From the NCBI GenBank assembly GCA_944324465.1, contig CALUWI010000013.1, positions 1 through 64,000 of the forward strand: a DNA stretch of 64,000 nucleotides, read 5' to 3'. This document shows positions 1-64,000 of the stretch, piece by piece (within the stretch, counting starts at the first letter, position 1; each line of letters begins with the position of its first letter). Source of the DNA: an uncultured Mucispirillum sp. GTDB taxonomy: Bacteria; Chrysiogenota; Deferribacteres; Deferribacterales; Mucispirillaceae. The notes beneath the pieces are model-generated. The model ran no database searches. It saw only the letters and a list, made by a program, of their open reading frames with translations, and had not been told where the DNA came from. A program made the position numbers and the translations under genes.

Positions 1-77
1 CTGTTTGACCGCACTTGTCGCTCAAACAGTCAACAATATTAATTATTAAATAACTATTTTACCCAATAGTTTGGAGC
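1..77. repeat. 77-bp direct repeat, copy 1 (duplicated guaB tail)
   Basis: This segment is identical over 77 bases to positions 165-241. On the minus strand it encodes the last seven codons of guaB (APNYWVK and a TAG stop) followed by the same downstream hairpin, but 8 codons upstream it runs into an in-frame stop, so it is not a second gene. The repeat begins exactly at the window edge and may extend beyond it. Possible origins are a tandem duplication with a 164-bp unit, an attachment-site duplication at the 3' end of guaB, or an assembly overlap, since 77 is a common assembler k-mer length. Confidence 0.9.
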
Positions 78-87
78 AACTTTATTT

Positions 88-115
88 TGGCAGAAAATCT
101 ATCGATTTTATGCCA
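88..115. repeat. Imperfect 28-bp palindrome
   Basis: The arms TGGCA and TGCCA flank a nearly self-complementary AAAATC/GATTTT core. It lies in the 87-bp spacer between the two 77-bp repeats. It could be a protein-binding site or a hairpin in RNA; the sequence alone does not decide. Confidence 0.55.
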
Positions 116-123
116 GTTATTAC

Positions 124-156
124 ATATCAATAATTACTCACCGTAATTATTGATAT
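124..156. repeat. Perfect 14-bp inverted repeat, 5-base loop
   Basis: Positions 124-137 are exactly complementary to 143-156 around the loop TCACC. No U-tract follows on either strand, so it is not a convincing intrinsic terminator. It sits with the neighbouring palindrome in the short spacer between the two repeat copies. Confidence 0.65.
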
Positions 157-164
157 ATATGTAA

Positions 165-1714
<1,550 letters not shown>

Positions 1715-1809
1715 TTAAAGACAAATCAAAAAGTTTATTAATAATACATAATAAACCTTTTAATTAGTCTAAAGTTATATCTATCATTTTATTATATGAC
1801 AAATCTATA

Positions 1810-2616
1810 CTATTTATCAAGATTTAAAAATATATTTTCATCAATCGCACATCGTTTGTTTATTCCACTTTGGCATATAAATGGTGTGCGCCTTTTGAAA
1901 CTGTTAGAAATCACACGCTTTATTATTTTATCTACACTTTCTTTATCATACTTTTTATAAAGCTCATCTTTGCATAAATGCTGCTGTTCGATATCATATA
2001 AAATATTATCTATTAATTCATAAGTTAAGCCTAACTCTGCCTCATCTGTCTGACCAGGCCATAAATCTGCAGTAGGTGCTTTTGTCATAATGCTTTCAAC
2101 CATATCTGCCGCACCACTTACACCATAGACTTCTCTTTTATAAAGTTCACCTATTATATTTATGCCAGATGCAGTATCTCCATACCATGTGCCATAACCT
2201 AAAAGCAGTTCTGTTCTATTGCTTGTACCTATAACTACACCGCTTAGTTCTGCCGCCTTATCAAAAAGCACAACCATTCTGCATCGTGCCATAATATTGC
2301 CTTTTCTAAGTGGTGTAATATTGCTGCTCATATTAATAAAAGCATCAGCCGCAACAGAAATATCTACAACTTCTAATTTAAAGCCGTATTTTTCTGATAA
2401 CTTATTAGCATCATTATAAGAATGTTCTGATGAAGTTTTATAAGGCATAAAAAAGCCTTTTACTTTATTTGCACCAAGAGCCTTGCAGGCAGCAGCACAT
2501 GCAAGGGCAGAATCTATTCCACCAGATATGCCTATAACTGCATTTTCTGCCCCTGTTTTATCAAAAGCATTTTTAAAAGATAATACTAAGTTATCAAGTA
2601 TTTCTGAATAATTCAT
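1810..2616 (-). CDS. nadE: NH3-dependent NAD+ synthetase
   Basis: Converts nicotinic acid adenine dinucleotide to NAD+ using ATP and ammonia. The ATP pyrophosphatase loop SGGIDSAL is at residues 31-38, and the later motifs GTSNRTELLLGYGTWYGD and PTADLWPGQTDE are typical. At 268 residues it is the short form lacking the N-terminal glutaminase domain, so free ammonia is the inferred nitrogen source. The ATG follows the moaC stop by two bases and its Shine-Dalgarno AGGAA lies inside the end of moaC, so the two are probably translationally coupled. Confidence 0.95.
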   Translation of the reverse strand: MNYSEILDNLVLSFKNAFDKTGAENAVIGISGGIDSALACAAACKALGANKVKGFFMPYKTSSEHSYNDANKLSEKYGFKLEVVDISVAADAFINMSSNITPLRKGNIMARCRMVVLFDKAAELSGVVIGTSNRTELLLGYGTWYGDTASGINIIGELYKREVYGVSGAADMVESIMTKAPTADLWPGQTDEAELGLTYELIDNILYDIEQQHLCKDELYKKYDKESVDKIIKRVISNSFKRRTPFICQSGINKRCAIDENIFLNLDK

Positions 2617-2618
2617 AA

Positions 2619-3110
2619 TTATTCCTGAATAGTGCTGCTTTTGCGGATATATTCTCCGCTTTTACCGCCTGATTTATGCTGCAGCATTATATCACTGATT
2701 ATCATATCTTTATCTACAGCCTTGCACATATCATATATAGTAAGTGCAGCAACAGAAACACCTGTTAATGCTTCCATTTCAACACCTGTTTTATCATCAA
2801 GTCCAACTGTTACTTCAATATCAACCTGACCTTTTTCAAGATTATAATTAAACTCCACATTTACTTTGCTTATTGCAAGCGGATGACATAATGGTATTAA
2901 ATGAGGTGTCTGTTTAACAGCCATAATAGCTGCAATTCTTGCCACTTCAAACACATTGCCTTTTTTTATACTCATATTTACTATCTGCTGCAGAGTATCT
3001 TTATGCATAGTAACTCTGCCTGTTGCTGTTGCTTCTCTTTTAGTTGGAGCTTTGCCGCTAACATCTACCATACGGCTTGCACCTTTTTCATCAAAATGAG
3101 TAAATTCCAT
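2619..3110 (-). CDS. moaC: Cyclic pyranopterin monophosphate synthase
   Basis: Second enzyme of molybdenum cofactor biosynthesis, forming cyclic pyranopterin phosphate. The family motifs LCHPLAISK and MEALTGVSVAALTIYDM are clear, and the 163-residue length is typical. The start is the ATG at 3110, with GGGG about eight bases upstream; an upstream in-frame ATG at 3179 would run into the preceding gene and is less likely. It sits just upstream of nadE with a two-base gap. No other moa genes are in the window. Molybdoenzymes such as nitrate reductase are the likely users, which is inference. Confidence 0.96.
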   Translation of the reverse strand: MEFTHFDEKGASRMVDVSGKAPTKREATATGRVTMHKDTLQQIVNMSIKKGNVFEVARIAAIMAVKQTPHLIPLCHPLAISKVNVEFNYNLEKGQVDIEVTVGLDDKTGVEMEALTGVSVAALTIYDMCKAVDKDMIISDIMLQHKSGGKSGEYIRKSSTIQE

Positions 3111-3126
3111 TATCCAACCCCTTTTA

Positions 3127-4035
3127 TTATTTTGGAAAAACTTTAAATAATTCTTCCACAGGTATATTACATTCTGCAAGGCTTAATATTGAAACATTTT
3201 CTTTACGAATTTTTTCAATATCCACCTTGTCAGGCATTAATAATATATTTGCATATTCTTTTTCAAAATCAACCACATTACCGCTTTCATCATAAGTTGG
3301 AACTTTAATGATTATATTAAAACTTTCTGCACTTGTTAATACAAGCCTTCCTAATATTAAATCAACAAGCTGCTGCATATAAGTATATAAATCATTATCG
3401 TTATATGATGGTATGGGTTTACCCTGTATATCTGCACAGGCATAGTGAAAAATAAGTGTTACTTTATTTTTAACATTTCTAGCATCTATAAGCTCAAATA
3501 TTGGTCGAACCTGATGTTTTTTTGCATAACTTGAGTTTTCAAGTGTAGCATCAAATTTCTGCAGTAAATCTTCAAGCTCTATAGATACTGTTTTATTCAT
3601 ACGGTTTTTTGCAACAGTTTCGTCCATAAAAAGTTTTGTAGTTCTTACATATTTTTTCTGGATATAGGCTTCATCGTTATTATACATAATAACTTTATAC
3701 CAGTCATCTGTTTCACCTATTAAAATAACTTTTTCAGCACCTGAGGAATATCTTAATACTTTTGATTTAAGGGAAGGCCCTGCACGAAAAGGCATTCTGT
3801 TATAAGGAATATGGCCTACACCTTCAACCACTTCTACAATCTGCTTTTCTTCGCTGATGCCTATATTTGGCATTGCTGCCCCTGCTTCATCTGGATTATC
3901 CGCTTCTTCATTTGGAGCAAACTGTTCACTGGCTGTATTACCTGCATTATTTACTGCAGTATTTTTCGCAGTCTGAGCAAGTGCATAAGATGAAAAACAA
4001 ACTGTAATAATTAAAGTTAATACTATTTTATACAT
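3127..4035 (-). CDS. Exported protein with bacterial SH3 domain
   Basis: The N-terminus is a clear Sec signal peptide (lysine at residue 3, hydrophobic core to about residue 18, likely cleavage after ALA), so the 302-residue protein should be periplasmic. After an acidic linker at about 25-65, residues 75-135 read as a bacterial SH3 domain (FRAGPSLKSKVL, then W-K-V-x5-E-A-Y). The C-terminal half, about 145-300, is alpha/beta and I do not recognise it. SH3 domains of this type usually bind peptidoglycan or other envelope polymers. The start overlaps the 3' end of ychF by eight bases, suggesting coupling, although the functions have no obvious link. Confidence 0.75.
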   Translation of the reverse strand: MYKIVLTLIITVCFSSYALAQTAKNTAVNNAGNTASEQFAPNEEADNPDEAGAAMPNIGISEEKQIVEVVEGVGHIPYNRMPFRAGPSLKSKVLRYSSGAEKVILIGETDDWYKVIMYNNDEAYIQKKYVRTTKLFMDETVAKNRMNKTVSIELEDLLQKFDATLENSSYAKKHQVRPIFELIDARNVKNKVTLIFHYACADIQGKPIPSYNDNDLYTYMQQLVDLILGRLVLTSAESFNIIIKVPTYDESGNVVDFEKEYANILLMPDKVDIEKIRKENVSILSLAECNIPVEELFKVFPK

Positions 4036-5128
4036 TAAATCTAAAATACATTATATCGCCGTCTTCTACGATATAATCTTTTCCTTCAAGCCTTAATCTG
4101 CCGTTTTCTTTTGCTGTAGTTAATGATTTATATTTTTCAAAATCAGCATAGGAGCATACTTCTGCACGGATAAAACCACGCTCAATATCAGAGTGAATCT
4201 TACCTGCTGCCTGTGGAGCAGTTGCACCTTTTTCAACAGTCCATGCACGCACTTCTTTTTCGCCGGCTGTAAAAAATGTAATTAAACCAAGCAGGTCATA
4301 TCCGCTTTTTATAAGGCTGTCAAGTCCGCTTCTTTCCATACCAAGAGACATAAGATATTCTTTTGCTTCTTCTTCAGATAAATCCTGCAGCTCACATTCA
4401 GTTTTACCGCATATTTTTACTACTTCTGCACCTTCTGCCTCAGCTATCTGCCTTACAGTTTTCACATGCTCATTATCTTCTGCTAATGTATCTTCATCAA
4501 CATTTGCAACATAAAGCATCGGTTTTATTGTAATAAAATTATACTCTCTTATTTCATCAATATATTCTGGGTGGTCTTTAAGTAATGTTCTTAAAGGTTT
4601 ACCCTCATCTGCACATTTTAAAAATTCTTCTAATACTTCTACTTTCTTTTTTAAAGCCTTATCACCGCTTTTTGCAGCTTTCTGGTGTTTTGTAACAGCT
4701 TTATCTAATATTTCCATATCAGCAAGCAGAAGTTCTGTATTAATAATTTCTATATCATTTGCAGGGTCTACTTTATTTTCCACATGGACAATTTCATCAT
4801 TTTCAAAACAGCGTACAACATGTGCAATAGCATCTGTCTGCCTGATGTGAGTTAAAAACTGGTTGCCTCTGCCTTCCCCATGGCTTGCACCTTTTACAAG
4901 GCCTGCAATATCCACAAACTCAACAGTTGTAGGAACAATAGATTTTGGTTTAACATACTGAATAATAAAATTCATCCTGTCATCAGGAACAGGAACAACA
5001 CCCCTGTTTGGGTCAATAGTACAGAATGGATAGTTTGCACTTTCTGCATTCTGTGCTTTTGATAAAGCATTAAAAATAGTTGATTTACCTACATTTGGCA
5101 GGCCTACAATACCACAGCTGAAACCCAT
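4028..5128 (-). CDS. ychF: Ribosome-binding ATPase YchF (Obg family)
   Basis: Universal P-loop NTPase of the Obg group that binds ribosomes and hydrolyses ATP rather than GTP. The P-loop GLPNVGKST is at residues 9-17, the G3-like DIAGLVKGA at about 73-81, a helical coiled region at about 125-200, and a C-terminal TGS domain with GWTVEKG-like (here AWTVEKGAT) and the final MYFRFNV. The 366-residue length matches the family. The start is the only sensible ATG. Confidence 0.97.
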   Translation of the reverse strand: MGFSCGIVGLPNVGKSTIFNALSKAQNAESANYPFCTIDPNRGVVPVPDDRMNFIIQYVKPKSIVPTTVEFVDIAGLVKGASHGEGRGNQFLTHIRQTDAIAHVVRCFENDEIVHVENKVDPANDIEIINTELLLADMEILDKAVTKHQKAAKSGDKALKKKVEVLEEFLKCADEGKPLRTLLKDHPEYIDEIREYNFITIKPMLYVANVDEDTLAEDNEHVKTVRQIAEAEGAEVVKICGKTECELQDLSEEEAKEYLMSLGMERSGLDSLIKSGYDLLGLITFFTAGEKEVRAWTVEKGATAPQAAGKIHSDIERGFIRAEVCSYADFEKYKSLTTAKENGRLRLEGKDYIVEDGDIMYFRFNV

Positions 5129-5235
5129 TTATCACCTTTTACATATATTTATAATTATGAAATGTTATATAGAATTTTATTATTTTTTTCAATATATAAA
5201 TTATTTATATTTATGATTATTGCATAATTAAGAAT

Positions 5236-5268
5236 AAAACTGCTGATAAATATGCACTTTATCAGCAG
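5236..5268 (-). terminator. Intrinsic terminator of the aldo/keto reductase gene
   Basis: An 11-bp stem (5240-5250 with 5258-5268) is followed on the minus strand by a T-rich run, just past the stop codon of the aldo/keto reductase. Confidence 0.8.
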
Positions 5269-5281
5269 ATTTTAAAGAATT

Positions 5282-6382
5282 TTATATTAGATTATATACA
5301 CTTTTTGCTGCATCACTGCCAGGAGTATATCTTTCTCCGTATAATTTTATTTTTGCAAGTCGTTTATTTATTTCTTCCATTTCTTTTTTAGTCCACGAAA
5401 TATTTACTGCTTTCACATTTTCTCTTAAATGGGCAGGGTTGGTTGTTTCTGGAATAGGTACAATCCATGGTTTTTGTGCAAGTATCCAGGCAAGAGCAAC
5501 CTGAGCAGGTGATGCCCCGCCTTTTTCACTGCCTAATTCTTTTAAGAAATCAATAATAACTCTGTTTTTTTCCATATTTTCAGGGCTCATTCTTGGAAAG
5601 CCTGCACGCATATCAAGTTTAGGGTCAAATTTAGTATTTCCATCCATCTGCCCTGCTAAATAACCCCTGTCTAACGGGCTGTATGCAACTAAGCCTATCC
5701 CTAATTCCTCAAGTACTTTGAAAGTCTGTTCTTCATGACGCCTGAAACTCATTGCATACTGGTTTTCCACAGCTGTTACAGGAAATTCTTTATGAGCTCT
5801 TTTTATAGTTTCTATGTTTGGCTCGCTCATACCCCAGTGAAGAATTTTACCTTCTTTTACTAAATCTTTCATTGTGCCTGCCACTTCTTCTATAGGTATT
5901 TTATTATCTATCCTATGCTGATAATAAATATCTACATAATCTGTCTGCAGTCTTTTTAAAGAGCCTTCTAATGCTTTGCGGATACTTTCAGGTCTTGCAT
6001 CTTCTAACTGTTTGCCATTTGGATAGTAAAGACCAAATTTTGTACCTATTGCAACCTGTTTCCTGTATTTTTTTAATGCACTGCCAACAAGTTCTTCATT
6101 TATATGAGGACCATATATTTCTGCAGTATCAAAAAAATTAATACCTAAATCGCATGCTTCTGCAATAAGGTTTGTCATTTCCTTTTTATCTCTTGCAGGT
6201 CCATGGTTTGAGCTCATACCCATACAGCCAAGACCTAATGCTGATACTTTAAAATCTTTGCCAAGCACCCTTAAAGGCATATTAGTTTTACTTTCTTTTG
6301 CCATAATATCTGCTCCATTTAATCCTGCTGCTGCACCTGCCAGCATAAATGATGTAATTTTCAAAAACTCTCGTCTATTCAT
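5282..6382 (-). CDS. Tat-signal aldo/keto reductase
   Basis: NAD(P)H-dependent carbonyl reductase of the aldo/keto reductase superfamily. The catalytic tetrad is visible: Asp in FFDTAEIYG, Tyr in the same motif, Lys in AIGTKFG and His in YYQHRID. The C-terminal cofactor-binding PIPETTNPAHLREN is also present. The N-terminus MNRREFLK followed by a hydrophobic, alanine-rich stretch is a twin-arginine signal, implying export of a folded, cofactor-loaded enzyme or a membrane anchor. The ATG at 6382 is chosen because GGAGG lies upstream and overlaps an earlier in-frame ATG at 6394. It is divergent from an AraC-type regulator at 6493, which probably controls it. Confidence 0.92.
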   Translation of the reverse strand: MNRREFLKITSFMLAGAAAGLNGADIMAKESKTNMPLRVLGKDFKVSALGLGCMGMSSNHGPARDKKEMTNLIAEACDLGINFFDTAEIYGPHINEELVGSALKKYRKQVAIGTKFGLYYPNGKQLEDARPESIRKALEGSLKRLQTDYVDIYYQHRIDNKIPIEEVAGTMKDLVKEGKILHWGMSEPNIETIKRAHKEFPVTAVENQYAMSFRRHEEQTFKVLEELGIGLVAYSPLDRGYLAGQMDGNTKFDPKLDMRAGFPRMSPENMEKNRVIIDFLKELGSEKGGASPAQVALAWILAQKPWIVPIPETTNPAHLRENVKAVNISWTKKEMEEINKRLAKIKLYGERYTPGSDAAKSVYNLI

Positions 6383-6492
6383 TTCTGCCTCCATTTAGTT
6401 TATACTAATTTTTATTGTATTTATTATAATTATTCAATATATCATACTATTTTATTCTTGCCTAAAATTCTCACTTGTAGTATTATATATCT

Positions 6493-7380
6493 ATGGAAGA
6501 CAGATTACTTGAAGAAATTAAAAGAAAACTGATTAATATTATGCCGGAAGAATGTGAAATTGATGCAGGCTTTAATGGTATAAAATTTTACAGAAGAAAT
6601 GATACAGAAAAAACTCATATCTGTATACAGTGCCCCTGCATTATTTTTGTTGCAAACGGAGAAAAACATACCCACATAAGCAGTGAAAATTTTATATTTA
6701 AAAAAGGGTATTATAATATTACATATATTGACTACCCAGTTTCTTCTCATTTTTATAACATCTCAGAAGAAAACCCATACCTTTCTGTATATATTCCTGT
6801 AGATAATAAAGTGATTACTGAAATAATAAAAGATATTAACCAGCTTCCTGCAGTAAATTTTAAAGGTATTTCTGAAAGCAAAGCAGACGATAAGCTGCTT
6901 GAAGCATACAGCAGACTTATTGATTTATATAATAAGCCTGATGAAATAAACTTTATGGCACAGTTAATTATTAAAGAAATATATTACAGAATATTAAACG
7001 GTCCTGTTGGAGCAGATTTAAAAGCATTATACACTTTTGGCTCACAAAGCAATAAAATATACCAGGCTGTAGAATTTATTAAAAATAACTACAAGGAATA
7101 CCTGCATATAGATGATATTGCATCAAAAGTAAATATGGCACCATCTACTTTTTTTAGAAACTTTAAAGCGATTACAATGATGAGCCCATTACAGTATCAA
7201 AAAAGATTAAGACTTTATGAAGCACAAAGGTTAATGCTTGCTGAAAGTATTACAGCATCTGATGCAGCATATAATGTAGGTTATGAAAGTATTACACAGT
7301 TTACAAGAGAATATAAAAAATTATTTCATTCATCCCCTGCAAGAAATATAAAAGAAATAATTGCAGGCATATCAAAGTAA
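6493..7380 (+). CDS. AraC family transcriptional regulator
   Basis: A 295-residue regulator. Residues about 20-170 form an AraC N-terminal cupin-like domain of the type found next to aldehyde-reductase genes. Residues about 190-290 carry two helix-turn-helix motifs: HIDDIASKVNMAPSTFFRNFK, then ITASDAAYNVGYESITQFTREYKKLF. It is divergently placed against the aldo/keto reductase with a 110-bp shared gap. This resembles the YqhC-yqhD/dkgA arrangement in enterobacteria, so control of the neighbouring reductase by reactive aldehydes is a reasonable inference. The start codon has no strong Shine-Dalgarno. Confidence 0.9.
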   Translation: MEDRLLEEIKRKLINIMPEECEIDAGFNGIKFYRRNDTEKTHICIQCPCIIFVANGEKHTHISSENFIFKKGYYNITYIDYPVSSHFYNISEENPYLSVYIPVDNKVITEIIKDINQLPAVNFKGISESKADDKLLEAYSRLIDLYNKPDEINFMAQLIIKEIYYRILNGPVGADLKALYTFGSQSNKIYQAVEFIKNNYKEYLHIDDIASKVNMAPSTFFRNFKAITMMSPLQYQKRLRLYEAQRLMLAESITASDAAYNVGYESITQFTREYKKLFHSSPARNIKEIIAGISK

Positions 7381-7510
7381 AGAAAATATATAAGCAAGAC
7401 ATAAATAGTAATATTAGCTTATTAATATTACAAATTTCAAAATATAAAATTAGTATTATGCAGGAATATGAAACAATTATAAATTATAATTAAATATATT
7501 GTAAACACAT

Positions 7511-9871
7511 TTATACACTTTCACCATAAGGTAATAATTTAATATATTTTTCCATATATTCCCAGTCTGGTTCTTTTTGACTATTAGCAGGTAGAGTAAT
7601 TTTTTCCATTTTTATTAAGTTTATTATTCTTGCTCGACCATAAGAATATCTAAAAATCTCTTGATTAAGAATCGTACATATAAACATTGCATTGTATTTA
7701 TTTAACTTTTTATGCCTTAATGTATATACTTTTACACCTGCAACAAAGTTTTCCATTTGATAAAATGCATATCTTCCTTCAGCACCAATAGTAATACAAT
7801 TACCTTTAATCTGTTTAGATATATCTATATCAACAAAACATTCTACCCCGTTATTATTAGCAGTTCTTGATACAAATGGTACTTCTCCTGGCAACATATC
7901 ATCTATAATAAGATGTTTTGTTGTTTCACAGTGAAAAATCTCTCCTACTGTAAAAGTATGCCAATTATGCATATCTATATTATCTATAACCTGACCAATA
8001 TTATTTTTAATTTGTACAATATCCCTATATCTTATTTGATAGGATAAAAAATCCCTTATTGTTTGTTCAAAATTTTTGTTAGTTAATTTAGAATAATCAG
8101 TATCCATATATGCTTCACATAACCACTCATCACTTGATGTAATACATTTTAATGCAGTTTTACCAGTAATTTCTTGATTTTTTCTATATAAATCCAACCA
8201 TTCTGCTTTTATAGATTTCCATTTATTATTAAAATCTACTCTTCCCAAATTTTTCTTTTTAATAAAACCATCATCTTTATAATACCCAAAAAATGTAGCT
8301 AAAGAACTATTGTGGGGAGTATGTGCCTCCCAAACCATTACACAAACATTAGTACCTACTGGATAAAAAATATCATCAGGCATAGAGAAAACAGCTTTTA
8401 ATGTATGGCTTGAGAGCAAGTTTTTTCTTTCTTCTTTAAACTTAGTTCCAATAGCGCAGGACATAGGAACTACAACAACTCCAATACCTCTTGGTGTTAA
8501 TAAATCAAGCATTTTTTTTACAAAACTAAGCTCTACTTCTGATTTTTGACTGTAAGGAGGATTTAACAAACCTACAGAAAAATTTACATTATTAGGTACT
8601 TTAAATTTAAAACAATCTTCATTGTAAATATTTGATTGTCCATCACCTCTTAAAATCATATTAGTGATTGCAATACTGTATATATTTGATTGAAACTCAA
8701 TGCCATAAAGTTGAGTATCTTTTATTTTTTTTATTTGTTCTACATTTTTTGCTTTTGCAATTAAATGTTTCATTGCTGATACTAAAAAACTCCCTGTTCC
8801 ACAAGCAATATCAATAACAGTATCATTTATATTTAAGTTTGCTAATTCACACATAAAGTCACATAAGTGTTCAGGAGTAAGAACTATGCCTAATTCATTA
8901 CCTGCATTCCCTGCAGTATATTTAATAAATTCATGATAGAATATTCCTAATGCATCTTGATGAGAATTAGAATCATTTATCATAGGAATAATAACTAATT
9001 CTAACTGTTTTAAAAAATATATTAAAGAACCTGCTTTATGAGGAGATAATTCTAGCATTTTTTGATAATTCTTAATTAGTCTCGCATTTGCACATATCTG
9101 CTGTATTTTTTTATCTGGAATTTTATTGTCTTTAAGAACTATTTCAACAGAAGTAATAAGTGTCTCCACCAATGTAGAATTGTCTGCTGAAATATTATAT
9201 GTTTTAGCAAAAAAAACATTTTGTAAAGCTAATAAACAACTAGCAATAAACATAATTCTTTCTTGCGGTATAATATTTAATTCACGCATAAGATTATTAT
9301 ACTTATTTGCCAACTGTTTAATCTCTTCAACAGAAAACTTTTTTACTAATTTTTTACTTTCCAAAAGATTTAAATAGTTAATTGGAGATAGTAAAATATC
9401 TTTTGTTTTCTCAAGTTCTGTGTAAGATACTTCTCCTTGTTTCCAATAATAAGCATTTGCAGAATAATCATCTATCTTTGTTCCGCTAACAGCAACAGCA
9501 ATAACATTAAATTTATCTTTCAGATATTTTGCATAATATAAAACACCATCAACAGCATATTTTTGTGGATGGGATAAATCTATTGAAATATGGTCTTTTT
9601 TATTTCGTTTACATTCAACCACTAATAGTGTATTAGGATTTTCATCATATGTAATGATATATTCTGGTTTTGCAGTCCCTTTTGTAGTAGTAGAAAAATC
9701 TGTTAATGCACATTCTTTTGGTTTACCCCCAGCTTTATCTAAACAATCCTTAATTTCTACCAATGTTTTATCAACTGATTGAGGGTAAACGTAAAATTTA
9801 TCATTCTGACCAATATCAAATTGCATTAACTTTCTTGTAAGACTTTCTGCAAATTGTTCATTTTGTACCAT
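7511..9871 (-). CDS. Single-chain restriction-modification enzyme (nuclease, N6-adenine methylase, target-recognition domain)
   Basis: A 786-residue protein that appears to combine cutting, methylation and recognition. Residues about 40-130 resemble the N-terminal nuclease domain of type I HsdR: a PE at 69-70 and VVECK at 84-88 give a PD-(D/E)xK-like centre, with Glu in place of the usual first Asp. Residues about 305-560 are an N6-adenine methylase of the HsdM type, with motif I DIACGTGSF at 354-362 and motif IV NPPY at 437-440. Residues about 660-780 read as one HsdS-like target-recognition domain. No separate R, M or S gene is adjacent. This is the layout of type IIG enzymes. The gene is more AT-rich than its neighbours, consistent with transfer. 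Confidence 0.85.
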   Translation of the reverse strand: MVQNEQFAESLTRKLMQFDIGQNDKFYVYPQSVDKTLVEIKDCLDKAGGKPKECALTDFSTTTKGTAKPEYIITYDENPNTLLVVECKRNKKDHISIDLSHPQKYAVDGVLYYAKYLKDKFNVIAVAVSGTKIDDYSANAYYWKQGEVSYTELEKTKDILLSPINYLNLLESKKLVKKFSVEEIKQLANKYNNLMRELNIIPQERIMFIASCLLALQNVFFAKTYNISADNSTLVETLITSVEIVLKDNKIPDKKIQQICANARLIKNYQKMLELSPHKAGSLIYFLKQLELVIIPMINDSNSHQDALGIFYHEFIKYTAGNAGNELGIVLTPEHLCDFMCELANLNINDTVIDIACGTGSFLVSAMKHLIAKAKNVEQIKKIKDTQLYGIEFQSNIYSIAITNMILRGDGQSNIYNEDCFKFKVPNNVNFSVGLLNPPYSQKSEVELSFVKKMLDLLTPRGIGVVVVPMSCAIGTKFKEERKNLLSSHTLKAVFSMPDDIFYPVGTNVCVMVWEAHTPHNSSLATFFGYYKDDGFIKKKNLGRVDFNNKWKSIKAEWLDLYRKNQEITGKTALKCITSSDEWLCEAYMDTDYSKLTNKNFEQTIRDFLSYQIRYRDIVQIKNNIGQVIDNIDMHNWHTFTVGEIFHCETTKHLIIDDMLPGEVPFVSRTANNNGVECFVDIDISKQIKGNCITIGAEGRYAFYQMENFVAGVKVYTLRHKKLNKYNAMFICTILNQEIFRYSYGRARIINLIKMEKITLPANSQKEPDWEYMEKYIKLLPYGESV

Positions 9872-10057
9872 TTATATTATCCTTAAAAGTTCATTAAATT
9901 ATTTATGACTATTCTAAGGTAAAAAATAACTAAAAGCAATATATTTATTAATTATACAATCACTTTGGTATAAAAAGAAATAATATTATGGGTAAACCCT
10001 GTTTATTAAGCATAAATTTGGATTTACCCCAAATTATTGCAGGCTTATATTTATATA

Positions 10058-10804
10058 TTACTTATTGAAATATTTTGCGTATATTTTATCGTATGTGCCG
10101 TTTTCTTTTAATGTTTTAAGAGCATTATTTATTTCATCTAATAATGCAGTATTATCTTTAGGAAGAGCAATAGAATATTCTTCTTCAGCTAAAGCAGTAT
10201 CAAGCACTTTAATACCTTCGTTATTTGCAACATATTCTTTTGCTGGCTCCATATCTAATACAGTTGCATCTACTTTGCCAGCAGTAAGAGCCATAATAGC
10301 CTGGCCTGTTGCTTCATATCTTGTGATAGATGATGTATCTTTATACATATCAGTTACTACCATATCACCAGTGTAACCAATTACAACACCGATTTTTTTA
10401 CCTTTTAAGTCTTCAAATTTTTGGATATCTGAATTTTCTGGCACAATAACAGCCTGTTTTGATACAAAATAAGGTGTGCTGAAATTAACATGCTGGCGTC
10501 TTTCGTTAGTTGCAGTCATACCAGAAATAATGCAGTTAATTTTACCTGTCTGCATAGCGATTAAAAGGCTGTCAAAAGCCATGTTTTTAAACTCTACTTT
10601 TTTGCCTGTGATTTTAGAAATTTCACTCATTAAATCTACATCAAAGCCAACAATATTGCCCTGCTCAATGTATTCAAATGGTGGAAATTCAGCATTTGTT
10701 CCAACAATTAATGTATCAGCAGATGCTGTTTCGCTTTTTTTACAGCCAAAAAGCATAACTAATGATAATACTGATACTAAAACTAATAACAATATTTTTT
10801 TCAT
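10058..10804 (-). CDS. Amino-acid ABC transporter substrate-binding lipoprotein (family 3)
   Basis: Periplasmic binding protein of the polar amino-acid type. The N-terminal lipobox LFGC predicts lipid attachment at Cys21. The mature domain has the family signature GFDVDLMSEI at about residues 57-66 and NFSTPYF around residue 105. The 248-residue length is normal. No permease or ATPase gene is beside it, so its partners must lie elsewhere, or it may serve another role such as sensing. GGAGAG precedes the ATG. The ligand cannot be read from sequence. Confidence 0.9.
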   Translation of the reverse strand: MKKILLLVLVSVLSLVMLFGCKKSETASADTLIVGTNAEFPPFEYIEQGNIVGFDVDLMSEISKITGKKVEFKNMAFDSLLIAMQTGKINCIISGMTATNERRQHVNFSTPYFVSKQAVIVPENSDIQKFEDLKGKKIGVVIGYTGDMVVTDMYKDTSSITRYEATGQAIMALTAGKVDATVLDMEPAKEYVANNEGIKVLDTALAEEEYSIALPKDNTALLDEINNALKTLKENGTYDKIYAKYFNK

Positions 10805-10930
10805 ATCTTCTCTCCAAGATTATATTTTAAAAGTTAGTAATACATTAATATCACCATTATGTCAAAAGGTAAATAAAGAAAAGGCAAGAAAATAAAGAAT
10901 AAACTTTTAAAAATATATTTTTAGATAACT

Positions 10931-10958
10931 TAAAGAGCAGGAATAAACCTGCTCCTTT
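10931..10958 (-). terminator. Intrinsic terminator of the efflux operon
   Basis: Stem GAGCAGG/CCTGCTC (10935-10941 with 10948-10954) lies directly after the permease stop on the minus strand, with a short T-containing tail. Confidence 0.65.
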
Positions 10959-10960
10959 TA

Positions 10961-12175
10961 TTATTCATGATGCAGTGCATCTATTGGGTTTAATCGTGAT
11001 GCTTTTCTTGCAGGCAGATATCCAAAAACTATTCCTATAAAGCCCGAAAAAATAAATGAAATTGTAGCAATTTTTACATCAAATGTAAAAGGAATATGTA
11101 GTTTTGCAGAAAGCAGCAGCGTCATAAAAAAGCCAAAGACTATACCGATAAGACCGCCAACTGCACTAATTGTTGCACTTTCTACTAAAAACTGTAAAAG
11201 CACTTCTTTTTCTAATGCACCAATTGCAAGCCGTGTACCTATCTCTCTTGTTCTTTCTGTAACTGACACAAGCATAATATTCATAATGCCGATACCGCCA
11301 ACAAGAAGGCTTACTCCTGCAACAGCTCCGATAAATACAGTCATTCCGCCGATAGATTTTTCTACTGTCTGCTGTATTTCTTTTGTACTTTGTATTTCAA
11401 AAGTATCTTTTGATTTATCTGTAATATTTCTCATGTGCCTTAATATTACAGCAATCTGCTCTGATGCTACTTTATAATCAACTTCTTCATTTAAAGAAAC
11501 CATTATAGTTTTAATGTTATATATAGAATCACTAGGACTGATACTTCTTTGGAATGCTTTTAAAGGCATTAGTATTGTATCGTCCTGGTCATTTCCTCTG
11601 CCGCCCTGTCCTTTGCTTTCTAAAACACCTACAACATCACATACTACTGAGCCTACTTTTAATCTGGCACCAACAGCTGGAGTGCTGCCAAGAAGATTTT
11701 TGCGGACACTTTCCCCTATAATACATGTATTTGTGCCTGCCACATATTCTTTATTTTCAAAACTTCTGCCCTCTGCTATTTTCCAGTCCACTGCAGTAAA
11801 ATACCCTTCTGTTACACCTGATACAGAAGTCTGCACATTTTTATTCATATATTTTGCTACTGCTGCACTCATATTAATAGGGGCAATAGCCTTAATACCC
11901 GGCACTCTGTCTTCAATAGTTTCTACTTCTTTCATAGTAAAATAACGGCTTCTTGTTGTACCGCTTGGGTTTAAGTGTGGGGGTGCATGTATCATTAAAA
12001 GGTTACTGCCAAGGCTTTCAATAGCTTCTTTAATCATAGCCTGTGTGCCGTTGCCTAAATTTATCATAATGATAACAGCACCAACACCAATAATCACACC
12101 AAGCATAGTTAAAAATGCTCTTAAATAGTTTCTGCTTATCTGTCTTAAAGCTAAAAATACAGCATTAAATATCAT
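10961..12175 (-). CDS. MacB-type ABC transporter permease
   Basis: A 404-residue integral membrane protein with one N-terminal membrane helix (about 20-45), a large periplasmic MacB-PCD domain (about 50-250) and three C-terminal helices in an FtsX-like domain (about 275-395). Family motifs LTMLGVIIGVGAVI, VSVTERTREIGTRLAIGA and PARKASRLNPIDAL are present. In E. coli MacB this region is fused to the ATPase; here the ATPase is a separate gene overlapping by four bases (ATGA). It probably drives tripartite export of a drug, toxin or lipid-like substrate through the TolC homologue of the operon; the substrate is unknown. Confidence 0.92.
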   Translation of the reverse strand: MIFNAVFLALRQISRNYLRAFLTMLGVIIGVGAVIIMINLGNGTQAMIKEAIESLGSNLLMIHAPPHLNPSGTTRSRYFTMKEVETIEDRVPGIKAIAPINMSAAVAKYMNKNVQTSVSGVTEGYFTAVDWKIAEGRSFENKEYVAGTNTCIIGESVRKNLLGSTPAVGARLKVGSVVCDVVGVLESKGQGGRGNDQDDTILMPLKAFQRSISPSDSIYNIKTIMVSLNEEVDYKVASEQIAVILRHMRNITDKSKDTFEIQSTKEIQQTVEKSIGGMTVFIGAVAGVSLLVGGIGIMNIMLVSVTERTREIGTRLAIGALEKEVLLQFLVESATISAVGGLIGIVFGFFMTLLLSAKLHIPFTFDVKIATISFIFSGFIGIVFGYLPARKASRLNPIDALHHE

Positions 12176-12864
12176 CTTAAAACTGCCTCCGCTGTATTTA
12201 TTTCTCCATCTCTAAAATGCACTTCCCTTGAAGCATACTGAGCCATATCAGGCTCATGAGTAACCATTAATATTGTAATGCCTAACTGCTTGTTTAAATT
12301 AGAAAGTATTTCCATAATCTCAACACTTCGTTTTGTATCTAAGTTGCCAGTAGGTTCATCTGCCAGTAAAAATAATGGGTTTGATGCAATAGCTCTTGCA
12401 ATAGCTACACGCTGCTGCTGACCACCTGAAAGCTGGGCACTTGTATGTTTTTCCCACTCTAAAAGCCCTACCATTTCAAGAGCCTGCCTTGCTCTTTCCC
12501 GCCTTTGTTTTTTCGGCACACCTCTATATAATAATGGAAGTTCCACATTTTCCAGTGCAGTAGTTCTTGCAAGCAGATTAAAACCCTGAAAAATAAAGCC
12601 AATATAGTTTCTTCTTAAAAGTGCCGTTTCGTTCCTGTTAAGAGAAAACACATCTACACCGTTAAAAAAATATGAACCCTTTGTAGCTTTATCAAGACAG
12701 CCTAGAATATTTGCCATAGTAGACTTTCCACTGCCTGATGGTCCCATAAGTGCAACAAATTCTCCCTCATTAATATCTAAATCAATACCTTTTAATGCAA
12801 GGAATGAATTTTCTCCACTGCCATACACTTTTACAATATTTCTTAACTTAATAAAATCACTCAT
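12172..12864 (-). CDS. ABC transporter ATPase (MacB/LolD type)
   Basis: A 230-residue nucleotide-binding protein of the LolD/MacB branch. Walker A GPSGSGKST is near residue 41, signature LSGGQQQRVAIARA near 144, Walker B LFLLADEPTGNLD near 165, and the switch histidine in VTHEPD. It energises the permease encoded directly downstream. ATGA overlaps join it to both the adaptor gene upstream and the permease gene downstream, so all three are one translational unit. Confidence 0.95.
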   Translation of the reverse strand: MSDFIKLRNIVKVYGSGENSFLALKGIDLDINEGEFVALMGPSGSGKSTMANILGCLDKATKGSYFFNGVDVFSLNRNETALLRRNYIGFIFQGFNLLARTTALENVELPLLYRGVPKKQRRERARQALEMVGLLEWEKHTSAQLSGGQQQRVAIARAIASNPLFLLADEPTGNLDTKRSVEIMEILSNLNKQLGITILMVTHEPDMAQYASREVHFRDGEINTAEAVLR

Positions 12865-14114
12865 ATTCTTCTTTTCATACTTGTAATAACATTATCTTCA
12901 CTGCTGATGCCTTCAATAACCTGTATATTTTTGCCATCGCTTACACCAGTTACAATGTTCCTAAGCTCAGGCTTTCCATTTACAAGCACATAAATAGAAG
13001 CATTTTTTGAAATATCTGTCTTTACTTCTTTAGTGGCTCTTGGTCTTCTTCCTGGCGGACCCTGCAGCATTGCAGGTCTTTTGCCTGCTTCTGAATTATC
13101 TTCCACTATTGGCTGGAAAAATAATGCTGCAACAGGAATAAGCACTGCATTTTCTGCCGCATCTGTTTCAATATCTGCTGTAGCACTCATGCCAGAGCGG
13201 AGTTTTAAATCTTTATTATCTATATATATAGTTGTTTCATAGCTTACAATATTATCTTCTGATTCTGTAGAGCCTTTATTTACCCTGTATATTGTTGAAA
13301 CAAACTCATCATCTGGGAAAGTATCTACAGTAAAGCGGACTTTCTGATTTTCTGACACTTTACCCACATCTGCTTCTGATACATTTACAACCAGTTTCAT
13401 TTTCTCTAAATTTTCTGCTATTACAAAAAGTTCTGGTGTAGAAAATGATGCTGCAACAGTCTGACCTGCATCAATACTTCTTGTTAACACTACACCATCA
13501 ATAGGGCTTGTAATAATTGAGTTTTTCAAATCAATCTTTGCACTGTTTAAGTTTGTTTCCACTTCTATAATAGATGCTTCTTTCACTAAAATATCAGCAC
13601 TGGCAGTATCCAGCTCCATTTTTGCATTATCAAGCTCTGTTTTAGACGGAGATTTACCGCCTGTTGCATCATATACCTGTTTTAACCTGTCATAATTTAA
13701 CTTTTTATTATTATACTGCACCCGCGAAGAATTAAGTGTAGCTTTAGCAGAATTAAGCTGAGCTTCATAGCGGGCAATAGTCTGGTTTATAGTATCTGGG
13801 TTAATTATTGCTAAAATATCACCTTTTTTCACTTCATCATTTTCTTCTACAAATACAGCAGAAATAGTGCCTGAAACCTGACTGCCTATTAATACTTCAT
13901 TAGTGGCAGAAATAGTGCCTGTTGCACTTACAAGTGATGCTACATTACCAGTATGCGCTTTTTCTGTAGTATATATATATGCAGGACCTTTATCTCTGAA
14001 TATATAATATAAAACAGCTGATATTATTAAAATAACTACAGCAGATGTAATAATAATGGATTTTTTAGTACTTTTAGGACGAAGTGTTTTATACATTTCT
14101 TCTGTTGTAAGCAT
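12861..14114 (-). CDS. MacA-like periplasmic adaptor protein
   Basis: Membrane-fusion protein of 417 residues. A single membrane anchor lies at about residues 20-40. A biotinyl-lipoyl half-motif follows at about 60-90, then a coiled-coil hairpin at about 110-190, the second lipoyl half with SPIDGVVLTRSIDAGQTV, and beta-barrel and membrane-proximal domains. It bridges the inner-membrane ABC permease and the TolC-like channel. It overlaps the outer-membrane gene by one base and the ATPase gene by four. An arginine- and proline-rich loop at about 355-365 sits in the membrane-proximal part. Confidence 0.92.
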   Translation of the reverse strand: MLTTEEMYKTLRPKSTKKSIIITSAVVILIISAVLYYIFRDKGPAYIYTTEKAHTGNVASLVSATGTISATNEVLIGSQVSGTISAVFVEENDEVKKGDILAIINPDTINQTIARYEAQLNSAKATLNSSRVQYNNKKLNYDRLKQVYDATGGKSPSKTELDNAKMELDTASADILVKEASIIEVETNLNSAKIDLKNSIITSPIDGVVLTRSIDAGQTVAASFSTPELFVIAENLEKMKLVVNVSEADVGKVSENQKVRFTVDTFPDDEFVSTIYRVNKGSTESEDNIVSYETTIYIDNKDLKLRSGMSATADIETDAAENAVLIPVAALFFQPIVEDNSEAGKRPAMLQGPPGRRPRATKEVKTDISKNASIYVLVNGKPELRNIVTGVSDGKNIQVIEGISSEDNVITSMKRRI

Positions 14115-15508
14115 TATAGTTCTCCCTGCAGCTGTTTTGATGAAAAGCTGCCGCCAAAGGCTTTATAAAGCATTATGGATGATGATATATTTTCATACCA
14201 TGCAGAATAAAACGATATATATGTATTTAAAAAATCATTCTGTGCTTTTAAATATTCCACATCATCTATTAACCCTGCTTTCCAGCGTGATTCTAATATA
14301 CTCATAGATATTTTTGCATTTTCTAAAATATCTTTTGTATTACCGTAAGATTTATTAGATGATGACATTGCAAAACTTGCATCTTCTATATCACTTACTG
14401 CTGTATTTATTGATTTCTGCAAAGTAAGTTCTGCCTGTTTAACTGTTTCTTCCTGTATTTTAAGCTGAGAATATAATTCCTGCCTGTTTAATATTGGTGC
14501 TGCAAGGGACATACCTATCTGCCATACTAAATCGCCTATCCCTGTAGATGAAGCAAGAAGCTGCCCTAAATTACCACTGATAGAAAGGCTTGGAAGAAGC
14601 GACATTTTTTTATTATAATGGTTATAAAGTTCACTGTTTAAGGTATAAACCGATGCTCTTACATCAGGTCTGTTTAATATTACTTCTGCTGGTATATCGT
14701 TTATTTTTGGAACAGCTGGAGAAAATGATGTATCATAAACCATATCTGTTGTAATATTTATATCTTTATTATTAATAAGTGCATAAAGTGCATTTTTATT
14801 CTGCTCTACTTCAAGCTGATATTTCTGCACATTATTCTGACCGTTTAAATAATCCATAGTTGTTTCAATATATTCTGATTCATCAACAAGTCCTGCACTT
14901 CGCATTTGAGTATAAATATCAAGTATCATTTTATAATTTTCAAGCATTTTACCTGCAAAATATGCCTGTGCAGCTGATTTTCTAATAGAAAAGTAATATG
15001 ATGCTGCATCTGCTGCCATTGTAACCTGGCCATTTACATAATTTTCTTCTGCATATTTAATTAATTCTTTTTTAGATTTACGCAGTGCATCCAGCTTGCC
15101 GTAAATATCTGCTTCCCATGATAAATTAAGGCTGCCGTTTAAGCCATCACTGCTGTCCCCGTAAGAATAATCAAGAGAGCCTGACACTTTAGGTATCATA
15201 GCACCAGTTGCACTTTTTAACTGATAGCGAGCCTGTTTGATTTTAGAAAGCAGTATTAATAAATCAGGGTTTTCCTGAGATGCTGTATCTAAAACGGAAA
15301 TAAAACTACTATCTGGCAGCATAGCTTTTATTTCTGCCACTGGGTCTTTATATGATAATGTTACTTTATTATTGTTTAAGTCATCAATATAAGCTGTATT
15401 TCTAAAATTATCTGGCAGACTGTATGCTGTTTTTATTTCATCATCAGTCATTGTATGAACACAGCCGGAAAGTAAAATTATTATTAATCCACTATATAAA
15501 TATTTCAT
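14114..15508 (-). CDS. TolC-type outer-membrane efflux lipoprotein
   Basis: Outer-membrane factor of 464 residues. The N-terminus has a signal peptide with lipobox LSGC, so it is probably acylated as in the NodT/OprM branch. Two OEP repeats with long helices follow at about 75-250 and 280-455, with NRPDVRAS in the second. It is the first gene of a four-gene operon with adaptor, ATPase and permease, which makes a complete type I tripartite pump. The substrate is not evident. Confidence 0.9.
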   Translation of the reverse strand: MKYLYSGLIIILLSGCVHTMTDDEIKTAYSLPDNFRNTAYIDDLNNNKVTLSYKDPVAEIKAMLPDSSFISVLDTASQENPDLLILLSKIKQARYQLKSATGAMIPKVSGSLDYSYGDSSDGLNGSLNLSWEADIYGKLDALRKSKKELIKYAEENYVNGQVTMAADAASYYFSIRKSAAQAYFAGKMLENYKMILDIYTQMRSAGLVDESEYIETTMDYLNGQNNVQKYQLEVEQNKNALYALINNKDINITTDMVYDTSFSPAVPKINDIPAEVILNRPDVRASVYTLNSELYNHYNKKMSLLPSLSISGNLGQLLASSTGIGDLVWQIGMSLAAPILNRQELYSQLKIQEETVKQAELTLQKSINTAVSDIEDASFAMSSSNKSYGNTKDILENAKISMSILESRWKAGLIDDVEYLKAQNDFLNTYISFYSAWYENISSSIMLYKAFGGSFSSKQLQGEL

Positions 15509-15616
15509 CTGTACCCTTTTATTTTCATATAATATGAAATGACCTTTTTTATCATAAAAAAGTTTTAAAATAAAACAAAAAAATGAAATATGTTCAAAAA
15601 AGTATCAAAATTTCAT

Positions 15617-15645
15617 AAAAAAAAGGGCAGCTTTTCACTGCCCTT
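15617..15645 (-). terminator. Intrinsic terminator of tpx
   Basis: Stem AAGGGCAG/CTGCCCTT (15623-15630 with 15638-15645) is followed by eight T residues on the minus strand, just past the tpx stop. Confidence 0.88.
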
Positions 15646-15677
15646 AATATGTGTAATAAATTAATTGATTTTTAAAA

Positions 15678-16181
15678 TTATAATGCTTTTTGAACAGCTT
15701 CTAATGCTGCATCGTAGTTTGGCTCATTAGTTACTTCCGGTACAAGCTCAGAATAAGTTAATTTGCCAGTTTTATCATAAACAAATATACTTCTTGCTAA
15801 AAGTCTTAATTCTTTTATTAATATACCATAATTTTTGCCAAACTCTGCACTGTAGTGGTCTGATAATGTTTCAACATTTTTCACACCAGCTGCACCACAC
15901 CATCTGCCTTGAGCAAATGGAAGGTCTAAACTTACAGCAACTATTCTAACATCATCAGATAAAGATGCTGCTTTTTCGTTAAATTTTCTAACTTCCATAT
16001 CACATACACCAGTATCAAGAGATGGAACAGCAACAATAACTAATACTTTGCCTTCATAATCTTTTTGTGTTTTAGCAGATAAATCATTAGCAAGTAATGA
16101 AAAATCTTTAATTTGAGAATTAAGTGCAGGCATTTCGCCTTCTAAATGTAAAACATTTCCTTTAAATGTAACTGTATTCAT
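15678..16181 (-). CDS. tpx: Thiol peroxidase (atypical 2-Cys peroxiredoxin)
   Basis: Reduces hydrogen and alkyl peroxides with thioredoxin as donor. The peroxidatic cysteine is Cys60 in SLDTGVC and the resolving cysteine is Cys95 in QGRWCG, matching the known Cys61/Cys95 pair of E. coli Tpx. The length from the chosen ATG is 167 residues, also matching. The start at 16181 has GAGGT five bases upstream; an earlier in-frame ATG at 16193 overlaps that Shine-Dalgarno. It is a single-gene unit. Together with msrAB it indicates exposure to oxidants. Confidence 0.96.
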   Translation of the reverse strand: MNTVTFKGNVLHLEGEMPALNSQIKDFSLLANDLSAKTQKDYEGKVLVIVAVPSLDTGVCDMEVRKFNEKAASLSDDVRIVAVSLDLPFAQGRWCGAAGVKNVETLSDHYSAEFGKNYGILIKELRLLARSIFVYDKTGKLTYSELVPEVTNEPNYDAALEAVQKAL

Positions 16182-16418
16182 TTCATACCTCATATTTCTT
16201 TTTATACCAAAATTATCTTATTTAAATTATAAAAATTCTTCAATACATAAACTTTTTATTTACATACTTTCTTCATATTTATTTTACATTAAAAATAAAG
16301 GCAAAAAGATATGCTGATTGAAACAAATTAGAGTAAGTAAAAAAATAACTTGAAAGATAAATAAAACAGTTATATTATTTTTTATACTATAAATAATTAT
16401 GTAAAAAAGAAGTGAAAA

Positions 16419-18071
16419 ATGCTTAAAAAATTTTTAAAACAAATATCTTTTACTTCACAGCAGGATTTTGCTGATAATTATGAAGTTCTTGTTCCTGAAA
16501 ATTTTAATTTTGCCTATGATGTAGTAGACGCATGGGCATTAGAAGAACCTGATAAAAAAGCAATGCTGTGGACAAATGACGAAGGTAAACGGTTTGATTT
16601 TACATTTGCTGATTTTAAAAAATTCTCAGATATGACAGCATCTTTTTTTGCCAAACTTGGTATTAAAAAAGGCGATACTGTTATGCTGATACTTAAACGC
16701 AGGTTTGAGTTCTGGTTTTCTATGCTTGGACTGCATAAACTTGGTGCAATAGCCATACCAGCCACACACCTTTTAACTGATAAGGATATTATTTACAGAA
16801 ATAATGCGGCTGATATTAAAATGATTGTTGCCTGTGGTGACAAGCAGATTATAGAGCATGTAAATAAGGCAAAACCGGCCTCCCCTACATTAGAGCATAC
16901 TGTATCTATTGGACCAGAAATTCCTGAAGGCTGGGAAGATTTCCATAAAGGAATTAATGAAGCACCAGAATTTGTGCAGCCTGCTCATGTTAATAATAAT
17001 GATGATATATCATTAATTTATTTTACATCAGGCACAACAGCCAACCCTAAAATGGCAGCTCATGACTTTTTATATCCACTTGGTCATATTATTACAGGCA
17101 AATACTGGCATAATCTTAATGAAAACAGCCTGCATTTAACTATATCTGATACTGGCTGGGGCAAAGCTGTATGGGGTAAACTTTACGGACAGTGGATAGC
17201 TGGAGCTAATATTTTTGTATATGACCATGAAAAATTTACACCAGCAGAAATATTAAAAGCTATTGAAAAATACAAAATTACTTCTTTCTGTGCTCCACCA
17301 ACTGTTTTCCGCTTTTTAATTAGGGAAGATATTATGAATACTGACCTTTCATCCCTTAAATGGTGCACTATCGCAGGGGAAGCATTAAACCCTGCTGTAT
17401 ATGACACTTTTTATGAAATGACAGGCATTAAATTAAGAGAAGGATTTGGACAGACAGAAACAACTTTAACTGTTGTTACTCTGCCATGGATTGAGCCAAA
17501 GCCTGGCTCTATGGGGCTTCCTAATCCGCAGTATGATGTGGATATTATCACAAGTGACGGCAGAAGTGCTGATGTTGGCGAACATGGCCAGATTATTATT
17601 AGAACAGATAAAAAGAAACCACTGGGACTTTTTAAAGAATATTATAAAGATAAAGAAAGAACAAATGCTGTGTGGAATAATAATGTTTATCACACTGGCG
17701 ATATTGCATGGCGAGATAAAGACGGCTATTTCTGGTTTGTTGGCAGAGCTGATGATATTATAAAAAGTTCTGGTTACAGAATAAGCCCTTTTGAAGTAGA
17801 AAGTGTATTAATGACACATAAGGCTATCGTAGAATGTGCTGTTACTGGTGCACCTGATGAATTAAGGGGGCAGGTAATTAAAGCAACTGTTGTGCTTGCT
17901 GATGAATATAAAAACTGCAACCATGAAGAAATGATAAAAGATATACAAAACTATGTAAAACAAACTACTGCACCTTATAAGTATCCTAGAATAGTAGAAA
18001 TCGTTGATAAACTGCCTAAAACTATCAGCGGTAAAATAAGGCGTGTAGCAATCAGAGAAAAAGATAACTAG
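16419..18071 (+). CDS. AMP-forming acyl-CoA synthetase (medium-chain type)
   Basis: Activates a carboxylic acid to its CoA thioester through an acyl-adenylate. Adenylation motifs are IYFTSGTTANPKM (A3 P-loop, about residue 205), EGFGQTET (A5), YHTGDIAWRD (A7) and GRADDIIKSSGYRI, with the catalytic lysine in ISGKIRR near the C-terminus. The 550-residue length and N-terminus are those of medium-chain synthetases (MACS) and related acetyl-CoA synthetases. The substrate cannot be fixed from sequence. AAGAAGTG precedes the ATG. A strong terminator follows the gene, so it is not co-transcribed with the next one. Confidence 0.93.
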   Translation: MLKKFLKQISFTSQQDFADNYEVLVPENFNFAYDVVDAWALEEPDKKAMLWTNDEGKRFDFTFADFKKFSDMTASFFAKLGIKKGDTVMLILKRRFEFWFSMLGLHKLGAIAIPATHLLTDKDIIYRNNAADIKMIVACGDKQIIEHVNKAKPASPTLEHTVSIGPEIPEGWEDFHKGINEAPEFVQPAHVNNNDDISLIYFTSGTTANPKMAAHDFLYPLGHIITGKYWHNLNENSLHLTISDTGWGKAVWGKLYGQWIAGANIFVYDHEKFTPAEILKAIEKYKITSFCAPPTVFRFLIREDIMNTDLSSLKWCTIAGEALNPAVYDTFYEMTGIKLREGFGQTETTLTVVTLPWIEPKPGSMGLPNPQYDVDIITSDGRSADVGEHGQIIIRTDKKKPLGLFKEYYKDKERTNAVWNNNVYHTGDIAWRDKDGYFWFVGRADDIIKSSGYRISPFEVESVLMTHKAIVECAVTGAPDELRGQVIKATVVLADEYKNCNHEEMIKDIQNYVKQTTAPYKYPRIVEIVDKLPKTISGKIRRVAIREKDN

Positions 18072-18077
18072 AAAATA

Positions 18078-18105
18078 AGCGGCGAAAATTTTTTCGCCGC
18101 TTTTT
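18078..18105 (+). terminator. Intrinsic terminator after the acyl-CoA synthetase
   Basis: Stem AGCGGCGAAA/TTTCGCCGCT followed by five T residues, seven bases after the stop codon. Confidence 0.92.
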
Positions 18106-18160
18106 ATCTAAATAAATAACATAATTTTTAAAATTTTTGTAACAGATGGAGTATAAAAAT

Positions 18161-19426
18161 ATGCTATCACAAAATAATCTTTTAAATACAATCTTAAATA
18201 ATAATATTACTTTCCTTGAACAAAATGATTTTATTACTGAAAAAATAATAAAAGACGGTATAAACAGCGGCACTATGGTTCTGCTTGGAAATATTAATCA
18301 TAAAAATGTAAAGCCTGTTTTAATTGGTCAGCCTGCTAAAATAAAAGTAAATGCAAATATAGGCACTTCTCCCCTTATATGTTCCCATAAAGAAGAAATG
18401 GAAAAACTGCAGATTTTAGAAAAAGCCGGGGCAGATACTTATATGGATTTATCAATAGGCGGCGATTTAGATGTAATTAGAAAAGATATGATTAATTCAT
18501 CTACACTTCCTATAGGTACTGTGCCGCTTTATGCAGCAGCAAAGCATAATGCAGATAAAGGCAGAACAATAGAACAGCTTGACTTTGAAGAAGTTTTTGA
18601 TGAAATAGAAAAACAGGCAGAAATGGGTGTAGATTTTATGACTATCCATACAGGTATAACCCGTGAAGCTGCTGATTATGCTGAAAAAAACAGGCTTTTA
18701 GGTGTTGTTTCCCGCGGCGGCTCAATGATTAGCAGGTGGATTTTAAAAAATAATAAAGAGAACCCGCTTTTTACTGAGTTTGACAGGATTGTAAAAATTG
18801 CTGCAAAATATAATGTTACTTTATCACTTGGCGACAGCCTGCGTCCTGGAGCATGTGCTGATGCTGGCGATTATCCACAGATTAACGAAGTATCTCATTT
18901 AGGTATGCAGGCAGAATATGCCTTTAAAAATGGTGTACAGGTAATGATAGAAGGTCCTGGACATGTAAGTTTAGATGAAGTGGAAAGCCAGATAAAAACT
19001 ATAAAAAAATTAACTCATAATGCACCGCTTTATATATTAGGACCTCTTGTTATTGATAACAGCCCAGGTTATGACCATATATCTGGAGCAATAGGTGCAG
19101 CTGCTGCTGTTATGGCAGGGGCAGATTTCCTGTGCTACTTAACACCAGCCGAACATTTAACTCTGCCAAACAAAGAAGATGTATATAATGGCGTCATGGC
19201 ATCTAAAATTGCAGCAATGGCTGGAGATACTGCATTAAAAAGAAAATATGCAGTAGATATGCAGAACAATATGTCTAAAATGCGTCAGAAACTTGACTGG
19301 CAGGGTATGAAAGAATATGCACTTGATAAAGAGATTATAGATATAAGGCGGGAAACTCATAAAGATAAAGCAGAATGTGCTATGTGCGGAGAATTCTGCT
19401 CTGTAAAACTGCAGCATAATAAATAA
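18161..19426 (+). CDS. thiC: ThiC-family radical SAM enzyme (HMP-P synthase, or BzaF-type paralogue)
   Basis: ThiC rearranges aminoimidazole ribotide to the thiamine pyrimidine HMP-P. Conserved blocks include GTVPLYAA, VDFMTIHTGI, VSRGGSMISRW, SLGDSLRPG, IEGPGHV, GPLVIDNSPGYDHI and DFLCYLTPAEHL. The C-terminal cluster ligands are CAMCGEFC, the CX2CX3C spacing I recall from short anaerobe forms. It is a short form of 421 residues without the N-terminal extension. GGAG lies nine bases before the ATG at 18161; the in-frame ATG at 18146 overlaps it. A terminator lies only about 55 bp upstream, leaving no room for a TPP riboswitch, and no thi genes are near. A benzimidazole-forming BzaF identity is therefore possible. 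Confidence 0.88.
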   Translation: MLSQNNLLNTILNNNITFLEQNDFITEKIIKDGINSGTMVLLGNINHKNVKPVLIGQPAKIKVNANIGTSPLICSHKEEMEKLQILEKAGADTYMDLSIGGDLDVIRKDMINSSTLPIGTVPLYAAAKHNADKGRTIEQLDFEEVFDEIEKQAEMGVDFMTIHTGITREAADYAEKNRLLGVVSRGGSMISRWILKNNKENPLFTEFDRIVKIAAKYNVTLSLGDSLRPGACADAGDYPQINEVSHLGMQAEYAFKNGVQVMIEGPGHVSLDEVESQIKTIKKLTHNAPLYILGPLVIDNSPGYDHISGAIGAAAAVMAGADFLCYLTPAEHLTLPNKEDVYNGVMASKIAAMAGDTALKRKYAVDMQNNMSKMRQKLDWQGMKEYALDKEIIDIRRETHKDKAECAMCGEFCSVKLQHNK

Positions 19427-19435
19427 AACATTTAT

Positions 19436-19472
19436 GCCTGATAGAATATAATTATTTTATCAGGCTTTTTTA
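19436..19472 (+). terminator. Intrinsic terminator after the thiC-family gene
   Basis: Stem GCCTGATA/TATCAGGC (19436-19443 with 19458-19465) followed by seven T residues. Confidence 0.88.
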
Positions 19473-19712
19473 TATACATATAATCTTTTAAAAATATATA
19501 ATCTAACTTAACAGTACTTACAGCCTTTCATTAAAAATTATACTGATACAAATTTCATAAAAATACTATATAATATTATATCTTATTAATCATTTCATAA
19601 AAATAAACTATCAGGAATAATAAAAATTTTGGCTTAATTATAAAATCATATAATCTGTATTTTAAGAAACTGTTTTATATACTTTTATATACAGCAGGAT
19701 AAATCAAGATAT
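19473..19712. other. AT-rich intergenic stretch, nothing recognised
   Basis: This is most of the gap of about 320 bases between the thiC-family gene and tRNA-Leu, between the two terminators. I see no ORF with a ribosome-binding site, no repeat and no RNA motif in it. Confidence 0.5.
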
Positions 19713-19739
19713 ACAAAAAGCCTTCCATAAGGAAGACTT
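19713..19739 (-). terminator. Terminator of tRNA-Leu
   Basis: A 9-bp stem with one wobble pair (19718-19726 with 19731-19739), followed by a short T run on the minus strand, eight bases past the tRNA 3' end. Confidence 0.7.
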
Positions 19740-19746
19740 AATTTTA

Positions 19747-19831
19747 TGCCCGAGGCCGGAATCGAACCGGCACAGGTGAAATACCCGAGGGATTTTAAGT
19801 CCCTTGCGTCTACCAATTCCGCCACTCGGGC
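19747..19831 (-). tRNA. tRNA-Leu (anticodon TAA)
   Basis: An 85-base class II tRNA with acceptor GCCCGAG/CTCGGGC, D-loop GGCGGAATTGGTAGACGC, anticodon loop with TAA, a long variable arm and T-loop GGTTCGATTCC. The discriminator is A and CCA is not encoded. Confidence 0.97.
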
Positions 19832-19858
19832 GGGCATTTACTCTCTTTAAGAGATTTA

Positions 19859-19888
19859 TATAAAACACGATTTTCTATATTTTGTCAA
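19859..19888 (-). promoter_or_regulatory. Probable sigma-70 promoter of tRNA-Leu
   Basis: On the minus strand TTGACA (19883-19888) is 18 bases from TTTATA (19859-19864), about 28 bases upstream of the tRNA. Confidence 0.5.
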
Positions 19889-19951
19889 GCAGTTTTTTTA
19901 TATTTTTTAAAAAAATTTAAAAACCTTATATATCAATAAGTTATAAAACAA

Positions 19952-20923
19952 TCAATCTTTATATTTCTCAAAAATACCTAAATTTACATCATCTAATACC
20001 CACATAGATGTATTATTATCTATTGGAAGGCACATATGACCTATTAATTCGTTATCTTCAAAATTAAAATAGAATACACCATTTTTATATGTCATATCTT
20101 CTATAGTATTTGTACGGACTTCACCGTCTGCAAAAATCTGTTCGCTGTAGTCTTTAAATAAAAGATTTTCTTTATCAAGCTCATAATATACATGCTGCTT
20201 GTCATTTATATTTGCCCATTTACCCCAGCAGTCTAAACCTTTTTCTGTTTTAACATCTATGCCGTGCTGCTCCTGTACCTTATCATCAGTCAGCTTATCT
20301 GAAATATCTGATATAATTGCAATATCCTGTTCCTCGCATGTATCATATACTGATAAATCAAATACAGGGTCTTCCTGATGATTATAAGTATTAATAAAAG
20401 ATGAATATGCAATACCGCTTGCTAAATCATAAGATTCATTAATTTCAAATTCACCAAGCCGCACATTTATAGTTTTACCATCCTGCACTTTTACTTGAAC
20501 AATATATTTTTTATCATTAATAGTGCCAGAAAGCTCAAACTCGCCGTTTTTATATGCTATCTTGTTTACAATAAAAATAACCATAGGGTCAAAGGGCAGC
20601 GTTTTTACATGAAAAGAAATAACATCTTTTTCCTGAGAAGTATCCATAGATGGAAATAAATGCTGATAACAGTAACCATATAAAGGATTATATTCCAGTT
20701 TATAATACTGCTTATTCCAGAACCCAAGCTGCTCAAGAGCTTTACGGGGATTTTTTTCTGGTGCTACCATTTTTTCAGGTTTATTATTTACTTCATTCTG
20801 ACTTACTGCTGGTTTATTCTCAGCTGCTTTAGTAGATGTATCACCTAAATCTGTTTTACTGCTGTCTTTACTGCAGGCAGAAAGAAGTAAAACAAATATT
20901 AATAATATAACACTTTTTTTCAT
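19952..20923 (-). CDS. Unrecognised lipoprotein
   Basis: I do not recognise this 323-residue protein. It starts with a lysine-led hydrophobic signal ending in the lipobox LSAC (Cys17). A charged, low-complexity linker rich in Lys, Asp, Glu and Asn follows to about residue 60. The rest is a beta-rich globular region with many aromatic residues and several 'KNGxF' strand-turn repeats, such as YKNGEFELSG and YKNGVFYFNFED. The location is the inner or outer membrane, facing the periplasm. It stands alone by spacing. Confidence 0.75.
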   Translation of the reverse strand: MKKSVILLIFVLLLSACSKDSSKTDLGDTSTKAAENKPAVSQNEVNNKPEKMVAPEKNPRKALEQLGFWNKQYYKLEYNPLYGYCYQHLFPSMDTSQEKDVISFHVKTLPFDPMVIFIVNKIAYKNGEFELSGTINDKKYIVQVKVQDGKTINVRLGEFEINESYDLASGIAYSSFINTYNHQEDPVFDLSVYDTCEEQDIAIISDISDKLTDDKVQEQHGIDVKTEKGLDCWGKWANINDKQHVYYELDKENLLFKDYSEQIFADGEVRTNTIEDMTYKNGVFYFNFEDNELIGHMCLPIDNNTSMWVLDDVNLGIFEKYKD

Positions 20924-21287
20924 TATAGCCTCTCAGAGAATAAATATAATATATTTTTTGCATTAACTCAATAAAAATACTATATATTCTATTATAATTA
21001 TTTTACTTTAAATGCTGCAGACTGCTTTATAAGAATAATATATAATAAATAATTTTTTTTAATGCACCACAAATACAATAAAATTTTACATAAAATTACA
21101 GCCTGTTACAGCTTTATACACAGATATATAAACATAACAGTTTTTTTATTATAATGCATATTGATATCTAATAATTCATTTTCCTATAAAATCAATAAGA
21201 ATATAATAAATTTTATGTTTATAATTTAGTTTAGCATTAATACCTTTAATAAAATGCTCTATTTTGTTTTTAATTTGTTTTTATTGA
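20924..21287. other. AT-rich intergenic stretch, nothing recognised
   Basis: This is the bulk of the roughly 500-base gap between two divergent genes. It is extremely AT-rich with many short T and A runs. No ORF with a ribosome-binding site, no tRNA and no clear hairpin-plus-T terminator was found. The right-hand end carries a likely promoter for the next gene. Confidence 0.5.
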
Positions 21288-21316
21288 TTGACTTTTTTTA
21301 AAAAAAAATATATATA
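21288..21316 (+). promoter_or_regulatory. Probable sigma-70 promoter
   Basis: TTGACT (21288-21293), a 17-base spacer and TATATA (21311-21316). It would give a leader of about 100 bases before the ATG at 21423. Confidence 0.45.
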
Positions 21317-21422
21317 AATTCCTAGATTTTATTGTCATATTATATTCATATTGACGATATGCTGTCTTGCTTTCTCATGTAAACACATATATTCATATCT
21401 GCTATTATTAAGGAGTTTTTTT

Positions 21423-22172
21423 ATGGTTCAAAGCAGTAAATATATAGGTCAAGGATATGTAATCGATTATCTTTTGCAGTTTTATCTAAAAGATAAATTT
21501 AAATCTATTGTTTCTCTCAGCAGTCAGGATAATACAAGTAAACTTAACTTTGTTGTAGAAAATGAAAATGGAGCAAAACTTGGTGTTCATGTTACAATAA
21601 ACACAGATGATAGTAAAGCTGCTGCTTTTATTAAACGCAAGCCTGATATGCTTTTATTATCAGATAAAGCACTTTATCTGCACATTAACCTTAGTCTGCA
21701 TGAAAATGAAAAACTAGAAGAAAACCAGCTTATTACTAATATACTTGAAAATGCTTATGTTGTTATTAAAAATTCCTTTAATGATATAGATGATGCTATT
21801 GCATATCAAGTTTCTCCATACGGCATGCAGAAACAGGATTTAAATAAAATAATGACATTTATTTCAGAATACAGGCATAATCTTTTAGAGCAGAGAAATA
21901 AAAATATAGATGAATTAGAAGGCGACCCTTTAGAAGCATCTATTATACGCATAAAAGGCAAACTTATTGTTGTAGAACTGATGAGCGGCTCTACACATGT
22001 AGGTGTTGTAGATTATGATGCAGTTAATAAAGATGCTATAATAGAAGAAATGCGTAATGCTGAAACAAATATGTACGGCAGGCTTGAAAATTATATCAGA
22101 GTACTTGTGAAAATGGAGCCAAATAAAGAGCCTGGCAGACCTGATATGGCTAGAATCATAGCTTTAAGATAA
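21423..22172 (+). CDS. Unrecognised cytosolic protein
   Basis: A 249-residue soluble protein with no signal or membrane segment. I do not recognise the family. The first half (to about residue 115) alternates strands and helices and contains LNFVVENENGAKLGVHVTINTDD. A helical stretch of charged residues spans about 140-180. The end (180-249) includes a short beta unit, RIKGKLIVVELMSGSTHVGVVDYD. The ATG at 21423 is chosen for the AAGGAG placed eight bases upstream; an in-frame ATG at 21351 has none. It has its own promoter-like site and a strong terminator, so it is a one-gene unit. Confidence 0.75.
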   Translation: MVQSSKYIGQGYVIDYLLQFYLKDKFKSIVSLSSQDNTSKLNFVVENENGAKLGVHVTINTDDSKAAAFIKRKPDMLLLSDKALYLHINLSLHENEKLEENQLITNILENAYVVIKNSFNDIDDAIAYQVSPYGMQKQDLNKIMTFISEYRHNLLEQRNKNIDELEGDPLEASIIRIKGKLIVVELMSGSTHVGVVDYDAVNKDAIIEEMRNAETNMYGRLENYIRVLVKMEPNKEPGRPDMARIIALR

Positions 22173-22197
22173 ACTTTTTTATTTTATAAAATATCAT

Positions 22198-22232
22198 AGC
22201 CCTGTATCACTTATTTATACAGGGCTTTTTTA
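22198..22232 (+). terminator. Intrinsic terminator
   Basis: Perfect 10-bp stem AGCCCTGTAT/ATACAGGGCT (22198-22207 with 22217-22226) followed by six T residues, after the gene ending at 22172. Confidence 0.92.
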
Positions 22233-22254
22233 TTATCCTTATTTATTATATTTC

Positions 22255-22575
22255 CTATGCAGCTTTAATATGCAGCTGACCATTATTATCTTCAATATTT
22301 ACTAAAATATTATATTTAGAAAAATATATTTTCCACCTTTTTAAAGGTGCAGAACCAACCCCGTAATATTCTTCATAATGAATACGAGCCATATTTGATA
22401 TTGCATTAAAATTGCCGTCTTCTTCATAGCATTTTCTTGCAAGCTCCTCAAAATATATTTTTTGAAATTCGCTGTTTTGGGGAACAGCCATTGTATTGTA
22501 AGTTGATTTTGTTTCAATACTGTCATTTACAGGGCTTGCAGGCTGCACTGTTATATAAGGTATAAATAAATCCAT
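22255..22575 (-). CDS. Small unrecognised protein
   Basis: A 106-residue protein without signal or membrane segments. The first third is Pro/Ser/Thr-rich and looks disordered. The middle (about 40-75) is helical, with FEELARKCYEE and SNMARIHYEEYYG, and the end is a short strand pair. I cannot assign a family. The ATG at 22575 is preceded by GGAGG at five bases, which overlaps an earlier in-frame ATG at 22587. Confidence 0.65.
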   Translation of the reverse strand: MDLFIPYITVQPASPVNDSIETKSTYNTMAVPQNSEFQKIYFEELARKCYEEDGNFNAISNMARIHYEEYYGVGSAPLKRWKIYFSKYNILVNIEDNNGQLHIKAA

Positions 22576-22675
22576 AAAAGCCTCCATGCTTAAATGTTTA
22601 CTGCGTCCATGCAGATATAATAAATATATTACTATATCTATTATCGGCTTTTATGATTATTTACTTAATACTTTT

Positions 22676-23518
22676 TTACTTCATTTGGCAGGGATAATTT
22701 TCATCTCTGCCTGTACCTGCACCATACAGAGTAATAGTAACAGGTGTATGACCTTTTGTAGAAAATGGGTCTGCATATATTTTAAAAGAATGGGTTGTTT
22801 CCCCTCTACATTCAAACTGTCCCACTTTTCCTAAAAACTGTGCAAATCCAGTGCATGTATTATCACCAGCAAAACAGGCATAAGAATAATAAAACCCATT
22901 TAATGCACCATTTGTGCTGTATGAAAAGCCTTCCGGTATTTCTTTATCTGCTTTTAAGGTAAAATAAAATGTTTCACCAGGATATGTAAAACGGTGGCTT
23001 GCTTTATCTGTGCTTAATGTAACATTATCAAGCTGATACTTAGAGCAGTTATCTGCAAATGCATCAGAATGACCAGCAACAGTTATAATTACTGGTGCAC
23101 TTTTATCTGCCTGTAATTTCAGATATGTAAAATCTGTACCGCTGCAGTACGGCTTATATGTAAATGTTGTAGAACATGTACTGTATGGCAGACTTGTATG
23201 ACATGATGTAGTTGTTAAGAAGTCTTTTTTCTGCATACTTGTTACTTCAAAAAAGGAAGCATTTTTCACTGCAACAGGCTGCAGCACAGCCTCAACAAGT
23301 GCGGAAACATTTGGTGAAAGCTCTATTAATGAATTAGTATCATCTGAAAAACTGTTGCTTTTCACTACTATACTTGTAGCTGGCTTTTCCACATAATCAC
23401 CTGATAAAATTGGTGCAGTATATATGCCAGAGCTGTTTGATGATGAACTGTTGTCTGAAACAATATCGCCACCGCAGGCTGTAATAAATAGTGCAAATAA
23501 CCATATAAATTTTTTCAT
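22676..23518 (-). CDS. Unrecognised lipoprotein, Ser-rich N-terminus
   Basis: A 280-residue protein with a signal peptide ending in lipobox ITAC (Cys15). A serine- and asparagine-rich tether follows at about 18-32, then a beta-rich, cysteine-containing domain. At least eight cysteines after the lipid cysteine, several in pairs (for example TTSCHTSLPYSTCSTTF and CFAGDNTC), suggest disulfide bonds and a periplasmic or surface location. No known domain was recognised. It is divergent from msrAB with a 127-bp gap. Confidence 0.75.
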   Translation of the reverse strand: MKKFIWLFALFITACGGDIVSDNSSSSNSSGIYTAPILSGDYVEKPATSIVVKSNSFSDDTNSLIELSPNVSALVEAVLQPVAVKNASFFEVTSMQKKDFLTTTSCHTSLPYSTCSTTFTYKPYCSGTDFTYLKLQADKSAPVIITVAGHSDAFADNCSKYQLDNVTLSTDKASHRFTYPGETFYFTLKADKEIPEGFSYSTNGALNGFYYSYACFAGDNTCTGFAQFLGKVGQFECRGETTHSFKIYADPFSTKGHTPVTITLYGAGTGRDENYPCQMK

Positions 23519-23645
23519 ATTCCACCCAAATAAAAACAGTAATTATTACTATTATTATGTATAAATTATGTAGATATTTTTTTAAAAAGTTTTCAAATAT
23601 TTTATTGCAGTATATAAGAATATTATAAAATTACAAGGAGATTTT

Positions 23646-24764
23646 ATGAAAAAATTTGCAGTACTATTTTTAGCTGTCCTTGCAGCTGTAACAATTTTAT
23701 TATACAAAAACGGGATGGCGGTAGCAGTGGATACAAAAAATATGCCTTCTAATATAGAAAGTTTAAAAGCAGATATGAAAAATGGTTATAAAGATATTTA
23801 TTTAGCTGGCGGATGCTTCTGGGGTGTGGAAAAATATTTTGCCTCAATAAAAGGCGTTATATCAACAGATGTTGGATATGCTAACGGATATACAGAAAAT
23901 CCAACTTATGAAGATGTAGTATATAGAAATACAAACCATGCAGAAACAGTGCATATTGTTTACGACCCAAAAGTAGTAAGCCTGCCATTTATACTGGATA
24001 TGTATTATAAAGTTATAGACCCATTATCAGTAAATAAACAGGGCAATGACAGAGGCACACAGTATAGAACAGGTATATATTATATTGATGAAGCAGATAA
24101 ACCAGCAGCAGAAAAATCTCTGCAAAAATTAGCTGCTCAGTATAAAGGCAAAAAAATTGCCATAGAGCTTATGCCGATTGTAAACTACTATAAAGCAGAA
24201 GAATATCATCAGAAATATTTAGATAAAAACCCTTTTGGCTACTGCCATATAGGTAAAGATAAATTTGAAGATGCTGCAAAAGCAGTAGATACAAGCATAA
24301 ATGCAGCTGGAAATAACAAAAAAGAATACAAAGCTCCAAGTAAAGCAGAATTAAAAAATACTTTAACAGATATGCAGTATAATGTTACACAAAATAACGG
24401 CACAGAGCCTCCATTTAGAAACGAATACTGGAATAACAAGCAAAAAGGTATTTATGTTGATATAACAACAGGCGAGCCTTTATTCTCATCAAAAGATAAA
24501 TTTGATTCTGGAAGCGGCTGGCCCAGCTTTACAAAACCAATAAATGGCACTGATTTAAAAGAAAACAGAGATACAAGCCATGGTATGATTAGAACAGAAG
24601 TAAGAAGTAAAGCAGGTGATGCTCATTTAGGTCATGTATTTAATGACGGACCAAAAGATAAAGGCGGTATGCGTTACTGCATTAACAGTGCTTCCTTAAA
24701 ATTTATACCAAAAGAAGAAATGGAAGCCCAAGGATACGGGCATTTGATACATTTAGTAGATTAG
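23646..24764 (+). CDS. msrAB: Fused peptide methionine sulfoxide reductase MsrA-MsrB
   Basis: Repairs both S- and R-methionine sulfoxide. A hydrophobic N-terminal segment (about 4-20) should export or anchor the 372-residue protein to the periplasm. MsrA spans about 50-210, with catalytic Cys57 in GGCFWGVE. MsrB spans about 230-370, with [12 protein letters not shown] and the catalytic [11 protein letters not shown]. The zinc-binding CxxC pairs of many MsrB proteins are replaced ([11 protein letters not shown]), as in zinc-free forms. Domain order A then B is as in PilB-type fusions. AAGGAG precedes the ATG. Confidence 0.96.
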
Positions 24765-24793
24765 TAATATATTTCTCATACCTCTTCTCAACG

Positions 24794-24836
24794 CCCTTCC
24801 CTTACAAGCCCATTAATAAGGGAAGGGTTATTTTTT
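24794..24836 (+). terminator. Intrinsic terminator of msrAB
   Basis: An 11-bp perfect stem (24794-24804 with 24817-24827) followed by TTA and seven T residues. Confidence 0.88.
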
Positions 24837-25011
24837 TACCATTCATTATCCTTATAGACAAATAAATTTCAGAATATTTTAATTAAGAAAATGCTTTTAG
24901 TATTTTATATTGCTTAATACAGCCGTAAAAACTACACAAAATTAATATCTGTAATTACAAATAAATATTCAGCTACTTAAATTTCAGGCAGATTTTATAT
25001 TCATTTTACAT

Positions 25012-25040
25012 AAAAACCCCTGACTTATACAAATCAGGGG
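25012..25040 (-). terminator. Intrinsic terminator of the first chemoreceptor gene
   Basis: Stem CCCCTGA/TCAGGGG (25018-25024 with 25034-25040) followed by a T run on the minus strand, past the stop of the gene ending at 25070. Confidence 0.8.
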
Positions 25041-25069
25041 TGCTATATCATATTTAAATGATACTTTTA

Positions 25070-27070
25070 CTAATCAACTTTAAACTGACTTAAAATATGC
25101 TCTAAGTTAGTAGTTTTAACCTGCAGATGGTCTATTGTTTTTGTAACTTCGCCAATAGCCACATTCGATTGAGAAATACCTGCACTAATACTGCCTGTAT
25201 TATTTGTGACATCCTGAATAGAGTTATTTTGTTCTTCCACCATATGAGTAATATTTACAATATCATTATTAGCTTCAGAAATACCGTCTACCACATGCTT
25301 AAAGTCTTCTAATGTTTTATCTACTTTATTAGAGCCATCATCAATAGATTTAGAAGTAGTATTCATATTTTTTGCAGCACTGTCGCTTTCCTGCTGGAAT
25401 GACTGTATAATTGTAGATATTTCATGAGTAGCAGAAGATGTTCTTTCAGCAAGTTTTCTAACTTCATCTGCAACTACAGCAAAGCCTCTGCCAGCTTCTC
25501 CAGCTCTGGCTGCTTCAATTGCTGCATTTAATGCTAAAAGGTTAGTCTGGTCTGCTATATCATTAATAACAGTTAATATTCTTCCAATATCTTCAGAGCT
25601 TTCAGAAAGAGTGCTGATAGTTTGTGCAAGTTTACTTGTATTTTCGCTTATTACTTTCATTTCGTTTTTAATGCTTACAAGGGATACTGCACCAGCCTGA
25701 GTTAAGCTTGTAGTATTCTGCAGTTTTTCAGAACTTTGTGAAAGGCTGCTAGATACACTTTCAGATAAGCCTGATAAGTTAATCATATTATGAGAAATAT
25801 CTGTAATCTGTTCAGTTTGTGATTGGAATGTAGACTGCAGTTCTTCTGCAACAGAAGCAAGCTCATTACTGGCAGATGTAACTTCATGAGAAACACCCTG
25901 CACTTCTTTCATTACATTTCGTACGCTTTTTATAAATGAATTAATATAGCCTGCTAATATGCCGAACTCATCTTTTGTAGTAACATTAACTGTTTTTGTT
26001 AAGTCACCATCCCCTTCAGTTAAGTTTTTAATAAGTTCTATAAACCTGTTAAGCGGCCTTATAATATCCACTATCATAAATAATACAATAGATAACGCTA
26101 CAAGTGAGCCTACAGCCATAGATATAAAGATTAAAATAAATGTTCTTTGTGCAATAGATACAATCTCATTACTGCTGTCTTTTATTAAAACAGAAGCCAT
26201 TGTATTTACACCATTTATATAGTTGCGGACATTTGTTTCTGCATTTTTCTGAGTTTCTGTAATTGTAGAGCCTTTATCTAACCCTCTGAATATTTTAGTA
26301 GCAAGTTTAAGTATACTGTCTGTTTCATCTAAAGCAATTTTTGCAAGTCTTTTTGTTTCTGCTACTTTTGTCTGGTTATACAGTCTTTCAACAGTATCTT
26401 TAATAGTTTTTATTTTATTGACAGTTTGCTTTCTTGCTGCAGCATCTGCACTGTATATTCCTTTATTTACTTCATATACAGCATCTTTCATACCGTCAAT
26501 TACTGCCACCATTTCCTGTACCCGTGGTATCCGTCTTTCTACTTCCGGGTCTTCTGCTGTTAAGATATTATTATATATAGAATTTAAAAAATCAGTTGCT
26601 GCATTTAAAAATACAGTTATTCTTTTATTGATTTCTGCCTGATTTTTTAATATAACCTGCTGGTGCTGTAAAAGTGCTATTGAAGAATCACCATAGGAAT
26701 TAAGTTCGTTTTCAAAATCTGGAATAGATACAGCAATCATTTCCGCTCTGCTGTCGTTATCTACTGAAGCTTTAAGTGTATTAAAATATCTATGAATTGC
26801 ATTTAACTGTTCTTGGAAATTTGCAATATTTTTGTCATTTGGTTCTTTCAAATATGTTTGATAATCATTTGTGCTTACAATAAAATCATTATTAATAGTA
26901 ATAGCACTTTCTACAATTGATGAATAATATGTAGCACTGACTTTTGCAGCATTCTGCACGGTATAAATACCAAGCAGTGATACAAAAGCTAAAAATGATG
27001 TAGCAACAATCAATGCAACAGCATTAATTATAACCTTTGTTCTTAATCTTAAATTAGATAACCTACGCAT
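25070..27070 (-). CDS. Methyl-accepting chemotaxis protein
   Basis: Inner-membrane chemoreceptor of 666 residues that signals through CheW and CheA. The first membrane helix is at about residues 12-36. A largely helical periplasmic sensor of about 270 residues follows, without a domain I recognise, then a second helix at about 305-330. A HAMP domain ([22 protein letters not shown]) and the methyl-accepting domain complete it. The hairpin tip [21 protein letters not shown] and [11 protein letters not shown] are canonical. The start at 27070 has GGGGGTG upstream; the in-frame codon 11 residues earlier has none. The ligand is unknown. Confidence 0.95.
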
Positions 27071-27151
27071 AAACACCCCCGCCCTTTTTGTAAGTATTAT
27101 CATACAACTTTAAGAAATAATTTTAAATAAGGTTAAAATATAAAAATAAAG

Positions 27152-27562
27152 CTAGAATTCTATTTTTAAATCTCTTTCAAAATCAGATAATTCTCCATGC
27201 TCTATTTCAATATAAAAAACTTTTACATTTTCTTCTTTTTCATTTTTATTTTTATAAAATTTTTCCATAATGTCTGAGTTTTCAAGAATATGAGTGATAA
27301 ATGCTCTATCCTGCTCAAAAACTGCCTTTCCTTTTATTCTTATCCATCTGCTTAAAGTTACTGTACATAATTCTACATTATTATCTTTTATAAGTTCTTG
27401 ATAAACCAGTTTACTTTCAGTAACTGCAAACCATAATGTTTCTTTAAAAATGCCAAGAGTTATCATAGGTCTTATTTTAGGCAGACCATCTAATCCTACA
27501 TTTGCAAGCATAAGTATAGGATTATGCTCAATAAACTCTCTTACTTCTTTATTCATCATCAC
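27152..27562 (-). CDS. Pyridoxamine 5'-phosphate oxidase-like FMN-binding protein
   Basis: A 136-residue split-barrel protein of the PNPOx-like family. Typical features are LMLANVGLDGLPKIRPMI near the N-terminus, LWFAVTESKLVYQELIKDNNVELC and WIRIKGKAVF. Members bind FMN, F420 or haem; the exact cofactor and substrate are not fixed here. It lies between two chemoreceptor genes, each with its own terminator, so it is probably transcribed alone. Confidence 0.85.
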   Translation of the reverse strand: MMMNKEVREFIEHNPILMLANVGLDGLPKIRPMITLGIFKETLWFAVTESKLVYQELIKDNNVELCTVTLSRWIRIKGKAVFEQDRAFITHILENSDIMEKFYKNKNEKEENVKVFYIEIEHGELSDFERDLKIEF

Positions 27563-27681
27563 TGCACCTTGTTATTAATAAGTTATCAAATTTTACTAAT
27601 ACAATAATTTTACTGTACACAAGTTTTATTATACATTATTATAATTTTTTTTGCTACATAAAAATGATATAGTTAACTTAT

Positions 27682-27714
27682 AAAATTAAGCCCCATTATT
27701 TTTTATAATGGGGC
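27682..27714 (-). terminator. Intrinsic terminator of the second chemoreceptor gene
   Basis: A 10-bp stem GCCCCATTAT/ATAATGGGGC (27690-27699 with 27705-27714) followed by TTAATTTT on the minus strand. Confidence 0.8.
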
Positions 27715-27729
27715 AATATATTTTAATAA

Positions 27730-29775
27730 CTATTTATTGAGTTTAAATACAGACAATGCATTTCGTAATTCAGTAACATGGTTTTCTATTTCATCAGCAT
27801 AGGAATGCATACTTGTCATCTGCTGGCCTATTTCTGAAATAGCACCATTAATTTCACCAAGTCCTTCTATCATATCTTTTGATTTGCCGTCAATATTATG
27901 GGAGCTTTCCATAGAAGATTCTGCAACTTTTGCCACATCCTGCATACTGGCAGCCATTTCTACAGCACTTTTACGAACAACATCTGCAGTTTCTACCATT
28001 TTATATATTTCTTCTGAATTGGCAGTAATGGTTTTGCTTGCATTAATAATACCCTGCAGAACTGTATTAATAATATTATTAATTTCTCCAAGTGATGACT
28101 GAGTTTTTTCTGCCAGTTTTCTGACCTCATCTGCAACTACCGCAAACCCTCTGCCATGCTCTCCAGCTCTTGCTGCTTCAATTGCTGCATTTAATGCTAA
28201 AAGGTTAGTCTGGTCTGCGATTTCATCTATAACAGTTAATACAGTCTTAATATCTTCAGCTTCACGAACAAGTTCATTAATATTACCAGCTATTTCGCTT
28301 TCTGCTTTACTTTCTTTTTCAACTTCCTGACTTAATGTATTAATCAGCTGCTGCATAGTAGTAAGTTCGTTCTGAGTTTCTACCATTAAATCCATTGTTC
28401 TTTTTGATTCTTCAATATTTTCTTCAGAAATTTTACCAATATCCATACCTATATCAATATTGCTGTGAGCTAACTGCTCACTGTTTGCAAGTGTATTTGT
28501 AACAGCTGTTGACGCACTGACTAATTTTGCAGCAATATTCATATTTGCTTCACTCTGGCTTTGCAGAGCTATAAGAATATTTTTAATAGATGCAATAAAG
28601 TTATTAATAGATGATGCAATATGACCAATCTCATCTTTTGAAGCAAGAGATAATTCTTCTGATAAGTTTTTATTATCAGATACATCTGCTAAATACTGTT
28701 TAATTCTGTTGATTCTGATAATTAAATCAGATGCAATTATAACTGCAAGTATAATATTAAAAATCATACCAAAAGCAAAAAATGCAGTTATATATATAAG
28801 TTTTATTTTTGCAGCATGAATATTAGCTACTAAAATATCATTTACAAGCTCTGCAATAATTTCTTCAATAATCTGCAGGTTATCTATATGGTATGTAATA
28901 TCTTCAAACCACTGGTCACCTGTTGTAGTAAAATTACATTCAATAGCATTATGTATAATATCCTGCCTGTAACCTTCTATTATAGGCACAGTTTCTTCCA
29001 TTGTTAAGTTATAGTTTTCTAAAATGTCTTTTGCTTTCTGGTTATCTTTTGGCAGCTGACCAAAAAAGGATGATAAATATACATCCTGTTTAGCAATAAC
29101 AGATAAAAATGACCTGTATGTTTCTTCATTAAATGTTTTAGAGCGTAAAAGAACATTACCATTTGCCCTTTCAAGACCTGTATTTTCTTTTGCATACATA
29201 AAGTTAGTATAGCCGCCTAAAATTTTTGTAATATTATTGTCTGGGCTTACATTTGATGCGATTAAAACAGAATCTATTAATGTGGAAATTGTTTTTGTAT
29301 AATATGCAATAACTTCCTTATTAGTAACCTGGAAATTATCTGCTTTTTGTCTAAATGAAATTAAACCTTTTAAAAGTTCTTCTGCCTTTTTTATCTGGTC
29401 AACATAAGCAGGGTCATATTTTTGTACATTTGTAGCATTTATAAAGCTGAAAAAGCTGTTTATAGCATCATCAGAATTAAGTCTTTGGTTATCAATTGCT
29501 TCTTTTGAGGTTGGCGACCTGTCTGTCATATAGCCTGCAGTTAGTCCCCTTTCTATCTGCAGCTGGTGTGAAACTTTTGAAACTTCAACAGAAATCTGAA
29601 TCATACCAGTTAATTCTGTATTTGCATGCATGTAGTTGTATGTATCATAAAAAGTGAAAGAGAAGAAAGAAATGATACCAAGTGCTGGAAAAAACACTAA
29701 TAAGATAATTTTAACTTTTATACTTATATTACGAATTATAAAGAACCAGCCAAATATTTTTTTTAACAGCTTCAT
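27730..29775 (-). CDS. Methyl-accepting chemotaxis protein with NIT sensor domain
   Basis: Chemoreceptor of 681 residues. The first membrane helix is at about 12-35. The periplasmic region of about 285 residues reads as a NIT domain, with the hallmark [15 protein letters not shown] near residue 65 and a later [14 protein letters not shown] repeat. A second membrane helix, HAMP and a signalling domain with [22 protein letters not shown] follow. NIT domains are associated with nitrate and nitrite sensing, so taxis toward these electron acceptors is the inference. AGGAGG stands seven bases before the ATG at 29775, which decides the start over a codon 11 residues upstream. Confidence 0.93.
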
Positions 29776-29904
29776 ACTGCGGCCTCCTAGACATTCTTTA
29801 CAAAGCATTATAACATAATATGATATTTTGTCTACTAAATTTTTTATTTTTAAAAAATTGTTCTATGATATTTACACTCGTAACATATTGATAATATTGC
29901 ATAT

Positions 29905-29940
29905 AATAAAAAACCCTTAAAACATTCATTTTAAGGGTTT
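29905..29940 (-). terminator. Intrinsic terminator of the gatCAB operon
   Basis: An 11-bp stem AACCCTTAAAA/TTTTAAGGGTT (29912-29922 with 29929-29939) followed by six T residues on the minus strand, after gatB. Confidence 0.88.
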
Positions 29941-29962
29941 ACAATTTTTACATGATATACAA

Positions 29963-31429
29963 CTATTTTAACTTTTCTTTTAAAATATTATTGATTATAC
30001 CAGGGTTTGCTTTACCTTGAGTAGCTTTCATTGCCTGACCAACAAAAAAGCCAAAAAGTTTTTCTTTGCCAGCTTTGTATTCTTCTACATTTTTAGGGTT
30101 ATCAGCAATAATTTTATCAATAATTTTTTCTATTTCTTTTGTATCAGATACCTGTTTTAAGCCTTTTTCTTCAATAATAGCTTCTGGCTCTTTATCACTT
30201 TCTTCAATCATAGGTAAAAGCTCTTTAGCTATTCTTAAGCCTATTGTGCCGTCTTCTACTAATGCAGTAATTCTACCCAGACGGGAAGCAGTAGTTTTTA
30301 AATCTCTGATATTTTCTATCTGTTTTTCGCCCATTATAGCAGCAAGCTCAACAAGTATTAATGCAGCAGCTTTTTTCGCATCACTGCCTTTTTCCTTAAC
30401 AGCTTCTTCAAAATATTCTGCAACAGATTTTTCTGAAACAAGCCTTTTTGCATCTTCTTCGCTTAATTTATAATCTGTCATAAAGCGTTTAGATTTTTCA
30501 TCAGGCATTTCAGGCATACTGTTTTTTACTTTTTCAAGAAGTTCATCAGTAACTATTAAAGGAAATGCTAAATCTGGGTCTGGAAAATATCTGTAATCGT
30601 TTGCATTTTCTTTACCACGCATACTTCTTGTTTCTTTTTTATGAGCATTAAAAAGCCTTGTTTCCTGATATATTTCTTCCCCATTATCATAAGCATCTAC
30701 ATGGCGGTTTGCTTCATATTCAATAGCCTGCATAAGATAGCGGATAGAGTTAACATTTTTAATTTCGCATCTTGTTCTAAGTTCAGTAGAGCCAACAGGT
30801 CTTACAGATACATTGGCATCACATCTCATAGAGCCTTCATTCATATTGCCATCACATGTTTCAAGATAGCGAACAATGCTTCTTAATTTAGTAAGGTATG
30901 CACCAGCTTCAAAAGGTGAGCTCATATCTGGTTTTGAAACAATTTCCATTAATGCAACACCAGAACGGTTTAAGTCTATGCAGCTTTTGCCGGGAAGCAT
31001 ATCATGTATAGACTTACCAGCATCCTGCTCTAAATGCAGCCTTTCTATACCTATTTTTTTAGTTGAGCCGTTTTCAAGTTCTATTTCAAGATAGCCGTTG
31101 CCAACTATTGGTTTATCAAACTGGCTTATCTGATAACCTTGTGGTAAATCTGCATAAAAATAGTTTTTTCTTGCAAAAACAGATTCTTTATTGATAACTG
31201 CATTTAAGCCAAGACCTGTTTTTACAGCCTGTTCTACACAAAATTTATTTACAACTGGAAGCATTCCAGGAAAACCAGCATCAATAAATGCTACATGGTC
31301 ATTAGGTGTACCGCCGCTTGCTGCACTTGCTCCAGAAAAAAGTTTTGCATTTGATATAACCTGGCAGTGAACTTCAAGCCCTATTACTACTTCATAGTCG
31401 CATGTTCTTCCTTTTATTATGTAACTCAT
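29963..31429 (-). CDS. gatB: Asp-tRNA(Asn)/Glu-tRNA(Gln) amidotransferase subunit B
   Basis: Kinase/transamidase subunit that activates Glu-tRNA(Gln) or Asp-tRNA(Asn) and converts it to the amide form with ammonia from GatA. Typical motifs are VIGLEVHCQ, RKNYFYADLPQGYQISQ, HLEQDAGKSIH, DLNRSGVALMEIVS and MRCDANVS, with a C-terminal YqeY-like tail ending in GQAMKATQGKANPGIIN. The 488-residue length is normal. The ATG shares one base with the gatA stop (TAATG), with GGAG nine bases upstream; the upstream TTG is rejected. Confidence 0.97.
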   Translation of the reverse strand: MSYIIKGRTCDYEVVIGLEVHCQVISNAKLFSGASAASGGTPNDHVAFIDAGFPGMLPVVNKFCVEQAVKTGLGLNAVINKESVFARKNYFYADLPQGYQISQFDKPIVGNGYLEIELENGSTKKIGIERLHLEQDAGKSIHDMLPGKSCIDLNRSGVALMEIVSKPDMSSPFEAGAYLTKLRSIVRYLETCDGNMNEGSMRCDANVSVRPVGSTELRTRCEIKNVNSIRYLMQAIEYEANRHVDAYDNGEEIYQETRLFNAHKKETRSMRGKENANDYRYFPDPDLAFPLIVTDELLEKVKNSMPEMPDEKSKRFMTDYKLSEEDAKRLVSEKSVAEYFEEAVKEKGSDAKKAAALILVELAAIMGEKQIENIRDLKTTASRLGRITALVEDGTIGLRIAKELLPMIEESDKEPEAIIEEKGLKQVSDTKEIEKIIDKIIADNPKNVEEYKAGKEKLFGFFVGQAMKATQGKANPGIINNILKEKLK

Positions 31430-32889
31430 TATTTTCTGCTCCAACTATTATTTTGTTCCAGTACATAAGCTCCTTTAAAAAGAGTTTCTTCATCAAAATC
31501 TTTACCAATAAGCTGTAAGCCGATAGGCAGACCGTTTGCTGCTGTTTTTACAGGAACTGATATTGCAGGAAGTTTTGCTAAGTTTACAGGGACTGTAAAA
31601 GCATCCTGCAGATAGTTTGTAACTGGGTCAAATGTTTTACTTTCTTCTATTGTAAACGCTGTTGTAGGTGCAACTGGTGTAAGTATTGCATCTACTTCTT
31701 TAAATGCATTAATATAATCCTGTCTTATAAGTTTACGAACATTTAAGGCTTTTAAATAATATGCATCATAATACCCTGCAGAAAGAACATAAGTACCTAT
31801 CATAATACGCCTTTGCACTTCTGCACCAAAACCAGCACTTCTTGTATTTTCATACATTTCATCAAGAGATGAACCGTCTACTCTTAAACCAAAACGAACG
31901 CCGTCATATCTTGCAAGATTAGATGATGCCTCAGCTGGTGCAATAATATAGTATGTAGCAAGAGCATATTTCATATTAGGAAGTGATATTTCTTTTACTT
32001 CTGCACCTGCTTTTTCTAATATTTCTTTACCTTCATGCCATGCAGCAGCAATTTCTGCATTTAAATCATTATTTAAAAATTCTTTAGGCATACCTATTTT
32101 TAAGCCTTTCACACCATTTTTAAGTACGGCTTTAAAATCTGGCACTGCTACATCTGCACTTGTAGAATCAAATTCATCAAATCCTGCCATTTTTTCAAGC
32201 ATAATAGCTGCATCTTCTACAGTTTTAGTCATAGGACCTGCCTGGTCAAGTGATGAAGCATAGGCAATAATACCATAACGGGAACATCTGCCGTAAGTTG
32301 GCTTAATACCAACAATACCACAGAATGCAGCAGGCTGACGAATAGAACCGCCTGTGTCAGTTCCTGTAGCACCAGCACACATATCTGCAGCAACAGCAGC
32401 CGCTGAACCGCCAGAAGAACCGCCAGTAACTACTTCTGCTCCGTCCTGCCTTTTAACAGGGTTTACAGCCTGACCAAAATAACTTGTTAAGTTAGCACCA
32501 CCCATTGCAAATTCATCAAGGTTAGTTTTACCAATAAAAACACTGCCAGCCTGTAAAAGTTTTGATGTAACAGTAGATTCATAAGGCGGCACAAAATTTT
32601 CTAATATTCTGCTTGCAGCAGTAGTTCTAATATTTTCTGTACAGAATAAGTCTTTAATACCAAGTGGTACACCGTCTAAATCAGAAAGTCTTTCGCCTTT
32701 AGATATTCTTTTATCACTTTCTTGAGCCTGTTTTAAAGCATGCTCTGCAGTTTCTGTAATAAAGGCATTGTATTTTCTGCCTTTTTCCATATTTTCTATA
32801 TAAGCTTTCGTTACTTCTGTTGAAGAAAACTCTTTATTATTAAAGCCTTTTGAAAGTTCAGCTATTGATAATGATGTTAAATCTGCCAT
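31429..32889 (-). CDS. gatA: Asp-tRNA(Asn)/Glu-tRNA(Gln) amidotransferase subunit A
   Basis: Glutaminase subunit that releases ammonia from glutamine and passes it to GatB. The amidase signature holds the Ser-cisSer-Lys triad: lysine in [10 protein letters not shown], serines in [13 protein letters not shown] and [16 protein letters not shown]. The 486-residue length fits. It shares one base with the stop of gatC and one with the start of gatB, so the three subunits are translated as a coupled unit. Confidence 0.97.
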
Positions 32890-33164
32890 TATTCCACCAC
32901 CTTAGGAACAGTAAAAAAATGCTCGTATGGCTCAGTTGCATTTTTCATAAGTTTTTCTGATAAATTTCCAATAGTAACTTTATCTTCACGCTGTCTTAAC
33001 GGGGCAGTTTCCTCAGCTCCAGTAACAGAAGAAGTATCTGCACTTTGTAAAATATCCATCCATTTTAAAATGTCATTTAAGTCTTTTGCCATACTGTCTA
33101 CGCCGCTTTCATCAAATTTTAAGCGGGCAAGTTTGGCAATATGATTAATTTCTTTTGCGTCCAT
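32889..33164 (-). CDS. gatC: Asp-tRNA(Asn)/Glu-tRNA(Gln) amidotransferase subunit C
   Basis: Small scaffold subunit that binds GatA and Gat[14 protein letters not shown] at the N-terminus and [18 protein letters not shown] are typical, and the C-terminal FFTVPKVVE is the usual end. The start at 33164 gives 91 residues with AGGACAGG upstream; an in-frame ATG at 33206 would add 14 atypical residues. First gene of gatCAB. Confidence 0.95.
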
Positions 33165-33232
33165 AACCTGTCCTTTTATAATTTTTAGCAATGTAATATT
33201 ACACAAGTTTTTTCATAAAGAAAAGAAAGAAT

Positions 33233-34597
33233 TTATCTGTAAAACCAAAATCTTACTAATTTCTCTTTATTCCCTTTCGGAAAAAACCGTAACTTATTAT
33301 CAAAAAAAGAATATTTTTTATATATATGCTTTTGGTGCGAAAATGTTTCAAAGCTGTATTTTCCATGATATGCGCCTATGCCGCTTGCTCCCACTCCGCC
33401 AAAAGGTGCATTATTATTTGTAATATGCATTATTACATCATTTACTGCTCCGCCGCCAAAAGATATATTATTTATTATTTTATTTTCTAATGCTTTATCA
33501 TGAGCAAAAATATATAATGCTAAAGGTTTTTCCAGTGTTTTAAACTGCTCTATTATATCATCAATATTAGTATATTCTATAACAGGCAGAATCGGTGCAA
33601 AAATTTCTTCCTGCATAACTCTGTCGCTGTATGTTACATTATCCATAATAGTTAAATCTATTTTTAATTTCTGCATATCAGTTAAGCCGCCAAAAACTAC
33701 TTTTGAACTGTCTATAAGACGGGCCGCTCTTTCAAAATGCCTTTTTGATATAATTTTAGGAAATTCTTCATGTTCTGATGAATGTGCTCCAAAAAGCATA
33801 GAGCTTTCAGCAATCATAGCACCTATTAACTGGCTTTTTACTCTTGAATGACATAAAATATAGTCAGGTGCTACACATGTCTGACCTGCATTTAAAACTT
33901 TACCCCATATTATTTTTTTTGCAGTATCTTTTATATCTGCACTTAAATCAACAATACATGGGCTTTTACCGCCTAACTCTAATGTTACAGGCGTTAAGTT
34001 GCTGCTTGCTGATTTCATTACTATTTTACCAATATTCTGGTTGCCTGTAAAAAATATATAATCAAACCTTTCTAAAAGCAAAGCCGCTCCAGCAACTGCA
34101 TCGCCCCTTACTACTCTTACATATTCTCGTGAAAATGTTTCATTAATTATTTGCGAAAGTATTAAAGATGTATTTTCAGAAAATTCCGAGAGCTTAACTA
34201 CTGCACAGTTGCCTGCGGCTATTGCCGCAATTAATGGTGATAAAGTAAGCTGTACTGGATAATTCCATGGCGAAATAATTAATACTACACCGTAAGGTTC
34301 ATAGTGAATACGACTTCTTCCCGGCTGCAGAGTTAATGGAACTTTTACTTTTTTAGGCGAACTTAGTTTTTTCAGATTTTTAATATAATAATTTAATTCT
34401 TCCATAACCATACCAGTTTCTGTCATAACAGCTTCAAAGGAAGATTTATTTAAATCATCATGTAAAGCCTGTAAAAGTGCTTCATCATATTTAAGCAGTG
34501 TTTTTTTCAAGGCTTTTAACTGCTCAAGCCTGTATTTTATACTTAAAGTCTCCCCACTTTTAAAATATTCCCGCATAGCAGGTACAATATTCTTCAT
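33233..34597 (-). CDS. Aldehyde dehydrogenase (class 3 type)
   Basis: NAD(P)+-dependent oxidation of an aldehyde to the acid. Visible motifs are the fold segment SPWNYPVQL, IFFTGNQNIGK, the catalytic glutamate in LELGGKSPCIV, the catalytic cysteine in NAGQTCVAPDY and EIFAPILPV. The 454-residue length and C-terminal FGGVGASGIGAYHGKYSFETFSH place it with ALDH3-type enzymes, which act on medium- and long-chain fatty or aromatic aldehydes. GGAG lies six bases before the ATG at 34597, favouring it over a GTG four codons upstream. Confidence 0.94.
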   Translation of the reverse strand: MKNIVPAMREYFKSGETLSIKYRLEQLKALKKTLLKYDEALLQALHDDLNKSSFEAVMTETGMVMEELNYYIKNLKKLSSPKKVKVPLTLQPGRSRIHYEPYGVVLIISPWNYPVQLTLSPLIAAIAAGNCAVVKLSEFSENTSLILSQIINETFSREYVRVVRGDAVAGAALLLERFDYIFFTGNQNIGKIVMKSASSNLTPVTLELGGKSPCIVDLSADIKDTAKKIIWGKVLNAGQTCVAPDYILCHSRVKSQLIGAMIAESSMLFGAHSSEHEEFPKIISKRHFERAARLIDSSKVVFGGLTDMQKLKIDLTIMDNVTYSDRVMQEEIFAPILPVIEYTNIDDIIEQFKTLEKPLALYIFAHDKALENKIINNISFGGGAVNDVIMHITNNNAPFGGVGASGIGAYHGKYSFETFSHQKHIYKKYSFFDNKLRFFPKGNKEKLVRFWFYR

Positions 34598-34704
34598 AAT
34601 TTTCTCCACATATATATAACCATTGATTATAAATTATTATAAATAAATAATCAAGAATTTAGATAGAAAGGTAAAATTACTCATATAAAAGAAATATTTA
34701 ATTT

Positions 34705-34744
34705 AATTACCAGTTTTTATATTATTTTTACTGGTAATTTTTAC
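34705..34744 (+). promoter_or_regulatory. Inverted repeat upstream of the micro-lipoprotein
   Basis: A 10-bp inverted repeat AATTACCAGT/ACTGGTAATT (34705-34714 with 34730-34739) followed by TTT. It could be a weak terminator, or an operator or leader hairpin for the small gene starting at 34781. The choice is not decided by sequence. Confidence 0.4.
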
Positions 34745-34780
34745 AGTGATAAAATAAAAAATAAATCAAAGGAGTATTAT

Positions 34781-34878
34781 ATGCAAAGTAAAAAAATTTA
34801 TCATCAATATGCCTTTTTATCTTAACTGCATTTTTTATTACAGCATGCAGTGATAGTAACGACAATAATACAATATGA
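34781..34878 (+). pseudogene. Frameshifted micro-lipoprotein
   Basis: A strong AAAGGAG stands before an ATG at 34781. As written, the frame ends after 14 codons. A run of seven A residues (34790-34796) is the likely fault: one extra A would give a 32-residue protein beginning MQSKKNLSSICLF, with a hydrophobic core and the lipobox ITAC, a ten-residue mature tail and a stop at 34878. A good terminator at 34933 follows on the same strand. This may be a decayed gene, a phase-variable or slippage-decoded gene, or a sequencing error in a homopolymer. Function unknown. Confidence 0.6.
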
Positions 34879-34932
34879 GCCGCACAAAATATCATTTGTA
34901 AAATAAGTATTGAAATTAAAAAAGATAATAGA

Positions 34933-34966
34933 AGTCAGCAGGATAAAACCTGCTGACTTTTTTTTA
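34933..34966 (+). terminator. Intrinsic terminator of the micro-lipoprotein unit
   Basis: A 10-bp stem AGTCAGCAGG/CCTGCTGACT (34933-34942 with 34949-34958) followed by a run of T residues on the plus strand only. It therefore terminates plus-strand transcription, which supports the small plus-strand gene being a real unit. Confidence 0.85.
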
Positions 34967-35941
34967 AATTTCATTAACACATATTTCTTTATTTTTAATA
35001 GCTATTATAGTTCTGATTAATACAATAAGTATTAAAATAGATGTCATAATAAGTGAAGCATAACCAAGCAGCTTAAATGTTAAATATTCAAAGCTAGTTT
35101 TTTCATATACAGTAATGATTGCCATAGTTAATGCTGCCATTGGGAAAGTAAATGCCCACCAGGATATAAAAAACTTAATTTTATAGAAATTTTTAATTAA
35201 TGCTAAAAGTATTAATCCAAAAGTTAAAGCCACATTAAAAAGAATAACTGCAAACATATCATAAGCACCCTGCAGTTTTAAATAGCTAAGCATTCCAACA
35301 GATGGCGGAGCTATAAAAATAGCAAGTGTTGGTAAAAATTTCTGTGCAAGCATACCATGGAAAATAATTCTATTAAAAATTATAGCTGTTAATATTATCC
35401 AAAAGAAAATGCCTAGAGAGAAAAAGAAATCAAGCAGATAAATATCAGCAAACCCGTCCCCTGCAATTGGAACGATTATATTACCTACAACAGGAATAAA
35501 CCAGGCTGGGTTTGAATGAGCAAGTTCAATATTTTTATTAAGCCAGTATGTAATAGTATAAAATGTAAAAAATGTCTGCAGACCTGTACCTATTACAAAA
35601 AGAGGGAAAGCAATATTTTCATATTCATGGAAAACTGTGGAAAGCAGCAGCATTGATATAGAGATTGCTGCAAAAAAGTTTACTCTGACTGGGTGTTTTA
35701 TTTCTTTTTTCACTTCACCAGGATATTTAAAAAGTTTTACAATATATATTAATGCAATAATTACAGCAAGACATGCAGTAATATATGATAGTGTCTGATA
35801 AATTATTTCAGGCAGTAAAAAAACTTCACTTGCTTTTTTATAAGCAAGAGTAATACCTGAAAACCCCATTATAACTGCAAACATCATAACAGGAAAATAC
35901 TGTAAACGAGAAGAATTTGTTTCTTTTTGCATTTCACTCAT
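34964..35941 (-). CDS. SLAC1/TehA-family anion channel or transporter
   Basis: A 325-residue membrane protein with about ten hydrophobic helices and the family segment NPAWFIPVVGNIIVPIAG near residues 145-162. The family (TDT, including TehA, Mae1 and SLAC1) moves small anions, dicarboxylates or gives tellurite resistance; the substrate here is unknown. AAGGGAC precedes the first ATG. It stands alone by spacing from DUF2141. Confidence 0.88.
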   Translation of the reverse strand: MSEMQKETNSSRLQYFPVMMFAVIMGFSGITLAYKKASEVFLLPEIIYQTLSYITACLAVIIALIYIVKLFKYPGEVKKEIKHPVRVNFFAAISISMLLLSTVFHEYENIAFPLFVIGTGLQTFFTFYTITYWLNKNIELAHSNPAWFIPVVGNIIVPIAGDGFADIYLLDFFFSLGIFFWIILTAIIFNRIIFHGMLAQKFLPTLAIFIAPPSVGMLSYLKLQGAYDMFAVILFNVALTFGLILLALIKNFYKIKFFISWWAFTFPMAALTMAIITVYEKTSFEYLTFKLLGYASLIMTSILILIVLIRTIIAIKNKEICVNEI

Positions 35942-36046
35942 AATGTCCCTTCCTTATTGTCTTTTTAAAAAAGACTTTTTTTGTCTGAATATACTCTTTT
36001 TATAAAATAAAACAAGAGTAAAATTTAATTTTTGTATAATTATATA

Positions 36047-36481
36047 TTATCTTAAATTAATTCTTATAAAATTTTCTGCCTTTTCAATGCTTATAAGCAC
36101 TTTTTCATAAGGCGGAAGTTCTGAATATGAGCCAAAAAAATTATTAGAAAACCCAAACTTTTCTACAGGGTGATTTGCTGCATTTAAATCAAGCACTTTA
36201 TTTTCATTTTCGTCATGAAAAATTTTTACAGCATACATACCCTTTGGTATAGTTATTTTTGCAGTAACAGTATTTTTTTTAGCTGGAAAGAAAAAAGCAT
36301 AAGGAACAGGTACCTGCCCTATAAATTCCTGCTGATTTCTGCATAAATGTATCATAATATTACCAGTTGAGGATTCAATATTATTTACTTCAAGGACCAT
36401 TACTGCTCTGTCATCTTCTGCAAAGGCATATATGCTTTGAAAAAGCAGTACAGTAATTATTATTAATTTTATATATTTCAT
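36047..36481 (-). CDS. DUF2141 exported protein
   Basis: A 144-residue protein with a signal peptide (about 1-21, cut after AFA) and a single beta-sandwich DUF2141 domain. The diagnostic stretch is PKGMYAVKIFHDENENKVLDLN, followed by KFGFSNN. Function of the family is unknown; members are periplasmic or outer-membrane associated. It starts three bases after the stop of the AAA/Fis regulator, so the two are co-transcribed. Confidence 0.9.
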   Translation of the reverse strand: MKYIKLIIITVLLFQSIYAFAEDDRAVMVLEVNNIESSTGNIMIHLCRNQQEFIGQVPVPYAFFFPAKKNTVTAKITIPKGMYAVKIFHDENENKVLDLNAANHPVEKFGFSNNFFGSYSELPPYEKVLISIEKAENFIRINLR

Positions 36482-36484
36482 TAA

Positions 36485-37504
36485 TTAATCTTCCATATCA
36501 TAAGTCTGCATTTTTTTATGCAGTGTATTTCTGTTTATCCTAATAAGCTGAGCAGCACGAGACCTGTTGCCTTTTGTCATATCCAGTGCTGCTTGAATTA
36601 AAGGTCTTTCCACAGCTTTGCAGTATTCTTCATAAGGGTTAATAGCTTCAGAATGGATACCACTTTCTAATAAACCACGGGCAAATTTATACAGTTCATC
36701 AAGAGTATTTCTGCCTGCTTCAATAAAGCCCTGCTTTCTTCTAACATCCTTTGGTAAAGATGATAATACTATAGTGCCATTACTTGTATGGTTTACTGCA
36801 TGATATATAGTATTAACTAACTGCCTTACATTTCCAGGCCAGTCGTAGCTTTGCAGAGTTTCTTCGGCTTCTTCTGATATTGGAATACTTTTTTTACCAA
36901 AATAACCTAAATCACGCATTATTATTCTGATTAAATCTTCAATATCTTCTTTTCTTTCCCTTAAGGGTGGTATATTTATAATAATGGCAAAGCTGTCCCT
37001 TAATCTTTGGTTGAATCTTTGCTGGCGGGAAAGCTCCGTTAAGTTCCTGTTAGTAGAAGATATAAACCGCGGCGAAAACATACCTAATTCCTGCTCTATT
37101 TTAATAATAGAATTAAGCAGGTATTCCTGCAGTTTTGCATTAGCTGAGGCAATATCTGAAATATAAACTGTGCCTTTTTCTGCCTTTTTAAAGTAGTCAT
37201 ATACTTTACTAAAGCCAAGTGAACCTACTACATCATTTAATTCTACAGGGTTGACTATTACAAAATCACCAGTTCTGCCGCTTTGGCTGTGAATATATTC
37301 TGCCAGCCTGTCTTTACCGCAGCCGTCCTCCCCTGTAATATGTATACTTACATCAATAGGGGCAACAACTTCTACTAAATCATATATTTTTTTCATTTTT
37401 GCAGAATTATTTACAATACTTCTGCTTTTATATTTAGAAGTCTGTTGTTCTTCTGCTGCCTGCAAATTGTCCTGATTAATTTTTTCTATATTTTCGTTAT
37501 CCAT
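36485..37504 (-). CDS. Degenerate sigma-54 activator-like regulator with Fis-type HTH
   Basis: The protein has the outline of a sigma-54 enhancer-binding protein: an AAA+ domain at about 35-250 and a C-terminal Fis-like helix-turn-helix (GNRSRAAQLIRINRNTLHKKM) at about 310-335. Walker A is altered to GEDGCGKD and the Walker B region reads GTVYISDI in place of the usual GTLFLDEI. The segment that normally holds GAFTGA, needed to touch sigma-54, is missing. The later RLRDSFAIIINIPPLRERKEDI and WPGNVRQL are intact. It probably binds DNA but is unlikely to activate sigma-54 promoters. The ATG at 37504 follows the PBP1A stop directly; a GTG at 37510 is also possible. Confidence 0.85.
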   Translation of the reverse strand: MDNENIEKINQDNLQAAEEQQTSKYKSRSIVNNSAKMKKIYDLVEVVAPIDVSIHITGEDGCGKDRLAEYIHSQSGRTGDFVIVNPVELNDVVGSLGFSKVYDYFKKAEKGTVYISDIASANAKLQEYLLNSIIKIEQELGMFSPRFISSTNRNLTELSRQQRFNQRLRDSFAIIINIPPLRERKEDIEDLIRIIMRDLGYFGKKSIPISEEAEETLQSYDWPGNVRQLVNTIYHAVNHTSNGTIVLSSLPKDVRRKQGFIEAGRNTLDELYKFARGLLESGIHSEAINPYEEYCKAVERPLIQAALDMTKGNRSRAAQLIRINRNTLHKKMQTYDMED

Positions 37505-37509
37505 AAGCA

Positions 37510-39984
37510 CTACTTTTTAAAATCGTATACAGTAGGTTTATTACTGCTGTCTACTGGATAAATAGAATATCCAAGATTTCCAGTAATAGAATCTGTAATC
37601 TCATGTGTATCATTATTTACTTTAAAATAAGTTGCATTTACTGGAGCAGGGAAAAGTGCAAGAGGCACTTTTTCATTTATGCTTTTAAAGTAATCTATAA
37701 ATATAAACTGTGCTGTATTTCCACCAACAGCATAAGCTCCCATTTTTCTGTAATCATCATAACCAACCCATGCAACAGTTACAAGGTTTGGAAGAACACC
37801 TGCAAACCAGCCGTCTTTAGAATCATTTGATGTTCCAGTTTTCCCGCCAATCATTCTGTTTACTGCATTTCTTGTTCTCCATGCACCGCCTTTTTCTACA
37901 ACTCTTACAATACTATCTGTAATTAATGAGGCAGATTTTTCATCAAGCACACGAGTCATTTCTGGCTGCTGAAATTCAAATAAAGTTTTGTTATCTATAT
38001 CCGCTACTCTTGTAACAAAAAATGGTTTTGAAGGACGCATACCCTGATTTGCAAAAGTAGAATATGCTGTTGCAAGTTCTAACGGAGATGCTGACAAGCT
38101 GCCAAGACTTACAGATAAATCAACAGGAATTTCACCTGTAAAGCCAAACATTTTTGCATATCTAATAATTTTTTTAATACCTATTTTCTGTGCAAGTTTA
38201 ATAGTTACTGAGTTATTTGATACCTGCAGTGCTCTTTCAAGAGTCATTTCTCCCATAAACTGACCATCAAAGTTTTTTGGACGCCAGTCTTCTTCCCCTT
38301 CCTTTTCACTTTCCTGAATAACTGGTGTATCATAGAATATACTCATAGGATAATAACCGCTTTCATAAGCTGCCGCATAAACAAGTGGCTTAAATGTACT
38401 TCCCACCTGTCTTCTTGCCTGTACTGCCCTGTTAAAGAAAGATTTAAAATATGACATACCGCCTGCCATTGCATATATTTCTCCAGTCTGTGGGTTCATA
38501 GATACAACAGCACCTTCTAAATCAGGGTTCTGCTCAATCATATATACACCTGTTGATACATTATCTTTTAATACAGGTGAAACATATATCATATCATCAA
38601 CTGCAAAAACATCTAAAAATGTTTTTGCTTTTTCATTTTTACTGTTTGTTATCCAGCTGTTTTCTTTAAAATTAATTGAACCAGATGAACCGTCACTTAA
38701 TTTAATTTTTAAAGTAGTTTTGGCTGCTTCAGTAATTACAGCTTTCTGGTATCCTAAATCTTTTAAATAATCTGGTACATCATTATCAAGACGCACATAT
38801 TTTACTGTACTGTTATCAGTTTCTTCACTGACTACCGCATTATCTACTGCATCTTCTGTCTGCTCCACATCGGTTTCATCTTCCACTAAAATTTTACCAA
38901 GTGGACCAGTATAGCCTTCTCTTTTTGCAATACTCATTAAATTTTTAATCAATGCTTCTTCTGCAGCTATCTGATAGTCTAAATTTAATGTAGTAAATAC
39001 TTTAATACCTTTATTTTGTGCATCTTCTATTTTTAAGTCTTCTTCTATATATTTATGTACAAAATCCATAAAATAGCCTGCATGACGCAGTCTTAACGGA
39101 ATACTTTCTGCCAGCTTTACAGTTTCATTTACTGCCGCATCATATTCTTCCTGAGTAATATATTTTACTTCCAACATTCTTTTTAATACATGGTTTCGTC
39201 TGTTAACTGCTCTTTTCATATTTAAATGTGGAGCATAAATAGATGGACCTTTTGGAATACCTGCAATCATAGCAGCTTCTGCAATAGTTAAATCTTTTAC
39301 ATCTTTTTTACCAAAATAGTTAATTGCTGCAGCCTGTATACCATAAGCACCGCGTCCAAAGTTTACCTGATTTAAGTATAATTCTAATATTTTTTCTTTG
39401 CTTAATTCTTTATCAAGCCTGTATGCAATAATTGCTTCTTTTATTTTACGCTTTAATTTTCTTTCTGGTGAAAGATATATTACTTTAACAAGCTGTTGAG
39501 TTAATGTAGAGCCGCCTTCTACCATTCTGCCAGCTTTAATGTTTGATACCATAGCACGAGCAATACCCCATGGGTCAATACCGCTGTGCTCATAAAATCT
39601 TGCATCTTCAACAGCTACAACAGCCTGATAAACATAGGGCGGCATCTGCTCAATAGATATAGGATATCGTCTTTCTGCTCCAAGTTCTGCAATAATATTA
39701 CCTTTGGCATCGTAGACTACCATTGGCTCTGTATATTTAAATTTACTGAATTCATCAGTAGAAGGTAGCTGCAGACTAAGCATATAAATATATACTATAA
39801 CAGAAACAAGCCCTATTATTCCAAGAGCAAACATAGCACCTATAATATATAAAATAATACGCAGTTTAGAGCGTTTTTTGGGTTTTTTATTGTCATTATT
39901 GTCATTATTATTTGCAATATTATTTAATTCTTCTGCCAGTAATGGTATGTTATTTTCATTATTATCAAACTTATTTTCTGACAT
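37510..39984 (-). CDS. mrcA: Class A penicillin-binding protein (PBP1A)
   Basis: Bifunctional peptidoglycan glycosyltransferase and transpeptidase of 824 residues. After an acidic, Asn-rich cytoplasmic tail and a membrane helix at about 43-68, the glycosyltransferase domain carries EDARFYEHSGIDPWG and GGSTLTQQLVK. An OB-like insert holds an acidic loop at about 360-385. The transpeptidase motifs are STFK (catalytic serine), SNNS and KTGTSND. It is followed, with at most a few bases between, by the AAA/Fis regulator, so the regulator may be tied to envelope growth. Confidence 0.95.
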   Translation of the reverse strand: MSENKFDNNENNIPLLAEELNNIANNNDNNDNKKPKKRSKLRIILYIIGAMFALGIIGLVSVIVYIYMLSLQLPSTDEFSKFKYTEPMVVYDAKGNIIAELGAERRYPISIEQMPPYVYQAVVAVEDARFYEHSGIDPWGIARAMVSNIKAGRMVEGGSTLTQQLVKVIYLSPERKLKRKIKEAIIAYRLDKELSKEKILELYLNQVNFGRGAYGIQAAAINYFGKKDVKDLTIAEAAMIAGIPKGPSIYAPHLNMKRAVNRRNHVLKRMLEVKYITQEEYDAAVNETVKLAESIPLRLRHAGYFMDFVHKYIEEDLKIEDAQNKGIKVFTTLNLDYQIAAEEALIKNLMSIAKREGYTGPLGKILVEDETDVEQTEDAVDNAVVSEETDNSTVKYVRLDNDVPDYLKDLGYQKAVITEAAKTTLKIKLSDGSSGSINFKENSWITNSKNEKAKTFLDVFAVDDMIYVSPVLKDNVSTGVYMIEQNPDLEGAVVSMNPQTGEIYAMAGGMSYFKSFFNRAVQARRQVGSTFKPLVYAAAYESGYYPMSIFYDTPVIQESEKEGEEDWRPKNFDGQFMGEMTLERALQVSNNSVTIKLAQKIGIKKIIRYAKMFGFTGEIPVDLSVSLGSLSASPLELATAYSTFANQGMRPSKPFFVTRVADIDNKTLFEFQQPEMTRVLDEKSASLITDSIVRVVEKGGAWRTRNAVNRMIGGKTGTSNDSKDGWFAGVLPNLVTVAWVGYDDYRKMGAYAVGGNTAQFIFIDYFKSINEKVPLALFPAPVNATYFKVNNDTHEITDSITGNLGYSIYPVDSSNKPTVYDFKK

Positions 39985-40001
39985 TACCTACTCCATATTA
40001 T

Positions 40002-41975
40002 CTATTTTTTAGCTTTTAATTCAAATATTAAATCTCTTAATTTAGCAGCTGTTTCAAAGTCTAAATCATCACTTGCTTTATACATTTTCTTTTCAAGCAT
40101 TTCAATATCTTTATCTGTTTTACCGCTTAATTTTACATCAAAACTGTCTTTTACTTCAACAGTAAAATAATCTTTTTCATAAATTGACGACAAAATATCA
40201 CTAATTGCACTTTTTACTGTTTCAGGTGTTATTCCATGGGCTTCATTATATGCTTTCTGCTTTGCTCTGCGTCTTGCAGTTTCATCTATTGTCTGCTGCA
40301 TTGCTCCGCTTATTTTATCGCCGTAAAATATAGCTCTGCCCTCTGCATTTCTGGCAGCACGGCCTATTGTCTGAATAAGTGATTTTGTAGAGCGTAAAAA
40401 CCCTTCCTTATCAGCATCAAGTATAGCCACCAGCTTTACTTCTGGAATATCTAATCCTTCACGCAGCAGGTTAATGCCTACAAGTACATCAAATTCTCCA
40501 AGACGAAGTGACTTGATTATTTTTATCCTTTGCAGAGTATCTATTTCTGAATGCAGATATTCTACTTTTATGCCCATATCTTTATAATATCTTGTTAATT
40601 CTTCTGCCATTCTTTTAGTAAGGGTTGTAACAAGCACTCTGCCGCCCTCACCTGTTACTTTTAATATTTCTGCATACAAGTCATCTACCTGAGTTCTTGC
40701 AGGACGCACTTCTATTTCTGGGTCCATAAGTCCTGTAGGTCTGATAATTTGTTCAGCTATTACTCCGTGAGCCTGCTCTATTTCATATCTGTCTGGTGTG
40801 GCACTTACATATAAAACATTATTTACACGGCTGTCAAACTCATCAAACTTTAAAGGCCTGTTATCAAGAGCAACAGGCAGGCGGAAGCCGAAATCTACCA
40901 GTGTCATTTTTCTTGACCTATCTCCATTATACATACCACGCACCTGTGGTATTGTAATATGGCTTTCATCTATAATAACAAGTGCATCTTTTGGAAGGTA
41001 GCTTATTAATGTATAAGGTGTGGAGCCAGGTGCTCTGCCGTCAAAATATCTGGAATAGTTTTCTATTCCTGTGCAATAGCCTGTTTCTTTAAGCATTTCT
41101 ATATCAAACATAGTCCTTTGAGTAAGCCTTTGTTCTTCTAAAAGTTTATTTTGAGCTACAAATTCAGCACATCTTTCAAGCAAATCTTTTTTCATCTGCT
41201 CTATTACACTATCCATTGTAATGGCACTTGTTACATAGTGAGTGTTAGGATATACAGAAAGTTCTGTAAGTTCATTTATAGTTTTGCCTGTAATTGCATT
41301 AAATTCACTTATTCTGTCAAGTGTATCTCCAAAAAATTCCAGCCTGTATGCAGTTTCATCTTCATGGCTTGGAAAGATTTCAATAGTATCACCTTTTACT
41401 CTATATACTCCCCTGTGAAAGTCTATATCATTTCTTTCATACCTTACCTGCACAAGTTTCATTAATACATCATCAAAGTTATATTCTGCCCCTGCTTCAA
41501 AATGCTGTATCATAGTGGCATAAGTTTCAGGCGAACCAAGACCATATATGCAGGAAACAGATGCAACAATAATAACATCCCGCCTTTCTATTAATGAGCG
41601 GGTTGCTCTGTTTCTAAGTTTTTCAATTTCTTCATTAATTGCAGAATCTTTTTCGATATATGTATCACTTGATGGGATATATGCTTCCGGCTGATAATAG
41701 TCATAGTAACTGACAAAATATTCAACAGCATTATCTGGAAAAAATTTAAGGAATTCACCATAAAGCTGAGCAGCAAGAGTTTTGTTGTGGGCAATAATCA
41801 ATGTAGGTACCTGCAGCCTTTCTATAACATTTGCCATAGTAAATGTTTTACCTGAGCCTGTAACACCTAATAATACCTGACGCTTTGCTCCTGCCTTATA
41901 TGATGAAACAATCTGCTCTATAGCTTCTACCTGGTCCCCTGCTGGTTTATACTCTGATGATATTTTAAAGTCCAA
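40002..41975 (-). CDS. uvrB: Excinuclease ABC subunit B
   Basis: Damage-verifying helicase-like subunit of nucleotide excision repair. Walker [11 protein letters not shown] is near residue 38. The beta-hairpin region [20 protein letters not shown] is near 92-111, helicase motif DESH near 335, motif [11 protein letters not shown] near 535, and the C-terminal UvrC-binding UVR motif [12 protein letters not shown] near 640. The 657-residue length is normal. It lies immediately downstream of the accessory operon. Confidence 0.97.
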
Positions 41976-42089
41976 TGCTGCCTCTATATTTTATACTACT
42001 CATATATAACATAATATATTTCTTATTAAAAGAATAAATATTATTTATAAAAAATATTTATATGATTATATATTGTTAATATTAAATAT

Positions 42090-43928
42090 TTATACTACAT
42101 CACTTCTTTTTATCAAATAATATGATAAAACATCTAGTATTGCTTGATTATGAGAGATAATATTAATATCTGTAAAATTATTTTTTTCTATAATCTTTTT
42201 TACACATTCTTTATCTTCTTCTTTAAGAGTACTGAATTTTTTCCACCACTCATCTGTTATTCCATTTTGTTCATAAAATAATCTATATATAATCAATGTT
42301 TCTGGCATATATAGTAATTTTTCATATTCATCTATTGTTCTACCGAATGCCTTATAAAAAAAAGAACTTCCTTTTCCCACTTTTCCTTTAGTCGAATTAA
42401 GTATTGCCTGAATTGCTCTTATAAATTTTCTATTCCAATGCTTTCCTAAATAATCCCTATTTTTGAAATATTTTTCATCTTGAATTGGATGATATTTCAT
42501 AGGAAAAGAATATATATTAGCATTCAATTCCTCGCAAAGTTTAACATTTAATTCCAATCGTTGATATAGTTCTATTGGAGTATCATTGTAATTATATAAA
42601 ATATAATTAGATAAATTCTTATGCCCAGCTCTTACAGCTGTTCTAACCGCATTTTCATATATATCTTTCATAGACCAACTATCAAATGCAATTCTAACTG
42701 GTTTTATAGGTATTTCAGATAATTTTATCATATTATTTTCTGTAATTAATCGTGCATCAATTCCTTGATTAAAATCAACAATTCTTTCTTTAGATTTCTT
42801 TTTCTTATAGTACATTTCAAAATATGGTCTTACTTCATTATGTATCTCTATAATATTTTCTTTTTTTGCAGTATCATATTTAAGTAAATTTTTATCATAT
42901 AACATATTATAAACTGTTTGAATAACTTCTGTTTTATATGATTTAAGTAATATATGATATAGTTTTACAATATATCTTATATATCCTTTATCATTGATAC
43001 CTAATTGTAGGTTTTTCATAGCTAATTCGTATTGATTTTCTTCAATAGATTTACTTCCTCTATAAAAACCTATTGATTTTATATCATCTATTATTTGATT
43101 AAAATTTTTAGATGCTAATATATTATTGTCTAGTAATAATAAATCTTTTTTATCACCATACATTACCATTGTATCTTTAATTGCTTCATTAATAGGTATA
43201 TATCCTATATATTCTGGCTCTAACTTAGGTACAGCACAAAAAGAACATTTATTAACACAACCTCGTGTCATATAACCATAAAAAGCATTACTTGCTGGAT
43301 ACTCATATTCTATTTCATGTAAAATAGAATAATCTAAAGGGAGCGTATCTACAATCAAGTCATTATCATCACCTAACATGCCAGGCTTATTTAATACAGA
43401 TATTATAGGCTTTATTCCTGTTTCTTCTTCTATCTTATCTGGTAGCAAAGATGCGGCAATTCCCCCGACTTTAACATTACAAATATCCTTACATAACAAC
43501 TTTGCAAAATTAATTGTTTCAATAGTTATTTTCCAATAAAAAGTAAATAATGTAGTAATACATATAATATCCCACTTTTTGTTATATTTAAAATAATCTT
43601 TATTATAAAAATACTTTCTATAATACTTTAATATGTCAACAATATCATCATTCAAAAAAATATCTTGACTGATATCATATTTGTCACCTGATTTTAAATA
43701 ATATATAATATTTGTTTTATATTTTTCCCACATTATTTCTTGGTTAATTTGATATAATTTTTTAATAATTTCTTCATATATATCATTTAAAACAAGTTCA
43801 TTTAAATTTCCTTTAAAAAAAGTAACCTTATCCCCTAACATTTTATAATAAGTAGATATTTTCATAAGTCCAATTGGTGGATACTTATTTTTATAATTTG
43901 GTTCTATCAACAATACATTTCTATTCAT
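42090..43928 (-). CDS. Radical SAM protein with B12-binding-like N-terminus (candidate defence component)
   Basis: A 612-residue cytosolic protein. The N-terminus (VLLIEPNYKNKYPPIGLMKISTY) is like the cobalamin-binding domain of B12-dependent radical SAM enzymes; the histidine that ligates B12 in classic members is not apparent. The iron-sulfur motif is CVNKCSFC, cysteines at 224, 228 and 231. The C-terminal half, with many Tyr, Lys and Glu, I cannot assign. It overlaps the GHKL ATPase gene by four bases (ATGA) and is the last of four co-directional genes. It is too long and too different to call a viperin. Substrate unknown; modification of DNA, RNA or a small molecule is speculation. Confidence 0.8.
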   Translation of the reverse strand: MNRNVLLIEPNYKNKYPPIGLMKISTYYKMLGDKVTFFKGNLNELVLNDIYEEIIKKLYQINQEIMWEKYKTNIIYYLKSGDKYDISQDIFLNDDIVDILKYYRKYFYNKDYFKYNKKWDIICITTLFTFYWKITIETINFAKLLCKDICNVKVGGIAASLLPDKIEEETGIKPIISVLNKPGMLGDDNDLIVDTLPLDYSILHEIEYEYPASNAFYGYMTRGCVNKCSFCAVPKLEPEYIGYIPINEAIKDTMVMYGDKKDLLLLDNNILASKNFNQIIDDIKSIGFYRGSKSIEENQYELAMKNLQLGINDKGYIRYIVKLYHILLKSYKTEVIQTVYNMLYDKNLLKYDTAKKENIIEIHNEVRPYFEMYYKKKKSKERIVDFNQGIDARLITENNMIKLSEIPIKPVRIAFDSWSMKDIYENAVRTAVRAGHKNLSNYILYNYNDTPIELYQRLELNVKLCEELNANIYSFPMKYHPIQDEKYFKNRDYLGKHWNRKFIRAIQAILNSTKGKVGKGSSFFYKAFGRTIDEYEKLLYMPETLIIYRLFYEQNGITDEWWKKFSTLKEEDKECVKKIIEKNNFTDINIISHNQAILDVLSYYLIKRSDVV

Positions 43929-45466
43929 TTTTGTAATTCTTCCATGATTATATCTATTATCTTTTCTGCTTCATTTTTTGGTAAATTCTTTTCAATAATT
44001 TCTAAAATTTTTGTTACTATTTTTCTTTCATTTCTAGTTAATTTTGATAATTTATTGGCTTTGTAATTCATCTTAGTTTTACTTGCATTTATATTTTGAG
44101 TTTTATTATCCACATCCTCTTCTAATTCATATTTTTTATCTATTGATTCAAATATTTTATTTATTACTTCATCATATGAATGCCTTTCTTTTAATTTTGT
44201 AATATCATTTTTTAGTTTAGGTAATTCTTCTTCTAATGTTTTTAACTTATTCAATGAATTATCTCTATCTTTTGAATGTAAAAAGCCTTCTTTTTCTTCC
44301 TTAGCTTTTATTTCTGATTGCTGTTTTAAATTATCTTCCACTCTCTTATTTGCACTTCTATAATCAGAAGCTAAGTTATATAGTTTATGTAATTTATCTT
44401 TAAATTTATTCATAAAGATTGTTTCAAATTGTTTACAAGACGTATTTTCAATAAAGTAGTCTCTTCTTGCATTTGGTATTAAATCATTACAAACTATATG
44501 TAACTCTCCTACATAATAAAAATTACCTCTGTCTTCTTTAAATAATTTATGCAGAGCATTGCTCTCCCCTATCTGAATATTTGCTTTTCTTAATCTTATT
44601 CCTCGCATTTTATTATTTTTTGTCAGTTGACCTTGAAAACTACATAAACCATACCAAAACCACCCATACAGAATATTATCTTTTTCAATTTTTTCAAATT
44701 GGATACCAGTTATCTTATCTATTTTATTATTATTTTTATTATATAAATCACTTTTATATTCTTTATATATATTTTCACCATTAACTTTTATTTGATATTC
44801 ATCTATTTTAAAATTTTCCTGCTTAGCATAATTATAAATTTCATATCTGTATATAAAAGTATTTTTATATTCTACAGGAGCTACTTCTTCTAAATATTCT
44901 CTTATTAACCCTACATTTAGTAAATCTGAATTTTCTTCATTGATATTTTCTAATATCACATAAAAATAATGTTTATCAATATCTTCCTCTTTTTCTTCTA
45001 TTTTAATTACTTGGTCTATTAAATCACCTGCTTCTATATGTACTGTATCATCATATAATAATTCTTTTAATTTTTCAGCATCCCATATCATAATAGATTT
45101 TCTATTTTCACCACTATATGAGCTTTCAAAAATAAATTTCTTACAAAATGCTAAACCAGCTAAACGTCCTATTCCTCTAAAACCTTTGTGTTCATTTCTG
45201 TCTTTTGTTGAATTTGCTACATCAGACAATAATTTTGTAAATTCATCTTTTGATATACCTGTTGCGTTATCTTTGATAACAATTTTTCTATTTTTTTCAT
45301 CAATTTCAATATCTATAAAGGCTTCATCTTTTTGTAACAAACCATCTCTAATTGCCTTATCTATTGCATCTGCTGAATTTTGAATATATTCTCTATAGAT
45401 GATTTTACTATCTTCATACATTCCTGTAGTTAAGTTTTCTAGTACATTTTTTCCTATTAAAGCCAT
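43925..45466 (-). CDS. GHKL/Hsp90-like ATPase with coiled coil (candidate defence component)
   Basis: A 513-residue protein whose first 200 residues are a GHKL ATP-binding domain. The N-box is REYIQNSADAID (Glu26, Asn30), the G1 box is DNATGIS at 66-72 and the G2 box is GFRGIGRLAG at 95-104. A second domain at about 220-360 resembles the middle region of Hsp90/MutL/MORC-like proteins. A lysine- and glutamate-rich coiled coil spans about 370-450. Such proteins usually act as ATP-gated dimers or clamps. The start has AGGTG upstream and lies 11 bases after the HerA-like stop. I know GHKL proteins from many bacterial conflict systems, but do not recognise this one. Confidence 0.82.
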   Translation of the reverse strand: MALIGKNVLENLTTGMYEDSKIIYREYIQNSADAIDKAIRDGLLQKDEAFIDIEIDEKNRKIVIKDNATGISKDEFTKLLSDVANSTKDRNEHKGFRGIGRLAGLAFCKKFIFESSYSGENRKSIMIWDAEKLKELLYDDTVHIEAGDLIDQVIKIEEKEEDIDKHYFYVILENINEENSDLLNVGLIREYLEEVAPVEYKNTFIYRYEIYNYAKQENFKIDEYQIKVNGENIYKEYKSDLYNKNNNKIDKITGIQFEKIEKDNILYGWFWYGLCSFQGQLTKNNKMRGIRLRKANIQIGESNALHKLFKEDRGNFYYVGELHIVCNDLIPNARRDYFIENTSCKQFETIFMNKFKDKLHKLYNLASDYRSANKRVEDNLKQQSEIKAKEEKEGFLHSKDRDNSLNKLKTLEEELPKLKNDITKLKERHSYDEVINKIFESIDKKYELEEDVDNKTQNINASKTKMNYKANKLSKLTRNERKIVTKILEIIEKNLPKNEAEKIIDIIMEELQK

Positions 45467-45477
45467 AGCACACCTAT

Positions 45478-47169
45478 CTATTTAGACTCTTTATATATTG
45501 GTTTTGGAAATTTTATTTTTAGCATTGTTCTAAATGCAGGATTATGAATAATATATTCACCTTGTTCTAAACGTGTCATAATATTTTTGTATACTTGTGG
45601 AATATATCTGTAATCTTTTTTCTCTATTTCTATTGCATTTGTTCTGCCATAAGCACTTGCAGAACTATTACCAGTTACTCTATCATGTATTGCACTTCTA
45701 AATTGTTCTGCTGCAAATAATATTATTCCTAAAGACCGTCCTCGTTCTGCAATATCTAATATTTGTCTTAAAATTGGAGAATTTTTTGGAATATCACTAG
45801 ATGCATACTTATTAAGTTCATCCATAAAAATAATAATTTTTGAAGGTGGATTACAGCCTTCATCTCCACCTAATTTTAGATTATAAATATAACGAATTAC
45901 ATTTCCAAATACAAAATTTTGCATATTTTCATCTAATCTTGCTATATCAATAACATATACATCATTAGGTTTTATTTCATTAATTTTATCTAGTAATTCT
46001 ATTTCATTACTATTCATTTTTACATCATCAAATATTTTTTTTCCATTAATATTACTTTTTATAATTCTTGCAAACTTTCTCCAACTTTGAACAGTTATCT
46101 CTTTTTTTGAATCTGCACTACCTGCTTGTTGTTTATTATCTATTTTTTTTATAAACTCTTCCCATGAATTTTCATGTTGAAAACTATGGTCTGTTGCAAT
46201 AAAGTTTAATATAGCATCCATAGTCTGATTTGAATCATCAATATTTGAAAACATTAAATCTAAATTTTCTTTATTATCTTGATTACAAGGGAATTTATAA
46301 TAAAACGCTTTTTTTTCATCCATTTGTTCTTGTAATATATTGTTTTTATTGGCATAAGTATTATTTTGATTTTTATCTGAGTATGGATAAAAATATTGAA
46401 CTTGTTTAAATGGAGTAGGGCTTAGTCCTAATTTTTTATATTCATCTACAATATCAGAATAACTTCCTACTCCTTTTGAAATTTTATCAGGTTCTTTATC
46501 AATTGATAATAAATCAGTTCCTTTTACGTTAAAAAGAATATAAGCAACATCATCTTTATTATCATCTTTTGCAGCCATCATTTTGTCTTGAAGAGCTTTA
46601 AGTAAAAACATTGCATAAGATGTTTTTGAAGCAAGTCCAGAAATACCTGAAATATTTAAGTGGGCACCTTCTGGACCAATTAAAAACCTTGTATCCATAG
46701 GAACTGGAATTCTTACAGGTGCACAATCATTCATACCCTGATACATATTCAAATAACCACAAACTAGACCATATTCACTATCTTCTTTCAAAAGTCCAAG
46801 TGCTCTTATTATTTCTTCTTTATTAGCTAATGATACCTTTGCATCATTTTGAAGAGGTAAATAAATATTTTCTGTATTATAAATTACTTTTCCATAAACA
46901 TAGTTCATTCCAACACGATAAGTATTACAACTACAATTAATATCTCCAAAATCACTTGATATAAAATTGCTTAAAAAACTTACACTATCAGTTATATGAG
47001 AGATTTCCTCTATAACACCATAAGATACACTATTATTTATATGTTCTATTTTTACAACATCAAAAGGATTTAATATTAAATCTTGTTTTGTCCAAAAATA
47101 AAAATTATCTATTGTTGTTGGTTTTGATTCTGTTGCAATAACTTTTCCAATTATTTTATCTTTTTGCAT
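45478..47169 (-). CDS. HerA-like DNA-translocating ATPase (candidate defence component)
   Basis: A 563-residue protein with the HerA layout: a beta-barrel HAS-type N-terminus (about 1-110) and a RecA-like ATPase core. The P-loop reads GISGLASKTS at 175-184, with Ser before the Lys-Thr where HerA usually has Gly. Walker B IIIFMDELNKY is at about 445-455, followed by a HerA-like AERGRSLGIILFAAEQF. A long insertion (about 230-400) separates the two. HerA forms hexamers that pump DNA to a nuclease partner, usually NurA, and a NurA-like gene lies directly upstream, with a 10-base gap. GGTGA precedes the ATG. Confidence 0.85.
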   Translation of the reverse strand: MQKDKIIGKVIATESKPTTIDNFYFWTKQDLILNPFDVVKIEHINNSVSYGVIEEISHITDSVSFLSNFISSDFGDINCSCNTYRVGMNYVYGKVIYNTENIYLPLQNDAKVSLANKEEIIRALGLLKEDSEYGLVCGYLNMYQGMNDCAPVRIPVPMDTRFLIGPEGAHLNISGISGLASKTSYAMFLLKALQDKMMAAKDDNKDDVAYILFNVKGTDLLSIDKEPDKISKGVGSYSDIVDEYKKLGLSPTPFKQVQYFYPYSDKNQNNTYANKNNILQEQMDEKKAFYYKFPCNQDNKENLDLMFSNIDDSNQTMDAILNFIATDHSFQHENSWEEFIKKIDNKQQAGSADSKKEITVQSWRKFARIIKSNINGKKIFDDVKMNSNEIELLDKINEIKPNDVYVIDIARLDENMQNFVFGNVIRYIYNLKLGGDEGCNPPSKIIIFMDELNKYASSDIPKNSPILRQILDIAERGRSLGIILFAAEQFRSAIHDRVTGNSSASAYGRTNAIEIEKKDYRYIPQVYKNIMTRLEQGEYIIHNPAFRTMLKIKFPKPIYKESK

Positions 47170-47179
47170 GATTTCACCA

Positions 47180-48301
47180 TTAAAATATATTTAAAAACAT
47201 TTGATTACTTAAATACTGGCTTTTAGCATACTGCTCTGTCATATATACAGGGTACAAATGATTAGCCCACCTTTTATCACTGCCATAACATACTGGGTTT
47301 CTCTCATTTATTATATTTGCACTTATTAGATCCACTTCTTTACTGTCTATACCATTTTTTTCTTCACTATCTGTCACTAATATTTTTTCAATTTTTAATA
47401 TTCCACTAAAAACATCATTTGTATATTTTATATCTCTTATTCTTATATACCATACTGCAAATGTAAGTTTTGTTTCTTTATCTTCATATCTACTAACAGG
47501 TGTTCTATGATATAATGGTAATTCTGCAATTAGTTTTGTTATTACGTTTCCTTTCTTATCTATACAGTTGGCAGGATTAAATGATTTTGATACACCAATT
47601 ACATATTTATATGCTTCTTTAAATTTATATAACTCGTCTTTACTCATATTCCTGTTTTTATATTCCAAAGAACCATCTTTTAACAAATATCTATTTTGTG
47701 ATAATAATCTATCATTCATTAATTCCTTAACCATATTTTGTTCTTCGTCCATCATACACATTTGTATTTTAGCAACTGCCTTATCTTCTAACTTTTCCTT
47801 CTCATCTGTTTTATATACTAGTATTTTTTCAAACTTAATATTACTACTTATTTTATTAATTTCTTTTATCAACCTATTGATTTCTAAATCCTTACTCCAT
47901 TCACTTAAACTTTTATTAGGTAAGGCTATTACATTTTGTTTTGTTAATTTAAAAGATTTTACAGTTCTATTTTCTCTTTTACAACAAGCAACACAAACTT
48001 GACCAGCTATAATAGGGAAAATTTCATTATTATAACTTATATCATCTATTTTAAATGTCCTTCTAGAGCCATCTAAAAAATAAACGAATATAGGTCTATC
48101 TTTATTCGATACTTCCTTTGAATATGATGTTAAATCAATATGATTATTTTTTATATCTGTTTCACCAATATATTTTAAATTATATTCAGCTAAATCATCA
48201 TATTGAATAGTTGATAATCCAATGTTTTCATGTTTATATCGATAAGAATTAAAACTTTTTCCACACGTTTCGTCTGCAATATAAGAAATAATTTTCCCCA
48301 T
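47180..48301 (-). CDS. NurA-like nuclease (candidate defence component)
   Basis: A 373-residue protein, first of the four-gene operon. Residues 71-80 read IFVYFLDGSR; an Asp-Gly-Ser at this place is the first metal-binding motif of NurA 5'-to-3' nucleases. The C-terminus NHLYPVYMTEQYAKSQ resembles the terminal NurA motif. The adjacent HerA-like gene strengthens the assignment, since HerA and NurA are classic partners. The middle part (about 120-290) is too divergent for me to place the other catalytic acids. The ATG at 48301 has GGGAG six bases upstream, so the in-frame ATG at 48346, inside the promoter, is rejected. Confidence 0.65.
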   Translation of the reverse strand: MGKIISYIADETCGKSFNSYRYKHENIGLSTIQYDDLAEYNLKYIGETDIKNNHIDLTSYSKEVSNKDRPIFVYFLDGSRRTFKIDDISYNNEIFPIIAGQVCVACCKRENRTVKSFKLTKQNVIALPNKSLSEWSKDLEINRLIKEINKISSNIKFEKILVYKTDEKEKLEDKAVAKIQMCMMDEEQNMVKELMNDRLLSQNRYLLKDGSLEYKNRNMSKDELYKFKEAYKYVIGVSKSFNPANCIDKKGNVITKLIAELPLYHRTPVSRYEDKETKLTFAVWYIRIRDIKYTNDVFSGILKIEKILVTDSEEKNGIDSKEVDLISANIINERNPVCYGSDKRWANHLYPVYMTEQYAKSQYLSNQMFLNIF

Positions 48302-48317
48302 AAAAATCTCCCAATAT

Positions 48318-48346
48318 ATTATAATAAATATATATATATTATGCAA
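48318..48346 (-). promoter_or_regulatory. Sigma-70 promoter of the HerA/NurA/GHKL/radical SAM operon
   Basis: On the minus strand TTGCAT (48341-48346), a 17-base spacer and a perfect TATAAT (48318-48323). The -10 box ends 16 bases before the ATG, so the 5' leader would be only about ten bases and contains the GGGAG Shine-Dalgarno. Confidence 0.7.
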
Positions 48347-48762
48347 TTATTTTTTTATTTTATTATTTTATTGTATCTTTACTATTTTGAAATAATTTAT
48401 ATAACTATCTAATAACATATAAACCATAAATAATTAAATATAAATTAGCCATTGAAAAAAATAATATTCTACATATGCTTACATTGTTAAAACTAGAACA
48501 TAATAATCTTCATTGGTATGTACTTATGATAGACACAGTAGGTTAGAGCAAGCCATGCTTAATATACAAATATTTATTAATAATTTTTGTAATTTAATTT
48601 TATTATAATTATCTTATTAAATATAAATAATTTATATTTTTATATAAAATAAATTACATAATTTAAATTTATAAATCAAAATTAATAGAATATTTTGCTT
48701 AAATACTAATTCATTATTAGATTTTATATAAAAATTTTAAAATAAAATCTATCTACTGAATA
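48347..48762. other. Intergenic region between rpoC and the accessory operon
   Basis: About 400 AT-rich bases. Most of it is featureless A and T. A patch at about 48473-48570 has ordinary base composition and on the plus strand contains a 23-codon reading frame (ATG at 48475, ending in MIDTVG) without a ribosome-binding site. It may be a remnant of an older gene. No repeats, tRNA or integrase were seen that would mark an element boundary. Confidence 0.45.
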
Positions 48763-48790
48763 ACAAAAAAAGGGAGCTTATGCTCCCCTT
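48763..48790 (-). terminator. Intrinsic terminator of rpoBC
   Basis: Stem GGGAGC/GCTCCC (48772-48777 with 48782-48787) with eight T residues following on the minus strand. It lies after rpoC. Confidence 0.88.
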
Positions 48791-48810
48791 TATGATAATT
48801 ATTTATTGTA

Positions 48811-51800
48811 TTAATTGTCCTGACTGATAAATTTAAATTTACCGTCAATAATGTGTTTAGAACCTGTTCCCGCAGGTATAAGTTTACCCATGATAACATT
48901 TTCTTTTAAGCCGCGAAGTCTGTCTGTTTTACCAGAACATGCTGCATCTGTAAGAACTCTTGTTGTTTCTTGGAAAGATGCTGCAGAAATAAAGCTTTCT
49001 GTATTAAGTGCAGCTTTTGTAATACCTTGAAGTATAGGTCTGCCTTTTGGCGGTTCTTTTCCTTCAGATAAAAGCTCCTGCTGAACTTTTTTGAATTCGC
49101 TTTTGTATACTTCTTCGTTTGGCATAAAGTCAGAATCACCAGCGTCTTCAATAATAACTTTTTTAAGCATTTGACGAACAATTACTTCTATGTGTTTATC
49201 GTTAATGCTAACCCCAGATTTTCTATACACTATCTGTATTTCATCAACTAAATATTTAGCCAGTGCTTCTTCACCTAATACAGCTAATATATCGTGAGGG
49301 TTAATGTTACCATCAATTAATGCTTCACCAGCACGGATAAAGTCGCCTTCGTGAGCATTGATGTAACGCATAGTGTTTATGCTGTATACTTTTTTATCCC
49401 CAGTATTTTCGTTTTCAATAGTAAGTTTTTTCATACCGCGGACAGCATTTTCAATTTTAACTATACCGTCAATTTCTGCAATAATTGCAGGGTCTTTTGG
49501 TTTCCTTGCTTCAAAAAGCTCAGCAACACGAGGAAGACCGACAGTAATATCTTTAGTTTTTTGTGCTTCTCGTGGGATTTTCGCAATAATATCACCAGGA
49601 TATACTTCATCACCTTCGTTATAAGAAATAATAGTACCAGGAGTTAACTCATAACGATAAACTGTTTTGTTATCTGCATCTTTAATAGAGATACGAGGTC
49701 TGCGTTTTTCTTTAGAGTTAGCAACAACAACTTTTTGAGAAATATTTGTTGTCTGGTCTACTTCTTCTTTTAAAGTTTCCCCTTCTACTAAATCTCCATA
49801 AGCAACTGTACCTGCAAACTCTGTCATAATAACAGATACGTGTGGGTCCCAGTCAAATAAGAGCTGACCTTTTGTTACAGTATCCCCTTCTTCTACACGG
49901 ATAACGCTGCCGTATCCTGGAGTATATTTTTCTAATACACGGCCTATTGAATCTTTAATCATAACAGAACCGTTTCTGTTGAGAACAACGATTTCATTTT
50001 TTCTGTTACGGAGAGTTTTCATACCCTCAAATGCAACAGTACCGCCCATTCTTGAGCTCATAGATGATTCTATACCACCAGCAGACGCAATACCACCAAT
50101 GTGGAATGTTCTCATTGTAAGCTGAGTACCAGGTTCACCAATAGACTGAGCTGCAATAGTACCTGCTGCTTCACCTATTTCTATCATACGGCGTGTAGCT
50201 AAATCTAAACCGTAACATTTTCTGCATATACCAAATTCGCTGTCGCATGTTAATGCAGAACGAACCATTACTTTGTCAATACCAGCTTTTTCTATTTTTT
50301 CAATAACTTCTTCATCAATAAATGTATCTGCTTCTACTATTAATTCATCAGTTAATGAATCAAATAAATCTTCTAATGTATATCTGCCGTAAATCCTTTC
50401 GCCAAGAGTTTCAACAACTGATGCACCTTGGAATAATGGACCTACTTCAATACCTTTAATAGTTCCGCAGTCATCTTCAGAAATAATTAAATCCTGAGCA
50501 ACATCAACAAGACGACGAGTAAGGTAACCTGAGTTTGCTGTTTTTAACGCAGTATCGGCAAGACCTTTACGAGCACCGTGAGTTGAAATAAAGTACTGGC
50601 TCATTGTTAATCCTTCACGGAAGTTAGAGTCAATAGGTGTTTCAATAATCTCACCAGATGGTTTAGCCATCAGACCACGCATACCAGCAAGCTGAGCAAT
50701 CTGAGCTTTAGAACCCCTAGCACCTGAGTCACTCATGACATAAAGAGTATTGTAGTATTTTTCTCTTTTATTTTCCTTAGAAGCGTCGCCGCCTAAGTTT
50801 TCAATTGTTTTAATCAGTTTATCAGTAATTTTTTCGTTAGTTTTTGACCAAACATCGATTATCTGGTTATAGCGTTCACCTTTAGAAAGGGCTGCTTCCT
50901 CTCTATAGTGTCTTTCAATTTCCTGAACTTTGCCATAGGCTTCAGCAATAAGCTCACTTTTTTCTTTAGGGATAATCATATCATCTATACAGATTGAGTA
51001 TCCTGCAATAGTAGAGTATTTAAAGCCTAAGTCTTTTAAGTTATCAAGGAATGTAACACTGTACCAGTTGCCTAATTTTTTATAAATATAGTCAACAAGT
51101 TTACCTAACTCTTTTTTACCTAAAACTTTGTTTACCTGTTCAAAATCAATACCTTCAGGAACAATACCGTAAAGAATTACACGGCCTGCTGATGTATCAT
51201 ACATTTTACCGTCAATTCTTACTTTAATTTCTGCCTGCAGGCTTAATTTACCATGGTCAATAGCAATAACAACTTCTTCTGGAGAAGAATATACTTTGCC
51301 GCTGCCAAGAGCATTTTTTAAAGGACGAGTTAAGTAGTAAATACCTAAAACCATATCCTGTGTAGGAATAGCAAGCGGCTGACCGTTAGCAGGTGATAAA
51401 ATATTGTAAGCAGAGAGCATTAATGTTCTTGCTTCAAGCTGTGCCTGGAATGATAAAGGCACATGGACTGCCATTTGGTCACCATCAAAGTCGGCGTTAA
51501 ACGCAGTACACACAAGTGGGTGAAGCTGTATAGCTTTACCTTCAATTAACTGTGGTTCGAATGCCTGAATACCAAGTCTGTGCAGTGTAGGGGCACGGTT
51601 TAATAATACAGGGTGTTCTCTGATTACTTCCTCTAATACATCCCATACTTCCTGTCTGCGTTCTTCTACCATTCTTTTTGCTTGTTTTACTGTAGAAGCT
51701 ATGCCTCTTTCTTTTTCAAGTTTATAGTATAAAAATGGTTTAAATAATTCTAATGCCATTAATTTAGGCAGACCGCACTGGTGCATTTTTAAGTGAGGAC

Positions 51801-52866
51801 CTGCAACAATAACTGAACGGCCAGAATAGTCAACCCTTTTACCTAAAAGGTTTTGACGGAAACGACCATTTTTACCTTTAATCATATCTGATAAAGATTT
51901 TAATGGGCGTTTGTTGCTTGAACGGATAATTCTTCCGCGTCTGCCGTTATCAAAAAGAGCATCTACTGCTTCCTGAAGCATCCTTTTTTCGTTACGGATA
52001 ATAATTTCAGGTGCATTTAACTCCATAAGTTTTTTAAGACGGTTATTTCTATTGATAACCCTTCTGTATAAGTCGTTTAAGTCACTTGTAGCAAATCTGC
52101 CGCCATCAAGTGGTACAAGCGGGCGTAATTCTGGTGGTATAACAGGTATAACATCAAGCACCATCCATTCTGGGCGGTTGTTTGATTTTCTAAATGCTTC
52201 AACAACTCTTAATCTTTTAGCAAGTTTTAAGCGTTTCTGCATACTGTTAGTTTCTCTTAATTCGCTTTTAAGTTCAATTAAAAGTAAATCAAGGTCCACT
52301 TTTTTAAGTAAGTCTTTTATACCTTCTGCACCGATTTTAGCTACAAAACCATTTGCACCAAAATCTTCAACAGCTTTTCTATACTGTTCTTCTGTTAATA
52401 TTTGTCTTTCTTTTAAGTTAGATGATTTTGGGTCAGTAACAATGTATGACTCAAAATACACTACTCTTTCAATATCTTTAATAGATAAGTCAAGAATAGA
52501 GCCTATGCGTGATGGAGTACCTTTAAAAAACCAAATATGACATACAGGTGATGCTAAATCAATATGTCCCATACGAACACGGCGTACTTTTGACTGAATA
52601 ACTTCAACACCGCATTTTTCACAGACAATACCTCTATGTTTCATGCGTTTATATTTACCGCATAAACATTCCCAGTCTTTTACTGGACCAAATATTTTAG
52701 CACAGAAAAGACCATCTCTTTCAGGTTTGAAAGTTCTGTAGTTGATTGTTTCAGGTTTAGTTACTTCCCCTGATGACCAGCTTAATATTTTCTCAGGAGA
52801 TGCAATTTTTATGCGTATAGCATCAAAAAACACTGAACTCTTATTCTCTCTAATACTTTTTTTCAT
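48811..52866 (-). CDS. rpoC: RNA polymerase subunit beta'
   Basis: Largest catalytic subunit of RNA polymerase, 1351 residues. The N-terminal zinc site is [20 protein letters not shown], near residue 62. The catalytic magnesium loop is [14 protein letters not shown] near 450. A second zinc site has [13 protein letters not shown] near 880, and the bridge/trigger region holds [16 protein letters not shown] near 910. The beta'-a insertion and C-terminus are normal. GAGGT lies about a dozen bases upstream. It follows rpoB by 86 bases. The usual downstream rpsL/rpsG/fusA genes are not present; the accessory operon follows instead. Confidence 0.98.
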
Positions 52867-52952
52867 AATATTAAATTTACCTCATTAACTGAAGTTTATT
52901 AGCATTTGCCAAAACTCGCTGCAGAGCTTATTACTCTGCAGGATATTCTAAT

Positions 52953-55900
52953 CTATTCACCTTTGTCATCAAAAGGTTCATCGTCATCGTCGTCATCACC
53001 GTCTAAATCAAGACTGATGCTTCTAACAACATCATCACTGCTAAGGATATCTTCATCTCTAATACCAGCACTCATATTATTAAGCTGTTCGTTTGTAATA
53101 AGCTCATCGCCTGTAAGCAGCTCAATATCAAGTACAAGACCTTGCAGCTCTTTAATAAGAACGTTAAAGGACTCTGGCATATTTGGAGTAAAGCTGAAGT
53201 TACCGTTTACAATAGATTCATAAACTGCTGTTCTTCCTTCCACATCGTCTGATTTAACAGTCAGCATTTCCTGTAATATGTTTGCAGCACCGTATGCTTC
53301 TAATGCCCAAACCTCCATCTCTCCAAGTCTTTGTCCACCAAACTGTGCTTTACCACCAAGTGGCTGTTGAGTAACAAGAGAGTATGGACCAGTAGAACGA
53401 GCGTGGATTTTTGTATCTACTAAGTGGTGCAGTTTTAACATATACATTACACCAACTGTAACTTCCTGGTCAAATCTTTCACCAGTTCTTCCGTCATATA
53501 AAACTGTCTGGCCGTCGCTTTGGAAGCCTGCTTCTGTAAGCATTTTTTTAATGTCTGCTTCTTTTGCACCATTAAATACTTCTGTTGCAACATGTTTGCC
53601 AAGTTTTTTAGCAGCCCAGCCTAAGTGTGTTTCAAGAATCTGTCCAATATTCATACGAGAAGGCACAGAAAGTGGGTTTAACACTATTTCTACTGGTGTG
53701 CCGTCTGGTAAGTATGGCATATCTTCTTCTGGTAATATACGAGAAACAATACCTTTGTTACCGTGGCGGCCTGCCATTTTATCACCAACAGATAAACGCC
53801 TGCGGATTGCAACATATACTCTTACTGATTTTAATACACCAGCAGATAATTCATCGCCTTTTTCAATTTTTCTGCGTTTATCCTGGAATTTTTCTTCAGC
53901 ATCTTTTTTGCCTTGTGTGCATACAGCATCAGCTTTAGCATATTCAGCATCAAATTCTGCTTTTCCTTCAATATCAAATTTTGCCATTTCCCTTGCAGTT
54001 ATAGGAGCAAGGTTTTCTTCAGTTAATACTGTACCAGCTGTTAAGCCTGCACAGTCAGATTTTAATGTTTTGCCAACAAGCAGAGAAATTACTCTGTCTT
54101 TTCTAGCATTTTCTATAGCAGAAACTTCTCTTGTGTATGCTGCAGCAATGCGTTCTGCTTCACGCTGTTCTATTAACTCAGTTCTATGGTCTTTGTTAAT
54201 ATCACGGCGAGTCATAACTTGAACATCTAAGATTGTTCCTGATATGCCAGGCGGCACTCTTAATGATGCATCTTTAACATCACCTGCTTTTTCACCGAAA
54301 ATTGCACGGAGAAGTTTTTCTTCAGGTGTTGCCTGAGTTTCACCTTTTGGTGTTACTTTACCAACAAGAATATCACCTTCTGATACTTTAGCACCAATTC
54401 TGATAATACCACTTTCATCTAAGTTTCTTAATGCTTCTTCAGAAATATTTGGTATATCTCTAGTGATTTCTTCTGCACCAAGTTTTGTATCTCTTGCATC
54501 TATTTCAAATACTTCTATATGTATAGAAGTGAAAGCATCTTCTTTAACAAGTTTTTCTGACACTAAGATAGAGTCTTCGTAGTTATAACCCATCCAAGGC
54601 ATGAATGCTACTACTATGTTTCTTCCAAGAGCCAGTTCGCCTCTGTCAGTAGATGCACCGTCTGCTAATGTATCGCCTTTTTTAACTTTCTGACCAAGAA
54701 CAACACCAGCATTATAGTTAATGCATGTATCCTGGTTAGAACGGCGGTATTTAACTAAATCATGAACATCTATGCCAAAAGTACCGTCTTCATTTACATA
54801 GCGGACAATAATAGTATCTGCATCTACATAATCAACAACACCATCGTGAAGTGATATTAATGCAGAGCCAGAATCCACTGCAACTTTTCTTTCTAAACCT
54901 GTTCCAACAATTGGAGCATCAGTTCTAATTAATGGTACTGCTTGACGCTGCATGTTTGAACCCATTAATGCACGGTTAGCATCATCATGCTCTAAGAAAG
55001 GAATAAGAGCTGTTGATACTGATACAATCTGCATTGGAGCAACATCCATTAACTGTACCTGCTCTTTTGGAGCATTTAAGTTTTCACCAGCATAACGGCA
55101 TGCAACATCATCTGTTAAAAAGCAGCCGTTTTCATCAAGTGGTGAGTTAGCCTGTGCAATGTAGTAATCTTCTTCCTGCAGTGCATACATATATACAACT
55201 TCATCTGTTACTCTGCCATTTTCAACTTTTCTGTATGGTGTTTCAATAAAACCAAATTCATTGATTTTAGCATAAGTAGTGAGAGAAGTAATAAGACCAA
55301 TGTTTGGACCTTCCGGCGTTTCAATAGGGCATATTCTGCCATAGTGAGAAGTGTGAACGTCACGAACTTCAAAGCCAGCTCTGTCTCTGTTTAAACCGCC
55401 AGGACCTAATGCAGAAAGACGGCGTTTATGTGTAATCTCAGATAATGGGTTGTTTTGGTCCATAAACTGAGAAAGCTGATAGCTGCCAAAAAACTCTTTA
55501 ATTGATGCAGAAAGAGGTTTTGCATTTAATAAATCCTGTGGAGTAGAGTCTTCTAAATCTTGAATACTCATACGCTCTTTAACAGTTTTTTCCATTCTAG
55601 CAAGACCAATGCGTATATGGTTTTGCAGCTGTTCGCCTGCAGCTCTTACACGCCTGTGGCCTAAGTGGTCAATATCATCTATATGTTCAACACCAAGACG
55701 GATATTATTAAGAACTCTTACTGTTTCAACAATATCTTCTTTTGAAAGAATTACTTTATCCAGTGGAACAATTTCTTCTGAAATTTTAAGCCTTTTATTG
55801 ATTTTTAAGCGACCAACACGAGATAAGTCATAACGCTTAGGATTAAAGAAAAGGTTATGGAACTGTGCAGCTGCTGTATCATCTGTTGCAGGCTCACCTG

Positions 55901-57035
55901 GACGAAGTTTTTTATAAATTTCTATTAAAGCTTCTTCTTTAGTTTTAATTTTATCAATAGCCATAATATCTCTGATAGCTGCATCAGATGTTTGTCTGTT
56001 GATAAAAAGGATAGAAAATTCTTTTATAGAAAGTCCTGTAATCTGCTCTAAAAGTTCTTCTGTAACTGCAGTATTTGATTCTGCAATAACTTCACCATTA
56101 GCAGCATCAATAATATCTTCTGCTAAATAAGTATCTATTAAATCTTTTGGGTCTATTTCATATTTTGTAAGACCTGATTTAATAACTTTTTTGAAAGCAC
56201 CTTTTGTGATAGATACATTTGGTTTAACAATGTATTCATCAGTTGCAGGGTCTTTAATACCTAAAGTAAGTTTATGGTCAGTAATTACATGGTCTTTATT
56301 AAACTCTCTGTAAAATCTGCCATCTTCAATAGTTATTTTATCTTTTTGGTAATATGTATCTAATATATCCTGATTAGTTAAGCCTAATGCTTTTAATAAA
56401 ACTGTTACAGGAATTTTTTTCTTTTTATCAATGCGCACATACATTACATTCTTAGAGTCAAATTCAAAATCAAGCCAAGAACCTCTGTATGGGATAATGC
56501 GGGCACTGTATAAGTGTTTTTCAGAAACACTTTTACCAGCAGTTAAGTCTTCAAAAAAGATACCAGGAGACCTGTGCAGCTGGCTAACAATTACCCTTTC
56601 AACACCATTGATTACAAAAGTACCTCTATCAGTCATAAGTGGAATATCACAAAGATATACATCACTTTCAGTTGCTGATAAAGTAATTCTTTCGCCTGTT
56701 TCTTCATTAACATCATGAGTAGAAAGGCGAACTTTAACTTTTAATGGTGCAGCATAGTTTGTATTTCTATCAATAGACTCCCGTGGAGTATATTTAGCTT
56801 TTTCAATAGTGTAGCTAACATATTCAAGCACAGAAGTATCGTTAAAGTCTGTTATAGGAAATATTTCACGGAAAACTTCTTCAAGTCCTTGAAACTTGCG
56901 TTTATCTTCAGGAACATCCTGTTGAAGAAATTCAGCATAAGATTGTTTTTGAACCTCTATAAGGTCTGGTATATCAATTACTTTCTTAATTTTAGAAAAA
57001 TTGATACGCTCTATTGGTTTTTTTGTATTAAGCAT
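52953..57035 (-). CDS. rpoB: RNA polymerase subunit beta
   Basis: Catalytic beta subunit, 1360 residues. The rifampicin pocket reads [29 protein letters not shown]; the key Asp, His and Arg positions are those of a sensitive enzyme. Later conserved blocks are [22 protein letters not shown] and [10 protein letters not shown]. The C-terminus ends in an unusual acidic tail with a run of six Asp. The start is the ATG at 57035 preceded by GGTGAG; an upstream in-frame ATG at 57074 adds 13 residues with no family support. Confidence 0.98.
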
Positions 57036-57165
57036 CCTTTTCTCACCACCGCTGGTTCGTGATTTTTTGAGCAAAACAGGGGGAAGCCCATACAGAGCGA
57101 CCCCCTCTCAATATTTTAACACATAAAGTGTTTTATTTACAATAAGTTAGCAGCTTTAAAGCTAA

Positions 57166-57546
57166 TTATTTAACTTCAGCTGTACCGCCTGCTTCTGTAA
57201 GTTTTTTAGCGATTTCTTCAGCTTCAGCTTTAGCGATACCTTCTTTAACTGGTTTTGGTGCTTCGTCAACTAATGCTTTAGCTTCTTTTAAGCCTAAGCC
57301 AGTGATTTCACGAACTACTTTAATAACTTGCACTTTTTGAGCGCCGCCGTTAGTTAAGATAACATCAAATTCAGTTTTTTCAGCTGCTGCTGGAGCTGCT
57401 GCACCTGCTGCTGGAGCTGCTGCTACTGCTACTGGTGCAGCTGCAGAAACACCGAATACATCTTCTAATTCTTTTACGAAGTCTGCAAGTTCAATTACAG
57501 ACATATTTTTTAAAAATTCTAAAACTTGATCTTTAGTTACAGCCAT
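57166..57546 (-). CDS. rplL: 50S ribosomal protein L7/L12
   Basis: Stalk protein that recruits translation factors. The 126 residues comprise an N-terminal dimerisation helix pair, a hinge of Ala, Pro and Gly (about 35-55) and the C-terminal domain with [33 protein letters not shown]. It follows rplJ by 18 bases and has AGGCTT-type spacing before the ATG. Confidence 0.98.
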
Positions 57547-57564
57547 TTTAAGCCTCCAATTTTA

Positions 57565-58104
57565 CTACTGTTCGTTTTCTTTTTTAGTTTTTAATGCATT
57601 AAGCACATTTACGAGACCGCGCGGAATATTCGCAAGCACGGACACGAAATTCGTAATCGGCGCGTTCATGCTGCCGAGAGCTTTCGCCAAAAGTTCATCT
57701 CTGGATGGCAGGTCAGCAATTTTTTCAATGCCGCTCTGGTCAAGTGCCATACCGTCAAAATAACCACCTTTAATAACGAAAAATTTAGACATTGCAGCAT
57801 CTTTAGCATATTTTTTAGCTAATTTGGCAGCCGCAGCAAAGTCTTCTTTAACTACTACAAGTGCAGTGGGCTCTACAAGTGTGTAGTCAATCTCAGTAAT
57901 ATTATCAGCGTTTAACGCTTTTTTGAGAAGTGTGTTTTTAATAACACGGTAGTCATTACCAGCTTCTTTAAAGCTTCTGCGGATTTCATCCATTTGGTCA
58001 AAAGTAAGACCTTTGTAATTAGTGATAATTACACCAGCAGATTCTTTTATCTCAGCTGTAATACTTTTTACAAGTTCTATTTTCTGCTCTTTACGCATTT
58101 TCAA
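57565..58104 (-). CDS. rplJ: 50S ribosomal protein L10
   Basis: Base of the ribosomal stalk, carrying L7/L12 dimers. The body MRKEQKIELVKSITAEIKES through VIKNTLLKKAL is typical. I prefer the TTG at 58104, because GAGGTGAT ends close before it; the ATG two codons later (58098) is the alternative, giving 177 residues. A long upstream in-frame extension to 58200 lies over the L10 leader RNA and is rejected. The last 35 codons or so (about 57600-57700) are far more GC-rich than the rest of the window. Expression is probably autoregulated by L10 binding its leader. Confidence 0.95.
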   Translation of the reverse strand: MKMRKEQKIELVKSITAEIKESAGVIITNYKGLTFDQMDEIRRSFKEAGNDYRVIKNTLLKKALNADNITEIDYTLVEPTALVVVKEDFAAAAKLAKKYAKDAAMSKFFVIKGGYFDGMALDQSGIEKIADLPSRDELLAKALGSMNAPITNFVSVLANIPRGLVNVLNALKTKKENEQ

Positions 58105-58119
58105 GGTAATCACCTCATA

Positions 58120-58210
58120 AATTACAGAGCCGGTTGAATATATGACGAAAGTTTCCACAGGCCTTATACTGCACACTGAAGGCAGACCCTGTTTCTTCAA
58201 CCCGCTTTTT
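58120..58210 (-). ncRNA. L10 leader (ribosomal protein autoregulatory RNA)
   Basis: Upstream of rplJ the minus strand forms a closing stem GGTTGAA/TTCAACC (58132-58138 with 58196-58202) around internal hairpins. Position, size and closing stem fit the L10 leader family, to which the L10-L12 complex binds to repress translation. Covariance was not tested. Confidence 0.65.
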
Positions 58211-58259
58211 TTCGTTGTAATAAATCAATAATTAATTAACTAACCTTATAAAAAGTTAA

Positions 58260-58949
58260 TTAGAAATTTTTAGGGTCAACTTTAACACCAGGACCCATAG
58301 TTGTTGAAATATTAATGCCTCTTAAGTAAATACCTTTACTTGATGCAGGTTTAGCTTTTACAAGTGCATCAACAAGAGTTTTCATATTTTCAACAAGTTT
58401 GCTAGTTTCAAAGTTTTTTCTACCGATAGGTGCGTGAACAATACCAGCTTTATCAACTCTAAATTCCACCATACCAGCTTTTAATTCTTTCACTGCTTTT
58501 GTTACATCATTTGTAACTGTGCCTACTTTAGGGTTAGGCATAAGCCCGCGTGGCCCTAACACTTTACCAAGTTTGCCCACCTTAGCCATCATGTCTGGAG
58601 TTGCCACAACTTTATCAAATTCCATATAGCCACCCTCAACCTTAGTGACTAATTCATCGCCGCCAACAATGTCAGCGCCGGCTGCTTCAGCTTCCTTAGC
58701 CTTGTCGCCTTTTGCAAATACTGCTACACGAACAACTTTACCTGTTCCGTTAGGAAGAACTACAGCACCCCTAACCATTTGGTCAGAGTGACGTGGGTCT
58801 ACACCTAATTTAACTGCAGCATCAACACTTTCGTCGAACTTGGCAAAGGCTGCCTTTTGTGACAGTGCAATAGCTTCTTCTAAATCATATAATTTAGTGC
58901 GGTCTACTAAACCAAAAGCTGCTGCGAACTTTTTACCTTTTCTGGACAT
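58260..58949 (-). CDS. rplA: 50S ribosomal protein L1
   Basis: Two-domain RNA-binding protein of the L1 stalk, 229 residues. [39 protein letters not shown] and the C-terminal [11 protein letters not shown] are conserved. It is co-transcribed with rplK 29 bases upstream. Confidence 0.98.
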
Positions 58950-58978
58950 TTCCGTGCTCCTCTTGCCAGTTTTCTACA

Positions 58979-59404
58979 TTAGCCTTCAATCTCATAACCC
59001 ATACTTTTAGCTGAGCCAGCTATAATTTTTATAGCTTGGTCCATATCTTTGGTATTGAGATCAGGCATTTTAATTTCTGCAACGCGTTTTAAGCTCTCAC
59101 GAGATATAACGCCAAGTTTTGCTTTACCAACATTACTAGAACCTTTTTGAACTTTCATTTCTTTTTTGATAAGTTCAGTTGCAGGTGGCATTTTAGTAAT
59201 AAATGTAAAGCTGCGGTCTTCATATACTGTAATGATTACAGGTACAGAAGAATCACCTAAGTTCTGAGTCTGTGCATTAAATGCTTTACAGAACTCCATA
59301 ATATTTACACCACGTTGACCAAGTGCTGGTCCTACTGGTGGTGAAGGATTTGCTTTACCAGCAGCAATCAGCAGTTTAATCTGCCCTAATACCTTCTTTG
59401 CCAT
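58979..59404 (-). CDS. rplK: 50S ribosomal protein L11
   Basis: GTPase-centre protein of 141 residues. The N-terminal [31 protein letters not shown] and the C-terminal rRNA-binding [25 protein letters not shown] are standard. Confidence 0.98.
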
Positions 59405-59459
59405 TTGGCACCTCTAAAAATTATCGTCTTAAAGACTAATTTAATTTAAAATTATCAGG

Positions 59460-59987
59460 TTATTTATCTTTGCGTTTAACCTGTAAATAATCAAGCTCAA
59501 TAGGAGTTTGACGACCAAAAATACTAACTATAACGCGTACTTTTTCTTTTTCTGGTGTAACTTCATCAACAACACCATCAAAGCCTTGAAATGGTCCGTC
59601 TATAACTTCTACCACATCATTTTTAATATATGTTGATGCAATACGCGGTGCTTCTGATTTTGCAAGTGCAAGCATTGCATTAACATCTGTTTCTGATATA
59701 GGCACTGGGTCAACGCCGCCAACAAAGCCTGTAACTTTTGGAAGGCTTTTAACTACATGCCATAAATTTTTATTCATTTCCATATTAACTAATATATAGC
59801 CTGGAAATGTTTTTTTCTTACTAACTTTACGTTTACCGTTTTTAAGTTCTACCACATCTTCTGTAGGAATTAATACTTCCCCAATTTCTTCTTCTAAACC
59901 ATGAGTCTGCACTTTGTTCTCTAAAAGAGTTTTAACATGCTTCTCAAAGCCAGAATATGTGTGAACTACATACCATTGTTTTGCCAT
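59460..59987 (-). CDS. nusG: Transcription antitermination factor NusG
   Basis: Binds RNA polymerase and couples it to the ribosome or Rho. The NGN domain begins QWYVVHTYSGFEKHV and includes FPGYILVNM; the C-terminal KOW domain has DVVEVIDGPFQGFDGVVDEV. The 175-residue length is usual. It starts four bases after the secE stop. Confidence 0.97.
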   Translation of the reverse strand: MAKQWYVVHTYSGFEKHVKTLLENKVQTHGLEEEIGEVLIPTEDVVELKNGKRKVSKKKTFPGYILVNMEMNKNLWHVVKSLPKVTGFVGGVDPVPISETDVNAMLALAKSEAPRIASTYIKNDVVEVIDGPFQGFDGVVDEVTPEKEKVRVIVSIFGRQTPIELDYLQVKRKDK

Positions 59988-59991
59988 AGAA

Positions 59992-60180
59992 TTAACCTAT
60001 TATCTGCCCTGCAAGTCTTGATACTATTGCATCAACTATTCCCAAATAAGCAGTAATCAAGCCTACTACAACTACAACAACTATAGAGGTTGATATAGTA
60101 GTTTCTTTTGTAGGCCAGTTGACTTTTTTTAGCTCATCCCTGACCTGATTGTAAAATGATACTGGATTAAAACTTTTCAC
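59992..60180 (-). CDS. secE: Preprotein translocase subunit SecE
   Basis: Small essential SecYEG subunit with one membrane helix. From the GTG at 60180 it has 62 residues, with RDELKKVNWPTKETT before the hydrophobic helix, the family hallmark. GAGG lies seven bases before the GTG. Any longer upstream reading would run into tRNA-Trp, so it is rejected. Confidence 0.95.
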   Translation of the reverse strand: MKSFNPVSFYNQVRDELKKVNWPTKETTISTSIVVVVVVGLITAYLGIVDAIVSRLAGQIIG

Positions 60181-60203
60181 AATAAGTCCTCTCTTAAAGC
60201 TGA

Positions 60204-60279
60204 TGGCAGACCAAGAGGGATTTGAACCCCCAACCCCCGGTTTTGGAGACCGGTGCTCTGCCAATTGAGCTATTGGTCT
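60204..60279 (-). tRNA. tRNA-Trp (anticodon CCA)
   Basis: A 76-base tRNA with acceptor AGACCAA/TTGGTCT, anticodon CCA and an encoded 3' CCA. It lies between rpmG and secE, its classical place. Confidence 0.97.
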
Positions 60280-60450
60280 ATATCATCTAAAGCTTCATGC
60301 CATCAAGATGACAATTAAGCATATTTTATATCTTTGCTTTTGCAAAAGATATGTGGCATAAATTCTGCATTAAAATACCAGCCTTATACCATTATTCCAT
60401 AATAGGAATCTTAATGTGGTAACACCACTAAAAATAAAAACAATTATCTG

Positions 60451-60600
60451 CTATTTAGTTTCTTTATGCAGAGTGTGTTTTTTGTCAAACTTGCAGTATT
60501 TTTTGATTTCAAGTTTGCCAGTCATAGTTTTCTTATTTTTAGTAGTAGTGTAATTACGACGCTTACATTCGCTGCAAGCAAGAATGACAATTTCTCTCAT
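60451..60600 (-). CDS. rpmG: 50S ribosomal protein L33
   Basis: A 49-residue ribosomal protein, [24 protein letters not shown] at the N-terminus and HTLHKETK at the end. Zinc-type L33 has two CxxC pairs; here the first is intact (CSEC) but the second reads CKFD, so one ligand is lost and zinc binding is doubtful. GAAGG lies nine bases before the ATG at 60600, deciding the start over an in-frame ATG at 60633. Confidence 0.95.
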
Positions 60601-60775
60601 TGAACCAAACCTTCTATTTTTTAGCGCCGTCACACCTTTAAGGCTCCCGGCTCCCGCTCGATTTGGAGCGGTAATTTTTTATGCTTATACACTTACATTA
60701 AAAATAATGCAAGTATTTTTTTTAATTTTTTAAAATATTATATATTTCTACACAATATCTTCTTATTCAACTAAA

Positions 60776-60849
60776 AGCCCGAACCCGGAATTGAACCGGG
60801 GACCTCGTCCTTACCAAGGACGCGCTCTAACCGACTGAGCCATTCGGGC
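60776..60849 (-). tRNA. tRNA-Thr (anticodon GGT)
   Basis: A 74-base tRNA with acceptor GCCCGAA/TTCGGGC and GGT in the anticodon loop. CCA is not encoded. Last of the four-tRNA cluster, immediately before where tuf is usually found. Confidence 0.97.
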
Positions 60850-60888
60850 AGTTCCTTTCCGTTTTGTTTTATGTGCTTTTAATTGATA

Positions 60889-60962
60889 AGCGGGCGACGG
60901 GATTCGAACCCGCGACCCTCAGCTTGGAAGGCTGATGCTCTAGCCAACTGAGCTACACCCGC
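60889..60962 (-). tRNA. tRNA-Gly (anticodon TCC)
   Basis: A 74-base tRNA with acceptor GCGGGTG/CGCCCGC (one wobble pair), D-arm TAGCTCAGTTGGC and anticodon TCC. CCA is not encoded. Confidence 0.96.
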
Positions 60963-60972
60963 ATAACAAAGA

Positions 60973-61057
60973 TGGTGGGGAGAGGAGGATTCGAACCTCC
61001 GAAGGAAATTCCAGCGGGTTTACAGCCCGCCCCCTTTGGCCACTCGGGTATCTCCCC
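60973..61057 (-). tRNA. tRNA-Tyr (anticodon GTA)
   Basis: An 85-base class II tRNA with acceptor GGGGAGA/TCTCCCC, anticodon GTA and a long variable arm. The 3' CCA is encoded. Confidence 0.97.
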
Positions 61058-61099
61058 GTAAAAAATCACCGCCTAGCATTAGGCGGGTCATTTATTAAA

Positions 61100-61172
61100 A
61101 GCTGGTGATAGGAATTGAACCCACAACCTGCTGATTACAAGTCAGCTGCTCTACCGTTTGAGCTACACCAGC
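61100..61172 (-). tRNA. tRNA-Thr (anticodon TGT)
   Basis: A 73-base tRNA with acceptor GCTGGTG/CACCAGC and anticodon TGT. CCA is not encoded. First of the cluster Thr-Tyr-Gly-Thr. Confidence 0.96.
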
Positions 61173-61197
61173 ATATCGCTTTATTAAGCGGAAATAG

Positions 61198-61226
61198 TTT
61201 ATATACTTTTTTGAAATGTTTGTCAA
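61198..61226 (-). promoter_or_regulatory. Sigma-70 promoter of the tRNA/rpmG/secE block
   Basis: On the minus strand a perfect TTGACA (61221-61226), 17-base spacer and TATAAA (61198-61203), about 25 bases upstream of tRNA-Thr. A second TTGACA at 61302-61307 may mark a tandem promoter with a poorer -10 box. Confidence 0.8.
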
Positions 61227-61413
61227 GAAGTTTTTTTCAAAAATTTTATTTTTTTCATTCACTTGTCTTGACGAAGATATTTCTACATAATATTTGCTCG
61301 TTTGTCAATAGATTTTTTTATATAAATGTTATTTTTTTGTAGATAATTGATAAAAGTATTGATATTCCATTATTTTTTTGATATATATACATACTTTTTT
61401 TAAGGAGGTGTTA

Positions 61414-61629
61414 ATGTTTTCCCTGCTTAGTAATATATTAAATTATTTTTTTATTAATTTTTATGCACAGGTATCCCCTGCTTATGATGCTGCAAGCAGA
61501 CATTTATCATCAAAAGGTATTCAAGGTAAAGATTTGCTTGTATTTATAGTTTTTGGCATTATTGCCGGCGTTTTCCTTATTTTCCTTATCTTTTCTTACT
61601 TTAAAGAAAGAAACCGTCCAAGATATTAA
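61414..61629 (+). CDS. Small single-span membrane protein
   Basis: A 71-residue protein of no family I know. The N-terminus is mildly hydrophobic (FSLLSNILNYFFINFY). Residues about 38-60 form a strong membrane helix (LLVFIVFGIIAGVFLIFLIF), followed by a short basic tail. AAGGAGGTG lies close before the ATG at 61414, an unusually strong ribosome-binding site that decides the start. It has its own terminator hairpin and precedes the ammonium transporter. Confidence 0.7.
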   Translation: MFSLLSNILNYFFINFYAQVSPAYDAASRHLSSKGIQGKDLLVFIVFGIIAGVFLIFLIFSYFKERNRPRY

Positions 61630-61633
61630 TTTC

Positions 61634-61660
61634 TTCATCCGCTTTAATGCGGATGAATTT
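61634..61660 (+). terminator. Probable terminator of the small membrane protein gene
   Basis: A 9-bp stem TTCATCCGC/GCGGATGAA (61634-61642 with 61649-61657) with a short T tail. Confidence 0.7.
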
Positions 61661-61766
61661 TACATTTTTATTCCTTATTTTTTATTTTTTACAAAATTGT
61701 AATAAATTTATATTCTTTATTTTATTCTATTTTTTTATTTATCAATACTTTATATAATTATATAAT

Positions 61767-61782
61767 TGGCATAATCTTTGTT
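61767..61782 (+). promoter_or_regulatory. Sigma-54-like promoter of the ammonium transporter
   Basis: TGGCAT then TTTGTT reproduces the -24/-12 pattern TGGCAC-N5-TTGCW: GG and GT are spaced ten bases apart, with T in place of the final C of the -12 GC. It sits about 28 bases before the ATG. Control of amt by nitrogen status through sigma-54 and NtrC is well known elsewhere. Confidence 0.5.
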
Positions 61783-61809
61783 TTTATATTTTTCATCAAG
61801 GAGGAATCT

Positions 61810-63096
61810 ATGAAAACAAGATGGATTATACTTTTTATTATTACTGCTGTCATTTCTGCAGCAGGTCTTTTCTTTCCTGAAAAACAGGAACTTTTTAACA
61901 GTATAGATGAGAATATTAACTTTGCAGATACTGCATGGATGATTACTGCATCTATTTTAGTTCTTTTAATGACACCAGGTGTTTCTTTCTTTTACGGCGG
62001 CATGGTAAAAGCTAAAAACATTATTTCTACTATGCTTCAAAGTTATATTGCTATGGGACTAATCAGCATACTTTGGCTTGTTGTTGGTTTCAGCCTTGCT
62101 TTTGGTGATGATATTGGCGGCATTATTGGCAACCCTGCTACATTTTTCATGTTTGATAATGTGGGCTGGAACACTAATGCTGCCCTTTCTCCAACAATAC
62201 CGCTTGCAATATTTGCTCTTTTTCAGATGAAATTTGCAATACTTACACCAGCGCTTATTACTGGTTCATTTGCTGAAAGAGTACATTTTTCTGCTTATGT
62301 AGTGTTTATCGCTCTCTTTTCTTTAATAGTATATTCACCACTTGCTCACATGCTGTGGCACCCTGACGGTCTTTTTAAATCATGGGGTGTTACTGACTTT
62401 GCTGGCGGTCTTGTAGTGCACACATCTTCTGGTGTTGCAGCCCTTGCTGGTGCAATTTTTCTTGGCAGAAGAAAACAGTCTTCAAATATACCTGTAAATA
62501 TTCCATTTGTACTGCTTGGTACTGCCCTTTTATGGATTGGCTGGTTTGGATTTAATGCAGGCTCATCTTTAGCTGTAAACGGTATAGCTGTAAAGGCATT
62601 TTTAAATACTAATACTGCAGCAGCTGTTGCAATGATTACATGGATTACTTTTGATGCTCTTATGGGCAGAAAACCAGGTGCTGTATCTGCTTCTGTAGGT
62701 GCTGTTGCAGGTCTTGTAGGTATTACACCAATGGCAGGAATGGTTACTGCCGGTGAAAGTTTATTTGTTGGGTTTATTACTGCACTTATATGCAACTTAA
62801 CTGTATATGCTTTTTCCAACTCAATAGATGATGCATTAGATGTTTTTCCTACTCATGGTGTTGGCGGAATGGTGGGAAGTCTTTTAACAGGTGTATTTGT
62901 AAATGGACTTCTTGACGGCAACACTCATGAATTTCTTATGCATGCTGCTGCTCTTGCAATTACTGTAATATATACTTTCACTGCAAGTTATCTGCTTTAC
63001 TACATTATTAATAAATTTATTCCTATGCGGGTATCTGAAGAAAGCGAAGATATAGGCTTAGATATCAGCCAGCATAACGAAAAATATGGTATATAA
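61810..63096 (+). CDS. amt: Ammonium transporter
   Basis: Eleven-helix Amt/Mep/Rh channel of 428 residues importing ammonium. A short signal-like first helix precedes the mature N-terminus. Family blocks are DTAWMITASILVLLMTPG, FFYGGMVKAKN, DFAGGLVVHTSSG (with the pore histidine), LGTALLWIGWFGFNAGS and DDALDVFPTHGVGGMVG (second pore histidine). AAGGAGG precedes the ATG. No glnK/glnB gene, its usual regulator partner, is adjacent downstream. Confidence 0.97.
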   Translation: MKTRWIILFIITAVISAAGLFFPEKQELFNSIDENINFADTAWMITASILVLLMTPGVSFFYGGMVKAKNIISTMLQSYIAMGLISILWLVVGFSLAFGDDIGGIIGNPATFFMFDNVGWNTNAALSPTIPLAIFALFQMKFAILTPALITGSFAERVHFSAYVVFIALFSLIVYSPLAHMLWHPDGLFKSWGVTDFAGGLVVHTSSGVAALAGAIFLGRRKQSSNIPVNIPFVLLGTALLWIGWFGFNAGSSLAVNGIAVKAFLNTNTAAAVAMITWITFDALMGRKPGAVSASVGAVAGLVGITPMAGMVTAGESLFVGFITALICNLTVYAFSNSIDDALDVFPTHGVGGMVGSLLTGVFVNGLLDGNTHEFLMHAAALAITVIYTFTASYLLYYIINKFIPMRVSEESEDIGLDISQHNEKYGI

Positions 63097-63108
63097 TTAA
63101 AGTTTTAT

Positions 63109-63148
63109 GCCCTCTTAGACGATTAATAATTAATCTAAGGGGGCTTTT
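63109..63148 (+). promoter_or_regulatory. Hairpin covering the ribosome-binding site of the next gene
   Basis: GCCCTCTTAGA (63109-63119) pairs with TCTAAGGGGGC (63134-63144) with one G-T wobble. The loop contains the palindrome GATTAATAATTAATC (63121-63135). The 3' arm holds the AAGGGGG Shine-Dalgarno of the gene starting at 63149 and is followed by four T residues. It may be the amt terminator, a translational control element, or both. Confidence 0.65.
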
Positions 63149-64000
63149 ATGGAATTAAATAATATCAGCAGCTTAAATACTCCAAATATGCAAGATAATA
63201 CAAATAAAAATAAAATTACCTCATCTGACTTGCACAGCAGTATTAATAAACCAGATAAAGAAACTGTAAAACTAACAAAAAATAATCTCCAATCATATAA
63301 ACTTGATATTTCTTCTAATTCTACCCAGAAAGCAAAAGAACAGTCATATTATTCTAATTCATCTAATGCTGATAATTCAGCAGGTGCTCAAGCAATAAAT
63401 GATACTTATATGGCAGATATTGTAAAAAAATCTCAGGAAAAAACAAAGCCTGATGGAGTAAAAATGGATGATGTATCATGGGGACTTCTTGTAGAAATGG
63501 GTGAACAGATGGGACTTACTGACCCAGAAAAACTTGCAAAGTTAACTATTAAAGATGTGGAAGCATACTTTTATACCAAAAATATTGTAGAGCGTGGTAA
63601 AAATCTTTTAAAAGATAATTTAACTGCAAATGAATATGCAGAATACAAAAACACAAAATTTGATTCAGAAAGCTACTGGAATAATGTATTTGATGAAAAC
63701 GGAAATAAAAAAGATTACAGCATATATACAATTAATCAGTCCAATTCAGGACTGCCTCTTTCATCTGATGAATTTTTCTCAAATATTGGAAATATGAAAC
63801 TTACAGACCTTTCTGCTGCTTCTATTCATAATATTTTGATGGCTAATGAAAATAAAGATACTGCTTTATTTACTTATGCAGTTAAAAATGCAGAAACTGC
63901 CGGCAAAGCAAAAACAGTATCCGAAAATCAGAAAGAAATGATAGAAGCCTATAATGCTATGCAGGAATATGCTTCAAATGTACCTTCTGTATATGAACAG
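63149..64000 (+). CDS. Unrecognised protein, truncated by the window end
   Basis: The reading frame is open for 284 codons to the last base of the window, so the 3' end is missing. No signal peptide or membrane segment is present. The first 85 residues or so are rich in Ser, Asn, Thr and Lys and look disordered. From about residue 90 it becomes helical and acidic, with MDDVSWGLLVEMGEQMGLTDPEKL and later KKDYSIYTINQSN. I do not recognise a domain. The Ser/Asn-rich N-terminus without a signal would suit a protein exported by a flagellar or type III route, but that is only a guess. Confidence 0.75.
   Translation, partial: MELNNISSLNTPNMQDNTNKNKITSSDLHSSINKPDKETVKLTKNNLQSYKLDISSNSTQKAKEQSYYSNSSNADNSAGAQAINDTYMADIVKKSQEKTKPDGVKMDDVSWGLLVEMGEQMGLTDPEKLAKLTIKDVEAYFYTKNIVERGKNLLKDNLTANEYAEYKNTKFDSESYWNNVFDENGNKKDYSIYTINQSNSGLPLSSDEFFSNIGNMKLTDLSAASIHNILMANENKDTALFTYAVKNAETAGKAKTVSENQKEMIEAYNAMQEYASNVPSVYEQ

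What the first reader, a model, noticed from the sequence alone, without database searches (positions are those of the whole stretch)
7511..9871. Nuclease, methylase and one recognition domain in a single polypeptide
An HsdR-like PD-(D/E)xK segment (ECK at 86-88, PE at 69-70), an HsdM core and a single HsdS-like TRD are all in 786 residues, with no separate subunit. A solitary enzyme of this type both cuts and protects, and recognises one half-site. The Asp-to-Glu change in the nuclease motif may alter or weaken cleavage.
Basis: partly seen in the sequence, partly recalled or inferred. Interest (0 to 1): 0.5.

Follow-up and report, generated by a model that had tools for sequence, protein, structure and literature searches.

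The report
Single-chain BcgI-type restriction-modification enzyme
One gene encodes a protein that both cuts foreign DNA and chemically marks its own, an uncommon but already known form of bacterial restriction enzyme that probably works as a pair of identical chains.

Summary
Window 7511-9871, minus strand, is one open reading frame of 786 aa with an N-terminal PD-(D/E)xK nuclease, an HsdM-like adenine methylase and one HsdS-like target-recognition domain (TRD). No partner gene lies beside it. It is a BcgI-type (Type IIB/IIG) enzyme whose RM subunit is fused to half an S subunit, the architecture reviews give for HaeIV. Its closest relative found (58% identity over residues 2-614) is split, with a separate two-TRD S gene. 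In 80 viral-contig loci, 20 are fused single-TRD chains; on a tree of 65 relatives the fused state needs at least 13 changes, so this form arises repeatedly. The feared Asp-to-Glu change is normal for the family: the position is Glu in 46 and Asp in 18 of 64 rows, and the E-x-K pair is kept in 64 of 64. The gene is a 2,642-bp insertion in a terminator hairpin that is empty in three same-genus genomes and holds other genes in two. Ordinary, correctly spotted, not new.

The parts
7511..9871 (-). BcgI-type single-chain RM~TRD gene, 786 aa
   Evidence: Open frame; PADLOC REase_MTase_IIG 4.9e-88 over residues 36-613
9332..9871 (-). N-terminal PD-(D/E)xK nuclease domain (residues 1-180)
   Evidence: AlphaFold pLDDT 91.2; best rows of the structural second look: HsdR fragment 3h1t Z 9.0, BpuSI 3s1s Z 8.1; BsaXI 8w2p Z 6.7
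9662..9667 (-). PE (P69-E70), first catalytic acid
   Evidence: E 46, D 18 of 64 rows; invariant E in 22 nearer rows
9608..9616 (-). ECK (E86-C87-K88), E-x-K of the nuclease
   Evidence: E and K in 64 of 64 rows; lies at the end of a predicted strand 81-88
8288..8962 (-). HsdM-like N6-adenine methylase core (residues 304-528)
   Evidence: Pfam PF02384 1.6e-29
8792..8812 (-). AdoMet-binding motif DIACGTG (residues 354-360)
   Evidence: D354 and G358 invariant in A1 and A2
8552..8563 (-). catalytic NPPY (residues 437-440)
   Evidence: all four invariant in A1; N, P, P invariant in A2
7538..7969 (-). single target-recognition domain (residues 635-778)
   Evidence: Pfam Methylase_S 1.5e-11; same stretch at 2.3e-11 in the genome search; 55% identical over 150 aa to TRD1 of the split S protein of L086
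7535..7564 (-). C-terminal helix (residues 770-779) with motif PDWEYMEKYIK around it, likely pairing helix
   Evidence: predicted helix; a like motif follows each TRD of the two-TRD S protein of L084; the pairing role is inferred
7396..10037 (.). inserted segment of 2,642 bp that carries the gene, placed inside a terminator hairpin
   Evidence: comparison with the empty sites of G003, G008, G009

Best explanation
It is a BcgI-type (Type IIB/IIG) restriction-modification enzyme in which the RM subunit has been fused to half of an S subunit. Shown: nuclease, adenine methylase and a single S-type TRD in one intact chain, catalytic motifs kept, no partner gene adjacent. Inferred: two chains pair through their TRD helices, as half-S subunits do, and read an interrupted palindrome (about 3-4 bp, a gap of 5-8 bp, and the inverted repeat). 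Each chain methylates one adenine in its half, so both strands of host sites are protected. Unmethylated sites are cut on both sides by the N-terminal nuclease domains, probably only when two sites are bridged. It was gained by this lineage as a small insertion and acts as a solitary defence gene.
For: Domains. Homology to BcgI-type systems: relatives are annotated bcgIA/bcgIB or N-6 DNA methylase plus subunit S; profile match to RM.BsaXI 4.1e-31 and to an HsdS TRD 3.6e-9. Closest split relative L084: RM 58% over residues 2-614, with a separate 336-aa two-TRD S. Pairing precedents: HaeIV is listed as 2R~gammaM~[GAY], 7/13 GAY N5 RTC 14/9 (PMC3874165 passages; PMC4081073 passages); HpyUM032XIII, a BcgI-like RM with a one-TRD S1, methylates CYA N7 TRG, and CYA N7 TTC when S1 and S2 are fused (PMC4450513 passages). 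The fused M~half-S structure 7eew aligns to model residues 184-786, Z 30.1 but rmsd 24.6 over 498 residues, so its domains are placed differently; PMC12429846 says that two such fusions assemble into one complex (passage; that 7eew is the same protein rests on the entry title and strain name). Horizontal gain: three empty sites in the genus; GC 27.6% against 32.4% for the window.
Against: No methylome, cleavage or oligomer data. A dimer could not be modelled here. BsaXI has Asp (D90) where this chain has Glu, and PMC11997821 calls its four catalytic residues absolutely conserved across the larger Type IIB family (passage); my equation of E70 with D90 is by motif only. The nuclease fold match by Foldseek alone is weak (best E 0.015); it rests on the second look, where some unrelated rows also score 5 to 6.
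Confidence: 0.78

Rival explanations
1. It acts as a monomer like the MmeI or Eco57I group: one TRD reads a short continuous asymmetric site, one strand is methylated and cleavage is on one side.
For: Single chain with one TRD, the usual description of Type IIG enzymes (PMC6158711 passage). MmeI 5hr4 aligns over model residues 175-777, Z 20.8.
Against: The TRD is of the BcgI/HsdS kind, and single TRDs of that kind work in pairs where tested. MmeI scores well below type I M subunits and 7eew in the same table.
Confidence: 0.13
2. It is an orphan methylase whose nuclease has decayed.
For: Glu instead of Asp in the PD motif; an 11-residue segment before the motif that the other 14 rows of A1 lack.
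Against: Glu is the majority state (46 of 64); an extra segment at that place is shared with L084, L085 and L086; E86 and K88 are kept and the domain folds with high confidence.
Confidence: 0.06
3. It needs an S subunit or second TRD supplied by another locus and reads an asymmetric site, as in BcgI.
For: The genome has two other loci with S domains (C14 with a 396-aa frame, C3 with a 245-aa protein).
Against: C3 sits beside its own HsdM and C14 lies close to an HsdM-like frame. Searching the genome with the whole protein found no further TRD-only relative at E 0.001. The assembly is about 97.5% complete, so a missing gene is not excluded.
Confidence: 0.03

Closest known systems
HaeIV (single-chain Type IIB/IIG)
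   Same: Nuclease, gamma-class methylase and one TRD in one chain, solitary; described as a homodimer with a symmetric bipartite site (PMC3874165, PMC4081073 passages).
BcgI / Sau42I family (RM + S, Type IIB)
   Same: RM body homologous over its length, with PE...ExK in Sau42I as here.
   Different: These have a separate S subunit with two TRDs; here one TRD is fused.
HpyUM032XIII (BcgI-like RM + half-S)
   Same: One TRD per functional unit; palindromic gapped motif (PMC4450513 passages).
   Different: The half-S is a separate gene there; sequences were not compared.
7eew, Vibrio vulnificus M~half-S methyltransferase
   Same: Methylase with a single TRD in one chain; aligns to model residues 184-786.
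   Different: A type I methyltransferase without the nuclease domain.
RM.BsaXI (solved Type IIB)
   Same: Nuclease and methylase domains align: model 1-566, Z 28.4, rmsd 15.2 over 486 residues; profile 4.1e-31.
   Different: BsaXI has a separate two-TRD S subunit, plus knob and paddle domains (PMC11997821 passages and section 29).

Membership tests
BcgI-type Type IIB/IIG enzymes | N-terminal PD-(D/E)xK nuclease domain | tested here: met
   Motif residues conserved; domain model and structural second look
BcgI-type Type IIB/IIG enzymes | gamma-class N6-adenine methylase (NPPY) in the same chain | tested here: met
BcgI-type Type IIB/IIG enzymes | RM body homologous to BcgI-type RM proteins | tested here: met
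   58% to L084 RM; Sau42I RM in A1; PADLOC models; BcgI itself was not in hand
BcgI-type Type IIB/IIG enzymes (two-chain form) | separate S subunit with two TRDs | tested here: not met
   One Methylase_S stretch, fused, no neighbouring S gene
BcgI-type Type IIB/IIG enzymes | bipartite recognition site, cleavage on both sides | not testable with these tools
   Needs methylome and cleavage assays
HaeIV-like single-chain enzymes | R~M~one TRD in a single chain, no separate S | tested here: met
HaeIV-like single-chain enzymes | homodimer on a symmetric gapped site | not testable with these tools
   Inferred from precedents only
[quoted passage not shown]
   One TRD; 786 aa
MmeI-like monomeric Type IIG enzymes | sequence and fold relation to MmeI, TRD included | tested here: inconclusive
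   Pfam MmeI_Mtase below its cut-off (25 against 27 bits); structural Z 20.8

The most novel reading that the evidence does not exclude
BcgI-type enzymes switch again and again between a two-chain form that reads asymmetric sites and a one-chain, one-TRD form that reads palindromes. If so, simple deletion or fusion of an S gene is a recurrent route by which new Type II specificities arise, and the window enzyme is one recognisable product, next to a split relative at 58% identity.
Probability: 0.5. Interest if true: 0.4.

Novelty: new member of a known kind. Interest (0 to 1): 0.2.

Why it matters
It adds a clean example of a compact, solitary cut-and-protect enzyme, with a predicted gapped palindromic site. 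Together with its relatives it gives a graded series (RM with two-TRD S; RM with half-S; RM fused to half-S) on which the change from asymmetric to palindromic recognition can be tested directly. The insertion site shows how defence genes turn over at one place in this genus.

Tried and rejected
Rejected: Glu as decay of the nuclease. Rejected as unlikely: partner S subunit in trans.

Led nowhere: viral-contig scans with the single protein and with the TRD alone found no relative; the alignment scan did. Searches of 226 genomes of three other phyla at E 1e-45 found nothing, which shows little. The half-site could not be guessed from TRD similarity: the best match to the gonococcal S protein is 25%; one search gave nothing above 42% in the eight rows listed of 29 records. 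No long repeat tract that would suggest phase variation: the only runs found are one T8 and two A8.

The tree used 65 rows: 47 of the 80 viral loci (copies, cut or N-terminally incomplete RM frames and loci without a visible S were dropped), 17 plasmid, phage or genome loci, and the window. It is a quick tree with SH-aLRT support only; L162 lacks the nuclease region, and two rows have long branches. P0006 and the more distant same-order RM proteins were left out, as was the L078 row.

Full report
Observation. The frame at 7511-9871 is on the minus strand, 786 codons, uninterrupted. It carries PE at 69-70 and ECK at 86-88, an HsdM-like core (PF02384, 1.6e-29, residues 304-528) and one HsdS-type TRD (PF01420, 1.5e-11, residues 635-778). 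PADLOC names it a Type IIG restriction enzyme-methyltransferase (4.9e-88). The AlphaFold model of the chain is good (pLDDT 88.6, pTM 0.84). The nuclease domain alone is also good (pLDDT 91.2); in the structural second look its best rows are an HsdR fragment (Z 9.0), BpuSI (8.1), an uncharacterised restriction-endonuclease-like protein (6.7) and BsaXI (6.7), with DrdV and Holliday-junction resolvases further down and some unrelated rows among them. Foldseek alone was weak for this domain (best E 0.015).

Family. Plasmid and phage relatives are mostly two-gene systems, RM followed by S, annotated in one phage as bcgIA and bcgIB. A profile of 32 sequences matches RM.BsaXI (4.1e-31) and an HsdS TRD (3.6e-9) among solved structures. 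The alignment-based scan of viral contigs gave 80 loci. By frame and TRD matching, 20 of these 80 have RM and one TRD in a single chain (719 to 861 aa; five share one score and look like copies, and two more pair up), six have RM followed by a half-length S gene (L111, L133, L141, L148, L149, L159), one has two half-length S genes (L128), and most of the rest have a full two-TRD S; several are cut by contig ends.

Closest relative. L084, a viral contig, has an RM protein 58% identical over residues 2-614 and a separate 336-aa S with two TRDs (two Methylase_S stretches). L086 RM is 47% identical. The TRD of the window protein is 55% identical over 150 residues to the first TRD of L086's S, but 40% to the second TRD of L084's S. 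Body and TRD thus have different nearest kin, as expected where TRDs are exchanged.

Tree. On the RM body (residues 100-600) of 65 sequences, the window protein groups with split L084 (SH-aLRT 99) and then split L086 (99). The fused label (18 rows) needs 13 changes, at least 10 of them forced by well-supported branches; shuffled labels need 15.9 on average, and 20 of 500 shuffles were as low. So fusion is scattered, with mild clustering, and the window gene is one of many separate gains or losses. Direction is not shown by this count.

The Asp-to-Glu point. In the 65-row alignment 64 rows cover the motif: E 46 and D 18 at position 70; E86 and K88 in all 64. By architecture: fused 11 PE, 5 PD, 1 LD and one without the region; half-S 8 PE, 3 PD; full S 27 PE, 5 LD, 3 PD, 1 VD. 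In 22 nearer rows P69, E70, E86 and K88 are invariant. The phi-42 row is taken to be Sau42I, described as a phage-encoded restriction-modification system (PMC6532042, passages). Against this, BsaXI has Asp there and its authors call the site conserved across the Type IIB family (PMC11997821 passages).

Mechanism. Reviews state that HaeIV has the same layout, a symmetric gapped site and acts as a homodimer (PMC3874165 and PMC4081073 passages). In HpyUM032XIII a BcgI-like RM with a one-TRD S methylates CYA N7 TRG, while the artificially joined two-TRD S gives CYA N7 TTC (PMC4450513 passages). For type I systems the same is reported for half-S proteins (PMC3874165 passages; PMC2877798 abstract) and for engineered M~half-S fusions (PMC6158711 passages). 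The best Foldseek hit of the whole model is 7eew, a Vibrio methyltransferase with its recognition part in the same chain. Hence the inference of a homodimer reading a palindromic gapped site. Two-site bridging and bilateral cutting are general for Type IIB enzymes (PMC1892151 passages), with BplI as the stated exception to bridging.

Setting. The neighbours, an AraC-type regulator and an ABC substrate-binding protein, face each other. In G003, G008 and G009 they are separated by a short stretch with a hairpin. In the window the hairpin is split, with 2,642 bp (7396-10037) between its halves. In G006 the same place holds a CfrBI-like nuclease gene and an N4/N6 methylase gene, in G001 a Gp49-like toxin and HTH antitoxin pair. 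The gene's GC is 27.6% against 32.4% for the window. No near relative was found elsewhere in the genus at comparable identity, apart from a contig-end fragment in G008 (38 residues, 79%).

Verdict. A correctly noticed, ordinary enzyme of a known but less common form. The main correction is that the Glu is the family norm and that the site is probably a palindrome read by a pair.

Noticed in passing
window 7380-10060; L062, L063, L064, L065, L066: Insertion hot spot between an AraC-type regulator and an ABC substrate-binding gene: empty in three same-genus genomes, a CfrBI-like restriction system in G006, a Gp49/HTH toxin-antitoxin pair in G001, the IIG enzyme here. The target is a terminator-like hairpin.
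   Followed up: partly
L128 5835-6961; L083 3105-4138: BcgI-like loci with two separate half-length S genes after one RM gene, as in HpyUM032XIII.
   Followed up: no
L165 1480-3486 (G000:C3): Second restriction locus of the host genome: HsdM with a single-TRD 245-aa S protein, beside a 494-aa ATPase-like frame.
   Followed up: no
L029 2971-5469: Mycoplasma phage MGyu-2021a carries a fused single-TRD enzyme (832 aa, genetic code 4) annotated as hypothetical protein.
   Followed up: partly
L070 1120-3417 (G009:C155): A distant single-chain relative (765 aa, 27%) in the same genus, at another locus; its C-terminal recognition part barely resembles the BcgI-type TRDs (best blastp 8e-4).
   Followed up: no
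L067 5666-5779 (G008:C129): Last 38 residues of a close homologue (79%) at a contig end, in a genome whose AraC site is empty, so the gene can sit elsewhere.
   Followed up: partly
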